From IMG/VR virus record IMGVR_UViG_3300050821_010764, positions 80,801 through 144,800 of that record: a DNA stretch of 64,000 nt. One strand, written 5' to 3'. The notes beneath the pieces are model-generated. The model was given only the letters and a program-made list of their open reading frames with translations. It did no database searches and had not been told where the DNA came from. This document shows positions 1-64,000 of the stretch, one piece after another; the stretch's first letter is position 1; every line of letters begins with the position of its first letter. Made by a program: the position numbers and the translations under genes. Source of the DNA: a virus.

Positions 1-2862
1 GATCCAAAGGCTAATATCAAGCATATTATTGCTGCCGCTAACACCCTTAATACTTATGTCGAGAACAAACAAAAGGAACTCGACAAGCTAGCAGACTTGA
101 CTTACTCAGCTACTTTGACTGTAAATGACCCTCAAGGACATGAAGGTGGAAATAGCACACAAGTTACAGTCAATGCGACGGACCTTGCTAAATTCAAAGA
201 AGACGTCGAGGCAGCTTTTCAGAAATTGAGTGAAATTAAAAATTCTGGAAAAGATACTACTAATGATACGGCATCTAATCAAGAGCTAGGTACTGTGATA
301 CCAGCCGCTGATTCTGGATTGGCTCCCCCACACGCAAGATATGCATCCGCTGAAGTAGGGGTGGATCCTATTGCTGAACTTCATGAGGTTACTAGAACCA
401 TTGAAGCCAAGCTGAGCCAAATGAAACAAAGCTTGGACAAGTTAGCAAACACTTCTACTACAAACAAACAAGAGGAAAATATGTCTGGATCAAATGAAAC
501 TGTAAAAAAGGGTTATTACCAAGGCGCCGGTGGCGTTAATGAGCCTACCCCTGGTCAGGCAAAATATCCAAAGGATCCTCTTCAAGAGCATCTCCGTGAA
601 AAAGAGGATAAACAAATGGTGGGTCAACCTCCATTTCCAGATGTAGGACCAGTCGATGGTATGCATCCATCCCCAGAATCTGCTGACCAGTCTAATGAGT
701 TAGAGCGTAAAAAGATGCTTGCTCGTGCTGAGTCTGAAGAGAGAGCCCAACGTCGTCAAGCGATTGTTGATTTAGCTAAGAGAACTATTGAAAACAAAAA
801 AACCGCTTGGTTTCAAAATGGTGATGGCAACAACCCAGGAACCCCAACTCCAGGTAAACCAAAATACCCAGTTGATAAACTAGAGTATGTACTTCGTGAA
901 CACGAAGATAAGCAGATGGTTGGACAGAAGCCTTTCCCAGGTGTTGGTCCAGTTGATGGTCTTCATCCATCTCCACAATCCGCTGACACCTCTGATGAGT
1001 TAAAGCGTAAGGAAATGCTACGTAGAGCTGGTTTAATAGCCAGATTCGTTCGTGCTTCCAATAATGATGGTACTGCCAATCTAGGTAATAGTGCTTGGGA
1101 AGTTTATCTTGGTGACAAGCTACTTCTTACTGCCTCTGTCAATGAACTATCTGGTGGACGTGCTGAAGTATTACATGACAGCATTGCAACCCGTGAATTC
1201 GGTGGCAAACTAATTGAGAAGATTAAGACTCATGGTGCAGACAAGATTCGCTCCTTAGTAAAGAGTGGACAACCAGCTCCAGGCGGTGCTCCTCCAGCTC
1301 CAGGCGGTGACGCAGGCGCTCCACCAGCAGGTGGCGATGCCGGTCCTCCAGCCGAAGATACTGGTAAATCCGGTGATCCAAAAGATCAAGCTCTTGCATT
1401 AGCAGAGAAGGGTGTCGAGCTTAGCTCCGACCTTAACGAAGCAGTCAAGGCTATGGTCGGTGAGAAATCCGAAATGGGCGATATGGAAGGCGGACCAGCA
1501 GCAGCTCCAGAAATGGGTGCTTCAGCCTCCTTTAGTACACAAACACTCAACAATTTGAGGAAGGAACTTAATGGCGCGCTAACTCACGCTATGCAAGAAT
1601 CCATTGCTTCCATTAACGATCATGTTGAAGAACTTAATATGATTTCTGGATTATATGATAAGGGCGCAGTAACTGACTCTAACCAAGAGTTCGTTGGCTC
1701 TATCGTTGAAGATGCACTAAGCGAAGCCAAGACTGCAATTGCAGATGGTTTCAAATTGATGAGCGCATTTGTGAAGTACGCCCGTGGTACTACTGCCATC
1801 GTCAAGCGTGCAGAAATCGAGGCAGAACTAGAGGCATTAGCTGAGGGAGAGACTATGACAGGCGAACAAGACGCCAACAATGGCGATGATTTAATGGCTA
1901 TGATCAGCGATACCAATTCAGATTTGGATGCTATCCATGGTCTTATGGCAGATGACAACGCTCATGCCGGCGAAGAGCCACATGACGAGGCACTAGAGGG
2001 CTTACTAGACATGCCAGCAGATGATGCAAATGATCTTAAAGCCGGTGATTTGAAGCCAGAAACTATGCTAGACCCAGCAATGATGTCTCATGCATCTTTT
2101 GATACCAAAGAAGGTCGTCAAGCAATGAGAGCCAAGCTAGCCGCTGACGCTCTTGGCAAGCAAGACGACGGAGAAATCTCCGATATGTCTAAGCAAAAGT
2201 TTAGCGACATGCTAGACCAAGCTGACAAGCTTACTGATGGTCAAACTGACTTGGATACCAAGCCATCTGACAATCTAGGATATGTTGAAACTCTTCCAGA
2301 AGTTAACAAGGCTATGATGGATCTTGCAAAAGCTCCACCAAAGGTCCGTAAGGAAGCAGAAGCTATCCATAACCTAATCTCTGAAGGCAAGCTTCACCCA
2401 TCCGACCTAGACGCTCTAGTAGCAGAAGGTTTGGATAAGGATGCAGTAGCTTACTACAAGAAGTACTGGGCTCAGACTGAAGGTGGCGGAGAATTCGCCA
2501 GTGAATTGGTCAAGGAGCACGTCAAGGCAGACCTTGAGGCAGAACTTAACAAGTACAGAGTAAAGCTAGGACGTTCTTACGAACTAGCATATGACATGGT
2601 TGACCGTGGTTTGTGTCACCACGACAGAAACGCAGTTTCTGCCCAGGTAGATGAAATCATGAAGTTCAATGACGAGTCTTTCGATTCTCTAAAGAGAGTT
2701 GTTGCAAGACACCCAGTAACCAACCTTCGTAAGGAAGGTGGAAGAATGCCACAAGTTGGTATGATCGGTTCTGGTGACCTAAGCACCACACCACAGTCTG
2801 ATGGTGATATGTTTGCACAATTGTCGGCAGCATTTTCTAAGACTTCCAAGAGAAGTTTCTAA
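1..2862 (+). CDS. Large head-associated virion protein, 5' end outside window
   Basis: The reading frame is open from the first base of the window, so the true start lies upstream; a TTG at 97 is only an internal codon. The visible part has about 953 residues. It contains two tandem copies of a 73-74 residue repeat (511-729 and 808-1029) sharing EDKQMVGQ, PFP, VGPVDG and HPSP blocks, then a Pro/Gly/Ala-rich linker (about 1264-1370), an acidic helical middle and a charged helical C-terminus. No enzyme motif is visible. It heads a run of short-spaced genes leading to the capsid genes, so I infer a head-associated role (core, scaffold or internal protein). The family is not recognised; a baseplate or other virion role cannot be excluded. 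Confidence 0.55.
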   Translation, partial: DPKANIKHIIAAANTLNTYVENKQKELDKLADLTYSATLTVNDPQGHEGGNSTQVTVNATDLAKFKEDVEAAFQKLSEIKNSGKDTTNDTASNQELGTVIPAADSGLAPPHARYASAEVGVDPIAELHEVTRTIEAKLSQMKQSLDKLANTSTTNKQEENMSGSNETVKKGYYQGAGGVNEPTPGQAKYPKDPLQEHLREKEDKQMVGQPPFPDVGPVDGMHPSPESADQSNELERKKMLARAESEERAQRRQAIVDLAKRTIENKKTAWFQNGDGNNPGTPTPGKPKYPVDKLEYVLREHEDKQMVGQKPFPGVGPVDGLHPSPQSADTSDELKRKEMLRRAGLIARFVRASNNDGTANLGNSAWEVYLGDKLLLTASVNELSGGRAEVLHDSIATREFGGKLIEKIKTHGADKIRSLVKSGQPAPGGAPPAPGGDAGAPPAGGDAGPPAEDTGKSGDPKDQALALAEKGVELSSDLNEAVKAMVGEKSEMGDMEGGPAAAPEMGASASFSTQTLNNLRKELNGALTHAMQESIASINDHVEELNMISGLYDKGAVTDSNQEFVGSIVEDALSEAKTAIADGFKLMSAFVKYARGTTAIVKRAEIEAELEALAEGETMTGEQDANNGDDLMAMISDTNSDLDAIHGLMADDNAHAGEEPHDEALEGLLDMPADDANDLKAGDLKPETMLDPAMMSHASFDTKEGRQAMRAKLAADALGKQDDGEISDMSKQKFSDMLDQADKLTDGQTDLDTKPSDNLGYVETLPEVNKAMMDLAKAPPKVRKEAEAIHNLISEGKLHPSDLDALVAEGLDKDAVAYYKKYWAQTEGGGEFASELVKEHVKADLEAELNKYRVKLGRSYELAYDMVDRGLCHHDRNAVSAQVDEIMKFNDESFDSLKRVVARHPVTNLRKEGGRMPQVGMIGSGDLSTTPQSDGDMFAQLSAAFSKTSKRSF
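511..729 (+). repeat. Protein-level tandem repeat, copy 1
   Basis: First copy of a 73-residue module inside the large head-associated protein. It begins with an aromatic/Gly/Pro-rich stretch, then KYP, LRE and EDKQMVGQ, and ends in an EL-RK-ML-RA helix. The pattern matches copy 2 at 808-1029 at most positions, while the DNA has diverged, so the duplication is old. Confidence 0.85.
808..1029 (+). repeat. Protein-level tandem repeat, copy 2
   Basis: Second copy of the module, 74 residues. It conserves EDKQMVGQ, PFPGVGPVDG, HPSP and the closing charged helix. The spacer between copies is a basic helical stretch of 26 residues. Two identical modules could be docking sites or processing-site linkers; this is inference. 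Confidence 0.85.
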
Positions 2863-2888
2863 GAACTAAACAACTAATAGAGGATACT

Positions 2889-3773
2889 ATGACTAATAAA
2901 AGTGTATCAGATTTTGTCGCTGCAACCATGGATGCAGTACTAAAGAGCGCAGAGCACAAGGCTTTGTTCGGCACCCAATACAAATATGCTTCGGATGAAA
3001 ACGATGCAAAGTGTTCAAAGTGTGGCAAGGATGCTTGCTCATGCGGTGACACCGGTATGGCAGATGACAATGAAGCAAAAAAGAAGATGCCACCTTGGCT
3101 AAAAGATAAGAGTGACTCTGCTAGTGCGGACGATCAAGATGCCAAGAAAAAGAAAGACTCTTCTGGTGATTCTTCCAGTGCTTGGGATGACAACGATGCT
3201 CGTAAGAAGAAGGATTCTTCCTCTTCCAGCAGCGATTCAGCCAGCGCTTGGGATGACAATGACGCCCGTAAAAAGAAGGACTCCTCTGGTGATTCTTCTA
3301 GTGCAGATGATAACGATGCTCGCAAAAAGAAGGAAGAATCTTCTAGCTCCAGCGATTCTTCTAGCGCAGATGATTTGGAAACTTCCGCAGCATTTGATGT
3401 TGCTATCGACAGCCTATTGACTGCTTCCGCAGCTCTTGACTCTGTCGGTATGGAAAAGTCTTCTGCATTCAGTTTGAAGCTTGCTTCTTTGGTTGTTGAA
3501 GCCAAGAAGAAGGACAAGGATTCTAAGAAGAGCAAGAGCGATTCTAACGATGCTAAGGATAAAGCCAAGGCAAAGAAAGAAAAAGAGCTAGCCGCCGAAA
3601 AGAAGAAGAAAGAAAAAGAGAAGGCTGATGCTCAATCCGCTAAGGATAAGGCTGCCAAGGAAAAAGAGAAGGAAAAGGCTAAAGCAAAAGCAGATAAAGA
3701 CAAGGCTGATGCTCAAGCTGCTAAAGATAAAGCTTCCAAAGAGAAGGCAAAATCATCTTCTTCTAAGAAGTAA
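2889..3773 (+). CDS. Zinc-knuckle and lysine-rich histone-H1-like protein
   Basis: ATG follows a GAGGAT ribosome binding site. The 294 residues divide into a helical N-terminus, a four-cysteine cluster (C42, C45, C50, C52) that looks like a small zinc site, four low-complexity repeats of the type DDNDARKKK-DSS-rich (about residues 60-160), a helical segment (about 165-207) ending in an ALDSVGM motif, and a C-terminal tail of about 85 residues that is almost only Lys, Ala, Glu, Asp and Ser. Such tails resemble histone H1 or bacterial HC1-type DNA-binding tails. It sits between head-region genes, so a DNA-condensing or internal head protein is plausible but unproven. The ALDSVGM segment resembles the helical core of the next two proteins. 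Confidence 0.6.
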   Translation: MTNKSVSDFVAATMDAVLKSAEHKALFGTQYKYASDENDAKCSKCGKDACSCGDTGMADDNEAKKKMPPWLKDKSDSASADDQDAKKKKDSSGDSSSAWDDNDARKKKDSSSSSSDSASAWDDNDARKKKDSSGDSSSADDNDARKKKEESSSSSDSSSADDLETSAAFDVAIDSLLTASAALDSVGMEKSSAFSLKLASLVVEAKKKDKDSKKSKSDSNDAKDKAKAKKEKELAAEKKKKEKEKADAQSAKDKAAKEKEKEKAKAKADKDKADAQAAKDKASKEKAKSSSSKK

Positions 3774-3796
3774 TTAACTTCCAATAAGAGGATATC

Positions 3797-4024
3797 ATGT
3801 TTAAAACAGCCAGTTTCGAAGAAGAGATCTATCGTTCAATGGAAAAGAAATTGGTGTCAAACCAATTAGAAGAGAAGCATGGATTTACTAGGCTAGCTCA
3901 AGCTGCCGACTATCTTAATGCTGCCGCTGAAATTTTTGATCAAGCTGGTATGACCGAACAATCTGAAGAAGTAACAGAGGTCTTGCAGGGATTGGCTCAA
4001 CAGCTATCCGGCAAGACTTCTTAA
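3797..4024 (+). CDS. Small helical head-region protein, paralogue 1
   Basis: A 75-residue protein starting at ATG behind AGAGGAT. It begins with a short segment containing FEEEIYRSMEK and continues with a predicted helical hairpin carrying AADYLNAAAEIF and a GMTEQSEEV turn. The next gene, only 11 bases away, encodes the same two elements, so the pair arose by tandem duplication. No catalytic residue is visible. Position among head-region genes suggests a virion or assembly role. The family is not recognised. Confidence 0.65.
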   Translation: MFKTASFEEEIYRSMEKKLVSNQLEEKHGFTRLAQAADYLNAAAEIFDQAGMTEQSEEVTEVLQGLAQQLSGKTS

Positions 4025-4035
4025 TTTGAGGAACC

Positions 4036-4461
4036 ATGATCAAGAAAAGCGTTTTCGAAGATGATTTAATTGCCGGGATGCAGAGAGAACTGCAAGCTCA
4101 TGATAAAAAACAAGGTATGCAAAACCTTGATAAGGCAGTGGACTATCTTCAAGCTGCGGCAGAAATTTTCGAAGAGACTGGCATGACAGCTAAAGCCGAC
4201 CAAGTATTGAAAATTCTACTTAAAATTGGTCAAGAAAAAACCCCTCCTCATCCAAAGAATCCTGCTAATGTCAGTGATAGACATACTAAAGGATTAACCT
4301 CTGAAAAGATGGTAGCTAATCTAAAAGACCATGGTTCTATGTTTAATATGGTAGATGATGGTGCAGCTGATGACCTACTTAATATTGATATAGATGACAA
4401 AGGGTTAGAGGTTGCCGAGGGCGAAAACTCCTACGAGAAAACCTTTGAGGATAGTGACTAA
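4036..4461 (+). CDS. Small helical head-region protein, paralogue 2
   Basis: ATG follows TTGAGGA. The first 70 residues match the preceding protein: FEDDLIAGMQREL at the N-terminus, then AVDYLQAAAEIF and GMTAKADQV. The remaining 70 residues are a unique polar and acidic tail rich in Asp and Glu. The tail has no relative in paralogue 1, so this copy gained it or the shorter one lost it. Function is unknown; a head-internal or assembly protein is inferred from the neighbours. Confidence 0.65.
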   Translation: MIKKSVFEDDLIAGMQRELQAHDKKQGMQNLDKAVDYLQAAAEIFEETGMTAKADQVLKILLKIGQEKTPPHPKNPANVSDRHTKGLTSEKMVANLKDHGSMFNMVDDGAADDLLNIDIDDKGLEVAEGENSYEKTFEDSD

Positions 4462-4462
4462 T

Positions 4463-4471
4463 TGTTATATA
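4463..4471 (+). promoter_or_regulatory. Candidate extended -10 promoter
   Basis: A TG-T-TATATA element lies just after the preceding stop codon. It would place the transcript start near 4478, giving a leader of about 24 bases that includes the AAGG ribosome binding site of the gene at 4502. No good -35 element was seen. Confidence 0.35.
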
Positions 4472-4501
4472 CTGAGTAGGTATAGTTAGAAAAAGGCATC
4501 C

Positions 4502-5191
4502 ATGCTCAGACTAGTACAAGTAGGTAATACACTTCCAGCCAGTTTTATCGTTGATCCATCCGCTGAATTTCAGCCTGGACAGATTGCTGAATTAACCGTT
4601 ATCGGCAACCAAGTGATGGCAACCGTTAGTAACGGTACTGCCCCTATTGGTGTCATTGACGATATCAAAACCAAAGCATTTACTAACGTCTCTTGGAACG
4701 AAGTTGTTATCGTCCCAGCCGTAGGTGTTCCGGGTCCGGGCGGCACATTAGTTACTCCGGTTGATATCAAATCAGAATTAAAGAAACCTAATATCATTCC
4801 ATCCAGTTTCAACTCTACCGTTAACGTAGTGTTGAATCCAAATAATGGTGTTATTACTTTCGTAGCTGGTACCTCTTTGAATTTCGATTTAATGGGTACT
4901 GGACAACCAAATGCCATTAGAACTATTGTTAATTATACTTATCAAGTAGCTAATATTCCTGGTGATGATAGTACTCAAGGCTCTGGTAGAATGACCGTTT
5001 GGTTTAACAGAATGTTTTTCCAGACTGATCAATATGAGACTAATCAACAGTATCCTGTCAGAGCTAATTTGTATGTTAGTGAGGTAGGATTTTTGACGAC
5101 TAGAAGACCTAGCGCTATTCATCCGGCAGTGGCAATGGTAACGGCACCACCTACTCCTATGAATCCGATGATCGAAGTTCTTTGGTTTTAA
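4502..5191 (+). CDS. Probable virion structural (decoration-like) protein
   Basis: A 229-residue, beta-rich protein with few charged residues. Its N-terminal third has the pattern FxPGQIAEL followed by VSNGTAPIGVIDDIKTKAF, a type of segment I associate with small phage capsid-associated proteins in which a short loop around PIGxIDD follows two strands. The rest is beta-rich and ends in a hydrophobic IEVLWF. It has its own candidate promoter and precedes the internal-protein cassette. A head decoration or stabilisation role is inferred; a tail component is possible. Confidence 0.45.
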   Translation: MLRLVQVGNTLPASFIVDPSAEFQPGQIAELTVIGNQVMATVSNGTAPIGVIDDIKTKAFTNVSWNEVVIVPAVGVPGPGGTLVTPVDIKSELKKPNIIPSSFNSTVNVVLNPNNGVITFVAGTSLNFDLMGTGQPNAIRTIVNYTYQVANIPGDDSTQGSGRMTVWFNRMFFQTDQYETNQQYPVRANLYVSEVGFLTTRRPSAIHPAVAMVTAPPTPMNPMIEVLWF

Positions 5192-5261
5192 ACCCTCAAT
5201 ATTACTGCATATCCTTTTATTTAGAGAGAAGCTTTCTATATTCCAGCATATTATAGACGAA

Positions 5262-5273
5262 TCTATCGATAGA
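5262..5273 (+). promoter_or_regulatory. 12-bp palindrome at the ribosome binding site
   Basis: TCTATCGATAGA is a perfect palindrome that runs directly into the GAGGAT ribosome binding site of the gene at 5282. It could be an operator or could form a small hairpin near the start. The rest of the 90-base gap is AT-rich and includes CAGCATATTATAG, a motif seen in other intergenic gaps here. Confidence 0.3.
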
Positions 5274-5281
5274 GGATAAAA

Positions 5282-6544
5282 ATGACTTTTAAACACGTGA
5301 AATTTGAGGATTCTGCGGTAATGCGCTCCCTGGAAAAGGTAGCCTCCCAAAAAGGTTTGGTTAAGTCCGATCCTCTCAAGAAAACCGCATCCAAACAAAC
5401 TGATTTGTTTCCTACTACCAATTTGACGGAGAACATCCTCAAGTTGTGCGAAGGTTTGAGACATCAAGGTTTCAACAAGTATGCCGATGAACTAGAAGAT
5501 AAATTCGTCGTTTACAAGCAAGCTGCGGCTGCTACTCTTTATGAAACCTCGCCTGAAGAAGGAAAAGATTTAGTAGATGCCGCTCATCCAAAGGGTAGCC
5601 ATCATCTTGAGGGTCTTGATAGCGATGAAGCTGTCATTGAGACCATTTTGGACCAACACCTAAAGGATACTAAGGTAGTAGAGAAAAAACCAACTGGCAA
5701 ATTGTCATCTTCTCGTGATATTTTAAGAGCTGTCAAATTTGTTTTAGCTCAAGAAGTAACGGAAGAGCAACTAATCCCAGTACGTGCTGAGAGAGCCATC
5801 GAGCAATTAAAATCTGTTCTTGGCATACTTGGTCAGTCTCGTACTACTATTTTGAACAAGATGAATACTACCACCCTGGCTAAATCTTTTGATACCAACT
5901 ACAATGAGATTGCTAATGTAGTTAACGCTCTCACTCCAGAGACCATTAGCATTAAAAGTATTGACAGTGTTATTGGAGATTTAGGTGACATCCAAAACTC
6001 TATTGATTTCTTCAACTGGAAAGATTTAGGAGTTCTGATTCCAGGAATTGGATTTGCTTCATTGCTACAACATGTCGGTGATTTTACTGACATGGCTACG
6101 GGAGATTGGGATCAAGCCCTAAGAGATAAAATGACCGGCTTCGTAAATAAAGCTAAGGCTGCGGCGAAAAAAGCCCGTGCTTTTATGCGTGGTGAAGCTG
6201 ATGCCGAAGTAAAAGAAATGGCAGCCAAGAAAAATGCACCACTTACCATTCCAACTGTTGAAATAAAGGCAGGACCATTAAGTTCGTATTTTGGTCAAAT
6301 TGCAAAATTAAAGACTCAGCTCAATACTTGGAAAGCGTTCCGTTCAATTTCCCAGAATCCAGAAGCAATGAAATGGATTGCAGAAGAGATTGCTGCTCTT
6401 GATGATATTGATAAAAGATATGACGCTCTACCAGAAGATCAAGAAGCCGGCGCTGCTAGTGAAATGGGCAAAGAAGTAAACGAAGAGGCTCAAAATATTA
6501 ATCAGTTCCAAGCAGACTGGGTTAGTGCTAAACCTAGTGCCTAA
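5282..6544 (+). CDS. Putative internal virion protein with FED N-terminus and AAHP motif
   Basis: A 420-residue protein starting at ATG behind AGAGGAT. The N-terminus (FKHVKFEDSAVMRSLEKVA) resembles those of the two small proteins at 3797 and 4036. A helical segment around residues 48-80 is followed by an AAHP motif at 100-103, also found in the protein at 10468. Residues about 230-260 include a moderately hydrophobic stretch (LGVLIPGIGFASLL). The C-terminal half is helical with Lys/Ala-rich parts. The family is not recognised. I infer an internal or ejected virion protein from gene order and composition. Confidence 0.5.
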   Translation: MTFKHVKFEDSAVMRSLEKVASQKGLVKSDPLKKTASKQTDLFPTTNLTENILKLCEGLRHQGFNKYADELEDKFVVYKQAAAATLYETSPEEGKDLVDAAHPKGSHHLEGLDSDEAVIETILDQHLKDTKVVEKKPTGKLSSSRDILRAVKFVLAQEVTEEQLIPVRAERAIEQLKSVLGILGQSRTTILNKMNTTTLAKSFDTNYNEIANVVNALTPETISIKSIDSVIGDLGDIQNSIDFFNWKDLGVLIPGIGFASLLQHVGDFTDMATGDWDQALRDKMTGFVNKAKAAAKKARAFMRGEADAEVKEMAAKKNAPLTIPTVEIKAGPLSSYFGQIAKLKTQLNTWKAFRSISQNPEAMKWIAEEIAALDDIDKRYDALPEDQEAGAASEMGKEVNEEAQNINQFQADWVSAKPSA

Positions 6545-6554
6545 GGGTAAAGAT

Positions 6555-7820
6555 ATGTCAAAATCATCCGCCAAAGAAATATTGGACTATATTGAAAAGT
6601 ATGGTCGAGGCAGACCACCTCCGAAGCCGGGGGCAGGTTATGTGGCGTCCCCTACACCAGCACCATCTACTAAAGCTCCAGCGGGTGCAACGCATGCTCC
6701 TCCAAAACCTGGACAACATGTGCCATCTGGTGGCGGATCTGCAAGTAGTCCTGCGATCAAAGACATGCAAGAAAAGCTAGTTGGTTTATCTAAGTTAGTT
6801 TTATCTCAGCTTAATATTGAAAACATCGCTAAACAAGATGATTTGCGTCAAGCTGGCGAAGCCGCTCATCGAGATTCGTTCGGAGATTTCGTCGTTAAAA
6901 ACTATCTAAGACCTGCGGGTGGCGGAGCCCAAGAGTTTGATCCAAGTGAAAGGGTAACTGATGTTGCCAAAAAGCAACCTTCTACACCAACCAGAATGTA
7001 TTCTATCATGAATACCATGTCAAGAATTGGCGGACCAAAAGCTGAATTTAAACCAGATGGTGTCTGGGGACCAAGAACTAATCAAGCTCTTCATAATACA
7101 AAAGCCTTTGCAGAAGCCATGCTAAAATTATCCAAAGACTTTGAGACGCCAGTTAAGTCATATACTTTATCTGACCTAAAAAACTTCGCACTTCCAGATA
7201 AAGAAACTGACCTATCGCCACAAGATCGTGCTAAGTCAGCTTCAGTATTGGCTCAGCACATTCGAGCTATTACTAACATGTTTCATGAAATCAAAGAAAA
7301 CATTTTAGAGAATCCTCAGCATCAAGCCTCTATTGAGGGTGATACTCCATATGCTGTTATTGGAAAAGGCAAGGAAAAGCCAGGCGCCAAACCAGAACAA
7401 GCTCCTCAACCACTTACACCACAAGCTATTGCCTCCTTACAAACTAGATTTAAAGATGGTTTTCCAATCTTGTTTACTGATCCACAAACAAACAAAGGTA
7501 AAACCGTACTAGTTTTTGTGCAAGATTTAGTTAGCCCAGATGCATTTCAAGGATGGATGTATAAGCAACAAACAAATCAAGATCCGGCTAAAATTATAGA
7601 ACAAGTTAAAGATAGATTGGCTGGACGTCCAATTAAGCCACTACCAAGAAGATATGAAGACACTCTTTCTCCAACTGATAGAGAGCAATTTTTCAAGAGA
7701 AATCCAGACCTAAAAAAACAATACAATAAAGAAGTGGCAGAAGAAGCAGCAGATCAAGCAAAACAAGAACAAGGAATGGCACAACAAAGGACAGAAATGT
7801 CTGGGAAAGCTGGAGCATAA
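6555..7820 (+). CDS. Virion-associated protein with peptidoglycan-binding-like motif
   Basis: The ATG at 6555 (behind AAGGGT) is preferred over an upstream GTG at 6525, which overlaps the preceding gene. The product has 421 residues. The N-terminus is Pro/Gly-rich and disordered (about residues 15-65). Near residues 145-180 it carries a run ending in KPDGVWGPRTNQAL, which fits the DGxxGxxT...A signature of PG_binding_1-type peptidoglycan-binding domains. The rest is helical and polar. It could bind cell wall during ejection or only share the motif; no catalytic wall-hydrolase residues are visible. Confidence 0.5.
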   Translation: MSKSSAKEILDYIEKYGRGRPPPKPGAGYVASPTPAPSTKAPAGATHAPPKPGQHVPSGGGSASSPAIKDMQEKLVGLSKLVLSQLNIENIAKQDDLRQAGEAAHRDSFGDFVVKNYLRPAGGGAQEFDPSERVTDVAKKQPSTPTRMYSIMNTMSRIGGPKAEFKPDGVWGPRTNQALHNTKAFAEAMLKLSKDFETPVKSYTLSDLKNFALPDKETDLSPQDRAKSASVLAQHIRAITNMFHEIKENILENPQHQASIEGDTPYAVIGKGKEKPGAKPEQAPQPLTPQAIASLQTRFKDGFPILFTDPQTNKGKTVLVFVQDLVSPDAFQGWMYKQQTNQDPAKIIEQVKDRLAGRPIKPLPRRYEDTLSPTDREQFFKRNPDLKKQYNKEVAEEAADQAKQEQGMAQQRTEMSGKAGA

Positions 7821-7822
7821 CG

Positions 7823-9346
7823 ATGTCTTTTATTTATGATGACTCAAATCTTATTAGCGATCTGATCAAAAGTGGTTTGGATTTTGAATCCAAATTCACT
7901 AAGGAGGGTCAAGCTACGGCTGCTGCTAATTCAGATTTTCAGAACATCACTACTGTATTGGACAACCTTCAAAAAGCAATGCCTTCGCCAGCCGGTGCTA
8001 CTCCAGCAGCAGCTCCCGGAGATGAGGCAGATCCTAATGCTCTTCCAGAAATTTCACATGTTGGTGCTGGCAAACCTGGATCACAGGATCCTAAACTTAC
8101 CAGTGCCAATTTAGAGGGCTTAGGTGCATTAGCAAGTTGGGCAGCGGGCAATGCTATTACTGTAGATGGAAAGCGTATAGCCTTTTCTTCAAACGAAGTG
8201 CAGGACGCCCCAGGAGAAGATTATCAACTATATAGGCTTGAGCCGAATGCTGGTTTATTAGAGGTCGGTGATAGGTCTGTCGTTAAGCAGGGGTTCTACA
8301 TCAATAAAGATTTATTGGTAAAATTCATTACGTGGAGACTGGCTGTTCTATCTCAAAAACCAAACATGGTAGAAAAAGTACAGTTAGGTAAATTGATTGC
8401 CGATGCTAATAGACTCCTGGGTACTAAAATTAGTCCAGAGTATAAAGCTCCAGAAGCAACCCTGTCACCAAATACACTTATTGATGAACTACCTGGTGTT
8501 ATCGATGGGAATAACCCAATGAATAATGGTGCTAAGCAACTATTTTTCAAGGACATCCAGTCTGACACCGCACTTAATGCATGGCTCAAGAATGCGCCAA
8601 TGACATTTATGAAAACCAAAGACAAAGACGTTCCCGCATATCCGCCCAGCAATGAGTTTGATATGTGTGTTATCGTTAAAGTTCTATGGACCAGAGCTAA
8701 TGTCTGGTCTACTCGTGCACCAAGTGATGCAGAGAAAAAGAAGTTTGTTGTTTATAAGCGTCAAATGGAAAAGCTAGCTCCAACTATTACCGGTGCCAAT
8801 GGCAAAGCTTGTCAATTAGCTGGGGCGACTCCGCAACCAGGTGCTCAGCCAAATCAAGTTAATGCTCCCGCTATTGCGCAAGCCATCAGCACTCTGCCAT
8901 TTAACATTAGAGATATCAATTTCAACAGAATTAAGAAATTCTTTGAAGTCGTTAAACCTCTCATGGAAAATGTACCAAACAACGAAGCCGCCATGGCACA
9001 CATGACTAATGTGGAAGAAACATTGATACCACAAGCTTTCAATTTGCTAGCTGTTAAAGATGGTATCATCCCATTGGGCGAAAGAGTTCATCAATTTGCA
9101 GGCAGACTAAGCAATCAACAAGAGCCGGGCAAACAAGTATTTCCATTGATCTCAGCTTTAGATAGAATTCTAGATGAGACTCGTGCAGTAGTGGAGGCTT
9201 TCTGGTCCGCTTATGGCGACAAGGTCAATTCTGGTCAACAGGCTCAGATTCTGGGTCAAATCGGCAGAAACCCAAATGACAGCTCTATCTATAGTAGAAA
9301 TGCGGACGCCCTTGAAACCTTAAGAACCTCTGGAACTGTAACCTAA
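7823..9346 (+). CDS. Uncharacterised protein of the internal-protein cassette
   Basis: A 507-residue protein starting two bases after the previous stop, with GGAG inside the upstream gene as ribosome binding site. Residues about 50-75 form an Ala/Pro-rich linker, followed by mixed alpha/beta sequence and a second Pro/Gln-rich linker near residue 340. No known motif is seen. Tight spacing to both neighbours shows co-expression with the cassette 5282-11715. Virion location is inferred from context only. Confidence 0.45.
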   Translation: MSFIYDDSNLISDLIKSGLDFESKFTKEGQATAAANSDFQNITTVLDNLQKAMPSPAGATPAAAPGDEADPNALPEISHVGAGKPGSQDPKLTSANLEGLGALASWAAGNAITVDGKRIAFSSNEVQDAPGEDYQLYRLEPNAGLLEVGDRSVVKQGFYINKDLLVKFITWRLAVLSQKPNMVEKVQLGKLIADANRLLGTKISPEYKAPEATLSPNTLIDELPGVIDGNNPMNNGAKQLFFKDIQSDTALNAWLKNAPMTFMKTKDKDVPAYPPSNEFDMCVIVKVLWTRANVWSTRAPSDAEKKKFVVYKRQMEKLAPTITGANGKACQLAGATPQPGAQPNQVNAPAIAQAISTLPFNIRDINFNRIKKFFEVVKPLMENVPNNEAAMAHMTNVEETLIPQAFNLLAVKDGIIPLGERVHQFAGRLSNQQEPGKQVFPLISALDRILDETRAVVEAFWSAYGDKVNSGQQAQILGQIGRNPNDSSIYSRNADALETLRTSGTVT

Positions 9347-10417
9347 ATGACCCTAACCAATAGTGAAATCAAACTATATAATGATATCCTGATAGCAGAA
9401 ATTATCCTATCAGATACCAATGGTTTGTCTAAAACGGCACAAGAGGGTGTCGCTTCACAATTGATTAGTAAAGTTCATAGTTACGTTAGTAACAACATTA
9501 ATCCAGAAGATAAAACTGGCAGTTTACTTAACATGCTGGCTCCAGGTGCCATTACCGTTCTTTTTAGAGCATTAGGTTTGGGTTGGTTAGGATTTTTGTT
9601 TGGTATCGCTATGAGGGTATTTCATATTGACGTTGCCAGTATTATTGAATCTATTTGGAATTCTTTGAAAAGTGAATTGAGTGGCGGGAAGCAAATGACT
9701 TCTGCTCAAGTAGATAATATCGTCAATAGTGCAGTAGAAACTCATACTAAACCAGCTACCCAAGAAGAGGCTGAAAAAGCCTCTCAAACTTATCAACTAC
9801 AATCGGTTAATTTTCGAGATGCTAAGATGTTGAAACTAGCATTAGCAGATTATGCTTTGTTAGAGTGCGGCATTATTAAACAGTCTGGAATTTTAGACAT
9901 TTTCAGTTCTCAAAAAACAAAGACAGCCTCTATTTTGTCTAGGGTGCTCAGTCTATTTTTCAAGGTGGCTTTAGCCTCTGCTGCTGCCATGGTAGCCGGA
10001 GATGTCATCAACAAATTTTTAGGAAGACCTAATGCGCTGGATGACACCATGCAACATGGTAAGCCGGTGGGTGAACAAGCTACCGCTCCTGCGGTTATTT
10101 CTAAGCAGACCAAGTTTAAGGTTAGTCCATCTTATCATGATACTCCTAAGGGAGGTAATTGGATAGAAAATGTTTCTAATACTAAAGAAGGTATTCAGGA
10201 TATGTTAACTAGATTTACCAAAGAAGTATATCCAGATACCGGTAGTATGGATGGTGTTATTAGAAGTACGGCTGGATTTCAAGCCATTGTAGATAATATT
10301 CTATGGCACAATCATACTTCTGCTGGCGGACCTATTGTTTTTATTCCGCCCATGTTTAGTTCTAAAAAAATGTTGGTTGACCACTTCATCGACGACGTGG
10401 CGGAAAAAGCTCCCTAA
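9347..10417 (+). CDS. Putative membrane-active virion protein
   Basis: A 356-residue protein beginning directly after the preceding TAA. It has two strongly hydrophobic segments, about residues 65-92 (LGLGWLGFLFGIAM at the core) and 200-221 (LSLFFKVALASAAAMVAG). Between them lies a polar helical region. Membrane segments in a head-region protein are compatible with a protein ejected with DNA that inserts into the host envelope. No family is recognised, and a simple membrane-anchored assembly factor is an alternative. Confidence 0.45.
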   Translation: MTLTNSEIKLYNDILIAEIILSDTNGLSKTAQEGVASQLISKVHSYVSNNINPEDKTGSLLNMLAPGAITVLFRALGLGWLGFLFGIAMRVFHIDVASIIESIWNSLKSELSGGKQMTSAQVDNIVNSAVETHTKPATQEEAEKASQTYQLQSVNFRDAKMLKLALADYALLECGIIKQSGILDIFSSQKTKTASILSRVLSLFFKVALASAAAMVAGDVINKFLGRPNALDDTMQHGKPVGEQATAPAVISKQTKFKVSPSYHDTPKGGNWIENVSNTKEGIQDMLTRFTKEVYPDTGSMDGVIRSTAGFQAIVDNILWHNHTSAGGPIVFIPPMFSSKKMLVDHFIDDVAEKAP

Positions 10418-10435
10418 TCAGGTGATATGAGAGCA

Positions 10436-10441
10436 TATAAT
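10436..10441 (+). promoter_or_regulatory. Candidate -10 box upstream of 10468
   Basis: TATAAT occurs in the 50-base gap, giving a predicted start near 10448 and a 20-base leader holding GGTGAG. A second similar element, TGATATGAG, lies at 10423-10431. No convincing -35 was found. Confidence 0.35.
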
Positions 10442-10467
10442 TACACTTTCCATATGGTGAGAATATA

Positions 10468-11715
10468 ATGAGCAGAAGCGAAATTTTTGATGCATTTGTC
10501 AAAATAGCCCAAGAAAAGGGCATGATCTCCAATGATTCCAGCGACTCCAAAAAGAAGCTAGAACAGACAGGTCGTGCAGACTCTTTGGATATTTCTGCCA
10601 TTGAGGCTTTATATGGTGTGAAACCTAATACACCTAAGGGTTCTGATTATAAAGACAATATTATGGAAGCTGCCCATCCAAACTCGGTAGTGGTAGCACC
10701 ATCTTACGACAAGCTTAACGGTCTAGTCGAGAACAATATCGAAAGACAGAACATCATTCTTCACATTGTTCAAAAGACTCCAGACGGATTGCAGACTCAA
10801 CGTAAATATGCGGAACAAGAATTGCTTCTGTCTTTGGTACGTATCGGTAATGATCTAGATAATCGTGATGAAGATCAATTGCGTGTATTGGCAGATTCTT
10901 GCCTATTACAACTAAAAAAAAACTCTGAAGGCTTCAAGAAAGAAGCTATCGGTCCATTAGCTATTGCCTTAATTGCAGCCGCTGTTATTGGTGCAATTTA
11001 TGCGCATCAACATTTAGCAGATGCTAATCATGGAATGATGCAAGCAACGCAAAATTTACAATCAACTCTTAGTAAGTTTGCAAGTAGCAGTGTAGATTGG
11101 GGTGTAGGTCATGAATATGATCAAGATCTTAAATCAGATGTTCAAGGATTAAAAGACAGAATCGATTTGTTTTCTCAAACATATCAATCATTGGAAGCTA
11201 TTATCAGAGAACTAGAAAGACCAAAGGATGCAACTGAGTTAAAGCAGATTGCTGCTCAACCAGAATCACAACAAGTGGTAGCTGCATACAATAAATTGTA
11301 TGAGCTAATCACGAATATGTCTGCCTATATGGATAAGATTGAGACTGATTTTAAGTCAGAGTTCTATAAGACTCGTCACACTAAAGATACGGGAGTTCTA
11401 ACCAAAGGTTTAGAATGGGCTCATTTAGAGGGCGGAACTACTTCTTTGTTTGCCGATCCTTTCCAAGACGTAATGAATGCCATTCCTCCATTCAAAGAAA
11501 ACGTTAAATCGCTTCTTGATATGTTGAAGGAAGCTAAATCCAGAGAAGCTAAGGCGCGTGCCGAATTACTAGCCGCTCAATCTAAGGCTAAAGAAGAATA
11601 TGGCAGTGGCGCTACTACCAGTTGGGATGATAAATCCCATGAAAAAGAGCCAGAATCTCATGTTCGTAAGCTAGAAGAGGACTTAAAGGGTCTTATTCCG
11701 GCTGGGATGAGATAA
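10468..11715 (+). CDS. Putative internal virion protein with AAHP motif and one membrane segment
   Basis: A 415-residue protein. The N-terminus is helical and polar. An AAHP motif at residues 68-71 is followed by a helical region, as in the protein at 5282, so the two look distantly paralogous. Residues 161-180 form a clear hydrophobic segment rich in Ala and Ile. The C-terminal half is long-helical and probably coiled coil, with many Glu, Lys and Gln. It closes the cassette before the capsid genes. An internal or ejected virion protein is inferred. Confidence 0.5.
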   Translation: MSRSEIFDAFVKIAQEKGMISNDSSDSKKKLEQTGRADSLDISAIEALYGVKPNTPKGSDYKDNIMEAAHPNSVVVAPSYDKLNGLVENNIERQNIILHIVQKTPDGLQTQRKYAEQELLLSLVRIGNDLDNRDEDQLRVLADSCLLQLKKNSEGFKKEAIGPLAIALIAAAVIGAIYAHQHLADANHGMMQATQNLQSTLSKFASSSVDWGVGHEYDQDLKSDVQGLKDRIDLFSQTYQSLEAIIRELERPKDATELKQIAAQPESQQVVAAYNKLYELITNMSAYMDKIETDFKSEFYKTRHTKDTGVLTKGLEWAHLEGGTTSLFADPFQDVMNAIPPFKENVKSLLDMLKEAKSREAKARAELLAAQSKAKEEYGSGATTSWDDKSHEKEPESHVRKLEEDLKGLIPAGMR

Positions 11716-11805
11716 TTTTTATCAAAATCTGGTAATAACAGAATATGCTTTGTAGATTTAGTAAGAAAAAGTGTAAGTAACTTATCGCAGACAAGGTCTC
11801 GATAT

Positions 11806-11811
11806 TATAAT
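11806..11811 (+). promoter_or_regulatory. Candidate -10 box before capsid genes
   Basis: A perfect TATAAT follows CGATAT in the 109-base gap before the decoration gene. Its predicted start near 11818 would leave only 7 bases before the ATG and would exclude the AGGA ribosome binding site at about 11814-11817. Either the real start is further upstream or this is not the active promoter. Confidence 0.3.
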
Positions 11812-11824
11812 TTAGGAAACTAAA

Positions 11825-12541
11825 ATGTCTTTAAAACTATTGCAACCAGGCGTCCAACCACTAGGTCAATTTGACGGTTATGACTCCGATTTCTTGACTC
11901 TTAAGGGCGGTGAGATTGTTACACTCATTTCCGTTCCAGTGCCAGGCACTGATCACGCAGCTGCTGACTCTTTTGACGGATACGTCAACCCAGGTAGCGT
12001 GCAAAAACGTCCAGTTGTGACTCGTAACGTCGCAACCACCAAGCGTCCTTTGATGCTTTCTGATGATGGTATTACTGGCTACGGTACTCTATTCGGAGCC
12101 GTTGTTGGTGGAACTGTTGGTCAGCAAGTAAATGGACCAACCACCTTTACTGGTGCGCTTCTAGGACCTCACACTGCAACTGGTTCTGGCAAGGTAACTT
12201 GCTGGGAAAAGCCAGGTCTATATGCCGTCTCTCTTGATGCATGTGACACTGATGCAGTAACTGGTTTGCAACCAACCAACACCACTCTTGATGTTGGCGC
12301 TGCTTTGACCTTCGTTCCTGCTCTAGCCCTTGGTGGTCAATTGACTCCAGTGGGTAGCACCGCAGCCGCAGGTAACACTGTTGTTGTTGCTCGTCTAGTC
12401 GACTTCGAAACCAACGGATCTTTGGTAACCACTCCAAACAGACTAGTTGCCGCTCTAAACAGCCCATCTGGTTTGGTCAGCTCTGTCGGTCCTCGTCAGT
12501 TCGCCTTCGCAACCTTCTACTTCAACCCACCAGTTGCCTAA
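11825..12541 (+). CDS. Probable capsid decoration or accessory head protein
   Basis: A 238-residue beta-rich protein with many Gly, Thr, Val and Pro and almost no Lys, starting at ATG after TTTAGGA. It lies directly upstream of the major capsid protein, the usual place for a decoration or stabilisation protein (known gene order in tailed phages). No sequence family is recognised. Both this gene and the capsid gene use more C-ending codons than most genes in the window (for example AAC and TTC), which fits high expression. Confidence in a structural role is good; the exact role is inferred. Confidence 0.55.
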   Translation: MSLKLLQPGVQPLGQFDGYDSDFLTLKGGEIVTLISVPVPGTDHAAADSFDGYVNPGSVQKRPVVTRNVATTKRPLMLSDDGITGYGTLFGAVVGGTVGQQVNGPTTFTGALLGPHTATGSGKVTCWEKPGLYAVSLDACDTDAVTGLQPTNTTLDVGAALTFVPALALGGQLTPVGSTAAAGNTVVVARLVDFETNGSLVTTPNRLVAALNSPSGLVSSVGPRQFAFATFYFNPPVA

Positions 12542-12562
12542 GTTAGTTGCTTAAATAATTCA

Positions 12563-12594
12563 AGCGTTTCGTGGATTAACTTTCACAAAACGCT
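12563..12594 (+). other. Imperfect hairpin between decoration and capsid genes
   Basis: Arms 12563-12573 and 12584-12594 pair at 10 of 11 positions with a 10-base loop. There is no following T-run, so it does not look like a terminator. It may mark mRNA processing or stabilise the capsid message. Confidence 0.5.
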
Positions 12595-12598
12595 CTAT

Positions 12599-12612
12599 CA
12601 CACGCAAGTGTG
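12599..12612 (+). other. GCAA-tetraloop hairpin in the capsid gene leader
   Basis: CACAC and GTGTG form a perfect 5-bp stem closed by a GCAA loop, a stable GNRA tetraloop. It lies 5 bases after the preceding hairpin and about 42 bases before the capsid start codon. An mRNA stability element is a reasonable guess. Confidence 0.5.
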
Positions 12613-12654
12613 TCGCTGGTAAGACTGGCAAATAATTCCACTAGGAGACGATTT

Positions 12655-13668
12655 ATGAATATGTTTAGCAACCAAGGCCAAATGAATGCCTCATCCCTTA
12701 AGGATGCACTACAAACTCTTGTTAAGTATGCAGCCGTTCTTGAAGAGAACACTCCATCTAACATGGGTCTTGCAGGACAAACTGCCCTAAGTGATGATAA
12801 GCGCGATGAATTGATTTCTCGCGCTATTATGACTCAAGATGGCAAGATTGCTCTAGCTCAGGCTATGGCAAACCCAATCCGTAGAAACTTGGATTACCAC
12901 GGTATCGCACGTCGTGCCTTGGTCGTTGACCCACTACCACAAGGTGCAATGCCAACTTACGATAGAGATATCGATGTTGCTGCTGTTGTTATCTCAAGCA
13001 ACGGTACTGGTCCAGAGTCCAGAGTATTCGGCGACAGAGTTGTCGTTCCAGAATTCGAAATCTATGCAAACCCAACGGTGAGAATCGCTGAAGTTAAGAG
13101 ACGTAGATTTAACGTAATTGACAGAGCAGTTCAGAAGGCTCGTCAAGAAATCATGGCTCAGGAAGATGCTAACATCTTCGCAGCTCTTGATGCAGCAGCT
13201 TCTGTTGAAAACGTCCTAACCGACATCGCAGATGCAGGTCTTCTAAAGAGAGACCTTGTCGAAATCAAGCAACAAATTGATCGTTGGGACTTAGTTACTA
13301 CTAAGTACTTCATGAACATCAATGAGTTCACTGATATCCTTAAGTGGGGTTCAGGTGGTGGACAAGGCGTAGGCGGCGGAGATTTCGATCCTGTCACTAT
13401 GAGAGAAGTTCTACAAACTGGTCTTTACGCCCACATCTGGGGTACTGACATCATGGTTTCCAAGATCGTTCCACCAGGAACCATCTACGGTGCCGCAGAC
13501 CCTGAGTTCGTTGGTGTTATGCCAATCAGACAGGACATTGAAGTGCTACCAGCAGACGAGCCAAAGCAATTGAAGCTTGGATGGGTAGTTTCCGAGATCA
13601 TCGGTATTGCTATCGTTAACCCACGTGGTTGCGCAGCAGGTCGTAAGTCTGTCGTAATCGGAGCCTAA
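12655..13668 (+). CDS. Major capsid protein, HK97 fold
   Basis: The start is the ATG at 12655 because CTAGGAG lies 7 bases upstream; a GTG at 12610 lacks a site and falls in the leader hairpin. The 337-residue product shows the features of HK97-type capsid proteins of this group: a helical N-arm; an RRNLDYHGIARRALVVDPLP segment leading into the E-loop; PxYDRDIDVAAVVIS; a VVVPEFEIYANPTVRI strand; a long RRRFNVIDRAVQKARQEI spine helix; and a C-terminal P/A-domain ending VSEIIGIAIVNPRG. No cleavable scaffold domain is visible. It builds the icosahedral shell. A strong terminator follows. Confidence 0.88.
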   Translation: MNMFSNQGQMNASSLKDALQTLVKYAAVLEENTPSNMGLAGQTALSDDKRDELISRAIMTQDGKIALAQAMANPIRRNLDYHGIARRALVVDPLPQGAMPTYDRDIDVAAVVISSNGTGPESRVFGDRVVVPEFEIYANPTVRIAEVKRRRFNVIDRAVQKARQEIMAQEDANIFAALDAAASVENVLTDIADAGLLKRDLVEIKQQIDRWDLVTTKYFMNINEFTDILKWGSGGGQGVGGGDFDPVTMREVLQTGLYAHIWGTDIMVSKIVPPGTIYGAADPEFVGVMPIRQDIEVLPADEPKQLKLGWVVSEIIGIAIVNPRGCAAGRKSVVIGA

Positions 13669-13691
13669 TAAGCCTGATTGAATAAAGTTCA

Positions 13692-13725
13692 AAATCCCCT
13701 CTTAGCGAAAGCTAAGAGGGGATTT
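13692..13725 (+). terminator. Strong Rho-independent terminator after the capsid gene
   Basis: A perfect 15-bp stem (13692-13706 with 13711-13725) closed by a GAAA loop is followed by CTATTTCT. The A-run on the left arm lets it also end the minus-strand CCA-adding gene, whose stop codon is 7 bases away, so it is probably bidirectional. Confidence 0.9.
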
Positions 13726-13731
13726 CTATTT

Positions 13732-14973
13732 CTACTGTCCTGCCGCGAAGTCCAGCAAGAAGCTCTTGTTATTGTTGTCCGGATTTCTCAGAATTTCCAA
13801 ATAACAAGCTTCCAAAATGGATTTAATTTGCGGTCCCGGCTTGATGCCGATAACCAGCAAATCGTCTCCATTTAATTGCATTTCGCGCTTGGCGAAGACA
13901 GTTTCGCTAACGTATTTGCCGAACTGCACCCTAGAGTTGATTTCCATAGCCTCAGTCAATCGTATAAATTGGTCAAAGGTATAGTCCCAGGGGTCAGGGG
14001 CATGGTTCTTAATGACCGCCATAAAGCTCTTATAAGCCAAAGGCGTGTCCTTCTTAAGGAATTCATTATACCTGTCCAAAAGGCTCAGTAAGAAAGTGAC
14101 TCTTTTGATTTCTTTATTAGGAAACTTTAAGAATAACAGTTCTGCCTGTACCTGTTCGACTGGGCACATGCCATACATAAATGCCAAGCGAGTTTCTAGT
14201 TCCTCTTGACATTTATCTAAGAAGGGCAAGAAGTGCATATAGACATCTCGGCTACAGAGGAATGGACAAGCCACTGCCAATGCACCCGATTGTTGAAGCA
14301 GTTGAATCCCATACGAAGGATCCTTCGTCATCAAGGTTTTGCACAACTCATCTTGAATACGTTCCTTGGAAACCTTCTTCAAGGTTTCAAGGCTGCTTTT
14401 CATTCCAGTAAAAGTAGGAGATTCCACCGCATAACCAAAACGAGCGGCGAATCGTGCAACTCGCATGATTCGGAGTCCGTCTTCTTGGAATCTAGTTTCT
14501 GGATTTCCAACTGCTCGAATAATTCCTTTGTGTAGGTCTTCTAATCCACCATAAGGATCGACTAAACGATCTGCAATAGGGTCGTAGGCGATAGCGTTGA
14601 TGGTCAAGTCTCGTCTTGCCAAGTCTTGTTCCACATTGAGCACAAAGAAGACTTCTTCTGGACGTCGTCCGTCCTTGTATTCTCCTTCGATGCGAAAGGT
14701 GGTAACTTCGAAATGATTTTCGACACCTGGACCCATCACTACCGTGACAGTTCCGTGCTGCAAACCCGTGGGAATGGTCTTAGGAAATAATCCAATGACT
14801 TCTTGCGGGCTAGCATCCGTGGTAATATCCCAATCCTTGGGGGTTTGACCAAGCAGTAAGTCGCGCACACACCCACCTACGATGAAGGCTTGGTAACCTT
14901 CCGCGCTCAGGACGCGGCACACCTCGAAAGCTTGAGGATTGACGTGTTGTTGCGAAATTTGTACGTTTAGCAT
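13732..14973 (-). CDS. cca: CCA-adding tRNA nucleotidyltransferase / poly(A) polymerase family
   Basis: The 413-residue product has the class II nucleotidyltransferase signature: GGCVRDLLLG (G33-G42), the metal-binding pair D47-x-D49, the RRDLTINA motif at 120-127 and EDGLRIMRVARFAARFGY at 164-181. These are the head, neck and nucleotide-selection motifs of enzymes that add or repair the 3' CCA of tRNAs. It is the only minus-strand gene between the capsid and fibre genes. No tRNA gene was seen in the window, so it probably acts on phage tRNAs elsewhere or on host tRNAs. A TTGACA-type promoter points into it. Poly(A) polymerase activity cannot be excluded by motif alone. Confidence 0.9.
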   Translation of the reverse strand: MLNVQISQQHVNPQAFEVCRVLSAEGYQAFIVGGCVRDLLLGQTPKDWDITTDASPQEVIGLFPKTIPTGLQHGTVTVVMGPGVENHFEVTTFRIEGEYKDGRRPEEVFFVLNVEQDLARRDLTINAIAYDPIADRLVDPYGGLEDLHKGIIRAVGNPETRFQEDGLRIMRVARFAARFGYAVESPTFTGMKSSLETLKKVSKERIQDELCKTLMTKDPSYGIQLLQQSGALAVACPFLCSRDVYMHFLPFLDKCQEELETRLAFMYGMCPVEQVQAELLFLKFPNKEIKRVTFLLSLLDRYNEFLKKDTPLAYKSFMAVIKNHAPDPWDYTFDQFIRLTEAMEINSRVQFGKYVSETVFAKREMQLNGDDLLVIGIKPGPQIKSILEACYLEILRNPDNNNKSFLLDFAAGQ

Positions 14974-14980
14974 GTCACCG

Positions 14981-15008
14981 AACGTAAATCTTTAAAAATT
15001 GCTGTCAA
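14981..15008 (-). promoter_or_regulatory. Candidate promoter for the CCA-adding gene
   Basis: On the minus strand TTGACA (15008-15003) is followed after 16 bases by TACGTT (14986-14981). The -35 is a perfect consensus; the -10 is weak. The predicted transcript start is at or one base from the ATG, implying a leaderless message. Confidence 0.4.
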
Positions 15009-15079
15009 GGGTTGCGGATATTTATCCGGGGCAAGTGTAATAATACAGCATAATATTGAACTACACCCGAAAGAAGAGC

Positions 15080-15784
15080 ATGAAACTAGACACCATTTCA
15101 GAGCTATATCAATTAATTTCTAGCGGAACTCAAAATCTTCCAGCTAGAAAACAATCTATTCTGCTAAGAAAAGCGGGTCTTGCTGCTCATGTGTCTGGCA
15201 CAGGTTTTAATAAAGTAGCTTTTGATACCAGACGTATTGATCAAGAAACTGAATATAATCCTCGTCGTGGTTTACAGAATTACAATCGAAGTGAAGCTTT
15301 TCTTTCCGAAGCTATGGGACAAAAACTTATTCATCTATCTAAACTCAAGGGAGTGCTAGATGATTTGAAGCAAGAATTTGGTAAAGAACATGAATGGCAA
15401 GACAGTAATGCTCGTGTTCTTTTATCTACACTTGATCAGGGTATGCGCACTCTTCAAAAAGATGGTGACTACTCCGATGCCCAGCCGTCTCAAGGCAGCA
15501 TTGATTACATTGAAGAGCTATTGCATGTTAGATATAGACTTGGTCTGGATGATTTAACAAGGCTTGGTAAATCTGAATTGAAGAAAGTAATTCTATCTAA
15601 AGATGAAGAGATGACTCGCAAAGATGTTAATCGCGCCTTAGAAATTACTAAGAGTGATGTGGGTTCTCAAACTTATGACACTTTGATGGAAAAGTTGTTC
15701 GGAGGTGTCCGTGCAACTCAAGAAAACCCTGAAGTGGAGAGAACGGTCACGATTACGATCAAAGACAAGTTTGTGGAGAAGTAA
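15080..15784 (+). CDS. Uncharacterised helical protein
   Basis: ATG at 15080 follows GAAAGAAGAGC; a TTG at 15056 is less likely. The 234-residue product is mostly helical and charged, with a RRGLQNYNRSEAF segment near residue 60 and a beta-like C-terminus (VERTVTITIKDKF). The next gene starts 3 bases after its stop, so both are one operon with the adhesin array. A neck or tail assembly protein is possible; no family is recognised. Confidence 0.45.
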   Translation: MKLDTISELYQLISSGTQNLPARKQSILLRKAGLAAHVSGTGFNKVAFDTRRIDQETEYNPRRGLQNYNRSEAFLSEAMGQKLIHLSKLKGVLDDLKQEFGKEHEWQDSNARVLLSTLDQGMRTLQKDGDYSDAQPSQGSIDYIEELLHVRYRLGLDDLTRLGKSELKKVILSKDEEMTRKDVNRALEITKSDVGSQTYDTLMEKLFGGVRATQENPEVERTVTITIKDKFVEK

Positions 15785-15787
15785 GTC

Positions 15788-16549
15788 ATGAGTAGCGAGA
15801 GCAATTTTGCATATTCTTTAAAGTACAATACGCACTTTATCGTAAAAAACATTACGGGTTATACCGACGCCCAAATTCTTGCAGAAGAAAATTTGTTTAT
15901 TCCTTTTGAGGTTAGATCTACCCGTAAAGTAATCAATATTTTTCTTTATCCAATTAATCCTGGTGAAACCAGAGATTTATTACAGATTCCCGGAGTTCAA
16001 GAGGAAGACATTAGATCATCTCTTCTTAAGGGTGTACTTAGACACAAGTTTTTATGTGGTGATATTGCTCTAGTCTCTAGTAATATTGATCTTCTTCAGT
16101 TTAGCGATAAGCAACGTGCTTTCTTGCAAAAATTTGGATTTGGCGAAGGTGTTCAGATTGGCTGGGATGAATTGGATGGATACACTCAGGGACAGATCAA
16201 TTCTGGTGGTGACAATGATGATGGATACATCACCGAGAAACAACATAAGACATTAAGAGATCTTATTCATTTCGTTGATCAGGGTCCTGGTGATGGATTT
16301 GCTTCGGGTGCTTTCAAAGAAGATTTGCCGTTGGGCAGTCCCTTTCCAACCTCAATCATTTGGTATTTAGATGTAGGTAAGACTAAAAAATTAGTGGCCA
16401 AAACAATTACTTATGGTATCAATAAATTTCCTATTACTATTCAATGGGATATGTATGATTATGATGGTGTAACTTTGATTCATACGGTCACTGACCATAT
16501 TACTTATAGTACGGCTTTTGAAGCAACTAGAATAAGGACTATTAGCTAA
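15788..16549 (+). CDS. Probable virion structural protein
   Basis: A 253-residue beta-rich protein starting behind GTGGAG. It has a conserved-looking core around residues 30-70 (IPFEVRSTRKVINIFLYPI) and a C-terminal beta region. An Asp/Gly-rich loop (about 135-150) could bind calcium, but this is speculative. Its last base overlaps the next ATG (TAATG), so it is translationally coupled to the first adhesin-like protein. Function not recognised. Confidence 0.45.
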   Translation: MSSESNFAYSLKYNTHFIVKNITGYTDAQILAEENLFIPFEVRSTRKVINIFLYPINPGETRDLLQIPGVQEEDIRSSLLKGVLRHKFLCGDIALVSSNIDLLQFSDKQRAFLQKFGFGEGVQIGWDELDGYTQGQINSGGDNDDGYITEKQHKTLRDLIHFVDQGPGDGFASGAFKEDLPLGSPFPTSIIWYLDVGKTKKLVAKTITYGINKFPITIQWDMYDYDGVTLIHTVTDHITYSTAFEATRIRTIS

Positions 16550-17046
16550 TGTCAACCGATTCACCAGCGGCAATTTTATTTGATGAGCTTGGTAATCCAG
16601 TTGGGGTTATGCTGGATGGTTACGTTTATCGTTTGCAAGTTGAAACCATTATTACTGACACTTCGGGCAATGGTCCAGCCGCTGTCAAACCACCTAATAC
16701 TGCCGCAGTTGCTGCCGACCCGGCTCTAGTAGTAGCTTTTTCTCCCAATAACCCTATTACGGTATCTAGTGCTCGTCCGGCTACTTCTACCACTCATAGC
16801 GTGGTCGGCTCTGCCACCAACGTAGTTCTTTTAGCCTCTAATACTACTCGTTTAGGCGCAACCATCTATAATGATTCTTCTGCTTTATTGTATGTGAAGC
16901 TTGGTGCTACGGCTAGTACAACTGATTTTACTATTAAAATGTTTCCATTAGGTTATTATGAAATTCCGTATGGTTATACTGGTGAAATAGATGGAATTTG
17001 GTCATCAGCTCTTGGTCATGCAAGAATTGATGAACTTACTCCTTAA
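16549..17046 (+). CDS. Adhesin/decoration protein with shared N-tag and LLASN domain
   Basis: A 165-residue protein. The first 20 residues (SPAAILFDELGNPVGV) match the N-termini of the proteins at 17106 and 18345, suggesting a common docking tag. The C-terminal half (VLLASNTTRLGATIYNDSS to ELTP) is paralogous to the C-terminus of the protein at 17106, with VKLGATAS and YYEIPYGYTGEID as anchors. The domain is beta-rich and low in charge, typical of fibre tips or head fibres. Receptor binding is inferred, not shown. Confidence 0.55.
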   Translation: MSTDSPAAILFDELGNPVGVMLDGYVYRLQVETIITDTSGNGPAAVKPPNTAAVAADPALVVAFSPNNPITVSSARPATSTTHSVVGSATNVVLLASNTTRLGATIYNDSSALLYVKLGATASTTDFTIKMFPLGYYEIPYGYTGEIDGIWSSALGHARIDELTP

Positions 17047-17105
17047 ACAATGCATAAAATTATATTAATGTAGAAAGATACTTCTAACTTACAAGAGGCA
17101 ATCAT

Positions 17106-18248
17106 ATGTCAGGTGAATCCCCAGCATCAGTTTTATTTAGCTCAGACGGTACAGAATTAGCCGTTGTAAGTGGTAGTGCGATCCCAACTAGTACCAGGGC
17201 ACTATTAATTTCTGGTCAAAATCCAAGCGGTAACGCTACTTATGTACCATCATCTTTACATGGTGCTTTTGGTACTGCCGAGATGTCCAACGATTTCTCG
17301 ATTCAGTCTAACGCTACGTTAATAGCCAGCGGTTCTACTTTAGTCACCGCTAACTATTTCGGTACTCACGAAATTGCATTGATTGTTAACGTTACAGTGG
17401 CTCCAACCGGTACTACTCCAACACTATCATATTCTATTCAGGAAGTTGATCCTGGCAACGGCACTACACTTTATGGTAGCACCGCCTCTACCGGCTCTAT
17501 TACTGGTACCGGTGTGTTTACAGCCATTTTGAATGTGACCACCAGCTCTATGGTCAAGGTTACTTGGACCATTACTGGTACTACGCCAAGCTTCACTGGC
17601 GTTTACGCTACGATCACTACTAAGAACACTCCATCCACTCAGACTATTAACGGAACAGTTACATCAACTAACCCGTCCGTAGGTACTGATGGCGGTGCTT
17701 CTCTTACTTCTGATACTCAGGTTGGTGGTATTGCAACTACAGCTGCTCCAACTTATACCACTGGCACTCTAGATGCGTTGTCTTTGACATTAGGTGGTCA
17801 GTTGCGTATCGATGGTGCTTATCCAAAAGCTACTACTACCGCTAACTCTGCTGATATGATGCAGGTAGGTGGTATCGTTACTACTGCTGCTCCAGCCTAT
17901 ACTACTGGTCAGATTAACGCCCTATCTTTGGATACTGCTGGTAATCTACGTGTTTCGGCAATTACTAATAAGGCAGCAACTTCCGCTGTTACTTCTGTTG
18001 CCGTCACAGCCAGCACTAACACTACTTTGTTGGCTTCTAACGCTAGCAGAATTTTCGCCTCTATATTCAACGGCTCTAACAAGACCATTTACATTAAATT
18101 GGGAACTACTGCCAGCTTAACCAGTTATACAATTCAGTTGTTTACTGGTTCTTATTGGGAAGTTCCAAACGACTACACCGGTAACATTGATGAATTCTCT
18201 CCAGCCGGCGCATCTGGAAACGTTCTTGTAACTGAGCTAACTCCATAA
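17106..18248 (+). CDS. Multi-domain adhesin or fibre protein of the array
   Basis: A 380-residue Thr/Ser/Gly-rich protein starting at ATG behind AGAGG. It carries the N-terminal tag (ESPASVLFSSDGTELAV), a beta-sandwich-like middle, two copies of a short QVGGI-TTAAPTYTTG repeat, and the LLASN C-terminal domain shared with the gene at 16549. A strong terminator follows. The composition, with very few Lys/Arg, matches extracellular phage fibres. A role in host binding or head decoration is inferred. Confidence 0.55.
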   Translation: MSGESPASVLFSSDGTELAVVSGSAIPTSTRALLISGQNPSGNATYVPSSLHGAFGTAEMSNDFSIQSNATLIASGSTLVTANYFGTHEIALIVNVTVAPTGTTPTLSYSIQEVDPGNGTTLYGSTASTGSITGTGVFTAILNVTTSSMVKVTWTITGTTPSFTGVYATITTKNTPSTQTINGTVTSTNPSVGTDGGASLTSDTQVGGIATTAAPTYTTGTLDALSLTLGGQLRIDGAYPKATTTANSADMMQVGGIVTTAAPAYTTGQINALSLDTAGNLRVSAITNKAATSAVTSVAVTASTNTTLLASNASRIFASIFNGSNKTIYIKLGTTASLTSYTIQLFTGSYWEVPNDYTGNIDEFSPAGASGNVLVTELTP

Positions 18249-18274
18249 TCTGATTGATTGGTGGATAAAAATGA

Positions 18275-18308
18275 AAAAGAAGCTTGCTAGAAATAGCAAG
18301 CTTCTTTT
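18275..18308 (+). terminator. Rho-independent terminator
   Basis: A perfect 15-bp stem (18275-18289 with 18294-18308) with a GAAA loop runs into TTTTATTTTATC. It separates the first two adhesin genes from the larger one at 18345. Confidence 0.9.
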
Positions 18309-18344
18309 ATTTTATCTATAATCCAGCATTTAGACGAGGAGAAA

Positions 18345-21317
18345 ATGTCAGGAACAAATCCAGAGTCAGTACTGTATGATATTAATGGAAATCCATTAGC
18401 CGTACAGAGCGGATCAGCAACGCCTACCTCTACTCCAGCTTTAATGATGGCTGGTTCAGATGGTGCTAATTCTAGATTCATCTTAGTTGATGGTTCTGGT
18501 CGCACAGTTGCGGTTGGAGCTGGTGTGGCGGGAACGCCTGCTGGTGGAGTACTGTCTATTCAAGGTATCTCTGGTGGTACAGTCGTTCCTATCAGCGGAA
18601 CCCTTACAGCCAATCAGGGAACCGCTAACACTATAGCTAACTCTTGGCCAATAGAAGTGACCGATGGTACTAATATTTTGGGTACCGCCGCTCATCCAAT
18701 TAGAATAGATCCAACGGGCACAACTATCCAACCAGTCTCAGGAACTGTAGCCGTTACACAAAGTACCTCTCCTTGGGTAGTGGGACAAGCTACCGCTTCT
18801 AGCTTAAATGCTACGGTTGTTGGATTAGGCGGCGCGGGCGCGCCCTCTGGTGGAATTATATCTACTCAAGTTCCAGATACAATAAATTCTGGAACTTTGA
18901 ATGCCTTGAATGCTGTTGTTTCGGTCTCATTAACTGGCAATCATGGCGCTGGTATGCAGTTATTGGCTGGTACTTTGCAAGGCACTATCACTCCTGAAAT
19001 TTCTTATGATGGCGGGACCACCTGGGTCGCCTCCTTTTTTGACGATCCGGTTACGGGAAATAAAGTTGCTACCATAGTTTTCGGAGCTAACAACACTGCT
19101 ACTGCCAGAACTATTGTAGCGCCCGCTGGTGCATCTCATGCTCGTGTTAGAGTTTCTGCTTTCACTTCGGGAACTGCGAATTGTAATATCCGCGCCACCA
19201 CATTAATAGAACCACCAGTTTTGTTTTCGGGCGCTGCTGGAGCAGCTTTACCACCAACTATCGTGCAAATGGGAGGTAATGATGGTAGTAATCTTAGAGC
19301 TATGCTTACAGATGCTTCCGGTCATCCAATCATTGTGGGTCCAGGAGTAGCTGGCACGCCATCTGGTGGAGTGGTAACTATTCAGGGAGTCTCTGGGGGA
19401 ACTGTAGTGCCCGTTAGTGGTACGGTAGCAGTTACACAGAGCACTTCTCCTTGGGCAGATAATATCACTCAGTTTGGTGGAACTAATATTTCTACTGGTA
19501 CTGGAGCTAGTGGAGCTGGTATTCCAAGAGTTACTGTTTCCAATGATTCCAATATTTTGGCAACACAATCTGGTTCTTGGACTGTTACCGATAATCAAGG
19601 AACTCCAAACACACTTGCCAATAAGTGGCCAGTTCAAGTTACGGACGGAACTAATACCATGCCAACTGGCGATGCAGTTGGTAGGGCTATTTTCGAGAAA
19701 ATTACCGATGGTACCAATACAGCTGCCGTCAAGGCGGCTTCCACTGCCGCTGTGGCAACCGATCCATCACTGGTAGTCGGCTTCTCACCTAACTCTCCAT
19801 TGCCAACAGGTGCTAATACTATAGGTATCGTTAATCAAGGCACTGCTGCCTCTCTAGCTAATGCTTGGTCTACCAAAATTACAGATGCTACCAATGGTCC
19901 GGTCGCCGTCAAAGCGGCATCTACCGCTGCCGTTGCTACTGATCCGGCTCTAGTCGTTGCCATTAGTCCTAACAATGTTATCAACGCTGCTGTTTCTGAC
20001 GTAACAGCTACTGGAACTTTAAATGCTCTTAACGCTACTGTTCAACTAGCTATTCAAGGCGAAAATGATGCTGGTATGCAATTAGTAGCCGGTACATTGG
20101 TGGGCACAATAGTGCCGGAAATTTCTATTGATGGTGGTACTACTTGGGCAGCCACCTTTTTCTCAGATCCAACTACTAAAAATAAAGTTTCCAGTATCGT
20201 TTTTGGCTCTAGTAACACCGCTACTACTAGAGCTATTGTTGGTGTTGGTGGCACATCACATGTTCGTGTTAGGGTGTCTGCTTTCACTTCTGGCACTGCT
20301 ACTTGTAATTTGCGTGCTACCGCCATGCAAGATCCGTCTAATATGTATGATAGTTCAGCGGGTGCTGCTCTCCCTCCAACCATTGCTCAGGTAGGAGGTT
20401 CAGTAACCACTGCCTCTCCAACTTATGTAACTGGTACTGCTAACGCCTTATCTTTAGACACATCCGGTCGTCTGCGTGAAGATGTTACCTCTTGGCTAGG
20501 TTCTACAGCTCCCACTGTGGGACAGAAAACCATGGCTAACTCTGTGCCAGTCACCATTGCTTCTGATCAATCTGCTATTCCAGTTTCCATTTCTGCTCCG
20601 GCTGGAGCTAGAGTGGGTCTTGTTCAAGGAATAGTTATCCTGGGTGGAGGTACCGGAGGATCATTGAATGCCATTCGTGCTACCACTTATAATGAACAGA
20701 CTACCAATGCTCAACGTTCCGTTTCTTCTGCTAGTGCCAGCGACACCTCTGCGGGGACGGGCGCCCGACAAATAACTATTACCTATTATGATCAAACTTG
20801 CGCCGGTCCTTTTACTGAAGTGGTTACTATGAATGGTACTACTTCGGTAAATACTGTTAGTACTACAATTTGTTTTATCGAAAAAATACAAGTTACTAGC
20901 GTTGGATCAGGAGGTACTAATGCCGGAGTAATTACATTATTTGTCAGTACTGCGGGCGGTGGAGGAACTATTGGTACTATTGGAACCGGTAACGTCGTAT
21001 CTGGAGTAGGAGATAGACAAACATTGTGGGCTCATCATTATATTGCTACCGGAAAAACTGCTCAGTTGGCAACCCTAGTAATTGGATCAACCAACTCCAG
21101 CGCCTCTAATGCTACTTTCTTAATGAGGTCTAAAGATCCAACAAGTGCTACTAGTTCGGACCTTCAGATCAGCGACTTCTTACCATCCAATATTTCTACG
21201 GTAAGAGCCTTGGGAATTCCTCTTAAAATTGCTGGTCCCGCCCGAATTTTGGTTTTGGGAAACCCAACTGGTAACAACAGCACTTTAGTCGCTTCATTCG
21301 ACTACTCGGAGACATAA
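18345..21317 (+). CDS. Large modular fibre/adhesin protein
   Basis: A 990-residue protein after a GAGGAG site. It opens with the N-tag shared with the two preceding proteins. Inside it are repeated GVAGTP-SGGV / SGGTVVP-SGT strands and DGTN repeats, and a duplicated domain encoded at 18891-19278 and 20013-20399 (starts GTLNALNA, includes DGGTTW and VRVSAFTSGTA, ends PPTI-Q-GG). The C-terminal 225 residues are the AQRS domain shared with the proteins at 21319 and 23256. This modular, repeat-built layout is typical of long fibres. Receptor binding is inferred. Confidence 0.6.
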   Translation: MSGTNPESVLYDINGNPLAVQSGSATPTSTPALMMAGSDGANSRFILVDGSGRTVAVGAGVAGTPAGGVLSIQGISGGTVVPISGTLTANQGTANTIANSWPIEVTDGTNILGTAAHPIRIDPTGTTIQPVSGTVAVTQSTSPWVVGQATASSLNATVVGLGGAGAPSGGIISTQVPDTINSGTLNALNAVVSVSLTGNHGAGMQLLAGTLQGTITPEISYDGGTTWVASFFDDPVTGNKVATIVFGANNTATARTIVAPAGASHARVRVSAFTSGTANCNIRATTLIEPPVLFSGAAGAALPPTIVQMGGNDGSNLRAMLTDASGHPIIVGPGVAGTPSGGVVTIQGVSGGTVVPVSGTVAVTQSTSPWADNITQFGGTNISTGTGASGAGIPRVTVSNDSNILATQSGSWTVTDNQGTPNTLANKWPVQVTDGTNTMPTGDAVGRAIFEKITDGTNTAAVKAASTAAVATDPSLVVGFSPNSPLPTGANTIGIVNQGTAASLANAWSTKITDATNGPVAVKAASTAAVATDPALVVAISPNNVINAAVSDVTATGTLNALNATVQLAIQGENDAGMQLVAGTLVGTIVPEISIDGGTTWAATFFSDPTTKNKVSSIVFGSSNTATTRAIVGVGGTSHVRVRVSAFTSGTATCNLRATAMQDPSNMYDSSAGAALPPTIAQVGGSVTTASPTYVTGTANALSLDTSGRLREDVTSWLGSTAPTVGQKTMANSVPVTIASDQSAIPVSISAPAGARVGLVQGIVILGGGTGGSLNAIRATTYNEQTTNAQRSVSSASASDTSAGTGARQITITYYDQTCAGPFTEVVTMNGTTSVNTVSTTICFIEKIQVTSVGSGGTNAGVITLFVSTAGGGGTIGTIGTGNVVSGVGDRQTLWAHHYIATGKTAQLATLVIGSTNSSASNATFLMRSKDPTSATSSDLQISDFLPSNISTVRALGIPLKIAGPARILVLGNPTGNNSTLVASFDYSET

Positions 21318-21318
21318 A

Positions 21319-22284
21319 ATGCCAGTAACTTTTAGCAATCCCGTTATCTTATCATCTACTTGGACTGTTTTTAAGTCTAGTGCCATCACTGGTAAATCTT
21401 TATTGGTCCAGTATCAAGATGACGGTTCCATCTATACTATTTTTGCCATTGATTTATCAATTGCCTATACGTGTATTATCTGGAAGGGGACCGTACCAGA
21501 TGGTGTAATTAATAGTGGGTATTCACAAGCACAAAATGACACCGACAAAGCAGATTTTGAAAATAACTATAAAGCCCAAGCCAATAAAACTTTAACTCCT
21601 AAAAGCCAGGTAAATCTAGGGTACACTACTTCTGTTGGTAGCGCATTAACTGCTATTCGTGCTACAGCTTATGTTCAACAGACCACTAATGCTCAAAGAT
21701 CTTTAGTATCTAGCAGTGCTTCCGATACGGCAGCAGGTGCGGGTGCACAATCTATTAAAATAACATATTATGATCAAACTTTAGCTGGACCCTTCACTGA
21801 GACTGTTAGTTTGAATGGTATTACTGCCGTTAATACTGTAGGTACCAATATCTGTTTTATAGAAAAGATGGAGTGTACCTCTGTAGGAAATCAACTTTCT
21901 AATGTGGGAACTATTACTTTAACCATATCAACTGGTGGAGCTGGTGGAACTATAGGAACTATTGCGGCGGGTGATGGAATTACTAATTGGTGCCATCACT
22001 ATGTGGCTACCGGTAAAACCATGAATCTTGTTTCTGTCATAGGAACTATTCAAGGACAAAATAGTGGTGCCATGGAAGTCCATCGTACGGTTCCCACTGA
22101 CACAACAAAGACAGAATTAACGATTGCTCCCAAATATAGAATTACCACTAATTCATCTGGAACTTTGAGTTTTAATTCTCCAATTATGGTTGCCGGACCA
22201 GCTTTAGTTTTGGTGTATGGTCGTTCTGACGCATCTACTGGAAATCTAAATTGGTCCGTTGGTATGGGATATTACGAGGCTTAA
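21319..22284 (+). CDS. Adhesin-array protein with AQRS C-terminal domain
   Basis: A 321-residue protein starting next to the preceding stop, with CGGAG as site. The N-terminal 100 residues are a separate small domain (NPVILSSTWTVFKSSAITGK...). The remainder is the AQRS domain also seen at the end of the 990-residue protein: NAQRSLVSSSASDTAAG, ITYYDQT-AGPFTETV, NICFIEKM and WCHHYVATGKT. A virion surface role is inferred. Confidence 0.55.
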   Translation: MPVTFSNPVILSSTWTVFKSSAITGKSLLVQYQDDGSIYTIFAIDLSIAYTCIIWKGTVPDGVINSGYSQAQNDTDKADFENNYKAQANKTLTPKSQVNLGYTTSVGSALTAIRATAYVQQTTNAQRSLVSSSASDTAAGAGAQSIKITYYDQTLAGPFTETVSLNGITAVNTVGTNICFIEKMECTSVGNQLSNVGTITLTISTGGAGGTIGTIAAGDGITNWCHHYVATGKTMNLVSVIGTIQGQNSGAMEVHRTVPTDTTKTELTIAPKYRITTNSSGTLSFNSPIMVAGPALVLVYGRSDASTGNLNWSVGMGYYEA

Positions 22285-22285
22285 C

Positions 22286-23245
22286 ATGGCAATTGGCGAT
22301 AGATCAATAGAAAATATAATCATATATGATGAGAACGGTAATCAACTTACTAGTTTTAACTCACCAACTGAAGATATTCCAATTTCTCAGAGTGCCTCAT
22401 GGCTTGATTATGCTTTTAATCAGTCAGATGGTACGTTAGATACTACTCAATTTTGGACCAGCACTGTGGTAGGAACAGGAACGGCTACTCAAGGTAGTGG
22501 TGTTGGAACTTTATCTACTGGTACCACGGCTAATTCCACAGTTTCTTTACAGAGTCCTATTTCTCGTCTTCTGCCGGCGACCACAAATGCATTTCAAGCG
22601 GACGTGCAAACAGGAAATACAGGAGTCGCTAATAACAATCGTTTGTGGGGTGTTTTTGATGCCAATAACGGATATTTTTTCAAGTTAGCAGGTACGACCT
22701 TACAATTCGTAACGCGCAAGGCAACTGTCGATAGTACCACTAACATTACTTTATTTACCTTGGATACTAATTTCCATAGATATAAAATTGTGTACAATGG
22801 TATGGGAGCGGTCGCATCTGTTGATGGAATTGTAGTAGTTACTCTGACAATGAATCCGGCTGCCGTTCTTACCGCCAATGATAACTTACCTATTCGTTTA
22901 GAAAATGACAACTCTGGTGGATTAGCAACCAATCAAACTCTTTTAGTTAGATCGGTCGGAGTAGATGGGCATGGAATATTAGGACGCAGATCAAGATTTG
23001 TTCGTCTGAATGCGGCGGCTACTACAGTAGTAAAAAGAGGTCCGGGAACTTTGCGCAAAATAATGGTTAATAACGGAGCATTAGCAGCCACCGTTACGAT
23101 TACAGATAATACAGCCGCAGGTGGAACCGCTATCGGCGTGATTAATGCTGCTAATCCTGGTTCTTTCATTTATGATTTAGATTTTAACGTCGGTTTAACT
23201 GTAGTTATTGCAGGTACACCCGACATAACCGTTGTATATGAATAA
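22286..23245 (+). CDS. Adhesin-array protein with lectin-like middle
   Basis: The ATG at 22286 follows ACGAGGC; a start at 22259 would overlap the previous gene. The 319-residue product begins with a tag similar to the others (IIYDENGNQL). The middle (about residues 45-215) reads like a jelly-roll carbohydrate-binding domain (FQADVQTGN...NNRLWGVFDANNGYFFKL...FHRYKIVYNG), and a small beta domain closes the protein. Glycan binding is inferred from this layout only. Confidence 0.5.
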   Translation: MAIGDRSIENIIIYDENGNQLTSFNSPTEDIPISQSASWLDYAFNQSDGTLDTTQFWTSTVVGTGTATQGSGVGTLSTGTTANSTVSLQSPISRLLPATTNAFQADVQTGNTGVANNNRLWGVFDANNGYFFKLAGTTLQFVTRKATVDSTTNITLFTLDTNFHRYKIVYNGMGAVASVDGIVVVTLTMNPAAVLTANDNLPIRLENDNSGGLATNQTLLVRSVGVDGHGILGRRSRFVRLNAAATTVVKRGPGTLRKIMVNNGALAATVTITDNTAAGGTAIGVINAANPGSFIYDLDFNVGLTVVIAGTPDITVVYE

Positions 23246-23255
23246 GGGGCTGTAA

Positions 23256-23999
23256 ATGAGTATTAGCGATTTACTTTCATTATCACAGCACCTCGAAGTG
23301 CAAAGTGGAACTGTGAGCGGCTATATCGCCACATCTGCTACGACATCAGTGACTGTTCGTGCAACAATTTATACTCCACAAGGCGCTAATGCACAACGTA
23401 GTATTGTATCAACCAATGTTAATGATACGGCAGCGGGAACTGGTGCAAGAACTATTTTGATTACATATTTAAGCACAGACATGGCATCCTATAAAACAGA
23501 CACCGTCACTTTGAATGGGACTACAGCTGTTAACACCAATGCAACAGATATAGCTTTGATTGAAAAAATGACCGTAGCTACTAGTGGAAGTAGTGGAGGC
23601 AATGCTGGAACTATAAATTTTCTTACTGGACTTGCTGGAGCTGGCTCTATCTGGGGCTCTATTGCCACTGGTGATGGTCAAACATTTTGGTGTCATCACT
23701 ATGTGATCACTGGGAAAACGTTCTACATAGCGGCTGTTACCGCCGCTGCGACCGCCACTAATGGACAAGTAAGCATTCTACAGATTGCTAATCCAACATC
23801 CGTCCCCCAGGGACCACAATTACAGGTAGTCTCTACTTATTTACATGGCAATCAAACTACTGCCGGATTTCCTCCTGTAGATAAAGAAATTCAAGCGGCA
23901 AATCCTATTGTGGGACCAGCTATCATATTTCTCAACGAAAGACCGGCAGCTGTTACTGCCTCTACAACTCACGCATCATTTGAATATATTCAATTCTAA
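23256..23999 (+). CDS. Adhesin-array protein consisting mainly of the AQRS domain
   Basis: A 247-residue protein after AAGGGG. Apart from 25 N-terminal residues it is one AQRS domain, the third copy in this region, with NAQRSIVSTNVNDTAAG, TLNGTTAVNT and FWCHHYVITGKTF. A single-domain form next to two fused forms indicates that the domain is a movable module. Role inferred as virion surface protein. Confidence 0.55.
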   Translation: MSISDLLSLSQHLEVQSGTVSGYIATSATTSVTVRATIYTPQGANAQRSIVSTNVNDTAAGTGARTILITYLSTDMASYKTDTVTLNGTTAVNTNATDIALIEKMTVATSGSSGGNAGTINFLTGLAGAGSIWGSIATGDGQTFWCHHYVITGKTFYIAAVTAAATATNGQVSILQIANPTSVPQGPQLQVVSTYLHGNQTTAGFPPVDKEIQAANPIVGPAIIFLNERPAAVTASTTHASFEYIQF

Positions 24000-24020
24000 T
24001 TCTACTAACAATTCAGCATA

Positions 24021-24057
24021 TAGTTGAAATAATAAAGTCGGACGCAAACTTCAACTA
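24021..24057 (+). promoter_or_regulatory. Hairpin in the leader of the TIM-barrel gene
   Basis: An 8-bp inverted repeat (24021-24028 with 24050-24057) encloses a 21-base loop and ends just before the AAGGGG ribosome binding site. It may control translation; it lacks a T-run, so it is not a terminator. Confidence 0.35.
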
Positions 24058-24068
24058 AGGGGAAAAGC

Positions 24069-24977
24069 ATGACAGTTACAGCAGTTACCATTCCAACTCC
24101 ACCAAATAGCAATCTAGATCGTGCTATGTTCGTATGGATACCACAGGTGGGTGGAGCAAGTGATCCATTAAGTTCCGACACCAATATGCAGAATCTGCTA
24201 AACTGGTGTACTAACAACGGAATCAACGTACTTTTCTTGGATATCTGGGTTTACTTGGGTGGTGGAAATTTCTCTACTACACACGCACAAACTTTCCAGA
24301 AATTTATTCATTTTGCTCACGCTTCAGGCATTCGTGTTCTAGCACTTGGCGGAAATACTGATTGGGGACACAATCAACAATGGGTTATGGCAAATGTTGT
24401 TAAGAACATTGCCCAATATCAAGCTTACTGCGCAAATAACTCAACTAACACCGAGGGTGGTTTTGATGGTGTTATTCTAGATGCAGAATACTGGACCGTT
24501 AACGGTTACACCTCTACTGAACCAACGGGTATGTGTGATCTTATGAAGGCTATGCGTTCTGTTCTACAACTACCAGTTGGATTCGCTCCAACTCAGTGGT
24601 TGACTGACCCACTTAGTGCGGCATTGTCTTTCACTTATGACGGTTACACTGGTCTAGAGGGATATCATTTGATGAGACACGCAGATTTCTGTGTCATTCA
24701 AGCTTACTCTAACAGTGCTACCACTCAAACTAGCATGTTGCAAAACTGGTTTAACTACGCAAGCCAATCCGGATTCAATCTTGGATTGTACTGTGCCTCT
24801 TTGACTGATACCGGACAAGGAAGCGCTTCTTACTGGACTGGTTCTGCTGGCGCAAAAGCAACTATGGAGACCGCTCACACCACTATCTCTGGTAATTTTA
24901 CTGCTTCGCCTAATACTAATGCAAGTTTTAGAGGTCAAGCTATTGAACAGTATTCTTCTTACAAAAACATGACCTAA
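24069..24977 (+). CDS. TIM-barrel glycoside-hydrolase-like virion protein
   Basis: A 302-residue protein. Alternating strands and helices (VLFLDIWVYLG, IRVLALGGNTDWG, FDGVILDAEYW, VGFAPTQWLTD, FCVIQAYSN, NLGLYCAS) match a (beta/alpha)8 barrel. The FDGVILDAE segment (D133 to E140) resembles the catalytic DGxDxDxE motif of GH18 enzymes, with D138 and E140 in the last two acidic places but Ile in the earlier one. It has its own leader hairpin and terminator. It may cut a surface glycan or peptidoglycan as part of a tail; an inactive sugar-binding barrel is possible. Confidence 0.55.
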   Translation: MTVTAVTIPTPPNSNLDRAMFVWIPQVGGASDPLSSDTNMQNLLNWCTNNGINVLFLDIWVYLGGGNFSTTHAQTFQKFIHFAHASGIRVLALGGNTDWGHNQQWVMANVVKNIAQYQAYCANNSTNTEGGFDGVILDAEYWTVNGYTSTEPTGMCDLMKAMRSVLQLPVGFAPTQWLTDPLSAALSFTYDGYTGLEGYHLMRHADFCVIQAYSNSATTQTSMLQNWFNYASQSGFNLGLYCASLTDTGQGSASYWTGSAGAKATMETAHTTISGNFTASPNTNASFRGQAIEQYSSYKNMT

Positions 24978-24998
24978 TATTTGCTTAATTAGGTAATT

Positions 24999-25037
24999 AG
25001 CGCCTGGCAACGAAAGTTGCTGGGCGTTTCTGTTTTC
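24999..25037 (+). terminator. Rho-independent terminator after the TIM-barrel gene
   Basis: An 11-bp stem with two G-T wobbles (25001-25011 with 25016-25026), closed by GAAA, is followed by TTTCTGTTTT. This is the third terminator in the window with a GAAA loop. Confidence 0.85.
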
Positions 25038-25049
25038 AACCTACTAAAT

Positions 25050-25058
25050 TGATATATG
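25050..25058 (+). promoter_or_regulatory. Candidate extended -10 promoter for the patatin gene
   Basis: TG-A-TATATG lies 30 bases before the patatin start. The predicted transcript start near 25065 gives a 23-base leader that contains the GAGG site. Confidence 0.4.
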
Positions 25059-25087
25059 ATTAAGGGACATTGTGCAAGTGAGGTTAA

Positions 25088-25948
25088 ATGCGAGCTTTGG
25101 TCTTGTCCGGTGGTGGCAGCAAAGGAGCTTATCAGGCAGGTGCACTCAAATATATTTTGGGTGAGCTGAGTGTTGCCTACGATGTCTTCTGTGGTGTCTC
25201 TGTAGGAGCCATTAATTGTTCTTTTCTATCTATGTTTCATAGTGGTCAAGAGGTTGAATCTGCTAATCTTCTTGCGGAGTTATGGTCTAAACTGGATAAT
25301 TCTAAAATTTACAAGCGTTGGTTTCCATTTGGACGCTGGCATGCTCTCTGGAATAAGAGTTTTTTCGATAGTTCACCATTACACACTATGCTGAAAGGCT
25401 ATTTAGACCTAGATAAAATTAGAGCAAGTGGTAAAAAAGTTAATGTAGGAACCGTTTCTTTAAGTTCAGGTAAGTATACCATCTTCGATCAGTCTTCTGA
25501 CCATTTTATTGAAGCAGTTATTGCTTCGGCATCCTTTCCTGGTATGCTGACACCGGTTAAATTTTTAGGACAGTTGTGGACTGATGGTGGAGTCAAGGAA
25601 ATATCGCCCATTAAAAAGGCAATGGAAATGGGAGCCGATGAAATCGACGTTATTATTACATCTCCTCAGACCAGGGTGAAACATTTCATCGAGAATCCGA
25701 CTACTGTAGATATTTTGAAGCGCTCTATTGACCTATCTACTGATAAAATCATGGCAAATGACATTGAGAAGATTCAAATGCACAATACTTTAGCGCAAGC
25801 AGGGCTGGCGGATTATAAGTACGTAAAACTTAACATTTTACGTCCAGATTACAATCTAATTGAGGATTTGCTAGATTTTAGACCGGAAAAAATCAAAGAG
25901 ATGATGGAAAAGGGCTATAAGGACGCTAAATACAAATACACAATGTAA
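25088..25948 (+). CDS. Patatin-like phospholipase
   Basis: A 286-residue protein after GTGAGGT. It has the complete patatin signature: a glycine-rich oxyanion loop GGGSKGAY (residues 8-15), the nucleophile in GVSVGA (S38) and the catalytic aspartate in DGG (D166). These enzymes hydrolyse acyl chains from membrane lipids. It has its own terminator upstream and candidate promoter, so it can be expressed apart from the fibres. No signal peptide or membrane segment is seen, so it acts in the cytoplasm or in the virion. Possible roles are envelope damage at lysis, membrane remodelling or help with entry. Confidence 0.88.
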   Translation: MRALVLSGGGSKGAYQAGALKYILGELSVAYDVFCGVSVGAINCSFLSMFHSGQEVESANLLAELWSKLDNSKIYKRWFPFGRWHALWNKSFFDSSPLHTMLKGYLDLDKIRASGKKVNVGTVSLSSGKYTIFDQSSDHFIEAVIASASFPGMLTPVKFLGQLWTDGGVKEISPIKKAMEMGADEIDVIITSPQTRVKHFIENPTTVDILKRSIDLSTDKIMANDIEKIQMHNTLAQAGLADYKYVKLNILRPDYNLIEDLLDFRPEKIKEMMEKGYKDAKYKYTM

Positions 25949-25978
25949 TAATTCCATATAGTAACAGGAGAATACTCG

Positions 25979-26296
25979 ATGCCTAACTTTGCCGACCCAC
26001 TAGCGCCCATTGACTACGGTTATGACTTCAATTTCTTTAAGAAATACACCTCTTCAGGTGGGTCATACTCAACTGACGCCAATGTGTTAATCAACATGAA
26101 AGCTCCAACCTATACGGTGACTTTTCAATTAGAATCGGGCGGACCAGTTACTTATTCTTTCAATGGTTTGACTGATCATGGTGATATGACTCTAACTTTG
26201 CCAAGTCAGAACCTTATTTTTGAGAATAGGGTAATTTCTAAGATTTGGTTCAAAGGTTCTGGTGTAGTTCGTATCGAGGCATGGGCAATTAGATAA
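25979..26296 (+). CDS. Small beta-rich virion protein
   Basis: A 105-residue protein after ACAGGAG. The last 60 residues form alternating beta strands (TYTVTFQLESGGPVTYSFNG... VVRIEAWAIR), like small phage tail or capsid proteins. It is followed after 9 bases by the next beta-sandwich protein. No family recognised. Confidence 0.45.
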   Translation: MPNFADPLAPIDYGYDFNFFKKYTSSGGSYSTDANVLINMKAPTYTVTFQLESGGPVTYSFNGLTDHGDMTLTLPSQNLIFENRVISKIWFKGSGVVRIEAWAIR

Positions 26297-26305
26297 GGGG
26301 CAATA

Positions 26306-26662
26306 ATGTCAACAGTATTGTCGCATCAGCCCGGTCAAACGGCAACCATCGTTCAACAAATTCTTAATCTAGATGGTTACAGAGCCGATGGTTATTCTTT
26401 TAGTGGCATTGGTGCACCCATCATAGCTAGAATCATCTATCCCAATTTTATGTTGGCACCTAACTTCCCTCTTATTATGACTAAGTTAGATACCGGCTTG
26501 TATAGTCATTCATTTACATTGCCTAGTGGAGCGGCAGCGGTTGGACTCTACATAGTAGATATTTATTGGTATCATCCTAATACATTAAGTTTGCAACAAG
26601 AGATTGTTCAAATAAATGTAACGGCTCCATTTGGATTATATAGCATTACGGCAGGACCATAA
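26306..26662 (+). CDS. Small beta-sandwich (Ig-like) protein
   Basis: A 118-residue protein after AAGGGG. The pattern of strands (PIIARIIYPNF, FPLIMTKLDTGLYSHSFTLP, GLYIVDIYWYHP) resembles the Ig-like N-terminal domain of phage baseplate proteins such as BppU and the start of the protein at 30063. Its stop overlaps the ATG of the collagen-like fibre (TAATG), so it may be the adaptor of that fibre. Confidence 0.45.
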   Translation: MSTVLSHQPGQTATIVQQILNLDGYRADGYSFSGIGAPIIARIIYPNFMLAPNFPLIMTKLDTGLYSHSFTLPSGAAAVGLYIVDIYWYHPNTLSLQQEIVQINVTAPFGLYSITAGP

Positions 26663-28104
26663 TGGCTCAAATTCTTCCACCACTCAATCTTGTTCCTAAT
26701 GCCCCAGGGACTCCTGTAGAAGGTCCAACCGGACCTCAGGGACCTGCTGGTCCGCCTGGCGCTCAAGGTCCAGCTGGACCTCCTGGTAGTGGGGGAAACG
26801 GTGGTGTCTTTGTCTATCGAGATTCAGAACCATCTCCATCAGGCAATGTGTTTGCTACTTGGGCAGGAGCTTATGCAGCCGCTCATGCTACAAAACAACC
26901 AGCTACAATCATCATCGATCAATCATTACATGCGTGCGCTATTCCAACTAATGCTGGCAATTTTGATCTCAGTATAATCTCTCTAGCAGCGATTAGTATT
27001 GACAATGGATCTACTCTAAACATCAATGATGGTGTAACATGGAATCAAGGAGTGCTAAAAATTAGTAATGGATTACAAGTCGTTACTCTATTTTCTTCTC
27101 CAACCACTGCACTTATAACACCAGTCAATGGTGTAAATATAATTCTTGAAAACGGTGGATCTCTTTTTGTTGGAAATATGGGACGCATTGTTGATACTGA
27201 TGTTAATGATGCCGGAGTTAATCTTTATGTCGGAAATAATTGCCAAGTAAGGGGACTTGGTGCCAATGGACAAGTCTTATGGGCTAATGGTAATGGTGGT
27301 GACATAGAAATCACTATTGTTGGAACAGAGGGCGTTAACATTGGCAATGATACGGTAGGCGGAACGTCTCGTGCTACCTTGAACATCAATGTTGAAAGTC
27401 TTTCTAGTGGAAATGTCAGTAATAATGTATTTCCTGGTTCTGATACTAACAATCCAGCAGTTTGGCCATTTTATACGGGAAATACTCCTAGATATAATTA
27501 TTACCAATCTACACAGAACTCTTTGCCATTTGTAAGCGGTTCAATCGCAGGACCACCAACTAATCCTTTTGTTCAACTTGGAACTATGCGTTATGATTCT
27601 GGACAAACTCAACCATTCTGGTGGAATGGAACTACATGGTCTACGGTCGCATATGAACCCGACTATCTGATGGCAACTTTAGCTGCTCCACAGACTACAG
27701 GTCTTACCACGGGTGGGCACGTCAATTTTGATACTGTTCTAGCTAATCGAACCAACCAAGCAGGATACTCTTCTAATGGCAGGCTCTTCATTAACTATTT
27801 TGCCGGGTTCACTACCACAATTAAAGTTATTGGAAATCCTGGCTACTGTGATGGAACTATTTTTTATCAGTGGTGGGACCTAACTAATAATGTGGGCATC
27901 GGCAATGTGGCAAGTAATCTTGTCAATGGTGGCATTTGTCCTGATGTGGTAGCTATTTTGCCCAACACTTATAGTAATGTCAGTATTTTTCTTGAATTAC
28001 GACTGAGATTCGTTAGCTCAGCTACCACCATTGGCGCAACCGGACCCGCTGGAACCGTAATTCTACCTTGGGTTACGCTTGAAGCCATTGGAACCTTCCA
28101 ATAA
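26662..28104 (+). CDS. Collagen-like fibre with beta-helix
   Basis: A 480-residue protein. Near residues 20-45 it carries a run of Gly-X-Y triplets (GPTGPQ, GPAGPP repeats) that should form a collagen triple helix and trimerise the fibre. Residues about 55-270 form short repeated strands (TLNINDGVTWNQG, GSLFVGNMGRIV) like a right-handed beta-helix. The C-terminal 160 residues form a separate beta domain. Collagen stalks with beta-helix heads are known in phage fibres. It is translationally coupled to the preceding small protein. Confidence 0.6.
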   Translation: MAQILPPLNLVPNAPGTPVEGPTGPQGPAGPPGAQGPAGPPGSGGNGGVFVYRDSEPSPSGNVFATWAGAYAAAHATKQPATIIIDQSLHACAIPTNAGNFDLSIISLAAISIDNGSTLNINDGVTWNQGVLKISNGLQVVTLFSSPTTALITPVNGVNIILENGGSLFVGNMGRIVDTDVNDAGVNLYVGNNCQVRGLGANGQVLWANGNGGDIEITIVGTEGVNIGNDTVGGTSRATLNINVESLSSGNVSNNVFPGSDTNNPAVWPFYTGNTPRYNYYQSTQNSLPFVSGSIAGPPTNPFVQLGTMRYDSGQTQPFWWNGTTWSTVAYEPDYLMATLAAPQTTGLTTGGHVNFDTVLANRTNQAGYSSNGRLFINYFAGFTTTIKVIGNPGYCDGTIFYQWWDLTNNVGIGNVASNLVNGGICPDVVAILPNTYSNVSIFLELRLRFVSSATTIGATGPAGTVILPWVTLEAIGTFQ

Positions 28105-28106
28105 TC

Positions 28107-28115
28107 TGATATAGT
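28107..28115 (+). promoter_or_regulatory. Extended -10 promoter with start at the ATG
   Basis: TG-A-TATAGT ends 7 bases before the A of the HNH gene's ATG, so the predicted first base of the mRNA is the start codon itself. No -35 was identified. Confidence 0.4.
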
Positions 28116-28121
28116 GAGAGC

Positions 28122-28451
28122 ATGAGAAAGAGTAAGCTAATCAAGAACAAATGCGAGATTGAGTCGTGCACCGTCACTGACCCTCAGCTACTAGAATTGC
28201 ATCATATTGTAGAAAGAACCGAAGTCAATACCACTAATAATACTTTTAATTTAGCTATTTTATGTGGTAATTGTCACGCATTAACCCATACAGGAAGATT
28301 GAAGATTATTGGAGTTTATCCATCAACTCAATTACCTAATGGAAGAACCATAATCTACGAATTAGATGGCAAAAGAAATATTGAAGGTATTGATAAGCCC
28401 TATGTTGAGTTTAAGAATAAGTCGTTTAAGTTGTTTGGAGAAAGTAAATGA
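28122..28451 (+). CDS. HNH endonuclease-like protein
   Basis: A 109-residue protein with a classic zinc-HNH core: C11 and C16, the catalytic LHHIV (H27, H28), then NLAILCGNCHALTH with C48, C51, H52 and H56. Such small nucleases nick or cut DNA; free-standing phage forms are homing endonucleases or take part in packaging or host DNA degradation. It is the first gene of an accessory island and overlaps the next ATG (ATGA). It has no proper ribosome binding site, only GTGAG close to the start. No long terminal DNA-binding domain is present. Confidence 0.8.
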   Translation: MRKSKLIKNKCEIESCTVTDPQLLELHHIVERTEVNTTNNTFNLAILCGNCHALTHTGRLKIIGVYPSTQLPNGRTIIYELDGKRNIEGIDKPYVEFKNKSFKLFGESK

Positions 28452-28771
28452 GTAAAAATATTGATAAGTCTTTCCTGCGAGATGTTGGTGGTTCTGTTGA
28501 AAAGATTGATGCCTCTGATCCAAATAATTTAAGTAACAAGGTGCTACAAGAACGAGAAACTCGTAGCAGATTGCTTACACATGCTCGTCAATTGGGGTGT
28601 GAAAGAGAAATGTTATTGCTCTTTGCAAAATATGATAAGTTGTTACGCAATTGTACCAATGAAAAAGAGAGATCGGATATGGCTAAACTAGGAGCCGTAG
28701 ATATGTATAGGCTACTAGGTGGTGGCGGCGAGTTGTACGTTGATGGACAACTTGTTTGTAAAGAAAGCTAA
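28448..28771 (+). CDS. Uncharacterised small protein coupled to HNH
   Basis: A 107-residue, charged helical protein whose ATG overlaps the TGA of the HNH gene; TTTGGAG is its site. A basic central helix (ERETRSRLLTHARQLG) is followed by a Gly-rich turn (LLGGGGELYVDG). No family recognised. Coupling to HNH suggests a joint task or just shared expression. Confidence 0.45.
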   Translation: MSKNIDKSFLRDVGGSVEKIDASDPNNLSNKVLQERETRSRLLTHARQLGCEREMLLLFAKYDKLLRNCTNEKERSDMAKLGAVDMYRLLGGGGELYVDGQLVCKES

Positions 28772-28780
28772 GGAAATACA

Positions 28781-29017
28781 ATGAGTGCTAATGAAAAGTT
28801 TGTTGGTGAAGTGCTATGGTTCGACCCGAAGAGGGGTTTCGGATTTATTGGATGGGAGAAGGATGGAGTCAAGCAAAAAGATTTGTTTGTCCACTTCTCG
28901 GATATCTCTTGTGAAGGATTCAAAACCCTCTACAAGGCTCAAAAGGTGTCCTTCGGTCTTGGCGTTAATGTGCGCGGAGATCCAAAGGCAACCGAAGTCG
29001 AAATCCTGAAGAATTAA
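28781..29017 (+). CDS. Cold-shock domain protein
   Basis: A 78-residue protein after AAGGAA. It contains the cold-shock OB-fold with both RNA-binding motifs: RNP1 KRGFGFIGW (17-25) and RNP2 DLFVHFSDI (34-42). The length is close to that of bacterial CspA proteins, with a slightly longer loop before RNP2. It binds single-stranded RNA or DNA and could melt structured phage messages. It is the last plus-strand gene of the first island half; its stop codon abuts the stop of the convergent gene. Confidence 0.9.
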   Translation: MSANEKFVGEVLWFDPKRGFGFIGWEKDGVKQKDLFVHFSDISCEGFKTLYKAQKVSFGLGVNVRGDPKATEVEILKN

Positions 29018-29410
29018 TTACTTCTTGACGATGAAAATTTGAATGATTTGGATTATTAGTGATAATAGTCCGGTTAAGAATAAGACTTGAATCTTGAAGA
29101 TGTCTCTATTGGTTTCTTCTGATTGTTTAATCAGTTTGTCCATTTTAAGATCGTGTTCTATTTGAGTTTTGCGAATATCAGCAACTGATGCTGTAATTTC
29201 TTTATTCTTTTCGTGTAAAGTTTTCTTAACTTCAATGGCGGTTTCGTTAACTTCCATTTGAGTTTTACGAATATCAGTTAATACTTCAATAATTTCTTCA
29301 TTCTGTTCAACAACAGATGTTTCAATCTCAATAGCTTTTTTATTGACTTCTAGAATTAATTCCAGGTCGTGTTTTTTGATATTTTCGTTGGGATTTATCT
29401 TGTCGACCAT
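29018..29410 (-). CDS. Coiled-coil protein with C-terminal membrane anchor
   Basis: A 130-residue protein after GAGGA on the minus strand. Residues about 15-100 are heptad-rich helix with two copies of a DIRKTQ motif spaced by about 33 residues, indicating an internally repeated coiled coil. The last 23 residues (from VLFLTGLL) form a hydrophobic anchor followed by VKK. The polar part should face the cytoplasm or periplasm. A membrane-tethered sensor, spanin-like or superinfection-exclusion role are all possible; there is no direct evidence for any of them. Confidence 0.6.
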   Translation of the reverse strand: MVDKINPNENIKKHDLELILEVNKKAIEIETSVVEQNEEIIEVLTDIRKTQMEVNETAIEVKKTLHEKNKEITASVADIRKTQIEHDLKMDKLIKQSEETNRDIFKIQVLFLTGLLSLIIQIIQIFIVKK

Positions 29411-29424
29411 GGTTCCTCATCTGG

Positions 29425-29598
29425 TTATTTCTTTTCGTTCTTCTTTTCTTTCCTGACTTTAATTTTGGTGATAACTTTATCACATTTTTCATTTAACTTT
29501 TCATAATCTTCCAATATTTCTGATTCCACATTCTCTGTTTGTGATGGGATACTAGAAATAACCATTTCAATAGCTGTGCTTAATTGTTTACGTTGCAT
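29425..29598 (-). CDS. Small hidden gene, 57 residues, lysine-rich
   Basis: On the minus strand an ATG at 29598 is preceded by AAAGGTG inside the end of the upstream gene. The frame runs 57 codons to TAA at 29425, with a helical Lys/Glu-rich C-terminus (IKVRKEKKNEKK). It fills the only gap between two cotranscribed minus-strand genes with 2-15 base junctions, which supports a real gene. Function unknown. Confidence 0.5.
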   Translation of the reverse strand: MQRKQLSTAIEMVISSIPSQTENVESEILEDYEKLNEKCDKVITKIKVRKEKKNEKK

Positions 29599-29600
29599 GA

Positions 29601-29993
29601 TTACACCTTTGGAGGAAGTGGTTTCGTGTCTAAAACCACAATATCAGCATTTTCTTTGGCGAAATCCTCATCTGATAGATTCAGTTCGTCATAATACTCT
29701 TCTTTAATGCTGAAGGTTGATCTTTCTCTAGTTGGAATGAACGTCTCCCTATCAAAAGGAATATTCATTTTGGTAACTATGGGTGCCATTTGACGCACTG
29801 TAAGTGCGTTTCTTTTGCTAAAAATGGAGCCGGAGGTTTTGGACTTCTCTAACTGTTCCAATGTATAGTCGTAGTGTCTTTTATCCAATAAATTGATAGA
29901 CGAAAGGGCTTTAACTGTCAGATTCAAATCTGCCAGACTAACATTTCGTTTAGAAAAATTGGTAAGCCAAAAGGCAGGTGGTTCTGGTTTCAT
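29601..29993 (-). CDS. Uncharacterised island protein
   Basis: A 130-residue mixed helical protein, first of a three-gene minus-strand operon. It contains SKRN twice (residues 14-17 and 59-62), suggesting an old internal duplication. No catalytic motif is seen. The start ATG has no ribosome binding site and lies two bases from the predicted transcript start, so leaderless translation is likely. Function not recognised. Confidence 0.5.
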   Translation of the reverse strand: MKPEPPAFWLTNFSKRNVSLADLNLTVKALSSINLLDKRHYDYTLEQLEKSKTSGSIFSKRNALTVRQMAPIVTKMNIPFDRETFIPTRERSTFSIKEEYYDELNLSDEDFAKENADIVVLDTKPLPPKV

Positions 29994-30001
29994 GTAAGTA
30001 C

Positions 30002-30009
30002 ACTATAAT
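30002..30009. promoter_or_regulatory. Overlapping divergent -10 boxes
   Basis: The sequence ACTATAAT contains TATAAT on the plus strand (30004-30009) and TATAGT on the minus strand (30007-30002). The plus start near 30016 would give the structural gene at 30063 a 47-base leader with GAGGAG; the minus start near 29995 would make the island gene nearly leaderless. Confidence 0.4.
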
Positions 30010-30062
30010 GTGAGCATATTCATAAATTGCCACTAATAATGTAGTATAGAAAGAGGAGAATC

Positions 30063-30962
30063 ATGACAATTAAAGCGCGAGGCGAATTAATCGATGTCAC
30101 CGATCAGGTTAATTTAACTGTACAATTTAGAGATACCTCAGGGAACCCGGTGGATACCGACTCCTTCCCTACAATTTCTATTATTCAACCAAGCGGCTTG
30201 GTTGCCTTAGCTCCCACCTCGGCAGGAGTAGCTCGCATCGGCGTTGGCAAATACTCTTTCATTTACACAATTCCTATCAATGGTCCTTATGGCGTTTTCA
30301 ATGATGTCTGGGTTGGATTCATCAATGGATATCGAGTAGAAACCAATTTTGAGTTTATTGTTCTCCATACTCAGACTCCAGGCATCAACACAGACGGATA
30401 CGTTCATCTTGGAGATGATCCAGGTTTTGATTACTCCCAAGCCGCCATCAAGAATATCAATAAGCTATTGAAATCTTTGAAAGCCAGATTGAATAGCTCC
30501 GGTAAAGCTAAATCTACTGACGGATACGGCAATGTTATCTATGTCGACTGCGATATTTTCTCTGTCGACATGCTAGTTACCTTTTTAGCAACTGCTTTGT
30601 GGGATTTTAACCAAGTTCCCTTTTTTACTTTCTTCCAGTTCGATGACGATAGTTTCGTAGAACAATTCGGAGAAATTCTGGTCGAAGGCGCCACATTATA
30701 TGCTTTAGCATCTAAAGCATTGATTGAGCGTGGTCGTGAGTTTCAGGTTACTGATAATGGATTGAATTTCAATCCACCAACCGTCAGCGAATTGATGAAC
30801 ACTCAATATAGCACATTACTTTCTCATTATTGGGAGAAGTTAAAGTTCATCAAGGCAAGCTTGCGTCCAGCTCCAAGAGGCTTGGGTGTCTTCAGCATGA
30901 ACTCCGCTATCAACCCGGCTTTTGCTCGATTGAGACATCTTCGTGCAAGACGTCTTATTTAA
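30063..30962 (+). CDS. Virion structural protein with Ig-like N-terminus
   Basis: A 299-residue protein after AGAGGAG. The first 105 residues are a BppU-like beta-sandwich similar to the small protein at 26306. The middle has hydrophobic helices (MLVTFLATALWDFNQVPFF) and the C-terminal part reads ALIERGREF...GLNFNPPTVSEL...RPAPRGLG, a pattern I associate with large-phage virion connector proteins. It is the only structural gene inside the accessory island and overlaps the convergent methyltransferase by 8 bases. Neck or baseplate location is inferred. Confidence 0.5.
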   Translation: MTIKARGELIDVTDQVNLTVQFRDTSGNPVDTDSFPTISIIQPSGLVALAPTSAGVARIGVGKYSFIYTIPINGPYGVFNDVWVGFINGYRVETNFEFIVLHTQTPGINTDGYVHLGDDPGFDYSQAAIKNINKLLKSLKARLNSSGKAKSTDGYGNVIYVDCDIFSVDMLVTFLATALWDFNQVPFFTFFQFDDDSFVEQFGEILVEGATLYALASKALIERGREFQVTDNGLNFNPPTVSELMNTQYSTLLSHYWEKLKFIKASLRPAPRGLGVFSMNSAINPAFARLRHLRARRLI

Positions 30963-31536
30963 TTTTCTCAATCGTTACTTGCGATTGTTTATCTAGTAGT
31001 TTATACTTTCCTTGGAAGACTGACAAGAAAGCATCAATAGCTAGTTTAGGTCTATCCAGTAGTTGTGGGGCTAGGCTCCATTGATAGTCATCAAAGGTCA
31101 TGATGCCGCCCGCCCTTAGCAGTCCCCAAGATAAGACGGCATCTTCCAAGACGGCAGCAGCATTATGAGCGCCATCAATGTAGATAAAATCATAAGCTGT
31201 GGTGGGAAGCTTCCTCAAAATGTCCTGAGAATCTCCGCTCATCTTCTGTACTGCATTAGGTCTACCCAATGCAGCTATGTTATGGTCGAAGTTACTCTCC
31301 ATTAAAGATGGATCTAGTTTCAAACCTTGGGCTTGAAATGACCAATTATCAATACAGTCTATGAAACTAGTAGAATGTGTTAATACATTTTGTAATAACC
31401 AAACCGCCGCTCGCCCCTCAAAGGTTCCTATCTCTAGAAAAGTTAGATTGGGTTGATCAATAAATTTTGCTAGGTTCTTTTTCCACTGTGGAATGTGTTG
31501 CGAGAACCAATCTTGGGAAAACTTAAATTCAGGCAT
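30955..31536 (-). CDS. Class I SAM-dependent methyltransferase
   Basis: A 193-residue protein with Methyltransf_24-type motifs: LEIGTFEG (residues 34-41) for SAM binding, DCIDNW (60-65), YDFIYIDGAH (115-124) and GGIMTFDDY (143-151). Small enzymes of this type usually modify sugars, peptides or small molecules rather than DNA, and no target-recognition domain is present. It overlaps the upstream 2H phosphoesterase gene by one base (TAATG), so the two are coexpressed. The substrate is unknown; a nucleotide, glycan or small-molecule target is possible. Confidence 0.8.
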   Translation of the reverse strand: MPEFKFSQDWFSQHIPQWKKNLAKFIDQPNLTFLEIGTFEGRAAVWLLQNVLTHSTSFIDCIDNWSFQAQGLKLDPSLMESNFDHNIAALGRPNAVQKMSGDSQDILRKLPTTAYDFIYIDGAHNAAAVLEDAVLSWGLLRAGGIMTFDDYQWSLAPQLLDRPKLAIDAFLSVFQGKYKLLDKQSQVTIEKIK

Positions 31537-32150
31537 TATCTATCTATTTTTCTTCGCTCATAAGAAGGGGTCAGATATTCTTGCGGCGGATTGTTAGCTA
31601 GCTTGCAAAACATTTCAGCTTTCTGTAACAACAAAGAATGTTTTTGTCTCTCTGGACCTTTTAACGGAAAGGTAATGAAAATACGATCATCTCCATGATC
31701 TCCGCCCCATAAAACAAGCTCTTGAACAGAAAATTCTACCGGGTCAATCTTGAAATCATCTATTTCATCATCTGCATACGACAGAGTGATATGCGGTTTA
31801 TAGTCTTTGAAAGTTTTAGAGTATTCTATTTTGCAGTCATCGAACTCTTTAGCTAATTTCTCGTGTAGCTCATGTAATTCAGCTGATTTGACTCTAGCAA
31901 CGACGGCACACTTATCCTCACGTTTGGGAAAGCAAGTGACCTCATCAATTTCTGCTATAAAGGGTTTTACTTTGGAAACTACATCGTAAGTAGCTTCAAG
32001 AGCATGAGCTATTTCAGCAATAGGCCAATTTTCTTCAAAATGCAAAATAGTAATGTGCATATCGGACGGGGCAGTGTTTTTACCCGGCGTTTCAATGCCC
32101 GCTAATAAGCGTCCAGTTTCGTGAGGGATTCTAATTCCTAAAAAAGCCAT
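31536..32150 (-). CDS. 2H phosphoesterase (LigT / RNA 2',3'-cyclic phosphodiesterase-like)
   Basis: A 204-residue protein after ATAGGTAA. It has the two HxT motifs that define the 2H fold: MHITILHF (H32, T34) and KPHITLSY (H120, T122), placed about 88 residues apart as usual. Relatives process cyclic phosphates on RNA ends or tRNA, and some phage 2H enzymes (for example Acb1 of T4-like phages) destroy cyclic-nucleotide immune signals. It is coupled to a SAM methyltransferase. Roles in RNA repair or in escape from CBASS-like defence are both plausible. The C-terminal 45 residues are an extra basic extension. Confidence 0.82.
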   Translation of the reverse strand: MAFLGIRIPHETGRLLAGIETPGKNTAPSDMHITILHFEENWPIAEIAHALEATYDVVSKVKPFIAEIDEVTCFPKREDKCAVVARVKSAELHELHEKLAKEFDDCKIEYSKTFKDYKPHITLSYADDEIDDFKIDPVEFSVQELVLWGGDHGDDRIFITFPLKGPERQKHSLLLQKAEMFCKLANNPPQEYLTPSYERRKIDR

Positions 32151-32193
32151 GGTTACCTATGTATCTTATATCCGGGCGTGCCCTTTGTCAAGA

Positions 32194-32202
32194 TGGTAAA
32201 AT
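32194..32202 (+). promoter_or_regulatory. Extended -10 promoter candidate
   Basis: TG-G-TAAAAT sits in the 74-base gap between the divergent 2H phosphoesterase and metalloprotease genes. The predicted start at 32209 leaves a 16-base leader without a ribosome binding site. Confidence 0.35.
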
Positions 32203-32224
32203 ATGACTATTTTCGTATCGTCAT

Positions 32225-32746
32225 ATGGCTTCTAAAAACGATAAACTACCTCTATCCGCAGTTAAGAAACTGCCCTATAAGTCTTTGAATCGTATGATAA
32301 AGAAAATGAGGGAGTATCTTAAACATGATGGCGTGGTCCAAGAAATGTTTAAAGAGTATGGTGTGGATATCGCAGAAATTGACCTGATTCCCATGAAGTT
32401 TGGTAACTTAGATGTCTCTGCCAAAACTGATCATGGAGTTATTACTTTCAATTACAAATTACTAACTGATGGCGACTTTTTCAAGGACTTCTCTTACGGT
32501 GTCCATGAAATGACCCATTGGCTTCAGCAGACTACAGGCGATAAGCCTACGCAAAGTGCTGATGACGGAGAATATCTGGATAATCCATTCGAACAAGAGG
32601 GCTTCCAGAACCAAGTAGAGTATATTGCTAATCAATTTGGCAAAGATGAAGCCGAAAATTATGTGGATGACTTGCTAGATCATCATGATGTCGAAGGCAA
32701 AAAGGAATTTAAAGAAAAGAAAGAGACCTTGATGTCTAAAGTTTGA
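32225..32746 (+). CDS. HExxH metalloprotease-like protein
   Basis: A 173-residue protein with the zinc-protease motif HEMTH (H94, E95, H98) in a hydrophobic helix (GVHEMTHWLQQ) and a conserved-looking FEQEGFQNQVEYI helix about 28 residues later that could give the third ligand. The layout fits small gluzincins found in many phages. The N-terminus is basic, and the C-terminus is acidic then lysine-rich. No signal peptide is seen. The substrate is unknown; a virion assembly or a host protein are candidates. There is no ribosome binding site before the ATG. Confidence 0.6.
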   Translation: MASKNDKLPLSAVKKLPYKSLNRMIKKMREYLKHDGVVQEMFKEYGVDIAEIDLIPMKFGNLDVSAKTDHGVITFNYKLLTDGDFFKDFSYGVHEMTHWLQQTTGDKPTQSADDGEYLDNPFEQEGFQNQVEYIANQFGKDEAENYVDDLLDHHDVEGKKEFKEKKETLMSKV

Positions 32747-32762
32747 GTAGAAGCTAATAAAC

Positions 32763-32768
32763 TAGAAT
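32763..32768 (+). promoter_or_regulatory. -10 box with start at the ATG of 32775
   Basis: TAGAAT ends 7 bases before the ATG, so the predicted mRNA would begin with the start codon. No ribosome binding site is present. The alternative is readthrough from the preceding gene. Confidence 0.3.
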
Positions 32769-32774
32769 AATAGT

Positions 32775-34739
32775 ATGGTTTTCTACCCTAATCCATCTAA
32801 TGTCGGAACTAATCAAGTATCTTCGCTTGGTGACGGATACACTATTAATGTTACCTGGTTTCCAGCCGAACATTCTGCTCCGAAAAACAAGATAGCCTAT
32901 CAAATTTACTACTCTATCGTCAAAGAGACTGTCTTTGCCGAAGGACCTAAGCTTGTTTCCATTGATGGCGCCACTTCCGCCAATATCATCGATTTAACTC
33001 CAGGACAAGACTATTTTATTGCGGTTAGACCTGTAGAATACGATCCAACCATTTTTGATTTGACTTTGCTCCCCATTGCTCATGATAATCTAAGGTTTTA
33101 CCCACACAGCATCCTAAGACACGATATGACAGCTGCCGATTTGGTGGTGCCACTTCTAGATGTAGAAGGCTTCCCTGATGCTGGAGTAGTTAAAGTAGGT
33201 GTCGAACTCATTAGATATTTGGCTATTGATCATGTCAATAACAACCTTGTTGTTCCTGCCGGTGGCGGAGGTGCTCAACCAGTTCGATTAGTGGACCAAG
33301 GTGGTGGTAATTTCTTTACCGCCTCTCCTTCCAATGTTGGTCATGGCTCTGTTACTAATTTAACTGCCGTCTCTGGTTCTGGTGGTCCAACTGAAACTTG
33401 GACTATTAAATGTGTTTTCGTGCAAAGAGATATGTCCAACAACCCAATGCCGGGCACTGCTCAGTTTATTGCTATTGGCACCGTCTCTGGTCAAAAATTA
33501 GATGTACACGGTAATCCATTTGTCTGGACTGCCAATGGAATGGTCGTCTCTAACGGTATTTTAAGTTTTTCCATTACTGAAACGGCTCCGCCATTTAGAC
33601 CAGGTGATTTATTCACTATCAAAGTAGCTGGAGCAGTCGCAGGTGCTGCGAGCGGGCGCGGCTATAACAATTCTACTGCCACTCTTCATACAGTGGGCGG
33701 CTCCGATGGACTTAATACTTGGGATCCAACTGTGCCACTATTTACAGTCGGAGAAGACTCCCGTTGGGACCTAATCTATATTTGCCAATCACGTTTCGAG
33801 TATCCTCATTTTCCATTTACCATGGTGGATGGTTATCACCAGGTTGCCAAAGATTTGCTATCCACAGATTTATCCGCAGCTGATGCTGCTAACGTTACTT
33901 TCCCGGCATTCGACTTCGCAGGATATCATAGAACTGATCCAGTACAATTATTGAATGGTACTTGTGTAGGCAGCTACATTGGTGGAGAAATGGGTTGTAT
34001 TGATGGATATGGTAACGTACAAATTCTAAGAGGGTTTTCCTTACAAGATCAAAATACTCAGAGACAAGATGTCTTGCTATCGGTAACTGGTAAGCCAGCT
34101 GTTTTGATTAAGAGGGTGCAGACCGGAATTACTTGTAATTGTTATCTTCCATCTAGCGAGCATCCAGATGATAGATGTCCATTTTGCTATGGTACCAAAT
34201 TTGTTTTCGGTTACGAGCAATATTTTAATCCGCGCCGTTCTGATGGTAGAATTTTGGTTAGACCAGGACCAACCGAAGAAAGTTTAAAACGATATGAAGC
34301 CGGTATGGAGTCAGAGTTTCCATTGGACTTGTGGACACTAACTGTTCCCACTATCAAGATGAGAGATATCATTGTAATGTTTGACCAGGATGACAATGAA
34401 GAGTTTAGATATGAAGTGGCGGGTGTCATTAGAAACAATACCATCAATGGTCTAGATGGTGGTCAACATTTCAAGGTGATTAGAATTAGAAAGTTTGACC
34501 CAGCTTATCAAATCAGAATATTTAGAAATACTGCGGACTTCCCAAGCAAGCTGAATACTAGCATTGGATTCGTTCCTGGTATTCCTCCTCATACTCATGA
34601 GATCGTCATAAATGAGAAGATTATGTCGGTCAATCAAATAAATCAAACTACAGCGGTTTCACAGGGACATAATCATCCAATCGTCAATGGACAGGTTATG
34701 GAAGCGCTAGGGCATACCCACACTATCATCTTGCCGTAA
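32775..34739 (+). CDS. Modular fibre/baseplate protein sharing a domain with the tail sheath
   Basis: A 654-residue protein. The N-terminal 90 residues look like a fibronectin type III domain (YTINVTWFPAEH... YFIAVRPV). Residues 170-287 (encoded 33282-33635) match residues 127-245 of the tail sheath, with RLVDQGG, ETWTIKCVFVQR, VSGQKLD-HGNPFVW and FRPGDLFTI. A zinc-type cluster CNC (C454, C456) and CPFCYG (C468, C471) follows. The C-terminus has HTHEI, GHNHP and GHTHT pairs, as in metal-binding tips of T4-like fibres. I infer a virion protein near the tail; a neck location is also possible because CxC/CxxCxG proteins occur there. Confidence 0.6.
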   Translation: MVFYPNPSNVGTNQVSSLGDGYTINVTWFPAEHSAPKNKIAYQIYYSIVKETVFAEGPKLVSIDGATSANIIDLTPGQDYFIAVRPVEYDPTIFDLTLLPIAHDNLRFYPHSILRHDMTAADLVVPLLDVEGFPDAGVVKVGVELIRYLAIDHVNNNLVVPAGGGGAQPVRLVDQGGGNFFTASPSNVGHGSVTNLTAVSGSGGPTETWTIKCVFVQRDMSNNPMPGTAQFIAIGTVSGQKLDVHGNPFVWTANGMVVSNGILSFSITETAPPFRPGDLFTIKVAGAVAGAASGRGYNNSTATLHTVGGSDGLNTWDPTVPLFTVGEDSRWDLIYICQSRFEYPHFPFTMVDGYHQVAKDLLSTDLSAADAANVTFPAFDFAGYHRTDPVQLLNGTCVGSYIGGEMGCIDGYGNVQILRGFSLQDQNTQRQDVLLSVTGKPAVLIKRVQTGITCNCYLPSSEHPDDRCPFCYGTKFVFGYEQYFNPRRSDGRILVRPGPTEESLKRYEAGMESEFPLDLWTLTVPTIKMRDIIVMFDQDDNEEFRYEVAGVIRNNTINGLDGGQHFKVIRIRKFDPAYQIRIFRNTADFPSKLNTSIGFVPGIPPHTHEIVINEKIMSVNQINQTTAVSQGHNHPIVNGQVMEALGHTHTIILP

Positions 34740-34779
34740 GTAATAAAGTCACATAATACTAGTAAATTGAGGCACATAT

Positions 34780-36012
34780 ATGAGCGATCCTTTAGTTCCT
34801 AACTTCAAAAAAGGTGTTGGCAGATTAGCCACTGATCGATTTGATTTTGAAGATCATGTCGAAGGGAAGAGATTTAGGCATAAGGCTAACCAAATAGATT
34901 TATTTCCTACTGTTGTAGTTGCTACCGTTCCCCAAACCAATGTTCAAGGTGCTATTGCCGCTCTAGCAGCAGCCGTTGGTACTCCTGTTGTTCCAGACGC
35001 TACCACCTCAGCTAAAGGTATTGTTCAGTTAGCTGGAGATATCGGTGGAACTGCCATCAATGTTATAGTGACTAGAATTCAGGCGAAGCCTATTAGTACA
35101 GTGGTTCCTAATACCAATGATGTATTAACTTGGAACGGATCTACCTGGACACCAGCACCTATTGTTAGCTCATTCATTCCAAATAACGATCTTTCTGGAA
35201 GCAATGTTAGTCAAAATGTTATTGGTTTAACTGGAACTGGAACTAGCCCTAATGCTACTGTTAGCGCTAAATGTGATATCATTAATTTTGCTGCTTCAAC
35301 CATACCATTTATTGAGCAGGCAAGAGCCAGTGCCGGAGATGGTGGTAATTTTACTATTCAAGCACAGGGTGGAAATTTTGCTGATTCTGGACATGGTGGA
35401 AGTCTTATATTGCACGGCGGCGGAGACGGATTTGAATCTCATGTTAATGGTGGTGTTGCCATGTTGTTGGGTGATGGCACTTACATGGTAGAGAGCGTTG
35501 GAGTTGATAATAGCGGTTCTGGAAGTAAAGTTCTTTCTTTGCTTGCTAATAGCGCGATTACTTCTACTCAAATGCCAGCCAACACTGGCAGTAGAGTTAT
35601 TTACATTTCTGACACCGGTATTCCACCAGGTTCTGGTATTCCAGTTGGTGGAACTATTTTGTTTTCAGCTGGCGGCAAATTATCTATAAAACAAGGAGAT
35701 GGTGCCCAATTTGTTATCTCTCCAAATTATTTGCCGACCCGAACTATCACGGGCAACTACGCCATGACCGTAACTGATGTTGTTATTTTAGTGGACACTA
35801 GCTCTCTGTCTATCTCAGTCACTTTACCCGTACCAGAATCAGGCAGAAGAGTTGTTGTTAAGGACTCCAAAGGTTTTGCTGCGACACGTAATATTTCCAT
35901 ACTAAGATTTGGAGTTGAAAAGATTGAAGGATTAGCCGCCACTAAATTAATAACCGCTAACTGGGGATCTGTTACACTTGATTCTGATGGTACGGACTGG
36001 TTCATAGTCTAA
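34780..36012 (+). CDS. Tail fibre protein
   Basis: A 410-residue protein after TTGAGG. The segment ATTSAKGIVQLAGDIGG (about residues 78-95) is the typical repeat of phage tail fibres (Phage_fiber_2 type). Gly-rich strands follow (GGSLILHGGGDGFESH), then a C-terminal beta domain with SISVTLPVPESGRRVVVKD. It starts the adhesin run that continues with three Gly-rich proteins, so it is probably the shaft that carries one of them. Function as host-contact fibre is inferred from family and place. Confidence 0.65.
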   Translation: MSDPLVPNFKKGVGRLATDRFDFEDHVEGKRFRHKANQIDLFPTVVVATVPQTNVQGAIAALAAAVGTPVVPDATTSAKGIVQLAGDIGGTAINVIVTRIQAKPISTVVPNTNDVLTWNGSTWTPAPIVSSFIPNNDLSGSNVSQNVIGLTGTGTSPNATVSAKCDIINFAASTIPFIEQARASAGDGGNFTIQAQGGNFADSGHGGSLILHGGGDGFESHVNGGVAMLLGDGTYMVESVGVDNSGSGSKVLSLLANSAITSTQMPANTGSRVIYISDTGIPPGSGIPVGGTILFSAGGKLSIKQGDGAQFVISPNYLPTRTITGNYAMTVTDVVILVDTSSLSISVTLPVPESGRRVVVKDSKGFAATRNISILRFGVEKIEGLAATKLITANWGSVTLDSDGTDWFIV

Positions 36013-36022
36013 AGGAAATTCC

Positions 36023-36847
36023 ATGGGACTATCAAGGCTAAATAAAAAACTCTTCACTTCATCTGGAACTTGGCTCGCACCTGCTGGCATTACTCAAATC
36101 ACAGTATTTGGTATGGGTGCTGGTGGTGGTGGAGGAGGTGGAGGTGGCGGAGGCATTACTAATCCTGGAGGAGGAGGATCTGGTGGTGGTGGAGCTATTC
36201 ACAACGTACAAATTATCACCGTAGTTCCAGGCGTTTCATATGCCATTACTATTGGTGGAGGGGGTGCGTCTGGTAGTGGTGGTACTGGTGGAGGCAATGG
36301 TGGTAATGGTGGAGATGGTGGTGATACTACTTTTGATGGTCTTGCTACATTCTATGGTGCTGGAGGTGGATTTGGTGGTAGAGGAAATTTTGGTGGCAAC
36401 TCTTTCGTTGTAGGTGGGGCTCCCCGTCGTGGGTTATTTCCGGGTTCTGGTGATGGCGCTCCGAGTAATCCGGGTCAAGGTGGTTTTGGTATTACCAGAG
36501 GTTGGTCTGTTGCAAGGGTTGGAGCCCTTCTTCTTAATGGTGGGGCAACGGCTGCTGGTCCTGGTGGTGGTTCTGGTGGTCCAGGTTTTGATGGTACTGA
36601 TTTGGGTGGAGGTGGAGGAGGCGGTGGTGGAGCTAGTACTTGGAATGGAATGCAGGCAGGATTTGGAAATCCTGGTGGACCAGGTTTTCCAATCAATGGT
36701 GGTAGCGGTCAAGTTGGTCCCAGTTTAGGTGCGGGTGGTGGAGGTGGAGGCGGTGGCGGCGGCACCGATTCAGGTCAACCATTGCGTGGTGGTGCCTCAG
36801 GAACAGCTGGCGCTTCGGGCGCGTTAATAATTTTGTGGATAGAGTAA
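36023..36847 (+). CDS. Glycine-rich adhesin-like protein, copy 1
   Basis: A 274-residue protein after AAAGGAA. It starts with the common leader LFTSSGTWLAPAGITQITVFG followed by poly-Gly runs, an AIHNVQIITVVPGVSYAITIGGGG hairpin and DTTFDGLATFYGA, then many Gly-Gly blocks. This composition fits Gly-rich domain proteins such as the polyglycine-II tip adhesins of some T4-like phages. It is the first of three tandem paralogues, which share the order of blocks but differ in the Gly-rich loops. Receptor binding at the fibre tip is inferred. Confidence 0.6.
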   Translation: MGLSRLNKKLFTSSGTWLAPAGITQITVFGMGAGGGGGGGGGGGITNPGGGGSGGGGAIHNVQIITVVPGVSYAITIGGGGASGSGGTGGGNGGNGGDGGDTTFDGLATFYGAGGGFGGRGNFGGNSFVVGGAPRRGLFPGSGDGAPSNPGQGGFGITRGWSVARVGALLLNGGATAAGPGGGSGGPGFDGTDLGGGGGGGGGASTWNGMQAGFGNPGGPGFPINGGSGQVGPSLGAGGGGGGGGGGTDSGQPLRGGASGTAGASGALIILWIE

Positions 36848-37669
36848 ATGAGTAGATTAAACACACAAACATTTCTTTCATCTGGAACTTGGACTGCACC
36901 TGCGGGTGTAACCCAAGTTACACTGTTTGGTATTGGTGGCGGCGGCGGTGGTGGTGGCGGAGGAAGTGGAGGAACAGGATCTCCTGGATTGCCTGGTACT
37001 GGTGGTGGTGGAGGTGGCGGAGCCATTCATAGAATACTCACAGTTAATGTTGTTCCAGGAACCGTATATACGATAACTATTGGCGCTGGCGGCGGAGGCG
37101 GGTCAGGTAGTGGAGGTGGCGCTAATGGTGCTCCTGGTGGAGATGCTGGTGATACTACCTTTGATGGTCTTGCTACATTTCGTGGAGCCCAAAGGGGTTC
37201 AGGAGGCGTTGCGGCTACAACTGGTACAACCACTTTTGGTCCTGCTGGACAGCCAGCTAAGTTGGTTTCTTTTGGTGTTGGTCTTGGAGCGCAAGAAAAT
37301 GTTGGTTCGGGTGGTGAAGGAGTTAGTAGAGGTGTAGCAGTTAGCACTTCAGTAGCTAGTGGTAGTGGAACTGCAAACAATGTTGGGGGCGGTGGCGCTT
37401 TTGCTGGTGGTGATGATCAAGCTTTAGGTGGTCAAGGTGGAGGTGGTGGCGGTGCTAGTACTTGGCCAGGCGGAAATGGTGGAACTGGTATTCCTGGAGG
37501 TCCAGGTTACGCTATTAATGGCGGTGGTGGATCTGCTGGACCAGGTATTGCTGGGGGTGGAGGAGGTGGTGGTGGCGGTGGTGGAACTGTTACTGGTCAG
37601 CCGCTACGTTCTGGCAGTAATGGACAAGCTGGTGGCAGTGGCGCATTAACAGTTACGTGGGTAGAATAA
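36848..37669 (+). CDS. Glycine-rich adhesin-like protein, copy 2
   Basis: A 273-residue paralogue of copy 1 beginning directly after its stop. FLSSGTWTAPAGVTQVTLFG, AIHRILTVNVVPGTVYTITIG and DTTFDGLATFRGA match closely, and DNA around DTTFDGLATF (about 37150-37180) is nearly identical to 36325-36355 in copy 1. The variable part lies in the Gly loops (residues 110-230). Its TAA overlaps the ATG of copy 3. Confidence 0.6.
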   Translation: MSRLNTQTFLSSGTWTAPAGVTQVTLFGIGGGGGGGGGGSGGTGSPGLPGTGGGGGGGAIHRILTVNVVPGTVYTITIGAGGGGGSGSGGGANGAPGGDAGDTTFDGLATFRGAQRGSGGVAATTGTTTFGPAGQPAKLVSFGVGLGAQENVGSGGEGVSRGVAVSTSVASGSGTANNVGGGGAFAGGDDQALGGQGGGGGGASTWPGGNGGTGIPGGPGYAINGGGGSAGPGIAGGGGGGGGGGGTVTGQPLRSGSNGQAGGSGALTVTWVE

Positions 37670-38532
37670 TGACTCTTAGTAAATTCAACAAACAACTATT
37701 TACTTCTTCTGGAACTTGGACAGCTCCTTCTGGAGTTACTGTTGTCATTTTACGTGGTATTGGAGGCGGTGGAGGTGGAGCTGGTGGAGGTGGAGGAGAT
37801 ATTAACGTAGCTGGAGAGGGTGGCGGAGGTGGAGGTGGTGCACGACAGAATACGGCAGTGTTAGACGTTATACCGGGAGTTGTTTATTCGGTTAATATTG
37901 GTATTGGTGGAACGGGCGGTTTAGGGGGAGGAACTGGTTCAGTTAGTGCTCCTGGTGGCAATTCTACAGATGGACAGGACACTACCTTTGCAGATCCTAC
38001 TCCGACCACATTAGCAACATTTCGTGGAGCTAGTGCGACATTTGGCGGAGTCAATGCTAATGAAGGAACTATTTCGGCAGTAGGCGGACCGCCAGTAAAA
38101 GGATTATGGCCTTCTGGTTCTACCACTGGTGGTTCAGGTGGTCATCCACATAATACAGGTCAAGGTGGAGATGGTATTGGTAGAGGTAATGCTGGTGTAG
38201 ATTTTCTTCGTTTAGATGGCGCCTCTACTGAAGCTGGCACGGCAGGCGGTCGTGGAGCTTTAGGGACTAACGGTGGTAGAAATGGTGGAGGCTCTGGCGG
38301 AGGTGGTGGTGCGAGCACTTGGGAAGGTGGAACGGCAGGAGCTGGTGGAAATGGAACTCCCGGATTCGGAGCTTCTGGTACTGGTCCATTTACTGGTGGT
38401 GCAGGTACATTAGGTGGTGGCGGAGGTGGGGGCGGTGGTGGCGGTGGAACTATCAATGGACAACCATTGCGTGCAGGACAAGCCGGTGGTAATGGCGGAA
38501 ATGGTGCTTTAGAAATTAGTTGGGTTGAATAA
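37669..38532 (+). CDS. Glycine-rich adhesin-like protein, copy 3
   Basis: ATG at 37669 in TAATG is chosen; a GTG at 37657 lies in the previous gene. The 287-residue product repeats the design: LFTSSGTWTAPSGVTVVILRG, poly-Gly, VLDVIPGVVYSVNIGIGGTG, DTTFADPTPTTLATFRGA and a C-terminal ALEISWVE. It is the most diverged copy. No good ribosome binding site is seen, so translation is probably coupled to copy 2. Confidence 0.6.
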   Translation: MTLSKFNKQLFTSSGTWTAPSGVTVVILRGIGGGGGGAGGGGGDINVAGEGGGGGGGARQNTAVLDVIPGVVYSVNIGIGGTGGLGGGTGSVSAPGGNSTDGQDTTFADPTPTTLATFRGASATFGGVNANEGTISAVGGPPVKGLWPSGSTTGGSGGHPHNTGQGGDGIGRGNAGVDFLRLDGASTEAGTAGGRGALGTNGGRNGGGSGGGGGASTWEGGTAGAGGNGTPGFGASGTGPFTGGAGTLGGGGGGGGGGGGTINGQPLRAGQAGGNGGNGALEISWVE

Positions 38533-38595
38533 TCTGATTAGGTCGGCATAAAAGCGCAATATACCAATTCTTTTGCATGTCTATAAGGAGTTACT

Positions 38596-39033
38596 ATGGA
38601 TCCGATTCTTCAAACCCTATTAAGTTGGCAGTTTCTTATTTTTGGACTTGCCGTTGCCTCTATTATGTTTGTCTTGAGAAAATTTGTCGAATATCTCATG
38701 GCTAATTGGTCACCTGCATCCAAAGAATCAAAACTTTGGAATGATCTATTAATGCCAATTTTGCCAGTTCTTTTGGGTGCTTTCGGAGCTTTACTGTTTA
38801 AAACATATCCATATCCAGATGGTTTAGTTACTACTGGCGGAAGAGTTATTTTTGGATTAGTAGCAGGTCTTCTATCCACTCTATTTTATAGGGTAATTAA
38901 GGCACTAATGATTCAGAGAATAACTGGTGCACCCACCCCAACTACTACAGCTGGTAATCCAGATGCACCCGTTGATCCAGCAGCAGATGTAAATGATTTA
39001 GCAAATCAAGTAAGACAAACAATCAATAAATGA
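38596..39033 (+). CDS. Holin-like membrane protein
   Basis: A 145-residue protein after ATAAGGAG with three hydrophobic segments (about residues 10-27, 51-68 and 78-96), a charged loop between the first two and a polar Pro/Thr/Asp-rich tail. Size and layout match class I holins, which open the inner membrane at lysis. No endolysin or spanin is next to it; the nearest lytic-type genes are the TIM-barrel and patatin genes far upstream. A membrane anchor for virion assembly is the alternative. Confidence 0.45.
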   Translation: MDPILQTLLSWQFLIFGLAVASIMFVLRKFVEYLMANWSPASKESKLWNDLLMPILPVLLGAFGALLFKTYPYPDGLVTTGGRVIFGLVAGLLSTLFYRVIKALMIQRITGAPTPTTTAGNPDAPVDPAADVNDLANQVRQTINK

Positions 39034-39034
39034 G

Positions 39035-39061
39035 AATTTCAGTTATATATTTACTGAAATT
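39035..39061 (+). promoter_or_regulatory. Hairpin with AT-rich loop before the 1983-residue gene
   Basis: A perfect 9-bp stem (39035-39043 with 39053-39061) starts two bases after the holin stop codon and has the loop TATATATTT. No T-run follows. It lies just before the GGTGAG site of the next gene, so it may work as an operator around a -10-like loop or as an RNA hairpin. Confidence 0.45.
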
Positions 39062-39073
39062 AGCCGGTGAGAT

Positions 39074-42000
39074 ATGAGCAAATTCCCTTCAGACTTTGAT
39101 GATGACACAACCCTGCCGTTTATAAACGACAATTTGAATGACATTGGTGGAGAAGCCATCAATGCTCTTCGTGATGTCGCATTTGCGCTTGAGCAAAATA
39201 TTGGTTTAGGAGCTGCCGGTACCACTAATTCTATCGCCGATAGACTAGGTGTTTCTATCAATCCTAACGGCACCATCAAAGCCTCTGCTATTGCCAGCTT
39301 AGGACTAGTTACCCTACCTATTCGTCAAGATCAGATTGCTGATGATGCTGAAATCCCAGAATCTAAATTAAGATTAGACCACAGAACCCAAGACCTGTTT
39401 AACTACATCAGAGATTTATCTGGAGACGTTAATCTAGCTTTGGGGTGGATCTCTGTCAGTGGAGTTAAACTAGAACCACATCTGATTGGTGCTATTTATC
39501 GACACACCATGGATCAAATTGATGTGACCGGTGATCCAATTGGTTTTCCTTTCCTAAAAAATAAGTTTAGACAGTTTAGAAATAATCTACAATCTTATAA
39601 TCTAGTTAATGATATCAATAATGAGTTACTAGCTCATCAATGGGCAGATGGTTCTAATTTTACCACTGGAACCGTTGTCACTAACAATGGTTCTTTATTT
39701 TCTGCCAATTACGGACATACCGCTAGTGGTATCTTCCTAAATACCACTAGATTTGTTAATATCCCTCAAATTGCTGACGATTTACAATTGTTTGCTGAGT
39801 TTATTGACGAGTCCAGCATTCTATTGTTGGGCACCAGAATTCAAAATCTATACTCTAATGGTATTTCTAGAGTTTCTAGATCTTCTAGTTTAAGCATCGA
39901 TGGCTATGGACAGTCCATTATTCCAATGACCCCTGCCATTGCTTACTTGAAGAATATTGGATCTAACAGCACTCCATTCGATGATATCGATAGGGGCGAC
40001 GACATTATCGAATTCAAACCATTGGCAGCCGCCAAAACCTCTAAATCTTTTGATGAGCAATTCGCGTTGGTTAAAGTTGGCGATATCATTAGAATCAACT
40101 ATGGCACCATTGAGACCTCTTTTATCATTAAAGAGAAAAAATATATTGCTGCCTCTCAGAAATATCTAGTTAGAATTGCCGGTAAAAACCTATTCTATTC
40201 TCCTATTGCTGTTGCCCGTATTGACCGTCCGCTAGTCAATAACAATAAGTTTGGTGTACTGGCTATTGCTCCTGCCAACAACCAGTTCAATCAGATACCA
40301 AGTCTGGTTGTGGGTAGCCCTCGTGGTGCTCAGGCACTAGGAGTTGGATTTAGCTCTGATGAGTTTAATGAAACTCATTATCTATTGTATCTAGCTTTGT
40401 ATCCAACTGGATCACCTCAAGATGGATATACTATTCTGCCTGGTATCGATGTCACTGGTAACAGAGGACAAACTCCAGGAGCTTATACTCTTGATTCCAT
40501 TGTAGATGCAACCAACGCAGCCCTTAGAAAACCAGGGTTTAATTACCGCTTCATTGCCTTCTCTTATCAAGGCGAGTTTGGTATCATGTTGGCAGATCCT
40601 TACAGTGATACGGCATTCTCAGTGCTCAGTGCGGTGGTTAAACCAGATGGAACTTTTGATGCAGTAGCCACTGGCATAGTATTTCAGAATAATGTTGTAG
40701 ACTTATTTCCAGTCCCACCACATACCGTCGCACCTGACCCTCTTGGATTTGGTCCTTTTGGCGCTAATATTGCCAGCCCTCCATTCATGCTTTCTTATGG
40801 CTCCACAGAAGCCTCTCAGAACCCGACCAGACTATTTGTTCCACTAAAAAGAAACAACTACTATGTCAACGGCGCTGAGAAGGAAAGACTTAATCTACAG
40901 CCAGGACAAGCTTTGGATGGCTATGGTGATGGTTACTGGGTAGGTACTATTCAAGTGCCACTTCCTGTTACAGGCGGTAGAGTAGAAAAAGTTTATCGTG
41001 TAGCTCAAGATCTATCTACTTCTGATTTGAAAATTGGTAAGACACTAGTTGTTCAGTCTTTGGGAGCTGGTAGTCTGTTAGATTTTGGTCGCTTCATCAT
41101 CAAAGATATCAATTTTGGATGTAACCCCGCCAACTTCACTGATATTACGGTGTACGATGCTGTTCATGCACAAGGATTTTCACCAACACCGACTTTAGGA
41201 TCAGACGGTAATCCCGCCAATGTTGCGCTGTATTTTAACTCTGATTCTGTTTCCTTTAATGCAGAAACGGCGACCGATTTCGTAGCTGTATCTCCGTTTA
41301 AGAGACATTTTGAAGTATATATTGATCAATTCAGTAATACCTTTACTCATGAAAGAGGTAGAATGGGTATTAGCGGTAGCAATATCGTTATTGATACTCC
41401 TACTCCAGTAACTCTATATGGTTCTACCCAACCAGCCAAGCTAGACATTATTAAAATTTCTCCAAAGTTAAGAGGATATCAGTTCGGTCCAGTCACTAAG
41501 ATCAATCTCAATATTATTGCTTTTGATTCTGCCAGCGGAATCTACGACGGATACTTATCCTCTTTCGATGGCAGCTTCCATACACACCTTGGTCCGACAA
41601 TCAACGGCAAAAAAGGTGAGGTCACTAGATTCTACGATGAGACTAATATTGATTACATTGATGTGTTGTTTGACATCACCACCATCGTTGGTTCTTTTGC
41701 TTTACAGAACATAGACATTCAACTATTTCCAACTTTGTCGTTGGATGATGAGGTTATGTTAATCGGAACCTGTCAGCTAAACGACACTACTAAATTTGTC
41801 AATCGTGTACGAGATGAAAGACAGTTTGGAAACACTAGTGAAAAAGAACTTAGCACTTCTGCTTTGAATTTCATCGCACTACCAGAAAGACTACTACACT
41901 TCAACGGAGTTATCAGAGGATTTGATATTGTTGATGTAAATGCCGAGGTTATTACATTAACCGGTGGGCAGGCTCTTGTCAATGGTAAATTCCAACTTCT

Positions 42001-45000
42001 CAATAATGAAATTCTCACCATTCCATTTACTAGAGAGTTGTATTTCTCAGTAGACTTCCCAATCAATTGGGCATTGTGTATTAATTCTATTGGTGAATTA
42101 GTCACTATTCCATTAACAGATTTTGATTCTGTTTTGGGCACTCCTAATGATCCTACTAGGCTAGTAGTTCTAAAAAATGTTATTTCTAATACTACCTATA
42201 CGGTGGATTCAACTACATTTGCCAATCTTCTAAATAATAGAAAAGATTTGACCATACTGTATATTGTAGCTTCGACTGTCTCTATGACGCCAACGGTCTC
42301 ACTATCTGTTAAAGATGTAAGAAGATATGTAAATGATCAAGACTCCAATATCCCGGCAGTAGTTACCGATGACAACTCACAGGGTAACTTTAAAAACTTT
42401 GTATCGGCTGCGACATGGATCAAACTAGATAACAAATTTCAAAATACCATTCAAATTAAGGGAAGTCAATTTGCAACTGTAGATCCCGGTTTCTCAGCCG
42501 GTAATAGTGTCAATATCGTAGGTGGTGGAGTTGGAGCCATACTTACTTTTAATACTAATGTAGTGATGTTTAATGTGAATTTCAAAGATTTAGAAATTCA
42601 TTTTCTTGGAAACACGACTCTAACTAATGTTAATTTTGATAACTGTGTAGTTTACAATGGTGGACCATCTCATAATTTCACGGCTACTAACTGTATTCTA
42701 AACAGATGTACTATTACAGTTGATGGAACCGCAACTCTTACTAATGTGTTAATCAATAAATCTACTGCAACTTTCGAGAGCACTATTATTGCAAATACCA
42801 CCAGATTTACTGATAGCATATTAACCTTCCTAATTGGTGGAACTTTTACTAATGTAATCATCGATCCATCTACGATAACGATTGGTGGAACGATTACCAT
42901 CAATTCTTCTGCTACTATTACCGATTCGACTATCCTAGTTACTACCGTCCAAGCTTTTGTAATAAGCAATCTTTTCAGATTTGAAAGAAATCAAGTTACC
43001 TATACGGGAGCCCCAGGTGGAGGATATGACACCACCGATCTAGTTAATGCAGGTGGAGGCATGATTTATGCCAGTGTAGGAGCCAACTTATCAGATGTTA
43101 TTGTCAGAGATAATACATTCACTACGGCTCTGACCGATAGATTCTCCTTTTTCAGTTTGCAACTAACTAGCTTCTCTTCTGTTATTGAAAATATTGATGT
43201 TTCCAAAAACAAGTTTATTTCTACAGCTATGGTAGATGATTTGAGAGCAGTTATCTCAATTGTATCTACTCTGACTGCACCAGCTAGTCCGGGCGCCTAT
43301 CCAAGATCTCCTAAATTAGTCAATGTATTTATTGATGGTAATATGTGCAACGCTAATCAGATGATTGTTGTATCTGTCCAGCGTACTCCGGGCGTGGTTG
43401 CTATCACTGGAGGCATGTTAACTACTACCAGTACAAAGATTTCTAATAACACCTGTGGTACCATTGGATTTATCACGGCAGCAGCTTCCGCTTCCGATTT
43501 CTCTAACGTTACCTCTCCAAATATTGGATTGATACAAGATAAATCAGATCAATTAGTCATCAGTGGTAATGCTTGCAAGTTTATTGCTAATCTTGATTTT
43601 AGAGGCGATTATATTCCATTCAGAAGTACAGCATATCCAGGAAACAATATTGACTTTGTTGCAACTGGTACCGGCGCTTTCAGCATCTACAATAACACTG
43701 TCAATTGGATTCAAGTTGGTTGCAGCGCTTATACTGTGCTAAATGACGGTGGCATCATCACTAGCAATAGAGTGTCTCCCGCTAATCCTGCCTATTTAAA
43801 CAACTTTACCGACGCATTAGTTAGCGGTGTTACACCGGGCAATGTAGGCATTTTGTTAAGAAGAGAATTTAACGGTACTGGCACTACTCGTAGCATTATT
43901 GCCAATAACATAATTGTTCAGAAGAATCTATTTAATACTGTTGGTACCGCCGTTAGCTATTATTATGATGCGGCTTTGGTCTGTTTCAACAGTGCCAATA
44001 TTACTGGCAACTCTATCATTGGCGTAGTCAACACCCTAACTAACCCACTATCTCCGTTCTCTACTATATTGTATTTGGGACCATCAGGTAATATGATTGT
44101 TTCAGGTAATAATTTGGATAGAGCTGGTTTAGGAATTCAATCTTATGTAGCTACAGCGCCTGGTGCGGTCAACCAAGTCTCTGTTACGAATAACATTTTC
44201 GATAGCCAATTTATTGATGTAGCTAATACTATCGAAACGGTGGGGGTTAATATTCCTTCTGCATGGTCATTCCGCAATAATAGAAATCAGATTTTCTATA
44301 AAGAAATATCTTTGGTAGATGACTCTTTTGGTTTAGATGGTCTTTTTGGGGCAGGAGTACAAAACAACTCTTATCCAGCACATACTCAGCTAACTCTTTT
44401 TGCCGACCAAAGAACTGGTGCTGACGGTTTTATTACTGTTTTTAGACAAATTGGTCCGGCTAGCTATACAGAAATAGCTTCTGATCATTTTATTCAAGTA
44501 CAAGATTTCGGTCAAGGCGCAAGCCATACATTTGGCTGGACTAAGCGTGGGGCAATTGATCCTTACTTGCCAGATAATGTTAGAATTTTGAACGCTAGAA
44601 TTGGATATTTTGAAAGTACTTGGAATAGCGTTAATGCTTTGGATTACAATGCCGCCCCTGCTTATAACGTTGCTACTTTAACTATGTTCAGGTACAAAGA
44701 TTCGACAACTTCAAATGATCCTCTCAATGGAGTATTGAATGTTAGAGACCAAATAACGGCTCATGCAGGAAGTTTTGGAAATGATAATTCTGTTTTTGAT
44801 AACGTAGCCGCCTCTCATCATATTACATCTGCTGGTGATGAAACCAATATTAGAACAAATACCGTTATTATCACTGCCGATTTAACTGCTCATGATTTTA
44901 CTACCAATCAAAATTACAGAATAGGTTATTCGTTAGAACAAAACTTTAAAAAAGCAGCTCCCACAGATGGCAACTTCGTCTTTTTTGATTGGTCTCCAAT

Positions 45001-45025
45001 TGTTTTGAAGTGCATTTATCGTTAA
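39074..45025 (+). CDS. Giant beta-helix fibre/baseplate protein
   Basis: A 1983-residue protein after GGTGAG. The N-terminal 110 residues include ADDAEIPESKLRLDHRTQDL, a pattern common at the start of big virion proteins that attach fibres to the baseplate. The centre has mixed beta domains. From about residue 1110 to 1760 the sequence becomes short repeated strands with Asn/Thr/Ile ladders (NFDNC, ATNC, ITVDGTATLTNVLINKS), a right-handed beta-helix as in pectate-lyase-type tailspikes. The last 250 residues form a separate beta domain. It is the largest gene in the window. Receptor or glycan binding is inferred; no catalytic pair can be assigned. Confidence 0.6.
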   Translation: MSKFPSDFDDDTTLPFINDNLNDIGGEAINALRDVAFALEQNIGLGAAGTTNSIADRLGVSINPNGTIKASAIASLGLVTLPIRQDQIADDAEIPESKLRLDHRTQDLFNYIRDLSGDVNLALGWISVSGVKLEPHLIGAIYRHTMDQIDVTGDPIGFPFLKNKFRQFRNNLQSYNLVNDINNELLAHQWADGSNFTTGTVVTNNGSLFSANYGHTASGIFLNTTRFVNIPQIADDLQLFAEFIDESSILLLGTRIQNLYSNGISRVSRSSSLSIDGYGQSIIPMTPAIAYLKNIGSNSTPFDDIDRGDDIIEFKPLAAAKTSKSFDEQFALVKVGDIIRINYGTIETSFIIKEKKYIAASQKYLVRIAGKNLFYSPIAVARIDRPLVNNNKFGVLAIAPANNQFNQIPSLVVGSPRGAQALGVGFSSDEFNETHYLLYLALYPTGSPQDGYTILPGIDVTGNRGQTPGAYTLDSIVDATNAALRKPGFNYRFIAFSYQGEFGIMLADPYSDTAFSVLSAVVKPDGTFDAVATGIVFQNNVVDLFPVPPHTVAPDPLGFGPFGANIASPPFMLSYGSTEASQNPTRLFVPLKRNNYYVNGAEKERLNLQPGQALDGYGDGYWVGTIQVPLPVTGGRVEKVYRVAQDLSTSDLKIGKTLVVQSLGAGSLLDFGRFIIKDINFGCNPANFTDITVYDAVHAQGFSPTPTLGSDGNPANVALYFNSDSVSFNAETATDFVAVSPFKRHFEVYIDQFSNTFTHERGRMGISGSNIVIDTPTPVTLYGSTQPAKLDIIKISPKLRGYQFGPVTKINLNIIAFDSASGIYDGYLSSFDGSFHTHLGPTINGKKGEVTRFYDETNIDYIDVLFDITTIVGSFALQNIDIQLFPTLSLDDEVMLIGTCQLNDTTKFVNRVRDERQFGNTSEKELSTSALNFIALPERLLHFNGVIRGFDIVDVNAEVITLTGGQALVNGKFQLLNNEILTIPFTRELYFSVDFPINWALCINSIGELVTIPLTDFDSVLGTPNDPTRLVVLKNVISNTTYTVDSTTFANLLNNRKDLTILYIVASTVSMTPTVSLSVKDVRRYVNDQDSNIPAVVTDDNSQGNFKNFVSAATWIKLDNKFQNTIQIKGSQFATVDPGFSAGNSVNIVGGGVGAILTFNTNVVMFNVNFKDLEIHFLGNTTLTNVNFDNCVVYNGGPSHNFTATNCILNRCTITVDGTATLTNVLINKSTATFESTIIANTTRFTDSILTFLIGGTFTNVIIDPSTITIGGTITINSSATITDSTILVTTVQAFVISNLFRFERNQVTYTGAPGGGYDTTDLVNAGGGMIYASVGANLSDVIVRDNTFTTALTDRFSFFSLQLTSFSSVIENIDVSKNKFISTAMVDDLRAVISIVSTLTAPASPGAYPRSPKLVNVFIDGNMCNANQMIVVSVQRTPGVVAITGGMLTTTSTKISNNTCGTIGFITAAASASDFSNVTSPNIGLIQDKSDQLVISGNACKFIANLDFRGDYIPFRSTAYPGNNIDFVATGTGAFSIYNNTVNWIQVGCSAYTVLNDGGIITSNRVSPANPAYLNNFTDALVSGVTPGNVGILLRREFNGTGTTRSIIANNIIVQKNLFNTVGTAVSYYYDAALVCFNSANITGNSIIGVVNTLTNPLSPFSTILYLGPSGNMIVSGNNLDRAGLGIQSYVATAPGAVNQVSVTNNIFDSQFIDVANTIETVGVNIPSAWSFRNNRNQIFYKEISLVDDSFGLDGLFGAGVQNNSYPAHTQLTLFADQRTGADGFITVFRQIGPASYTEIASDHFIQVQDFGQGASHTFGWTKRGAIDPYLPDNVRILNARIGYFESTWNSVNALDYNAAPAYNVATLTMFRYKDSTTSNDPLNGVLNVRDQITAHAGSFGNDNSVFDNVAASHHITSAGDETNIRTNTVIITADLTAHDFTTNQNYRIGYSLEQNFKKAAPTDGNFVFFDWSPIVLKCIYR

Positions 45026-45033
45026 AGGAAAAA

Positions 45034-45219
45034 ATGAGCTTAGATGACAAATTCTTACTAATAAATCAAAAGTGTTCATGTATTGATCAGCCGCCTCGAT
45101 TAATTGATGGCTATGCTATAGTTAGAGAGCGCTGTTTACAATGTCATGGTAGGGGAGTTAAAACCTCTGAAATTTCATTGGCTGAATTAAAGGCTTGGTT
45201 AGATGGGTATTCTGGATAA
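45034..45219 (+). CDS. Small zinc-binding protein with a DnaJ-type CxxCxGxG motif
   Basis: The ATG at 45034 follows AAAGGA; earlier starts overlap the giant gene. The 61-residue product has CSC and CLQCHGRG, four cysteines spaced for one zinc ion; the second half fits the DnaJ zinc-finger repeat CxxCxGxG. A similar CxC...CxxCxG arrangement occurs in the 654-residue protein at 32775. It overlaps the next ATG (TAATG). A local chaperone or assembly factor for the tail is possible. Confidence 0.5.
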   Translation: MSLDDKFLLINQKCSCIDQPPRLIDGYAIVRERCLQCHGRGVKTSEISLAELKAWLDGYSG

Positions 45220-46043
45220 TGTCAACCAATAATTTTTTCAAATCTAATTTGATGAATCTACATCACGTTGTTCAGGCGTCGATGTTGGTCTATCCTAAAG
45301 AAATGATTATCTCGGTTCTCAGAGATTTCTTTTCTAAGGACGACTATTATCATTACTCTAAAGATCAATGGGGATTTGCTAATACTACTGATCATACCGA
45401 TTTGCCACCTGGCGCCGACATCCCCGAAGGCGCTATTGGCTCCACAGCTACTTCTAGCATTTTACTGCCCACCAGAGTATTTATCGGAGAGAACTATCGA
45501 TACGATGGAATTTATTATCCTGCCATCTTGGTCAAAAGTGGCGGGGCTCGTTACGTCCCAATTTCCATTAATAGAGAGCAAGAAGGAATTCAATACGAAG
45601 ACTTAATCTTTGAAGATGGCTATGGTAACCAAACTATTGTTCATAAACCAGTTTCTTTTATTACTGCTGGCATATGGGAAGGATCAATTATTGTTGATGT
45701 TTTAACTAGAAGTCTAAGAGCTAGAGACGACTTAGTAGAAGCAATGGGTATGTTCTTTGCGGACATTACTTTTGATACTCTTCATGATGTGGGCATTATA
45801 GTCAAACCGCCTGTTATTGGGGCTGCTTCAGAGGCAGATGATAGAAATGACAAGCTATTTAGGCAAACTCTCACATTAGATATAAGAACTGAGTGGAGAA
45901 GGGAAGTGCCCGTAAGCAACGTCATTGACGCTATCTTCTTCACCGCAACTTTTGAAGATTTATCTAGACCTAGCAGCCCCGTTCCCGCTAATATGACTGT
46001 TAATACCGAAGTTAGCTTGACGGATATGCTACTAAACATGTAA
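45219..46043 (+). CDS. Putative tail terminator/completion protein
   Basis: ATG in TAATG; a TTG at 45195 would overlap the previous gene. The 274-residue product has a core GSIIVDVLTRSLRARDDLVEAMGMFF and FDTLHDVGIIVKPP with alternating helices and strands, then a TLTLDIRTEWRREVP strand pair. It lies directly upstream of the sheath, where tail terminator proteins are often encoded. The assignment rests on position and general fold impression. Confidence 0.45.
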   Translation: MSTNNFFKSNLMNLHHVVQASMLVYPKEMIISVLRDFFSKDDYYHYSKDQWGFANTTDHTDLPPGADIPEGAIGSTATSSILLPTRVFIGENYRYDGIYYPAILVKSGGARYVPISINREQEGIQYEDLIFEDGYGNQTIVHKPVSFITAGIWEGSIIVDVLTRSLRARDDLVEAMGMFFADITFDTLHDVGIIVKPPVIGAASEADDRNDKLFRQTLTLDIRTEWRREVPVSNVIDAIFFTATFEDLSRPSSPVPANMTVNTEVSLTDMLLNM

Positions 46044-46099
46044 ATTAGAGAGAATTCGAATGTCTAATTCGAAAAGTTTCAAGGTCAAGGTAAGACAAT

Positions 46100-46145
46100 A
46101 AAATGTGCTAATATATCGCCCCCGATAGGAATATTATTACATTTT
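46100..46145 (+). promoter_or_regulatory. Structured leader of the sheath gene
   Basis: In the 141-base gap three nested stems can form: 46100-46106 with 46139-46145 (7 bp), 46109-46114 with 46131-46136 (6 bp) and 46115-46118 with 46123-46126 (4 bp, CCCC loop). A further 7-bp hairpin, TTCGAAT/ATTCGAA, lies near 46055-46073. The sheath start codon is 40 bases further on behind AAGGAT. Confidence 0.4.
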
Positions 46146-46184
46146 AATGATACAATCTACAAAACCGAGTGATAAGGATTCAAT

Positions 46185-49010
46185 ATGGCTAACATACCAG
46201 GCGCAACAAATGTCCTACCAGGAGTTTTTACTGACGTAATTACTCAATCACGTGGAGTATCAGTTCCTGGTGGTTCACGTATAGCCGCTATGATCGGCGA
46301 AGGCTCCACCGATGAAACCCTAGTTTCGCAAGCTGTTGGTGGTGGTCAAGACGGATTAAACCCCAGCTATACTGGAACGACTGGTCGTGACGGCAGACAC
46401 TTTCAACTTCAAAATTTCCCTCTAATTTCCAATAGAACCACCCTCTTCAAGAATGGCATTCCTCTAGTTGGTCTAGAGTCACTTATTGACAGCAATCCCT
46501 TCAGCAACAAATTTGACTATAGAGTCGACATCACCACTGGCAAAGTAGAGCTTCAAAGAGCCCACTTAGTTGACCAGGGCGGAGCCTTTTACTCAGCACT
46601 TTCTACTAACGTCGGTGTCGGTGTTATCAACAACCTAACCCTTGGCGATCCTAATGCTCCACCAGAGACTTGGACAGTTAGATGTGTGTCTGTTCAAAGA
46701 AACCCAATGAACGTACCTATTGCTGGTACCGCCTCTTTCTTAGCCTTCGGATCTATTTCAGGAGCCAAGTTGGATGCCAATGGTAATCCAGTCGTCTGGA
46801 TTGCTAACAACAATATCGTTACCAACGGAGTTTTAAGCTTCTCTATTCAAGAGACTGCCTCTACTCCATTCCGTGAAGGCGATGCTTTCACTATTTTGGT
46901 TGCTAGCGGAGTTTTGGTTCGTAATGATTCTTTGACCGCCAACTATATCCCAGTCCTTAATTTGAATGACCCTGTTCTACTTCAAGGTCTTGGTGCAGTT
47001 GTTCAAAGACACGGTCTTCCAAGCTTAACTAACAATCTTTCTTTGGGCGCTCAATTAGCTTTTGCTAACAACGCACCCGCTCTATTGACCGTTCAAGCTG
47101 CCCCTCCTATCCCAAGAAGAACTTCTTATGTTCTAGATTCTGATGTCAATGCGTTAGCTCCAGATGATGATGAATTCATCTTCCCATTGCCAGTTGGTGT
47201 TACCCCAGATTTCAATTCCAACATTCACTTCTTCGTTAAGAATAACGCTACGAATGTTGAGACCCAAATTCTTCCAAACAAGCTAGCTTACTACTTACTT
47301 GATACGGCTGGACATCCAACTACTCATCAGTTTATTCAGGACAATACTCCTGCTCCAGGTGGTAACTCCTACTTCTATACTGTTAAGCAAAGTCTTGAAG
47401 ACCTAAACTTCGGCGAAGACGGTTACATTGGTAGAAACCTAGCTTTCCACAACCAAGGTGTTTTTAGTACTCCATCAGTAGTTTTCGATTCTAGCTACGT
47501 GGGTAAGGCTCTAAAAATTATTGACAGCAATAACTCTGCTAACCTAGGTGTCTTTCATGTCACTGCCGTAACTGGTGGAAAATTGTACGTGGTCGCAGAT
47601 GGCAGCACTTTCTCTCCATCTGTATTGACTGCAAATCCAGCTTACCTATCTGACTTTGCTAATGAAAGTCCGGTTAATTTCGTCGTCACTAATCCATTAA
47701 CTGGTTTACCAGTTATGAGTGGCTCTGGAACTGACGGTGTCTTGGTTACTTCCGGTCCAGCAACTGGCACTGCAACCCTTCATAGTCCGTCTGTTGACTT
47801 TAGCACAATCCCAGGTATCCTTACCTATAAGCTACAGATCAATGGTTCTGGCATTTCTACTGCCGCATTACCAGATGGTAATAATGGTTTGTATGACATC
47901 ACCCTTGTGACAGGAACTGGTGGTAGCAATACTATCACTCTTCAAAAGGCGATTGTTAACGAAAGCAACCTAGAGTATGAGATTTTGGATCCTTCTGGAA
48001 CCAGCAACTACGTTGTTGTTAACCATAACGTGGTACCAAATGGTTATGCTCTAAGAGTTACCATTGTGGACTCCAGAGATGCAGCCTTCTTCGATGCAGG
48101 TTGGATTACCGCTCTTGCTTCTCTAACAAAAGTTGAATGTGACATCTTGGTTCCGCTTCCAAAGCAAACCATCTCCGTTATCTTCCAGAATGCTCTTAGC
48201 CACTGTTTGAGCATGAGCAACATCAGGAACAAGAAGGAAAGAGTTCTGTTCATCGGAGCCATCAATGGATTGACTCCAGACAACCTAACTGGTGTTAAGC
48301 CAGCCGCCGTTGAAGATATTGGTATCTTAGAAGGTATCCAAGGAGAAACCATTACTGACATTCTTGCCGGTAACGTGGAAGACTTGGCTAACTACTCAGT
48401 GCCAGATGCTTTCGGTAACACCTTCAGAGCAGTCTTCTTCTATCCAGACCAGATTGTAGTTCAAGCAGGAACTGATAACGTCTTGATTGACGGTTTCTAT
48501 CTTGCCGCTGCTGCCGCTGGATTTGAGTCTGCTGATGTTAGAATTGAGAACCCACTTACCAACAAGGTACTTAGTGGCTTTACCATCCTAAGAAACAAGC
48601 AGTTCTCTCCACAAACTCTAGAGGCTCTTGCTACGGCTGGTGTCACCACCCTACAACCTGTTGCAGGTGGAGGAAGAGTTGTGTGGGGTATTACAACTAC
48701 GCAAAGCGGATTCCCAGAAGAGCAAGAAATCTCAATTGTCTTTATCCGTGATAGAGTTGCTAAGACTCTAAGAGCTGGATTTGCCGGCTTCATTGGACAG
48801 GCTGCCGGTCCAAACACTGGTGCCATCTTGAATACACGTGGAGTTATTTTGTTGAACTCTTTGGTATCACAAGGTATCATCACTGCCTACAAAGACTTGG
48901 CAGTTGTACAAGATAGCGTTGATCCAAGACAGTGGGACGTCTCAGTAAGAGTACAGCCAACCTACCCAGTCAACTTCATCTACATCAAGGTAAGTTTGGG
49001 ACAACTATAA
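46185..49010 (+). CDS. Contractile tail sheath protein
   Basis: A 941-residue protein after AAGGAT. The N-terminus (LPGVFTDVITQSRGV and SRIAAMIGEG) and the C-terminal 150 residues (GRVVWGITTT, DRVAKTLRAGF, NTRGVILLNSLVSQGIITAYKD, VRVQPTYPVNFIYIKVSL) match the conserved assembly domain of sheath proteins, which interlocks rings and drives contraction. It is longer than typical sheaths because of inserted domains; residues 127-245 (46563-46919) are the module shared with the protein at 32775. The tube gene follows 17 bases later, the standard order. Confidence 0.85.
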   Translation: MANIPGATNVLPGVFTDVITQSRGVSVPGGSRIAAMIGEGSTDETLVSQAVGGGQDGLNPSYTGTTGRDGRHFQLQNFPLISNRTTLFKNGIPLVGLESLIDSNPFSNKFDYRVDITTGKVELQRAHLVDQGGAFYSALSTNVGVGVINNLTLGDPNAPPETWTVRCVSVQRNPMNVPIAGTASFLAFGSISGAKLDANGNPVVWIANNNIVTNGVLSFSIQETASTPFREGDAFTILVASGVLVRNDSLTANYIPVLNLNDPVLLQGLGAVVQRHGLPSLTNNLSLGAQLAFANNAPALLTVQAAPPIPRRTSYVLDSDVNALAPDDDEFIFPLPVGVTPDFNSNIHFFVKNNATNVETQILPNKLAYYLLDTAGHPTTHQFIQDNTPAPGGNSYFYTVKQSLEDLNFGEDGYIGRNLAFHNQGVFSTPSVVFDSSYVGKALKIIDSNNSANLGVFHVTAVTGGKLYVVADGSTFSPSVLTANPAYLSDFANESPVNFVVTNPLTGLPVMSGSGTDGVLVTSGPATGTATLHSPSVDFSTIPGILTYKLQINGSGISTAALPDGNNGLYDITLVTGTGGSNTITLQKAIVNESNLEYEILDPSGTSNYVVVNHNVVPNGYALRVTIVDSRDAAFFDAGWITALASLTKVECDILVPLPKQTISVIFQNALSHCLSMSNIRNKKERVLFIGAINGLTPDNLTGVKPAAVEDIGILEGIQGETITDILAGNVEDLANYSVPDAFGNTFRAVFFYPDQIVVQAGTDNVLIDGFYLAAAAAGFESADVRIENPLTNKVLSGFTILRNKQFSPQTLEALATAGVTTLQPVAGGGRVVWGITTTQSGFPEEQEISIVFIRDRVAKTLRAGFAGFIGQAAGPNTGAILNTRGVILLNSLVSQGIITAYKDLAVVQDSVDPRQWDVSVRVQPTYPVNFIYIKVSLGQL

Positions 49011-49027
49011 TTTCGGGAGAACACTAA

Positions 49028-49711
49028 ATGGCTAATGCACCAAACACAGGCTCTACGTTAACACTACCAAGTGGTATTAACAAGACCTCTACAGGAATTT
49101 CAACTAATATCATCATCATGGTGAATAATACCGCTGTCGGTGCTATTCAGTCGATGGCTATCTCTGAGAAGAGAGGCATCAAGATGATTGATGAAGTTGG
49201 AAACGATGGTCATATTGACTCCGTACCAAACGTTTCTACCAACATCACCGGCTCTTGTCAAAGAGTCAGGTTTGATAAACTAAGAATCACAGAAGCTTTC
49301 AGCCGTGGTTTCGTTCACATTCACTCTCAAGTCTATCCTTTCGATATTGTCATTCTAGACAAGCAGAAGGCAGCCACAGGCAGCCAAATTTCTACCGTCA
49401 TCAAGAACGTATGGATTTCTGGTATTGACTACACTTACCAAGTTAGCGATTGGGTTATTACCGATACTATGACTTGGGAAGCAGAGACTATCTTCTCCAT
49501 CCTTAACAACGGCAACTCTCAACCAGTGGCAGTTGGTGGCGAAAGAGGCGTTACTCACATGGGCTCGGGTCCTAACGGAGTTCTTAACATCAACAGCGGT
49601 GATGGTATTGTTAACATCGAGCAGTTGGTTGATACTGGTGCTGGAGGCAGAAGAGGTTCCTTGGATGCCGCAGGACTTATCGATATTGGCTCTTCTGGAG
49701 ACCTATTCTAA
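49028..49711 (+). CDS. Tail tube protein
   Basis: A 227-residue protein after CGGGAGA. It follows the sheath directly and has the strand pattern of tube subunits: IIIMVNNTAVGAIQSMAISEKRG, a loop with the NITGSCQRVRFDK strand, and FSRGFVHIHSQVYPFDIVILD. A C-terminal Gly/Asp-rich extension of about 60 residues goes beyond the tube core. A terminator follows, so sheath and tube can be made in excess over later genes. Confidence 0.75.
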   Translation: MANAPNTGSTLTLPSGINKTSTGISTNIIIMVNNTAVGAIQSMAISEKRGIKMIDEVGNDGHIDSVPNVSTNITGSCQRVRFDKLRITEAFSRGFVHIHSQVYPFDIVILDKQKAATGSQISTVIKNVWISGIDYTYQVSDWVITDTMTWEAETIFSILNNGNSQPVAVGGERGVTHMGSGPNGVLNINSGDGIVNIEQLVDTGAGGRRGSLDAAGLIDIGSSGDLF

Positions 49712-49748
49712 TAGAGATCAATATACTATAGCTGCATAAAAGACTAAA

Positions 49749-49794
49749 AATAGCCTGCAACTGATATATAATCATTAGTTGCAGGTTATTTCTT
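49749..49794 (+). terminator. Terminator with a promoter-like loop
   Basis: Arms 49749-49762 and 49777-49790 form a 14-bp stem with one G-T pair and are followed by TCTTTT. The 14-base loop GATATATAATCATT, with the preceding T, contains TG-A-TATATAAT, an extended -10. A start near 49779 would give the chaperone gene a 30-base leader with its GGAG site. Confidence 0.75.
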
Positions 49795-49808
49795 TTGTGG
49801 AGTTAAAG

Positions 49809-50495
49809 ATGCCTAAATTTGAGAGTCCGATTGGTAGTAAGAAAATTTCTGGTCAGCCTATGAGGGAATTTGATGTTCCTGATGAAGGTGATGATCAACA
49901 ATATGAAGAGATGACCCCAGTGATGAGGCGGCGCGGTCCTAGCACACATGGTCCACAGCCTCCAGTTGATATTGAGGCTGCTTTAGCTTTTCAAAATAGA
50001 ATACAGTCAGAAAGCGCCCAGGACGTCTCTGACATGGAAAGACAGATTCGTGAGGCTCGTATCGCCAAAAGAACTGGCAAAGAACGTCTAAATGATGGTG
50101 CTAGACGCCGTATTGAAATGTTAGTTGGTATTACTCGACATACTCGTACAGCCACCATAGAAGATAATGTTTATGTTTTGCAAACCCTCAGATCCAAAGA
50201 GATGAGAGATGCCATTACTGCTGCCGCCGAGTTTGATGGAACGGTACAGTCTCCTTTCGAAATCAGAAGACAATTGGTAGCTCGTTCATTAGTTCAAGTG
50301 GCAGGATTACCGGTGGAACAGTTTGTGGGTTCTAATTTATTGGAAGATAGGTTGGTGCTAATTGATGACATGGATGACGCCATGTTGAACAGACTGTATG
50401 ATGAGTATCTGATCATGATTAAGGAAATCAGAGAAAGATACGCTATCAAAACGCCGGAGGATGCCAAAGGGGTTGTTGAAGACCTAAAAAAATAA
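49809..50495 (+). CDS. Tail assembly chaperone, unshifted product
   Basis: The ATG at 49809 follows GTGGAG; a TTG at 49779 lies in the terminator stem. The 228-residue helical product starts with a polar disordered region and continues with REARIAKRTGKERLND and a helical core. Its last codons are GAC CTA AAA AAA TAA, a classical slippery stop. It lies between tube and tape measure, exactly where the G part of tail chaperones (gpG of lambda-like gpG/gpGT) is encoded. It should coat the tape measure during tail assembly. Confidence 0.75.
   Translation: MPKFESPIGSKKISGQPMREFDVPDEGDDQQYEEMTPVMRRRGPSTHGPQPPVDIEAALAFQNRIQSESAQDVSDMERQIREARIAKRTGKERLNDGARRRIEMLVGITRHTRTATIEDNVYVLQTLRSKEMRDAITAAAEFDGTVQSPFEIRRQLVARSLVQVAGLPVEQFVGSNLLEDRLVLIDDMDDAMLNRLYDEYLIMIKEIRERYAIKTPEDAKGVVEDLKK
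50486..50492 (+). other. Programmed -1 ribosomal frameshift site A AAA AAA
   Basis: The heptamer A-AAA-AAA at 50486-50492 is in the X-XXY-YYZ register of the chaperone frame and directly precedes its TAA. Slipping back one base continues through ATA ATA TAT GAA into the frame that is open to 50857. That downstream frame has no ATG or ribosome binding site near its beginning. Confidence 0.8.
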
Positions 50496-50857
50496 TATAT
50501 GAACCGGAACATCGTTTTATCTGGGACTTGTGTAAAATCTACAGAATAAAGCCTGATGATCCTTGGTTTGAGGACTTGGACCCGGTTCAAAAGCAATGGA
50601 TGTACGAGAGCTGGTTGGGCGATCAAATTGATGATGCCGAATTAGCTAAAAATCACGCATATCTATTAGCATCTTTCTCTCATCCAGAGGCTGTTCAGCA
50701 GATACTGGGAGAAGGAAATGTTCATGCATCTACCGATGAAGAGTTCGAGGAGTCTAGCAATATTGTAAGGAATATGAATTTGAAGGCTTTGGGTCTACAA
50801 GATAACCCACAGAACACCAGAAAGAGAAAGCGCCAACGTCTAGTTAACAAGGAATGA
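50492..50857 (+). CDS. Tail assembly chaperone, frameshifted extension (T part)
   Basis: This part is made only as a fusion to the upstream chaperone by -1 frameshifting. It adds about 121 residues: a linker (IIYEPEHRFIWDL), a helical domain with PWFEDLDPVQKQWMYESWLG, and a basic tail (NTRKRKRQRL). The aromatic-rich domain followed by a basic tail is typical for the T domain, which recruits tube subunits to the tape measure. A TTG at 50528 is the only nearby alternative start and lacks a ribosome binding site. The tape measure starts 4 bases after its stop. Confidence 0.75.
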   Translation: MIYEPEHRFIWDLCKIYRIKPDDPWFEDLDPVQKQWMYESWLGDQIDDAELAKNHAYLLASFSHPEAVQQILGEGNVHASTDEEFEESSNIVRNMNLKALGLQDNPQNTRKRKRQRLVNKE

Positions 50858-50861
50858 ATAA

Positions 50862-53195
50862 ATGGCTGATCCCATCCCACCAGTAGTAAATCCAGATGAT
50901 AATGCCAATCTAGCTGCACAAGCAGATCTAGCTGGTAAAGCGAGCGAAGCTTTAAGTGGATTCACTGTTGTAGCAGGTCAAGCCAAAAATGTCTTTGCTG
51001 ACCTTCAAACTAAAATACAAGGCGTAAGCATTAGTTTCAAGAACAATCAGGAACTAACACAAAATCAAACTCAGGCACTAGGACTACTAACCACTTCTCT
51101 AGTTGGCGCACGAGCCGCTTTTGAAGGGCTAAGTGGAGTAGATACTTCTGGACTAAATACTTTTTCAGGTCAGATTAAAGACTTACAAGACATCATGGCT
51201 AATAGCCCAGCTTATAAGCTGGCTAAAAAGGCACTTGAAGATGTGACGGCAGCAGCCGCTGGATTTGCACCAGCTATTGGTGCCGCTATGATTAAGAAAG
51301 CACAAGAAGAATTCAAGAGCGTTACTAGGGCAGTTTCTGAAACCGCCATCACGATGGCAACCAGTGCGGATAACGCTATGAGATTGCAAAATGCATTTAT
51401 TCAGTTATCAGCCAAGACTGGTAATCTAAATGCAATTTATTCTGCTGCCGGTCCCAATCTAGAGAAAATTAATTTCCTATTACAAAACCAACAAAAAGCA
51501 GTTACTGATGCCGCCACTGCTACCCAATTACCAATTGCTGCTGTAGAAAAATACTATTCTGAATTAGGCTCTATTCCTAAAGCATTAGAAGAAAATGTAA
51601 AGAGTAGTGATGCAGCTAATAGAAATGTTAGTATGTTAACAGCCAGTATTCAATATGCGGCTGGAAGTGGTAGGTCTTATGCTGATGTCATCGCTGATTT
51701 GAAAGTAGCGTTCCAGGACTATAATTTGGTGGGAGAAAAGGCTCTTCAGTTTACTGCTAGAATGGGAGAGCTGTCCAATAAGTTCGGAGTAGAACTATCC
51801 GATGTACAAGGGTCACTAAGAACCACTGCTGAAAATTTTAAGATGTTTGGTAATGAAGCTGAAGGTGCCGCCCGCATGATGAATCAATATTTAGGAGCCC
51901 TGGAAGATACCGGTATTAGCGGACACGTGGCTTTGGGAGTCATTCAAGATATGACTGCGGGTATCAAAGGTATGGGACTAGCTCAGAAGGGATTCTTATC
52001 AGCTCAAACCGGAGGTCCTGGTGGATTGATGGGAGCTTTCCAAATTGAAAAGATGCTTCGTGAAGGTAAGTTAGATGAAGTCATGGATAAGGTCAAACAA
52101 ACTCTTACCAAGCAGTTTGGGCAGATTACCACCTTAGAAGAAGCTTCCAAAAGTCCAGCAGCAGCAGCTCAACTTACTAAACAAATGCTGATGCTAAGAC
52201 AGGGACCATTGGGTGCTATGGCAAAAGATGATCAAAGTGCCATGAGATTGCTAGAAGCCATGAAGGGCGGCGAAGGAAAACGCGCCGTTGGTGATCAGGG
52301 AGCTTTGGGTGGAGCAGTAGTTCAAGATAGCATGAAAGTTGGAGTCGAGCTTCAGAAGAAGTCCGTAACTGAATTGAGTAGAATCCGAGCTGCTATTGAA
52401 GGTGCGCGTGGTCAAGCTTCTATGTCTAATTACGGAGCAGCTCAACAAGCATTTACTGCTGGTACGGGAACCCCTCTTGAGGGAGCTGATTTTAACTCTA
52501 AAATGAGGTTGAACTTATCTGATAATATGATGAAGGGAGCTGTTGCCAGCGGCGATACTACTGCGATGAATAAAAAAGACATTAAATTGAAAGATGTCAA
52601 AGACCGCGCTGGAGTATTTGGCGTTCAAATGGTGGATGATTTCAAATCTCTATTTGATGAACTTTCCCCCGCTCTACAAGGACCAATCAATAAGATAAAA
52701 GACATGATGCAGTCTGGTCAAGCTGGTAAAGTTGACCAAGCCAAAGATGATATGAAAGCAGATATTGCTCGTAGAAAAGCAGAAGTAGAAATTCTACCTC
52801 CAGAACAACAGGCATCAGCTATGGCAGATATTCGCCGCGACGAAGACTTATCTCAAAGAGCAATTGCCGCTATTCCTCCGGCTAGCATGGCTATGCGAGG
52901 ACCAAAAGGATTAGGGGGAGCTAGCGATTTGGGAGTTGCTATTAATGGACCAGGTTTGCCGGCTGGTGAACAAGTAGGTCAAGCAGCATCTCAGGTAGCT
53001 ACTAGGGGTCCTGGGGCAACAGACCGTGCAGCAGGAACGATTGGCAGAACATCTATGATGCCTACTCCGCCAGCCGCGTCAGCAGGAGAATTAACAGTTC
53101 GTGTGGAAGGCATCTGTCTAGATTGCCATCAAAAAGCTTTACAAGGAGCTTCTCAAAGATTGGCATCCTCGCCAGCTTCAGGAATTTCAAAATAA
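50862..53195 (+). CDS. Tape measure protein
   Basis: A 777-residue, almost wholly helical protein with Ala/Gln/Lys-rich stretches, after AAGGAAT. Place (after the frameshifted chaperone) and composition fit the tail tape measure, which sets tail length and is ejected first. Using the rule of about 0.15 nm per residue the tail would be roughly 115 nm. The N-terminal half contains predicted helices with Ala/Gly motifs (AAAAGFAPAIGAAM) that could cross membranes. The C-terminal end carries a CLDC motif in VRVEGICLDCHQKAL. No peptidase or lysozyme domain is seen. Confidence 0.75.
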   Translation: MADPIPPVVNPDDNANLAAQADLAGKASEALSGFTVVAGQAKNVFADLQTKIQGVSISFKNNQELTQNQTQALGLLTTSLVGARAAFEGLSGVDTSGLNTFSGQIKDLQDIMANSPAYKLAKKALEDVTAAAAGFAPAIGAAMIKKAQEEFKSVTRAVSETAITMATSADNAMRLQNAFIQLSAKTGNLNAIYSAAGPNLEKINFLLQNQQKAVTDAATATQLPIAAVEKYYSELGSIPKALEENVKSSDAANRNVSMLTASIQYAAGSGRSYADVIADLKVAFQDYNLVGEKALQFTARMGELSNKFGVELSDVQGSLRTTAENFKMFGNEAEGAARMMNQYLGALEDTGISGHVALGVIQDMTAGIKGMGLAQKGFLSAQTGGPGGLMGAFQIEKMLREGKLDEVMDKVKQTLTKQFGQITTLEEASKSPAAAAQLTKQMLMLRQGPLGAMAKDDQSAMRLLEAMKGGEGKRAVGDQGALGGAVVQDSMKVGVELQKKSVTELSRIRAAIEGARGQASMSNYGAAQQAFTAGTGTPLEGADFNSKMRLNLSDNMMKGAVASGDTTAMNKKDIKLKDVKDRAGVFGVQMVDDFKSLFDELSPALQGPINKIKDMMQSGQAGKVDQAKDDMKADIARRKAEVEILPPEQQASAMADIRRDEDLSQRAIAAIPPASMAMRGPKGLGGASDLGVAINGPGLPAGEQVGQAASQVATRGPGATDRAAGTIGRTSMMPTPPAASAGELTVRVEGICLDCHQKALQGASQRLASSPASGISK

Positions 53196-53206
53196 GGGAT
53201 TAAACA

Positions 53207-54097
53207 ATGGGTATTAGTGATATCATCGATGGCGTAAATAAAGCGCAAGATTTTCTGAATGGATCAGCCAATCCATTAACCGGAAGTCAACAAGACCAAT
53301 TCAAGTCCGATGGTTTCTTAGTGCCTTCTACTTTTTCCGCAGATGGCAACGGTCTACCGTTCAGTAAAGTTCCATCTAACAAAGCCGCACAGTTTAAACG
53401 CAATATCATTACTTGGTTCGTTCCAGAATTTGGTATTGTGAGAATGTATGTTAACCCTAATTCTATCAGCTATTCTGATAAGAAGTTGATCACTAAAGAT
53501 AGAACCAAGGGCGGATATACTTTGCAGTATTGGGGAGAAGAACTAACCTCTATTAACATCTCTGGTACTACTGGTAGTTCTGGAATTGAGGGAATTAACG
53601 TTCTTCATGAGATATATAGGGCAGAGCAATATGCATTTGATGGAGTTGGGTTGACCTTGGCAGCTAACAATGCGGCAGCCGATGTTGCCAATAACCTAGT
53701 CAGTGGTGTAGGTGGTGCTCTTGGTAAAGCTGTAGGTGGTTTATTTGGGGCAAGTGACCAAGGCGCAGCAGCAGCTGGAGGAGCTGGCTTACTAGGTGGT
53801 ATATTAGGATTAGATTCTCCTAATAACAGCTTGGCAGCTAAGAACATTCCCTCTTTGGGACAATTAGCTTTTACCGTTGAGATGTATTATAATGGATGGA
53901 TTTATCGAGGATTTTTTGAGAACATGACCGTTAATGAGCGAGCCGATAATTTCCTACTGGAATACCAGATGACATTTACTGCTACTCAAAGAAGAGGATA
54001 CAGGCTCAATTATTTTCCATGGACACGCAGTGCCAAAGATGGTCCAAGTCAGTATGCGTCTCCAAATGCTTTTTCTGGAAATATTACAGGACGATAA
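53207..54097 (+). CDS. Baseplate/tube-initiator-like protein
   Basis: A 296-residue protein after AAGGGA. It has two beta-rich halves (VRMYVNPNSISYSDKKLI with GGYTLQYWGEEL, and QLAFTVEMYYNGWIYRGFFENMTVNE with LLEYQMTFTATQRRG) separated by a Gly/Ala-rich insert (about residues 150-205). The arrangement resembles tube-like proteins that start the tail tube on the hub. It overlaps the next ATG (TAATG) and lies between tape measure and hub. Confidence 0.5.
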   Translation: MGISDIIDGVNKAQDFLNGSANPLTGSQQDQFKSDGFLVPSTFSADGNGLPFSKVPSNKAAQFKRNIITWFVPEFGIVRMYVNPNSISYSDKKLITKDRTKGGYTLQYWGEELTSINISGTTGSSGIEGINVLHEIYRAEQYAFDGVGLTLAANNAAADVANNLVSGVGGALGKAVGGLFGASDQGAAAAGGAGLLGGILGLDSPNNSLAAKNIPSLGQLAFTVEMYYNGWIYRGFFENMTVNERADNFLLEYQMTFTATQRRGYRLNYFPWTRSAKDGPSQYASPNAFSGNITGR

Positions 54098-57000
54098 TGG
54101 GTTTTTTAGGCGACTTAGCAGATCAAATTAATAGTCAGTTTTCTGTGGGCGAAAATACCGTCCATAGTTTAGATGACGTAGAGTCCGGAGCCAAATATGG
54201 CTCTCTGGGTGATTTTGCTAAACATTTTGATCAATCAGCTGAAAGAAGATATGTAGAAGAGGGATATCTGAGGAGAGATCCCTTCAATACTGATCCTAAG
54301 CAGTATGAAATTTTGATGCAAGAACCTAATGCTAGTGTACTGGTTAAAAAGAAGATGTTCTCTTCTATTAATGAAAACTATCGTCCTGATTATATGGACA
54401 AAGACGAGAAACTATACTATAAAGCGATGAAAATCTTGTTTCAAAACAAGTGCGCCCAAGTATCATCTCTAGAGAAGCTTTCTAAAATTCAAAAGATTAC
54501 TTCTACTGTAGGAAGCATATCTGATCAACTGATGCCGGTTATCATTAGTTTGACTGATGATGCGGGTAGTGGATTTAGTTTGGGTGGACCTGGTCTATTT
54601 GGAGGAACCAACTCTAATGGCGAGGTGGGCAGTTTTACTAAGGTCATCGATAGAATTCGTAGGCTATACGCTTTCAATACAACCAATCCACTTACTACTT
54701 GGATCACTGATCCAACTAATTTATTCCAATCCCAGTTTGGACAAGGAACAGGCGTAATTGAGATCACCAACTTTACCAATCTAAGTACTAATGTGGGACT
54801 AGATATCAAAACTCCTGGGTCTTTCAATCTAACTATTCAAGATCCTTATGAGGCTATGTTAATCACTGAATATGATATTGAGAGGGCTATTAGTGATGCC
54901 ACTAACTCCAATTACAATCATAAGATTTTCCAATTTGGTCAACAAGGTGCTGATCAAGTTATTAACGATGCCACTGTTAGACTCAATCAACTAAGAAGTA
55001 ATAGAAAAGCTAGTCCCATCACTTTCAGGGTTAATCCAGATACATTACTAGGCAGAAGAGTAGTAGCTATCATTGATAGGATTGGAACTGAATTACCGTT
55101 CGAATACAACTCTGGATTTCTCGGAATAGGTGGTGGCGTCAAAGTAGCCGCTTCTTATTTATTTCAAACGGGCAACAAGACTTTAGGAGACGTTGCTGGA
55201 TTTGATGGGCTCAATGTTACTCCCGAAAATAGTCTAGGACCAGATAGTAATATCAGAGCTTTAAATCCAGAATCTGAATTTAGTGTTTTTCAAAGATTGG
55301 TAACAGCTATTTTCAGCAAGATGCAGTTAGATGCTAATTCTCGTGGAGCTTTTGTTACTACTAACAAAAATACTAACTACGCTCGTCGAAAACTAAGATT
55401 TCATTTCTCCGGCAAACTAATCATTCAGCCAATGGACACAGTTCATATCTATATGAATTCTAAAAGTCGATATGACAATAAGTTATTAGGTGGATTGAAC
55501 AATATGTTTACTGGTTCTGGAATTCTACAGAATCTTAATAAGACCATTACTGATTTTAAGAATGCGGCAGATACGTTGTTCAATCCTTCTGGTAGCGTTA
55601 ATCTTCAGGCAGAGAAAGCATCCTTTGTAGGTCCCGATTTCCCTAATTTTTTGTGGTCATTGATTAGAAATCAGTTCGTGACAGAGAAAGAGGGTACTCA
55701 TGTTTTTGCCGGCATTGTGCAGGGTGCAGAAGATGCTTGGTCAGACGGCAAATTTACTGTTTCTGTTAGAGGAACTGATAACAGTGCCTATTTTGAAATG
55801 GGCAAAATTAATTTCAAACCAGGTGTAGATGTATTTAACGGCGCCCTATTAGATCCTCTCACACCATTTAAAACCAAGTTTGATACCATTACCAGTAATG
55901 CTAAATCTCAAACACCAGAACTATTAGATGAGAATAAATTCCTATTGGGAGTTAGTTCCGACACTGGATCCCCACTAGTTAAATTCAAATTGGGACCTAA
56001 TGTAGGTCAACCAGTCCGTGGTGATAATTTTATTCAAGATGTTAGCCTAGATAAAAGCTCCAATCAGGTAGGTAAGATATTTTACGCTCCTGATGGATTG
56101 GTCTATAAATGGAAAGAGGGAATCGGTACATTAGTACAGTTTGGAGAATCTATCAATCTTAACGATGCTAATCGAACAGGCAATCCAGCCATTACCAAAG
56201 AGCCATTTGCCGGGCAAGATGTAATGAATGTTATCTCTCTGCTAATTACAGGTCTACCTTACAACTTCGCCAACTACTGGAAAGCTGTTTCTAATTTTGA
56301 TGGATTTCAGAGGGACCCTCAAAGTCAACAAGACTCGGCTTATTCATACTATGATTCATTAAAAAGTGATCTTACTAAAAACAATATCATCTGGGGAAAT
56401 TTTATCCCATTCAAGAATCTATCTATAGATGAGCAATCCTTTGCTAAATCTATGCAAGGACAATTTAGAATCCTACAAAATAACCAAGATTTAAATTCCA
56501 AATTACAAAAACTAGCCGAAGCCCAGCGTAGAGCCAATATGTTTTCTTCCACAGATGCTATTGCGGTGGCTAATAAAGATAAGTTCTCATCTCAATATGA
56601 AAAAGCTAAGTCAATAGTATCAGAATTAACAACTGAAATTAACAGTATTATTTCTAGAATTCAAAAGGATGACCAAAGTAGCAGTGCGTTAGTTCTAACT
56701 GGAGGAGATGTATCTTTTGACTTTAACGAATTCCAAAATGGAACCAATCCCAATAAGCAAATTGCTGACGCTGCCACCAGAAGATTGTTAAGAAGACAAA
56801 TCAATTATCTAACCCGTAGAATGTCATACAATGTCAGGGCGAATGATGATAAGAATCTTTTCATTGTAGATGATTACTACGATAAAGACTATGATATCAT
56901 TGCTTATGAACAGGCGCTAACGGAAGGCATTAAACTCTACAACAATGAATTTACCAGTGTAAAGGATAAAATTATATCAACTTCTGAACTTCTTAATCTA

Positions 57001-59166
57001 GAGGTTTTCTGTGATACCCAAGGTCATGTTAGAGTTAGACCTCCACAGTACAATAGAATGCCTAGCTCTATTTTTTATCGCATGATGTTTTTAAAGAAGT
57101 CTATGGGCGTTCAAATCTTCCCACAATTCTTGGATGATATCTTTGGAGACCAGATCAATACTCTTAAAGAAAGAATTGAAATCATTGAAGATAAAATTAG
57201 ATTAGACTGCGCAGTATTAGGAATTGGAACTGATAAAGATAGCGACCAAACTGCGGATTGGAAGTGTATTGCCTTTATTACTAACTATGGAGCTGCCGAT
57301 GGCAATGGAGAGCCCTTTAGTTTCCTATCTGAGCCTTCCGGTACTATTACTGATTTAATTGCTGCCAAGGACACCTCTAACCCTGACGCTAACCCCGTAG
57401 ATAAGGTTGATCAAAATAGTCGTACATTTACTCAACTACAGAATCAAGCCACCTCTACCAAAAATGTTTTTACAAACTCTGATAGATTCAAAATCATTCT
57501 ACAAGCCCTGACCAATACTAAACTAGATCTAGCGGGATATGGTATACAGGACAAATCAGCTTTTGCCGTTAATAAAAGGATTGATAACCTTATCAATAGA
57601 CTAAGAGTTAAATCTGGTCAGCAAATACCAAAAACATCTTATCTGGTCACTAGTAGTATTCTAGATAACGGAGTAAATATTCCTGCTGGTCAGTCTATCG
57701 ATGTTTTTAAGACTACACAAGAACTAGCAGATAGTATTAGAGATAGACAAAAGGTTGTTAAATTATTATTTGGTGCAGTTAAAAATTCTATTGAAGCCAA
57801 CTCACTAGATGATGATAGTGATACTGGAAATAACCTATTGACTCCTGGCAATTATGGAAACTCTCATACTCCAGAAATCTTTGAGCATATGATTGAAGAT
57901 GAAAGTTATGATGATTATGGACCTGGTTCTGGCTCTAGGTATATTATCAAACGTGCCCAAATCAAAAGCATTAATATTTCGGAGAATCCACCTGATTTTA
58001 CTATGATTGAAGTAAAGGGTCAACTTAGCCCACTTATTCCTAATGCCTCATTGCCTGGTGATTTGAATTCGTTTCCACAAGGTGGCAATGGTCTAGTAAC
58101 AGCTGCTGCGGTAGATTATGATATGTGGAGAAACTATGGATTTAGAGGGCAAGCCCCAATCAACGTTCCATTTTTAAGTGACCCCAACTCTCAGTGTGCT
58201 CCCTATGCCAGCATGATCCTCAGTCGCGCTCGTAGGAATATTTTAAGAGGCACGGTGACCATCTCTGGTAACGAGTACATGCAGCCCGGCGAAGTAGTTT
58301 TCCTACAAGACCGTAACATGCTATTTTATGTTAGCTCGGTCAGACACAATTTTAGTTTTGGTAGCAGCTTTACTACTACTTTAGAATTAACCTATGGACA
58401 TACTCCTGGAGAATATATTCCAACAACTCTGGATGTTATTGGTAAGCTAATTTATAACAACAGAGATATCTCTAGTTTGACAGTACAAAGACAGTCTAGT
58501 TCCGCCTCTGATAGTAATGTGGGCATTGTCATTAGAGATAGAAATGCGACCTCTCAAGTTAATACGGGAAATGTAACCGATCCTATTACTTCTTTCTCAG
58601 CATCTAATGCTCAAAGCATTAACAATATCTTATATACTACAGCGTATATTATTAACTCCAATAACACTAGGGGTAATACTATTCATGCCACATTGGAGCT
58701 TCGAATTTATCATGATAAGAGCAATCCAATAGATTCTAATTTACAAAGTTTCGCTGATTCGGTTAAAGAACTATTAACCAATCCTAATCTTGGACCTAAA
58801 CAACCTCTTAAAGGTAATACTGGTTCCACTAATGCAGCTCTAAACAAGGATGATGTTGATGTTATTCCAGTTGATTTAAGTGATAATTTGGAACACAGAT
58901 CTCCTTCTCAAAAGGCTTATGATGCGGCTAGAAATCAAGTAAACACTTCTGCTAATAATATTGGCGGAGCTTTATTAGATACGTTAGGAAACATTGCCGG
59001 GGCGGCAGTCGGAGTAGCTCAGGCAGTAGGAGATACGGTTAGCAAATCAAATGGAGCAACACACGAACAAGATAAGTTAAGACAGGCTATATTCAAATAC
59101 GTAGTGGACTGCTGGGTCAAGTTTACTCCTGTAGCACCAGCACAAGCCAAGACTAATGGAATCTAA
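54097..59166 (+). CDS. Large baseplate hub protein (gp27-like)
   Basis: The ATG at 54097 (TAATG, behind ACAGGA) is preferred over 54019, which overlaps the previous gene. The 1689-residue product has hub-type beta domains: residues about 215-270 (GVIEITNFTNLSTNVGLDI), about 430-480 (RRKLRFHFSGKLIIQPMDTV), and a C-terminal stretch around 1370-1460 (RGTVTISGNEYMQPGEVVFL, YVSSVRHNFSFGSSFTTTLEL). These resemble the strands by which gp27/GPD-type hubs hold the spike. Between them lie long helical insertions. It is very large for a hub and may include other baseplate functions. Lysozyme motifs were not seen. Confidence 0.6.
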   Translation: MGFLGDLADQINSQFSVGENTVHSLDDVESGAKYGSLGDFAKHFDQSAERRYVEEGYLRRDPFNTDPKQYEILMQEPNASVLVKKKMFSSINENYRPDYMDKDEKLYYKAMKILFQNKCAQVSSLEKLSKIQKITSTVGSISDQLMPVIISLTDDAGSGFSLGGPGLFGGTNSNGEVGSFTKVIDRIRRLYAFNTTNPLTTWITDPTNLFQSQFGQGTGVIEITNFTNLSTNVGLDIKTPGSFNLTIQDPYEAMLITEYDIERAISDATNSNYNHKIFQFGQQGADQVINDATVRLNQLRSNRKASPITFRVNPDTLLGRRVVAIIDRIGTELPFEYNSGFLGIGGGVKVAASYLFQTGNKTLGDVAGFDGLNVTPENSLGPDSNIRALNPESEFSVFQRLVTAIFSKMQLDANSRGAFVTTNKNTNYARRKLRFHFSGKLIIQPMDTVHIYMNSKSRYDNKLLGGLNNMFTGSGILQNLNKTITDFKNAADTLFNPSGSVNLQAEKASFVGPDFPNFLWSLIRNQFVTEKEGTHVFAGIVQGAEDAWSDGKFTVSVRGTDNSAYFEMGKINFKPGVDVFNGALLDPLTPFKTKFDTITSNAKSQTPELLDENKFLLGVSSDTGSPLVKFKLGPNVGQPVRGDNFIQDVSLDKSSNQVGKIFYAPDGLVYKWKEGIGTLVQFGESINLNDANRTGNPAITKEPFAGQDVMNVISLLITGLPYNFANYWKAVSNFDGFQRDPQSQQDSAYSYYDSLKSDLTKNNIIWGNFIPFKNLSIDEQSFAKSMQGQFRILQNNQDLNSKLQKLAEAQRRANMFSSTDAIAVANKDKFSSQYEKAKSIVSELTTEINSIISRIQKDDQSSSALVLTGGDVSFDFNEFQNGTNPNKQIADAATRRLLRRQINYLTRRMSYNVRANDDKNLFIVDDYYDKDYDIIAYEQALTEGIKLYNNEFTSVKDKIISTSELLNLEVFCDTQGHVRVRPPQYNRMPSSIFYRMMFLKKSMGVQIFPQFLDDIFGDQINTLKERIEIIEDKIRLDCAVLGIGTDKDSDQTADWKCIAFITNYGAADGNGEPFSFLSEPSGTITDLIAAKDTSNPDANPVDKVDQNSRTFTQLQNQATSTKNVFTNSDRFKIILQALTNTKLDLAGYGIQDKSAFAVNKRIDNLINRLRVKSGQQIPKTSYLVTSSILDNGVNIPAGQSIDVFKTTQELADSIRDRQKVVKLLFGAVKNSIEANSLDDDSDTGNNLLTPGNYGNSHTPEIFEHMIEDESYDDYGPGSGSRYIIKRAQIKSINISENPPDFTMIEVKGQLSPLIPNASLPGDLNSFPQGGNGLVTAAAVDYDMWRNYGFRGQAPINVPFLSDPNSQCAPYASMILSRARRNILRGTVTISGNEYMQPGEVVFLQDRNMLFYVSSVRHNFSFGSSFTTTLELTYGHTPGEYIPTTLDVIGKLIYNNRDISSLTVQRQSSSASDSNVGIVIRDRNATSQVNTGNVTDPITSFSASNAQSINNILYTTAYIINSNNTRGNTIHATLELRIYHDKSNPIDSNLQSFADSVKELLTNPNLGPKQPLKGNTGSTNAALNKDDVDVIPVDLSDNLEHRSPSQKAYDAARNQVNTSANNIGGALLDTLGNIAGAAVGVAQAVGDTVSKSNGATHEQDKLRQAIFKYVVDCWVKFTPVAPAQAKTNGI

Positions 59167-59168
59167 AT

Positions 59169-61193
59169 ATGCCAAATCCTAATCTATTAAATGAAGAAGT
59201 CGGTCTATTACGACGTGGTTGGATTGATAGCTATGATCCGGTATCCGATACTCTAGACATCAAATTAAATAATGCGCCCATTACTAGTAACAATCCTGCT
59301 ATTAGTGTGCCCGGTCCACATACCATGTTTTACAATAACGGTATGTTCATTGGCACACTGCCAGTTCCAGGAACTCCAGTAGTGGTAGGACAAGGCAGCG
59401 GAGGGCAATACTATTTCGTTTCTTATCTATCTGAAAATCTGACTGTTATTCCTGAATTAGCATTAGGCGAGATGTTAATACAAGCCAATGAAGATACTAA
59501 AATCACTCTTAGTGAGACATTTGATATTAACATTGGTTCTCATGCGAACAGAATTCACATCAATACCTCCAATAACTATATTAGTACCAATTTCTATAAT
59601 GACTATCATTTTACACAGGCAGTTCGTCGTGTAGATGGTGTTATCAAAAGAGATTTGATTCGTAATACTAATTTTGATCAGAATTCTAAATTGGAAGGTG
59701 ACGATTACGATTCAATATTTTATACAGTACCAATGGATCCTCAGGCTAGTCCAACCTCAGTTATTACTGGGTCTACTAAGAATCCTCCCTTCGTAGAGCA
59801 TAGGGAGATGGTGTATGAATTTCAGTATTCATCCAACGTCAATGACGATCTTAGTGAATCTACGCTGTATAGTGATACTGGCACTAAAAATGTAAACTTC
59901 ACTCTTCCTAATCGTAGAACTAGTCGAGCAGATACTCTCAGTCTGACATTGGCTGCTCCTAATTATTTAATAGAAACCGTTAAGGGAACAGTAGTCGATA
60001 TTTTTGGCAACATTTTAGACCTTAATAGAAGACCACTTCCAATTGGTAAAGAAGGTCAAATCACTATTCGTGCCGATAAGAGCAGTGACAAAGTAAAATC
60101 TTTCCTATCCATTAAAGAACTACAGAGAAGAAGTCTAGCCTATCATTTTGAAATCAATGCCAGAAAAGATCTAACCGGAGCTAATGGACAAGTTCAGTTA
60201 CCAGATATTAATTCAAATGATGACTATTCTAGACCTAGAAGTCGTTTCTTTTTAGATATTGACAAAGAAGGTCAATTCAAACTTAACGTGCCAGCCTCCA
60301 GTGAAAAAGGAAATATTCCATTACTAACTAGGTATGAAAACTATTCTACTTTTGGTCCGGATGATAATAACAATCCTAACAAATTCATTGTCAATGAAGA
60401 TGGAACAGATATTGCTTTAGACTCTTTTGCTCAAGGTAAATCTGTGCCCCATGATACCGGTTCCAAAAATGCCGCTGAAAGAGGAGTTATCGATCTAAAA
60501 GATGGTGATGCTAATGGCGCGCCCATTGATCGAATTGTTAGTACCCAGCTATCTCAAAAAACTCATATTAAACATGGTACTGCTTATCATGACATAACAG
60601 ACACTTGTTTCGTTCATCAATCTACAGATTATGTTGGATATCAATTTATTGATCCGCCCACAGTTAATATAAGTGACCTTACTTTTCCTGGAGATATAGT
60701 TAGCACGACTATCAATGTCTCGGGTGATAAAGCCAATGCAGGCGGTCGTAGTGGTTCCATTAATTTTGATGGGTCTATTGAAATGAATATAGGTGCAAAT
60801 ACTATTGACCGACAATCTTTATGGCTGGATACAGCCGGAGGCACAGTAGCCAATCTTGGTAGAGATAAATTAGGTAGAAGTCTACTAGCATCTACGGACG
60901 GGCACTTTTTCTTACAAGTGGGTAATTTCGGCATAGAAGGAGACAGTCGCTTCGGAGAAAACCTTAATGGACTAATAGATAACATTCTAGATATTAGGGT
61001 ATTAGGTACCGGCGGCGATGTTACCGTAATCAGGTGTGATAAAAATGGCATTACTCTTATGACACCGGGCGCTATGAAATTTCATGCGGGTGGAGATGTA
61101 GTTTTCACTTCAGACAGTGATATAAGATTTGAGTGTGAACAAATGACTATACAAGAAAGAGCAGTAATTAGAGTTGCAGGAGGATCAATATGA
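59169..61193 (+). CDS. Baseplate spike protein (gp5/gpV-like)
   Basis: A 674-residue protein starting 2 bases after the hub. The N-terminus (LLRRGWIDSYDPVSDTLDIKL... PVPGTPVVVGQGSG) reads as the OB-fold that sits on the hub. After several beta insertions the C-terminus (about 530-674) becomes a ladder of short strands (GTGGDVTVIRCDKNGITL, PGAMKFHAGGDVVFTSDSD), typical of the triple-stranded spike. It would pierce the outer layer of the host. No lysozyme domain is visible. Its TGA overlaps the next ATG. Confidence 0.65.
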   Translation: MPNPNLLNEEVGLLRRGWIDSYDPVSDTLDIKLNNAPITSNNPAISVPGPHTMFYNNGMFIGTLPVPGTPVVVGQGSGGQYYFVSYLSENLTVIPELALGEMLIQANEDTKITLSETFDINIGSHANRIHINTSNNYISTNFYNDYHFTQAVRRVDGVIKRDLIRNTNFDQNSKLEGDDYDSIFYTVPMDPQASPTSVITGSTKNPPFVEHREMVYEFQYSSNVNDDLSESTLYSDTGTKNVNFTLPNRRTSRADTLSLTLAAPNYLIETVKGTVVDIFGNILDLNRRPLPIGKEGQITIRADKSSDKVKSFLSIKELQRRSLAYHFEINARKDLTGANGQVQLPDINSNDDYSRPRSRFFLDIDKEGQFKLNVPASSEKGNIPLLTRYENYSTFGPDDNNNPNKFIVNEDGTDIALDSFAQGKSVPHDTGSKNAAERGVIDLKDGDANGAPIDRIVSTQLSQKTHIKHGTAYHDITDTCFVHQSTDYVGYQFIDPPTVNISDLTFPGDIVSTTINVSGDKANAGGRSGSINFDGSIEMNIGANTIDRQSLWLDTAGGTVANLGRDKLGRSLLASTDGHFFLQVGNFGIEGDSRFGENLNGLIDNILDIRVLGTGGDVTVIRCDKNGITLMTPGAMKFHAGGDVVFTSDSDIRFECEQMTIQERAVIRVAGGSI

Positions 61194-61537
61194 ACCCAGT
61201 TATTTATCGTAAATTAGTGGCACAGGCTGAAGAAGCCAAAGAACAAGGCATGACCAAACTAGCCGAAGGTATTATGGAGGCTATTGGCTCTGAACCTACA
61301 GAAGAACTTCAAGAGTATTCTTATGCACAATTGCAAGACGACGTTCATCGTGACATGTGGAAATTAGCTACGCACGTCATGAAATACTATAATCTTGAAT
61401 ATGCTGACGTAGAAAAATTAGATAAAACTATTCTAGTCTGGGCATCTAAAGTAGTTGCAGATGTAGAAACTACTTTAGGAGTTGATTCGGTGGTAATAGG
61501 TCCATTAGAGCCTAAGGTGCCGGGCGAAGACAAATAA
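61190..61537 (+). CDS. Small helical baseplate-region protein
   Basis: A 115-residue protein behind a perfect AGGAGG at the end of the spike gene (ATGA overlap). It is helical and acidic, with an AEEAKEQGMTKLAEGIM segment that recalls the GMT turn of the small proteins at 3797 and 4036. It may be a spike-associated assembly factor. No family recognised. Confidence 0.5.
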   Translation: MNPVIYRKLVAQAEEAKEQGMTKLAEGIMEAIGSEPTEELQEYSYAQLQDDVHRDMWKLATHVMKYYNLEYADVEKLDKTILVWASKVVADVETTLGVDSVVIGPLEPKVPGEDK

Positions 61538-61539
61538 CC

Positions 61540-61548
61540 TGATATATA
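61540..61548 (+). promoter_or_regulatory. Extended -10 promoter candidate before 61558
   Basis: TG-A-TATATA ends 9 bases before the next ATG, predicting a 3-base leader. A second TATAAT overlaps the ATG itself. No ribosome binding site is present between the stop at 61537 and the ATG. Confidence 0.35.
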
Positions 61549-61557
61549 CAGAATATA

Positions 61558-63747
61558 ATGTGTCCTTGTTCGCCAAATGACGTATCGGTAAATGTTCCAG
61601 AAGGTCCGAGTGGTCCAGCCATTCCGGGATTTGGTATTCCTTTTTCCTTATCTTTGCCGAACCTTAACCCATTTCCAGATGGATTTCCAGAAGATCTATT
61701 AGAATTACTTAATACATTACAGCTATTGATTCCGCCTGGAGCACTCAAGCCTCAACTCAATCCAAACTTCGGTAAAGATGTATTTGATGCCATCATGAAA
61801 CTGCTAGATCAGTTCATGCCTTTCTTGATGTTATACAAATTTTTCTTGCCTATCCTAAATCTTATCATCTGTATCATTGAGGTGCTGTGCGCCCTAATGA
61901 ATCCATTTAAACTAATCAGAGCATTAGCTAGATTGTTTAGAACCTGTATTCCAGAATTCTTGAATTTATTTCCTATCTTCGCTTTGATTATTATGATTAT
62001 CTCGTTGCTACTATTAATTTTGGCTTTGATTGAATACATCATTGCTCAGATTCTTAAGTTTATTAACACTATTTTAAGGAACATCAGAGCATTAGCAAAA
62101 GCATTTAAAAGAAATGCAGCTGGAGCGGTCCTCAAGATTGCTAAAAAGCTAGGCGCCTTGCTATGCGTATTTCAAAATCTGTTTGTTCTATTTGCTATTT
62201 TCAACATCATCATTCAAATCATCAAAGATATTCTTCGATTGATTTTTGCCATTCCACCATGTGCAGATGGTGATCCAAGTAATCAGGATGGTTGCTGCAC
62301 TCCAGATGTATGCCCCTCCATTGTTAAAGGCGAGTATACTAGAACTACCGGCTCTTTCAAATATCTAAGTCAGGTGGGAGTACAAACCACTTTGACCTTA
62401 CCGCCTCCTTTTGGTAATTTTACTTTCAATGTTAGAAACGAAAGCTGGCAGTTATACGACATTCAGCAGCCACAACCAGAACAGTTTAGAAATATCTTTG
62501 ATGCGTACGATGTTGTTATCCTGCCAAAACCTACTTTCTTTCCAACTGATTCGGTCTATTCTGCTACCACTGATCCAAAACAAGCACCATACAAGCTTGA
62601 TTTAAGATTGTTCTATAATCCAGCCAGCTGGAGTAGACCCGGAGTCGCTCGCTTCATTAGATTCAAAGATTGTATTATGACTCATGTACCATCTACTAAT
62701 TTGATTGAGGGAGACGGTAGTATACAAAATGTAAATAATGCGGTGGCATTGCTGGCTGGCGGTTTAGGTTACGAGGATAATGGCACCACCATTTTAACTG
62801 GTTTTCTTCCAGATGGAATAACTCCAAGTGCAGCTCAAGCTACCTTAGAAAACTTCATTCATCAGCCCGCTATAAGCGTACCAAATCCAATTCTATCTAT
62901 CAATGATGGTTATGCCTTCTCCAACATGGAGTATACTTTCAAACCAAATATCGCTCCATTGCTAACTAAGAATCTAGTTACTCTTGGATGTGTACCTGAC
63001 ATTGCTATCAATAGAGGATTCATCAACAACATTTTTGCCCCCGACATTGCCATTAAAACCAGATTGCTTGGGGACACTATCAACGGACCTAACTTCCCAA
63101 ACCCAGCCGCTACTCAACAGTGTTTGGCTAATGCCGTCGCGGCACTTCGAGTCAATATGACTGAGCAGGGCGTGGCTGAATTTCAAGCTACCACCAACCT
63201 ATGCTTGAGCGATCTTCGAGATAAAACCAATCAGGCTATTGGTGATGTCATTACTCTTGGTTTTGATCCGTGCAGAAGTTCTTTTGATGTCACTCCTCCG
63301 GTACAATTTACCAGCAAACCTATTATTGTTTCGGTCCATCTTAACGAAAGAAATGGACTGCCATTAACTAATGGAATTTCCGTGGCTACTGCAACCAACT
63401 TAGCAGCTAGAATTAAACCACACGTCACGTTTGGAGATATCACGCCATTCACCTACGACGGTGCTCAGCTATTTACTGCCCAATTGACCAGCCCTATTCC
63501 GGGCACTGGGCAGATTATGGTGTCATTTGATAATCAGACTTTCTGTACCAATACTTTCCCAAGTGATGTATCTTTGCCACCTACTCACACGTTGCAAGCG
63601 ATAGATTACAGATTCGTCTACACTCCAACTGGTTCTACTATCCCAATCTCCCCAACGGGTCCAGAAGACACCGAAGGAACTCAGCCAAGAAGAGATGCCG
63701 GCGACCAGGCTATCGATGGCGGTACTGGTGGCAAGGATGGTGTCTAA
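61558..63747 (+). CDS. Large baseplate-region protein with hydrophobic domain
   Basis: A 729-residue protein. A short Cys- and Pro-rich start (MCPCSPND) is followed by strongly hydrophobic segments at about residues 86-114, 133-168 and 198-232 with basic loops between them, then a cysteine cluster (C235, C246, C247, C252). The C-terminal 470 residues are beta-rich and polar. Several membrane-type helices in a baseplate gene cluster are unusual; the protein could enter the host membrane during infection. It lacks a ribosome binding site and overlaps the next ATG. Family not recognised. Confidence 0.5.
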   Translation: MCPCSPNDVSVNVPEGPSGPAIPGFGIPFSLSLPNLNPFPDGFPEDLLELLNTLQLLIPPGALKPQLNPNFGKDVFDAIMKLLDQFMPFLMLYKFFLPILNLIICIIEVLCALMNPFKLIRALARLFRTCIPEFLNLFPIFALIIMIISLLLLILALIEYIIAQILKFINTILRNIRALAKAFKRNAAGAVLKIAKKLGALLCVFQNLFVLFAIFNIIIQIIKDILRLIFAIPPCADGDPSNQDGCCTPDVCPSIVKGEYTRTTGSFKYLSQVGVQTTLTLPPPFGNFTFNVRNESWQLYDIQQPQPEQFRNIFDAYDVVILPKPTFFPTDSVYSATTDPKQAPYKLDLRLFYNPASWSRPGVARFIRFKDCIMTHVPSTNLIEGDGSIQNVNNAVALLAGGLGYEDNGTTILTGFLPDGITPSAAQATLENFIHQPAISVPNPILSINDGYAFSNMEYTFKPNIAPLLTKNLVTLGCVPDIAINRGFINNIFAPDIAIKTRLLGDTINGPNFPNPAATQQCLANAVAALRVNMTEQGVAEFQATTNLCLSDLRDKTNQAIGDVITLGFDPCRSSFDVTPPVQFTSKPIIVSVHLNERNGLPLTNGISVATATNLAARIKPHVTFGDITPFTYDGAQLFTAQLTSPIPGTGQIMVSFDNQTFCTNTFPSDVSLPPTHTLQAIDYRFVYTPTGSTIPISPTGPEDTEGTQPRRDAGDQAIDGGTGGKDGV

Positions 63748-64000
63748 TGACCATTCCTAACCAAGTTAATTTTCAATCTTCACAAAATTTTGATATCGAT
63801 ATCGATAAGGTTTATTCAGATTTTGTCCAAGAAATCGATGCCAATCGAAGCGTTGCTAACATCCAAGATGCCTTATCAATTTTTCAATTGGATGTCAAAA
63901 CTATTGCTGGGCTGAATAACTTCTTGAAAATTGAAAATTCGCCGCAGGAAAGCAGAATACATTGTTTTTATCGCCTAATTGGTTTCCCGGTAGTTGATAA
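63747..64000 (+). CDS. Baseplate-region protein, 3' end outside window
   Basis: ATG in TAATG behind AAGGATG, open to the window end (84 residues visible). The visible part is helical and acidic with DIDIDKVYSDFVQEID and ends in HCFYRLIGFPVVD. Coupled translation indicates membership of the baseplate operon. Function cannot be judged from the fragment. Confidence 0.5.
   Translation, partial: MTIPNQVNFQSSQNFDIDIDKVYSDFVQEIDANRSVANIQDALSIFQLDVKTIAGLNNFLKIENSPQESRIHCFYRLIGFPVVD

Follow-up and report, generated by a model that had tools for sequence, protein, structure and literature searches.

One module of about 120 residues is present in two essential virion machines of a single phage genome, the contractile tail sheath and a 654-residue protein that is probably the neck stopper, the plug of the head. 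The module is constrained in the sheath, whereas in the neck it is optional and fast-evolving. The very large, uncultured phages of this family employ a single building block, hitherto undescribed, at more than one place on their particle, which is a well-documented new case of virion domain shuffling. The account that we consider likely is that of a mobile all-beta module, fixed in the sheath and dispensable in the stopper. The window analysed here comprises 64,000 nucleotides (positions 80801-144800 of a 144.8-kb virus record), and its relevant features are given in Table 1.

Two copies of one module

A preliminary description had placed a module of about 118 residues in the tail sheath and in the protein that starts at 32775. 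This module was recovered when the whole proteins were compared by BLASTP, with residues 168-288 of the 654-residue protein aligned to residues 124-243 of the sheath (68 of 122 positions identical, 56%, 3 gaps, E 2e-34), and its coordinates proved exact. The four motif pairs that had been named, such as RLVDQGG/HLVDQGG and FRPGDLFTI/FREGDAFTI, are all present and follow the same order in both proteins. At the DNA level the two copies are alike only in short patches (71-76%), so a recent duplication is not indicated and the copies are old. No third copy was found in the 144.8-kb record, nor in an all-frame search of the window.

The AlphaFold predictions agree in terms of strand order. The sheath module modelled alone (mean pLDDT 94) has strands at 24-31, 39-47, 62-67, 95-102 and 112-118. 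Inside the model of the 654-residue protein, the strands are at 190-198, 207-215, 230-235, 263-270 and 279-285. No difference in fold was seen that would speak against a common domain.

As for the novelty of such sharing, of which the preliminary description knew no account, one part stands: no report came to light in which sheath and neck carry a common domain. The wider phenomenon is known: sheaths with additional domains, often of Ig-like type, have been described (PMC9230969), as has the shuffling of domains between structural proteins of phages (PMC10684548). As far as the literature was searched, the new elements are the domain family, its sharing by sheath and neck in one genome under opposite evolutionary regimes, and a tetra-cysteine stopper in huge phages.

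Table 1. Coordinates of the two module-bearing genes and their parts in the window.
Feature	Position	Strand	Evidence
654-aa virion protein, probable neck stopper (head-completion protein)	32775..34739	+	Foldseek to 8q01_S, prob 1.00; tetra-cysteine loop
N-terminal fibronectin type III-like domain	32808..33044	+	Profile matches to Neogenin/DCC FN3, best E 8e-5; Pfam fn3 in 16/49 family members
Whole insertion in the host hinge domain, with GGGG-type linkers and flanked by '...NNNL' and 'RGYNN'	33264..33656	+	Absent in most homologues, which read NLILTNISQRGYNN; both linkers with reduced pLDDT
Module copy in the 654-aa protein (residues 168-289)	33276..33641	+	BLASTP to sheath copy; same predicted strands
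Tetra-cysteine (CxC...CPxC) loop of the putative stopper core, residues 451-477	34125..34205	+	hhalign to Herelleviridae stoppers
C-terminal triple HxH motif, residues 606-649	34590..34721	+	No change in any of the six His over 49 homologues
Contractile tail sheath, 941 aa	46185..49010	+	Residues 640-939 match phrog_279 (tail sheath), E 8.5e-20
Sheath copy of the module (about residues 123-247)	46551..46925	+	In every full-length homologous sheath ORF examined; AlphaFold pLDDT 94.2
Conserved C-terminal sheath core, sole part alignable with phage G and LE2-3 sheaths	48099..49007	+	hhalign E 6.9e-12 and 1.4e-20

Identity of the 654-residue protein

In the AlphaFold model of this protein, an N-terminal FN3-like domain is followed by the module-bearing hinge, then by a core and an end rich in histidine. 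FN3 structures aside, the Foldseek match to the stopper of phage 812 (8q01_S) spans nearly the whole target, with 221 alignment columns for a target length of 227. The TM-score of the whole model to the stopper is modest (TMt 0.39).

In sequence, the match to stoppers is limited to 27 residues. Over these 27 columns, hhalign places C454-x-C456...C468-x-x-C471 without gaps on the zinc-binding tetra-cysteine loop of the stopper, with E 2.9e-4 against phage 812 alone and 1.6e-5 against a profile of eight stoppers. All four cysteines are kept in 44 of the 49 homologues. The stopper family phrog_1004 was matched by 2 of 11 members (best E 0.0024), and phrog_38102, which also has a weak match to a stopper relative from phage phiT5282EW, by 20 of the 49 (best 3.6e-9).

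The likeness to the Herelleviridae neck stopper (phage 812 gp97, PDB 8q01, phrog_1004) thus covers the predicted core fold, the tetra-cysteine loop and the gene order, with the gene upstream of the sheath and tube genes as in phage 812. Unlike gp97, the 654-residue protein has the FN3-like domain, a hinge with an optional module and the C-terminal triple HxH. Taken as a whole, the predicted structure and the loop argue strongly for a neck stopper. The fibre or baseplate protein originally proposed as the partner of the sheath was not borne out, with the structural match and the loop making a stopper the most likely identity; a baseplate role was rejected, as the baseplate-wedge PHROG is matched by only 2 of the 49 members.

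According to the study of phage 812, the tetra-cysteine motif is kept in Herelleviridae stoppers and in no other phage group (PMC12886913). Here, in contrast, it is found in huge phages, in what is likely a neck stopper with the same zinc loop. The three HxH pairs at the C-terminus of the protein form a possible metal-binding end.

The module in the sheath and stopper families

At least 69 relatives of the sheath and at least 76 of the 654-residue protein are present in IMG/VR. Many come from contigs of 200-480 kb, which marks the group as mainly huge phages. In the collection of isolate phages, the module has no close relative, and relatives of the two proteins are almost absent. The IMG/VR search for the module needed an alignment of both copies, and nothing was found with the module of the 654-residue protein alone. 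One match came from a bacterial genome, a Chitinophagales MAG contig with a phage sheath and a stopper fragment, which was read as binned phage and rejected as proof of a host.

The sheath module lies N-terminal of the contractile core (about residues 123-247 against about 639-940). The core also matches phrog_2839 (E 3e-11), with Pfam sheath domains below the gathering score. Homology to the sheaths of phage G and Eggerthella phage LE2-3 is restricted to the C-terminal ~300 residues, which speaks against the segment being part of a universal sheath core. The preliminary description had suggested looking for the same insert in the sheaths of huge phages, and within this sheath family the module is universal, at about residues 125-255. 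In the collected set, the only long sheath ORF that lacks it (L057) is truncated at its 5' end. Among 20 related records the sheath carries the module in all 20, and the sole other host is the homologue of the 654-residue protein, in 6.

The module has the sequence position of the outermost domain of phage G gp178, residues 120-218 (PMC8570332), which suggests by analogy that it likely faces outward. The Foldseek match to gp178 is weak (TMq 0.45), and sequence homology to the gp178 outer domain or to T4 gp18 was not detectable. The PF22639 profile (T4 gp18 domain I) reached 1 of 67 members (E 0.009) and hhalign to T4 gp18 gave 2%. Homology by sequence to either outer domain was rejected at this sensitivity. 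In general terms, the extra domains in the sheaths of T4 (gp18), phage G (gp178) and phage 812 are likewise beta-rich and precede the contractile core, in the N-terminal portion of the protein (PMC9230969, PMC8570332). Sharing with a neck protein is not described there.

A contrasting picture is seen in the stopper family, where the module is optional. It is present, between linkers, at one junction in a surface loop in 14 of 63 scorable rows (distinct homologues). On a core tree built without the module, its presence changes state at least 7 times, with one partial row of unknown state left out of this count, and a topology that unites all module-bearing rows in one clade is rejected (AU p 8e-6). 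On the module tree, a single origin of all stopper copies is not rejected (AU p 0.23), and the branching of the stopper copies does not mirror that of the sheath copies.

The module-less consensus of the host region is 'IKIGVELIQYLSVDTVNNNLILTNISQRGYNNTxAxxHTVDGYDG'. Members with the module have 'VPxGGxx - module - xPGG' in place of 'LTNISQ', before RG. Inside the module-bearing clade, module-less relatives have NLIVP..NGRGYN where other module-less members read NLILTNISQRGYNN. Several of them, with the readings NLIVPANGRGYN, NLIVPSTGRGFN and NLIVPINGRGIN, keep pieces of both linkers, which is best read as at least one in-frame deletion of the module that left a linker scar. The Fisher tests that accompany this comparison are descriptive only, being blind to relatedness. 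In a distant pair, L211 and L216, the module is found at a different site, after the RG motif ('LQRGYLSD - module - GGARPHTVDGYDG'), and clusters with the sheath modules of the same lineage (99/94). Both features suggest a second, independent insertion.

Two unusual forms were also observed. The stopper homologue L244:9566-12877 has 1104 residues, with the module and a 417-residue insertion in the core. In L187 and L242, the stopper-family modules are expanded by repeated DGYGN/DGYTNPY-like segments and have an unusual composition.

In terms of rates, the stopper module has a median identity of 46% in the main clade, against 70% for the core of the same proteins, and is below the core in 45 of 45 pairs. 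The sheath module has 64%, against 65% for the C-terminal core and 47% for the middle region. With one copy conserved at core level and the other changing faster, the sheath module looks structurally bound and the stopper module accessory, and the conservation in the sheath favours a structural role. The stoppers of close relatives with and without the module offer a natural and direct test of what an accessory virion domain does.

That the stopper copy evolves fast and has been lost repeatedly would also be expected of a functionless duplication within the genome, in which a fragment of the sheath was pasted into the stopper gene about 11 kb away and is now eroding. We consider this improbable. 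The stopper copies have kept their fold-defining residues and reading frame over deep divergence, and distant lineages carry the module too, one of them at a different site, which suggests repeated retention. A recent copy from the window's own sheath was rejected as well, since the stopper module of the window clusters with the other nine stopper modules of the clade (98/94) and not with that sheath.

Wider family and possible roles

No Pfam or PHROG family was found to cover the module, which points to an unannotated domain family missing from both. By its profile matches, the module of the huge phages is the long form of a wider, unnamed family. A short form is present in tail proteins that siphophages encode downstream of the tape measure, in Pseudomonas phage Ab19 (gp67) and Stenotrophomonas phages Bhz54, Summit and DLP_5. 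The hhalign match between the module and Ab19 gp67 reaches 97.9% (E 3e-13). Profile matches are reciprocal, with the short-form HMM matching the sheath of the window at iE 1.3e-5 and the 654-residue protein at 1.5e-5. The short form has about 85-90 residues; the huge-phage form is longer by an N-terminal LVDQGG segment and by two more, one around QRNPMNxPIAG and one around DANGNPxVW. Signature residues kept in both forms are G.G, ETWT, GS.SG (GSVSG) and F..GDxFT (alignment A9). A match of this alignment to beta-galactosidase was partial and repetitive, and was set aside.

After masking of the module, the flanks of its hosts fell into ten BLAST clusters, one of which, with 41 flank residues, is too short to be counted. 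These include the huge-phage sheath, a siphophage tail protein, the stopper, a J-like tip, a podovirus-type tail protein, a major tail protein and a T4-type sheath, with the labels "J-like" and "podovirus-type" coming from a reading of the sequences. The portable domain that had been suspected is supported here, both by its optional insertion in the stopper family and by these short relatives, whose host virion proteins have unrelated flanks and include a T4-type sheath with no relation to that of the window.

Some hosts show further variation. The podovirus-type tail protein (L267:1144-3165) has a circularly permuted module, with the F..GDxFT half ahead of the G.G/ETWT/GSVSG half, and a siphophage major tail protein (L353:456-2453, PDB match E 4.6e-21) carries three copies. 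The T4-type sheath (L346:2482-4131, PDB gp18 E 3.5e-29) has the short form at residues 154-238 of the ORF. This ORF belongs to a 389-kb record, G001 (L346, L367, L368), where the domain is found in six places in five ORFs, including one of 2856 residues and two others above 1000. Furthermore, two different ORFs of one phage (L317:3-1586 and 2614-3948) have modules that are 37% identical (E 9e-14). The second of these is weakly tail-tube-like, and the pair is a further case of sharing within a genome.

A parallel in behaviour is seen in the promiscuous Ig-like domains that phages carry (Fraser et al. 2006, as cited in PMC9230969), which are likewise small and all-beta, present in unrelated virion proteins, and gained or lost between relatives. 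The module is, however, outside the Pfam Ig families (best Big_1 at E 0.097, none above the cut-off), and it is often inserted internally, in a junction, instead of being appended at the C-terminus. The best PDB Foldseek matches of the module are the flagellar junction proteins FlgL and FlgK (E 5.7e-3 to 0.04, TMq about 0.5). No sequence match to these was found, and the resemblance is at the level of fold only.

The mobile-module account would be as follows. The module would be an all-beta accessory domain that folds by itself and passes from one virion protein to another by insertion into surface loops or domain junctions. In the sheath of this huge-phage lineage it would have become fixed upstream of the contractile core, where its core-level conservation would most likely reflect a structural outer layer with subunit contacts, possibly a stabilising one. 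Another copy would have been inserted in the hinge region of the putative neck stopper, where it is dispensable, evolves fast and has been deleted at least once with a linker scar. As for function, we can tentatively say that the module may stabilise the particle or be weakly adhesive.

A low-affinity carbohydrate-binding module, spread over sheath and neck and helping the particle to stick to cells or mucus, would suit an all-beta surface domain that is common to several virion proteins of unrelated phages. Adhesion has been proposed as a benefit of Ig-like domains on sheaths (PMC9230969), and the fast evolution of the stopper copy would suit a binding surface. This glycan-binding role, raised in the preliminary description, seems unlikely to us, given that the module matches no carbohydrate-binding family, that its Foldseek matches are the flagellar junction proteins and that its sheath copy is conserved at core level across diverse phages, unlike a surface that recognises receptors or sets host range. 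The stopper is also a hexamer in phage 812, and would thus add few copies.

It is similarly doubtful that one phage-specific beta domain coats the entire tail-neck axis from outside as an interchangeable unit, taken up independently by sheaths of at least two unrelated lineages, by the tubes and tips of tails and by the neck stopper, with the stopper copy in this clade contacting the sheath copy homotypically or binding the same surface ligand. Least probable of all is a homotypic connector, in which the stopper module mimics a sheath subunit and ties the neck to the top sheath ring: the same fold does occur in exactly these two proteins, with no third host in the 20 related records, and the beta-sandwich of the phage 812 tail terminator clamps the top sheath ring (PMC12886913), but a needed connector should not be absent from most relatives and repeatedly lost, nor should the two copies fail to track each other in the module tree.

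Finally, two observations concern the genes between stopper and sheath. A 282-residue ORF directly upstream of the sheath (window 45195-46043) is highly conserved in the clade and would be the tail terminator by position, with no profile match to that of phage 812. Three consecutive glycine-rich paralogues (window 36023-38532) share the start 'FxSSGTWxAPxGxT' and are probably fibre tips.
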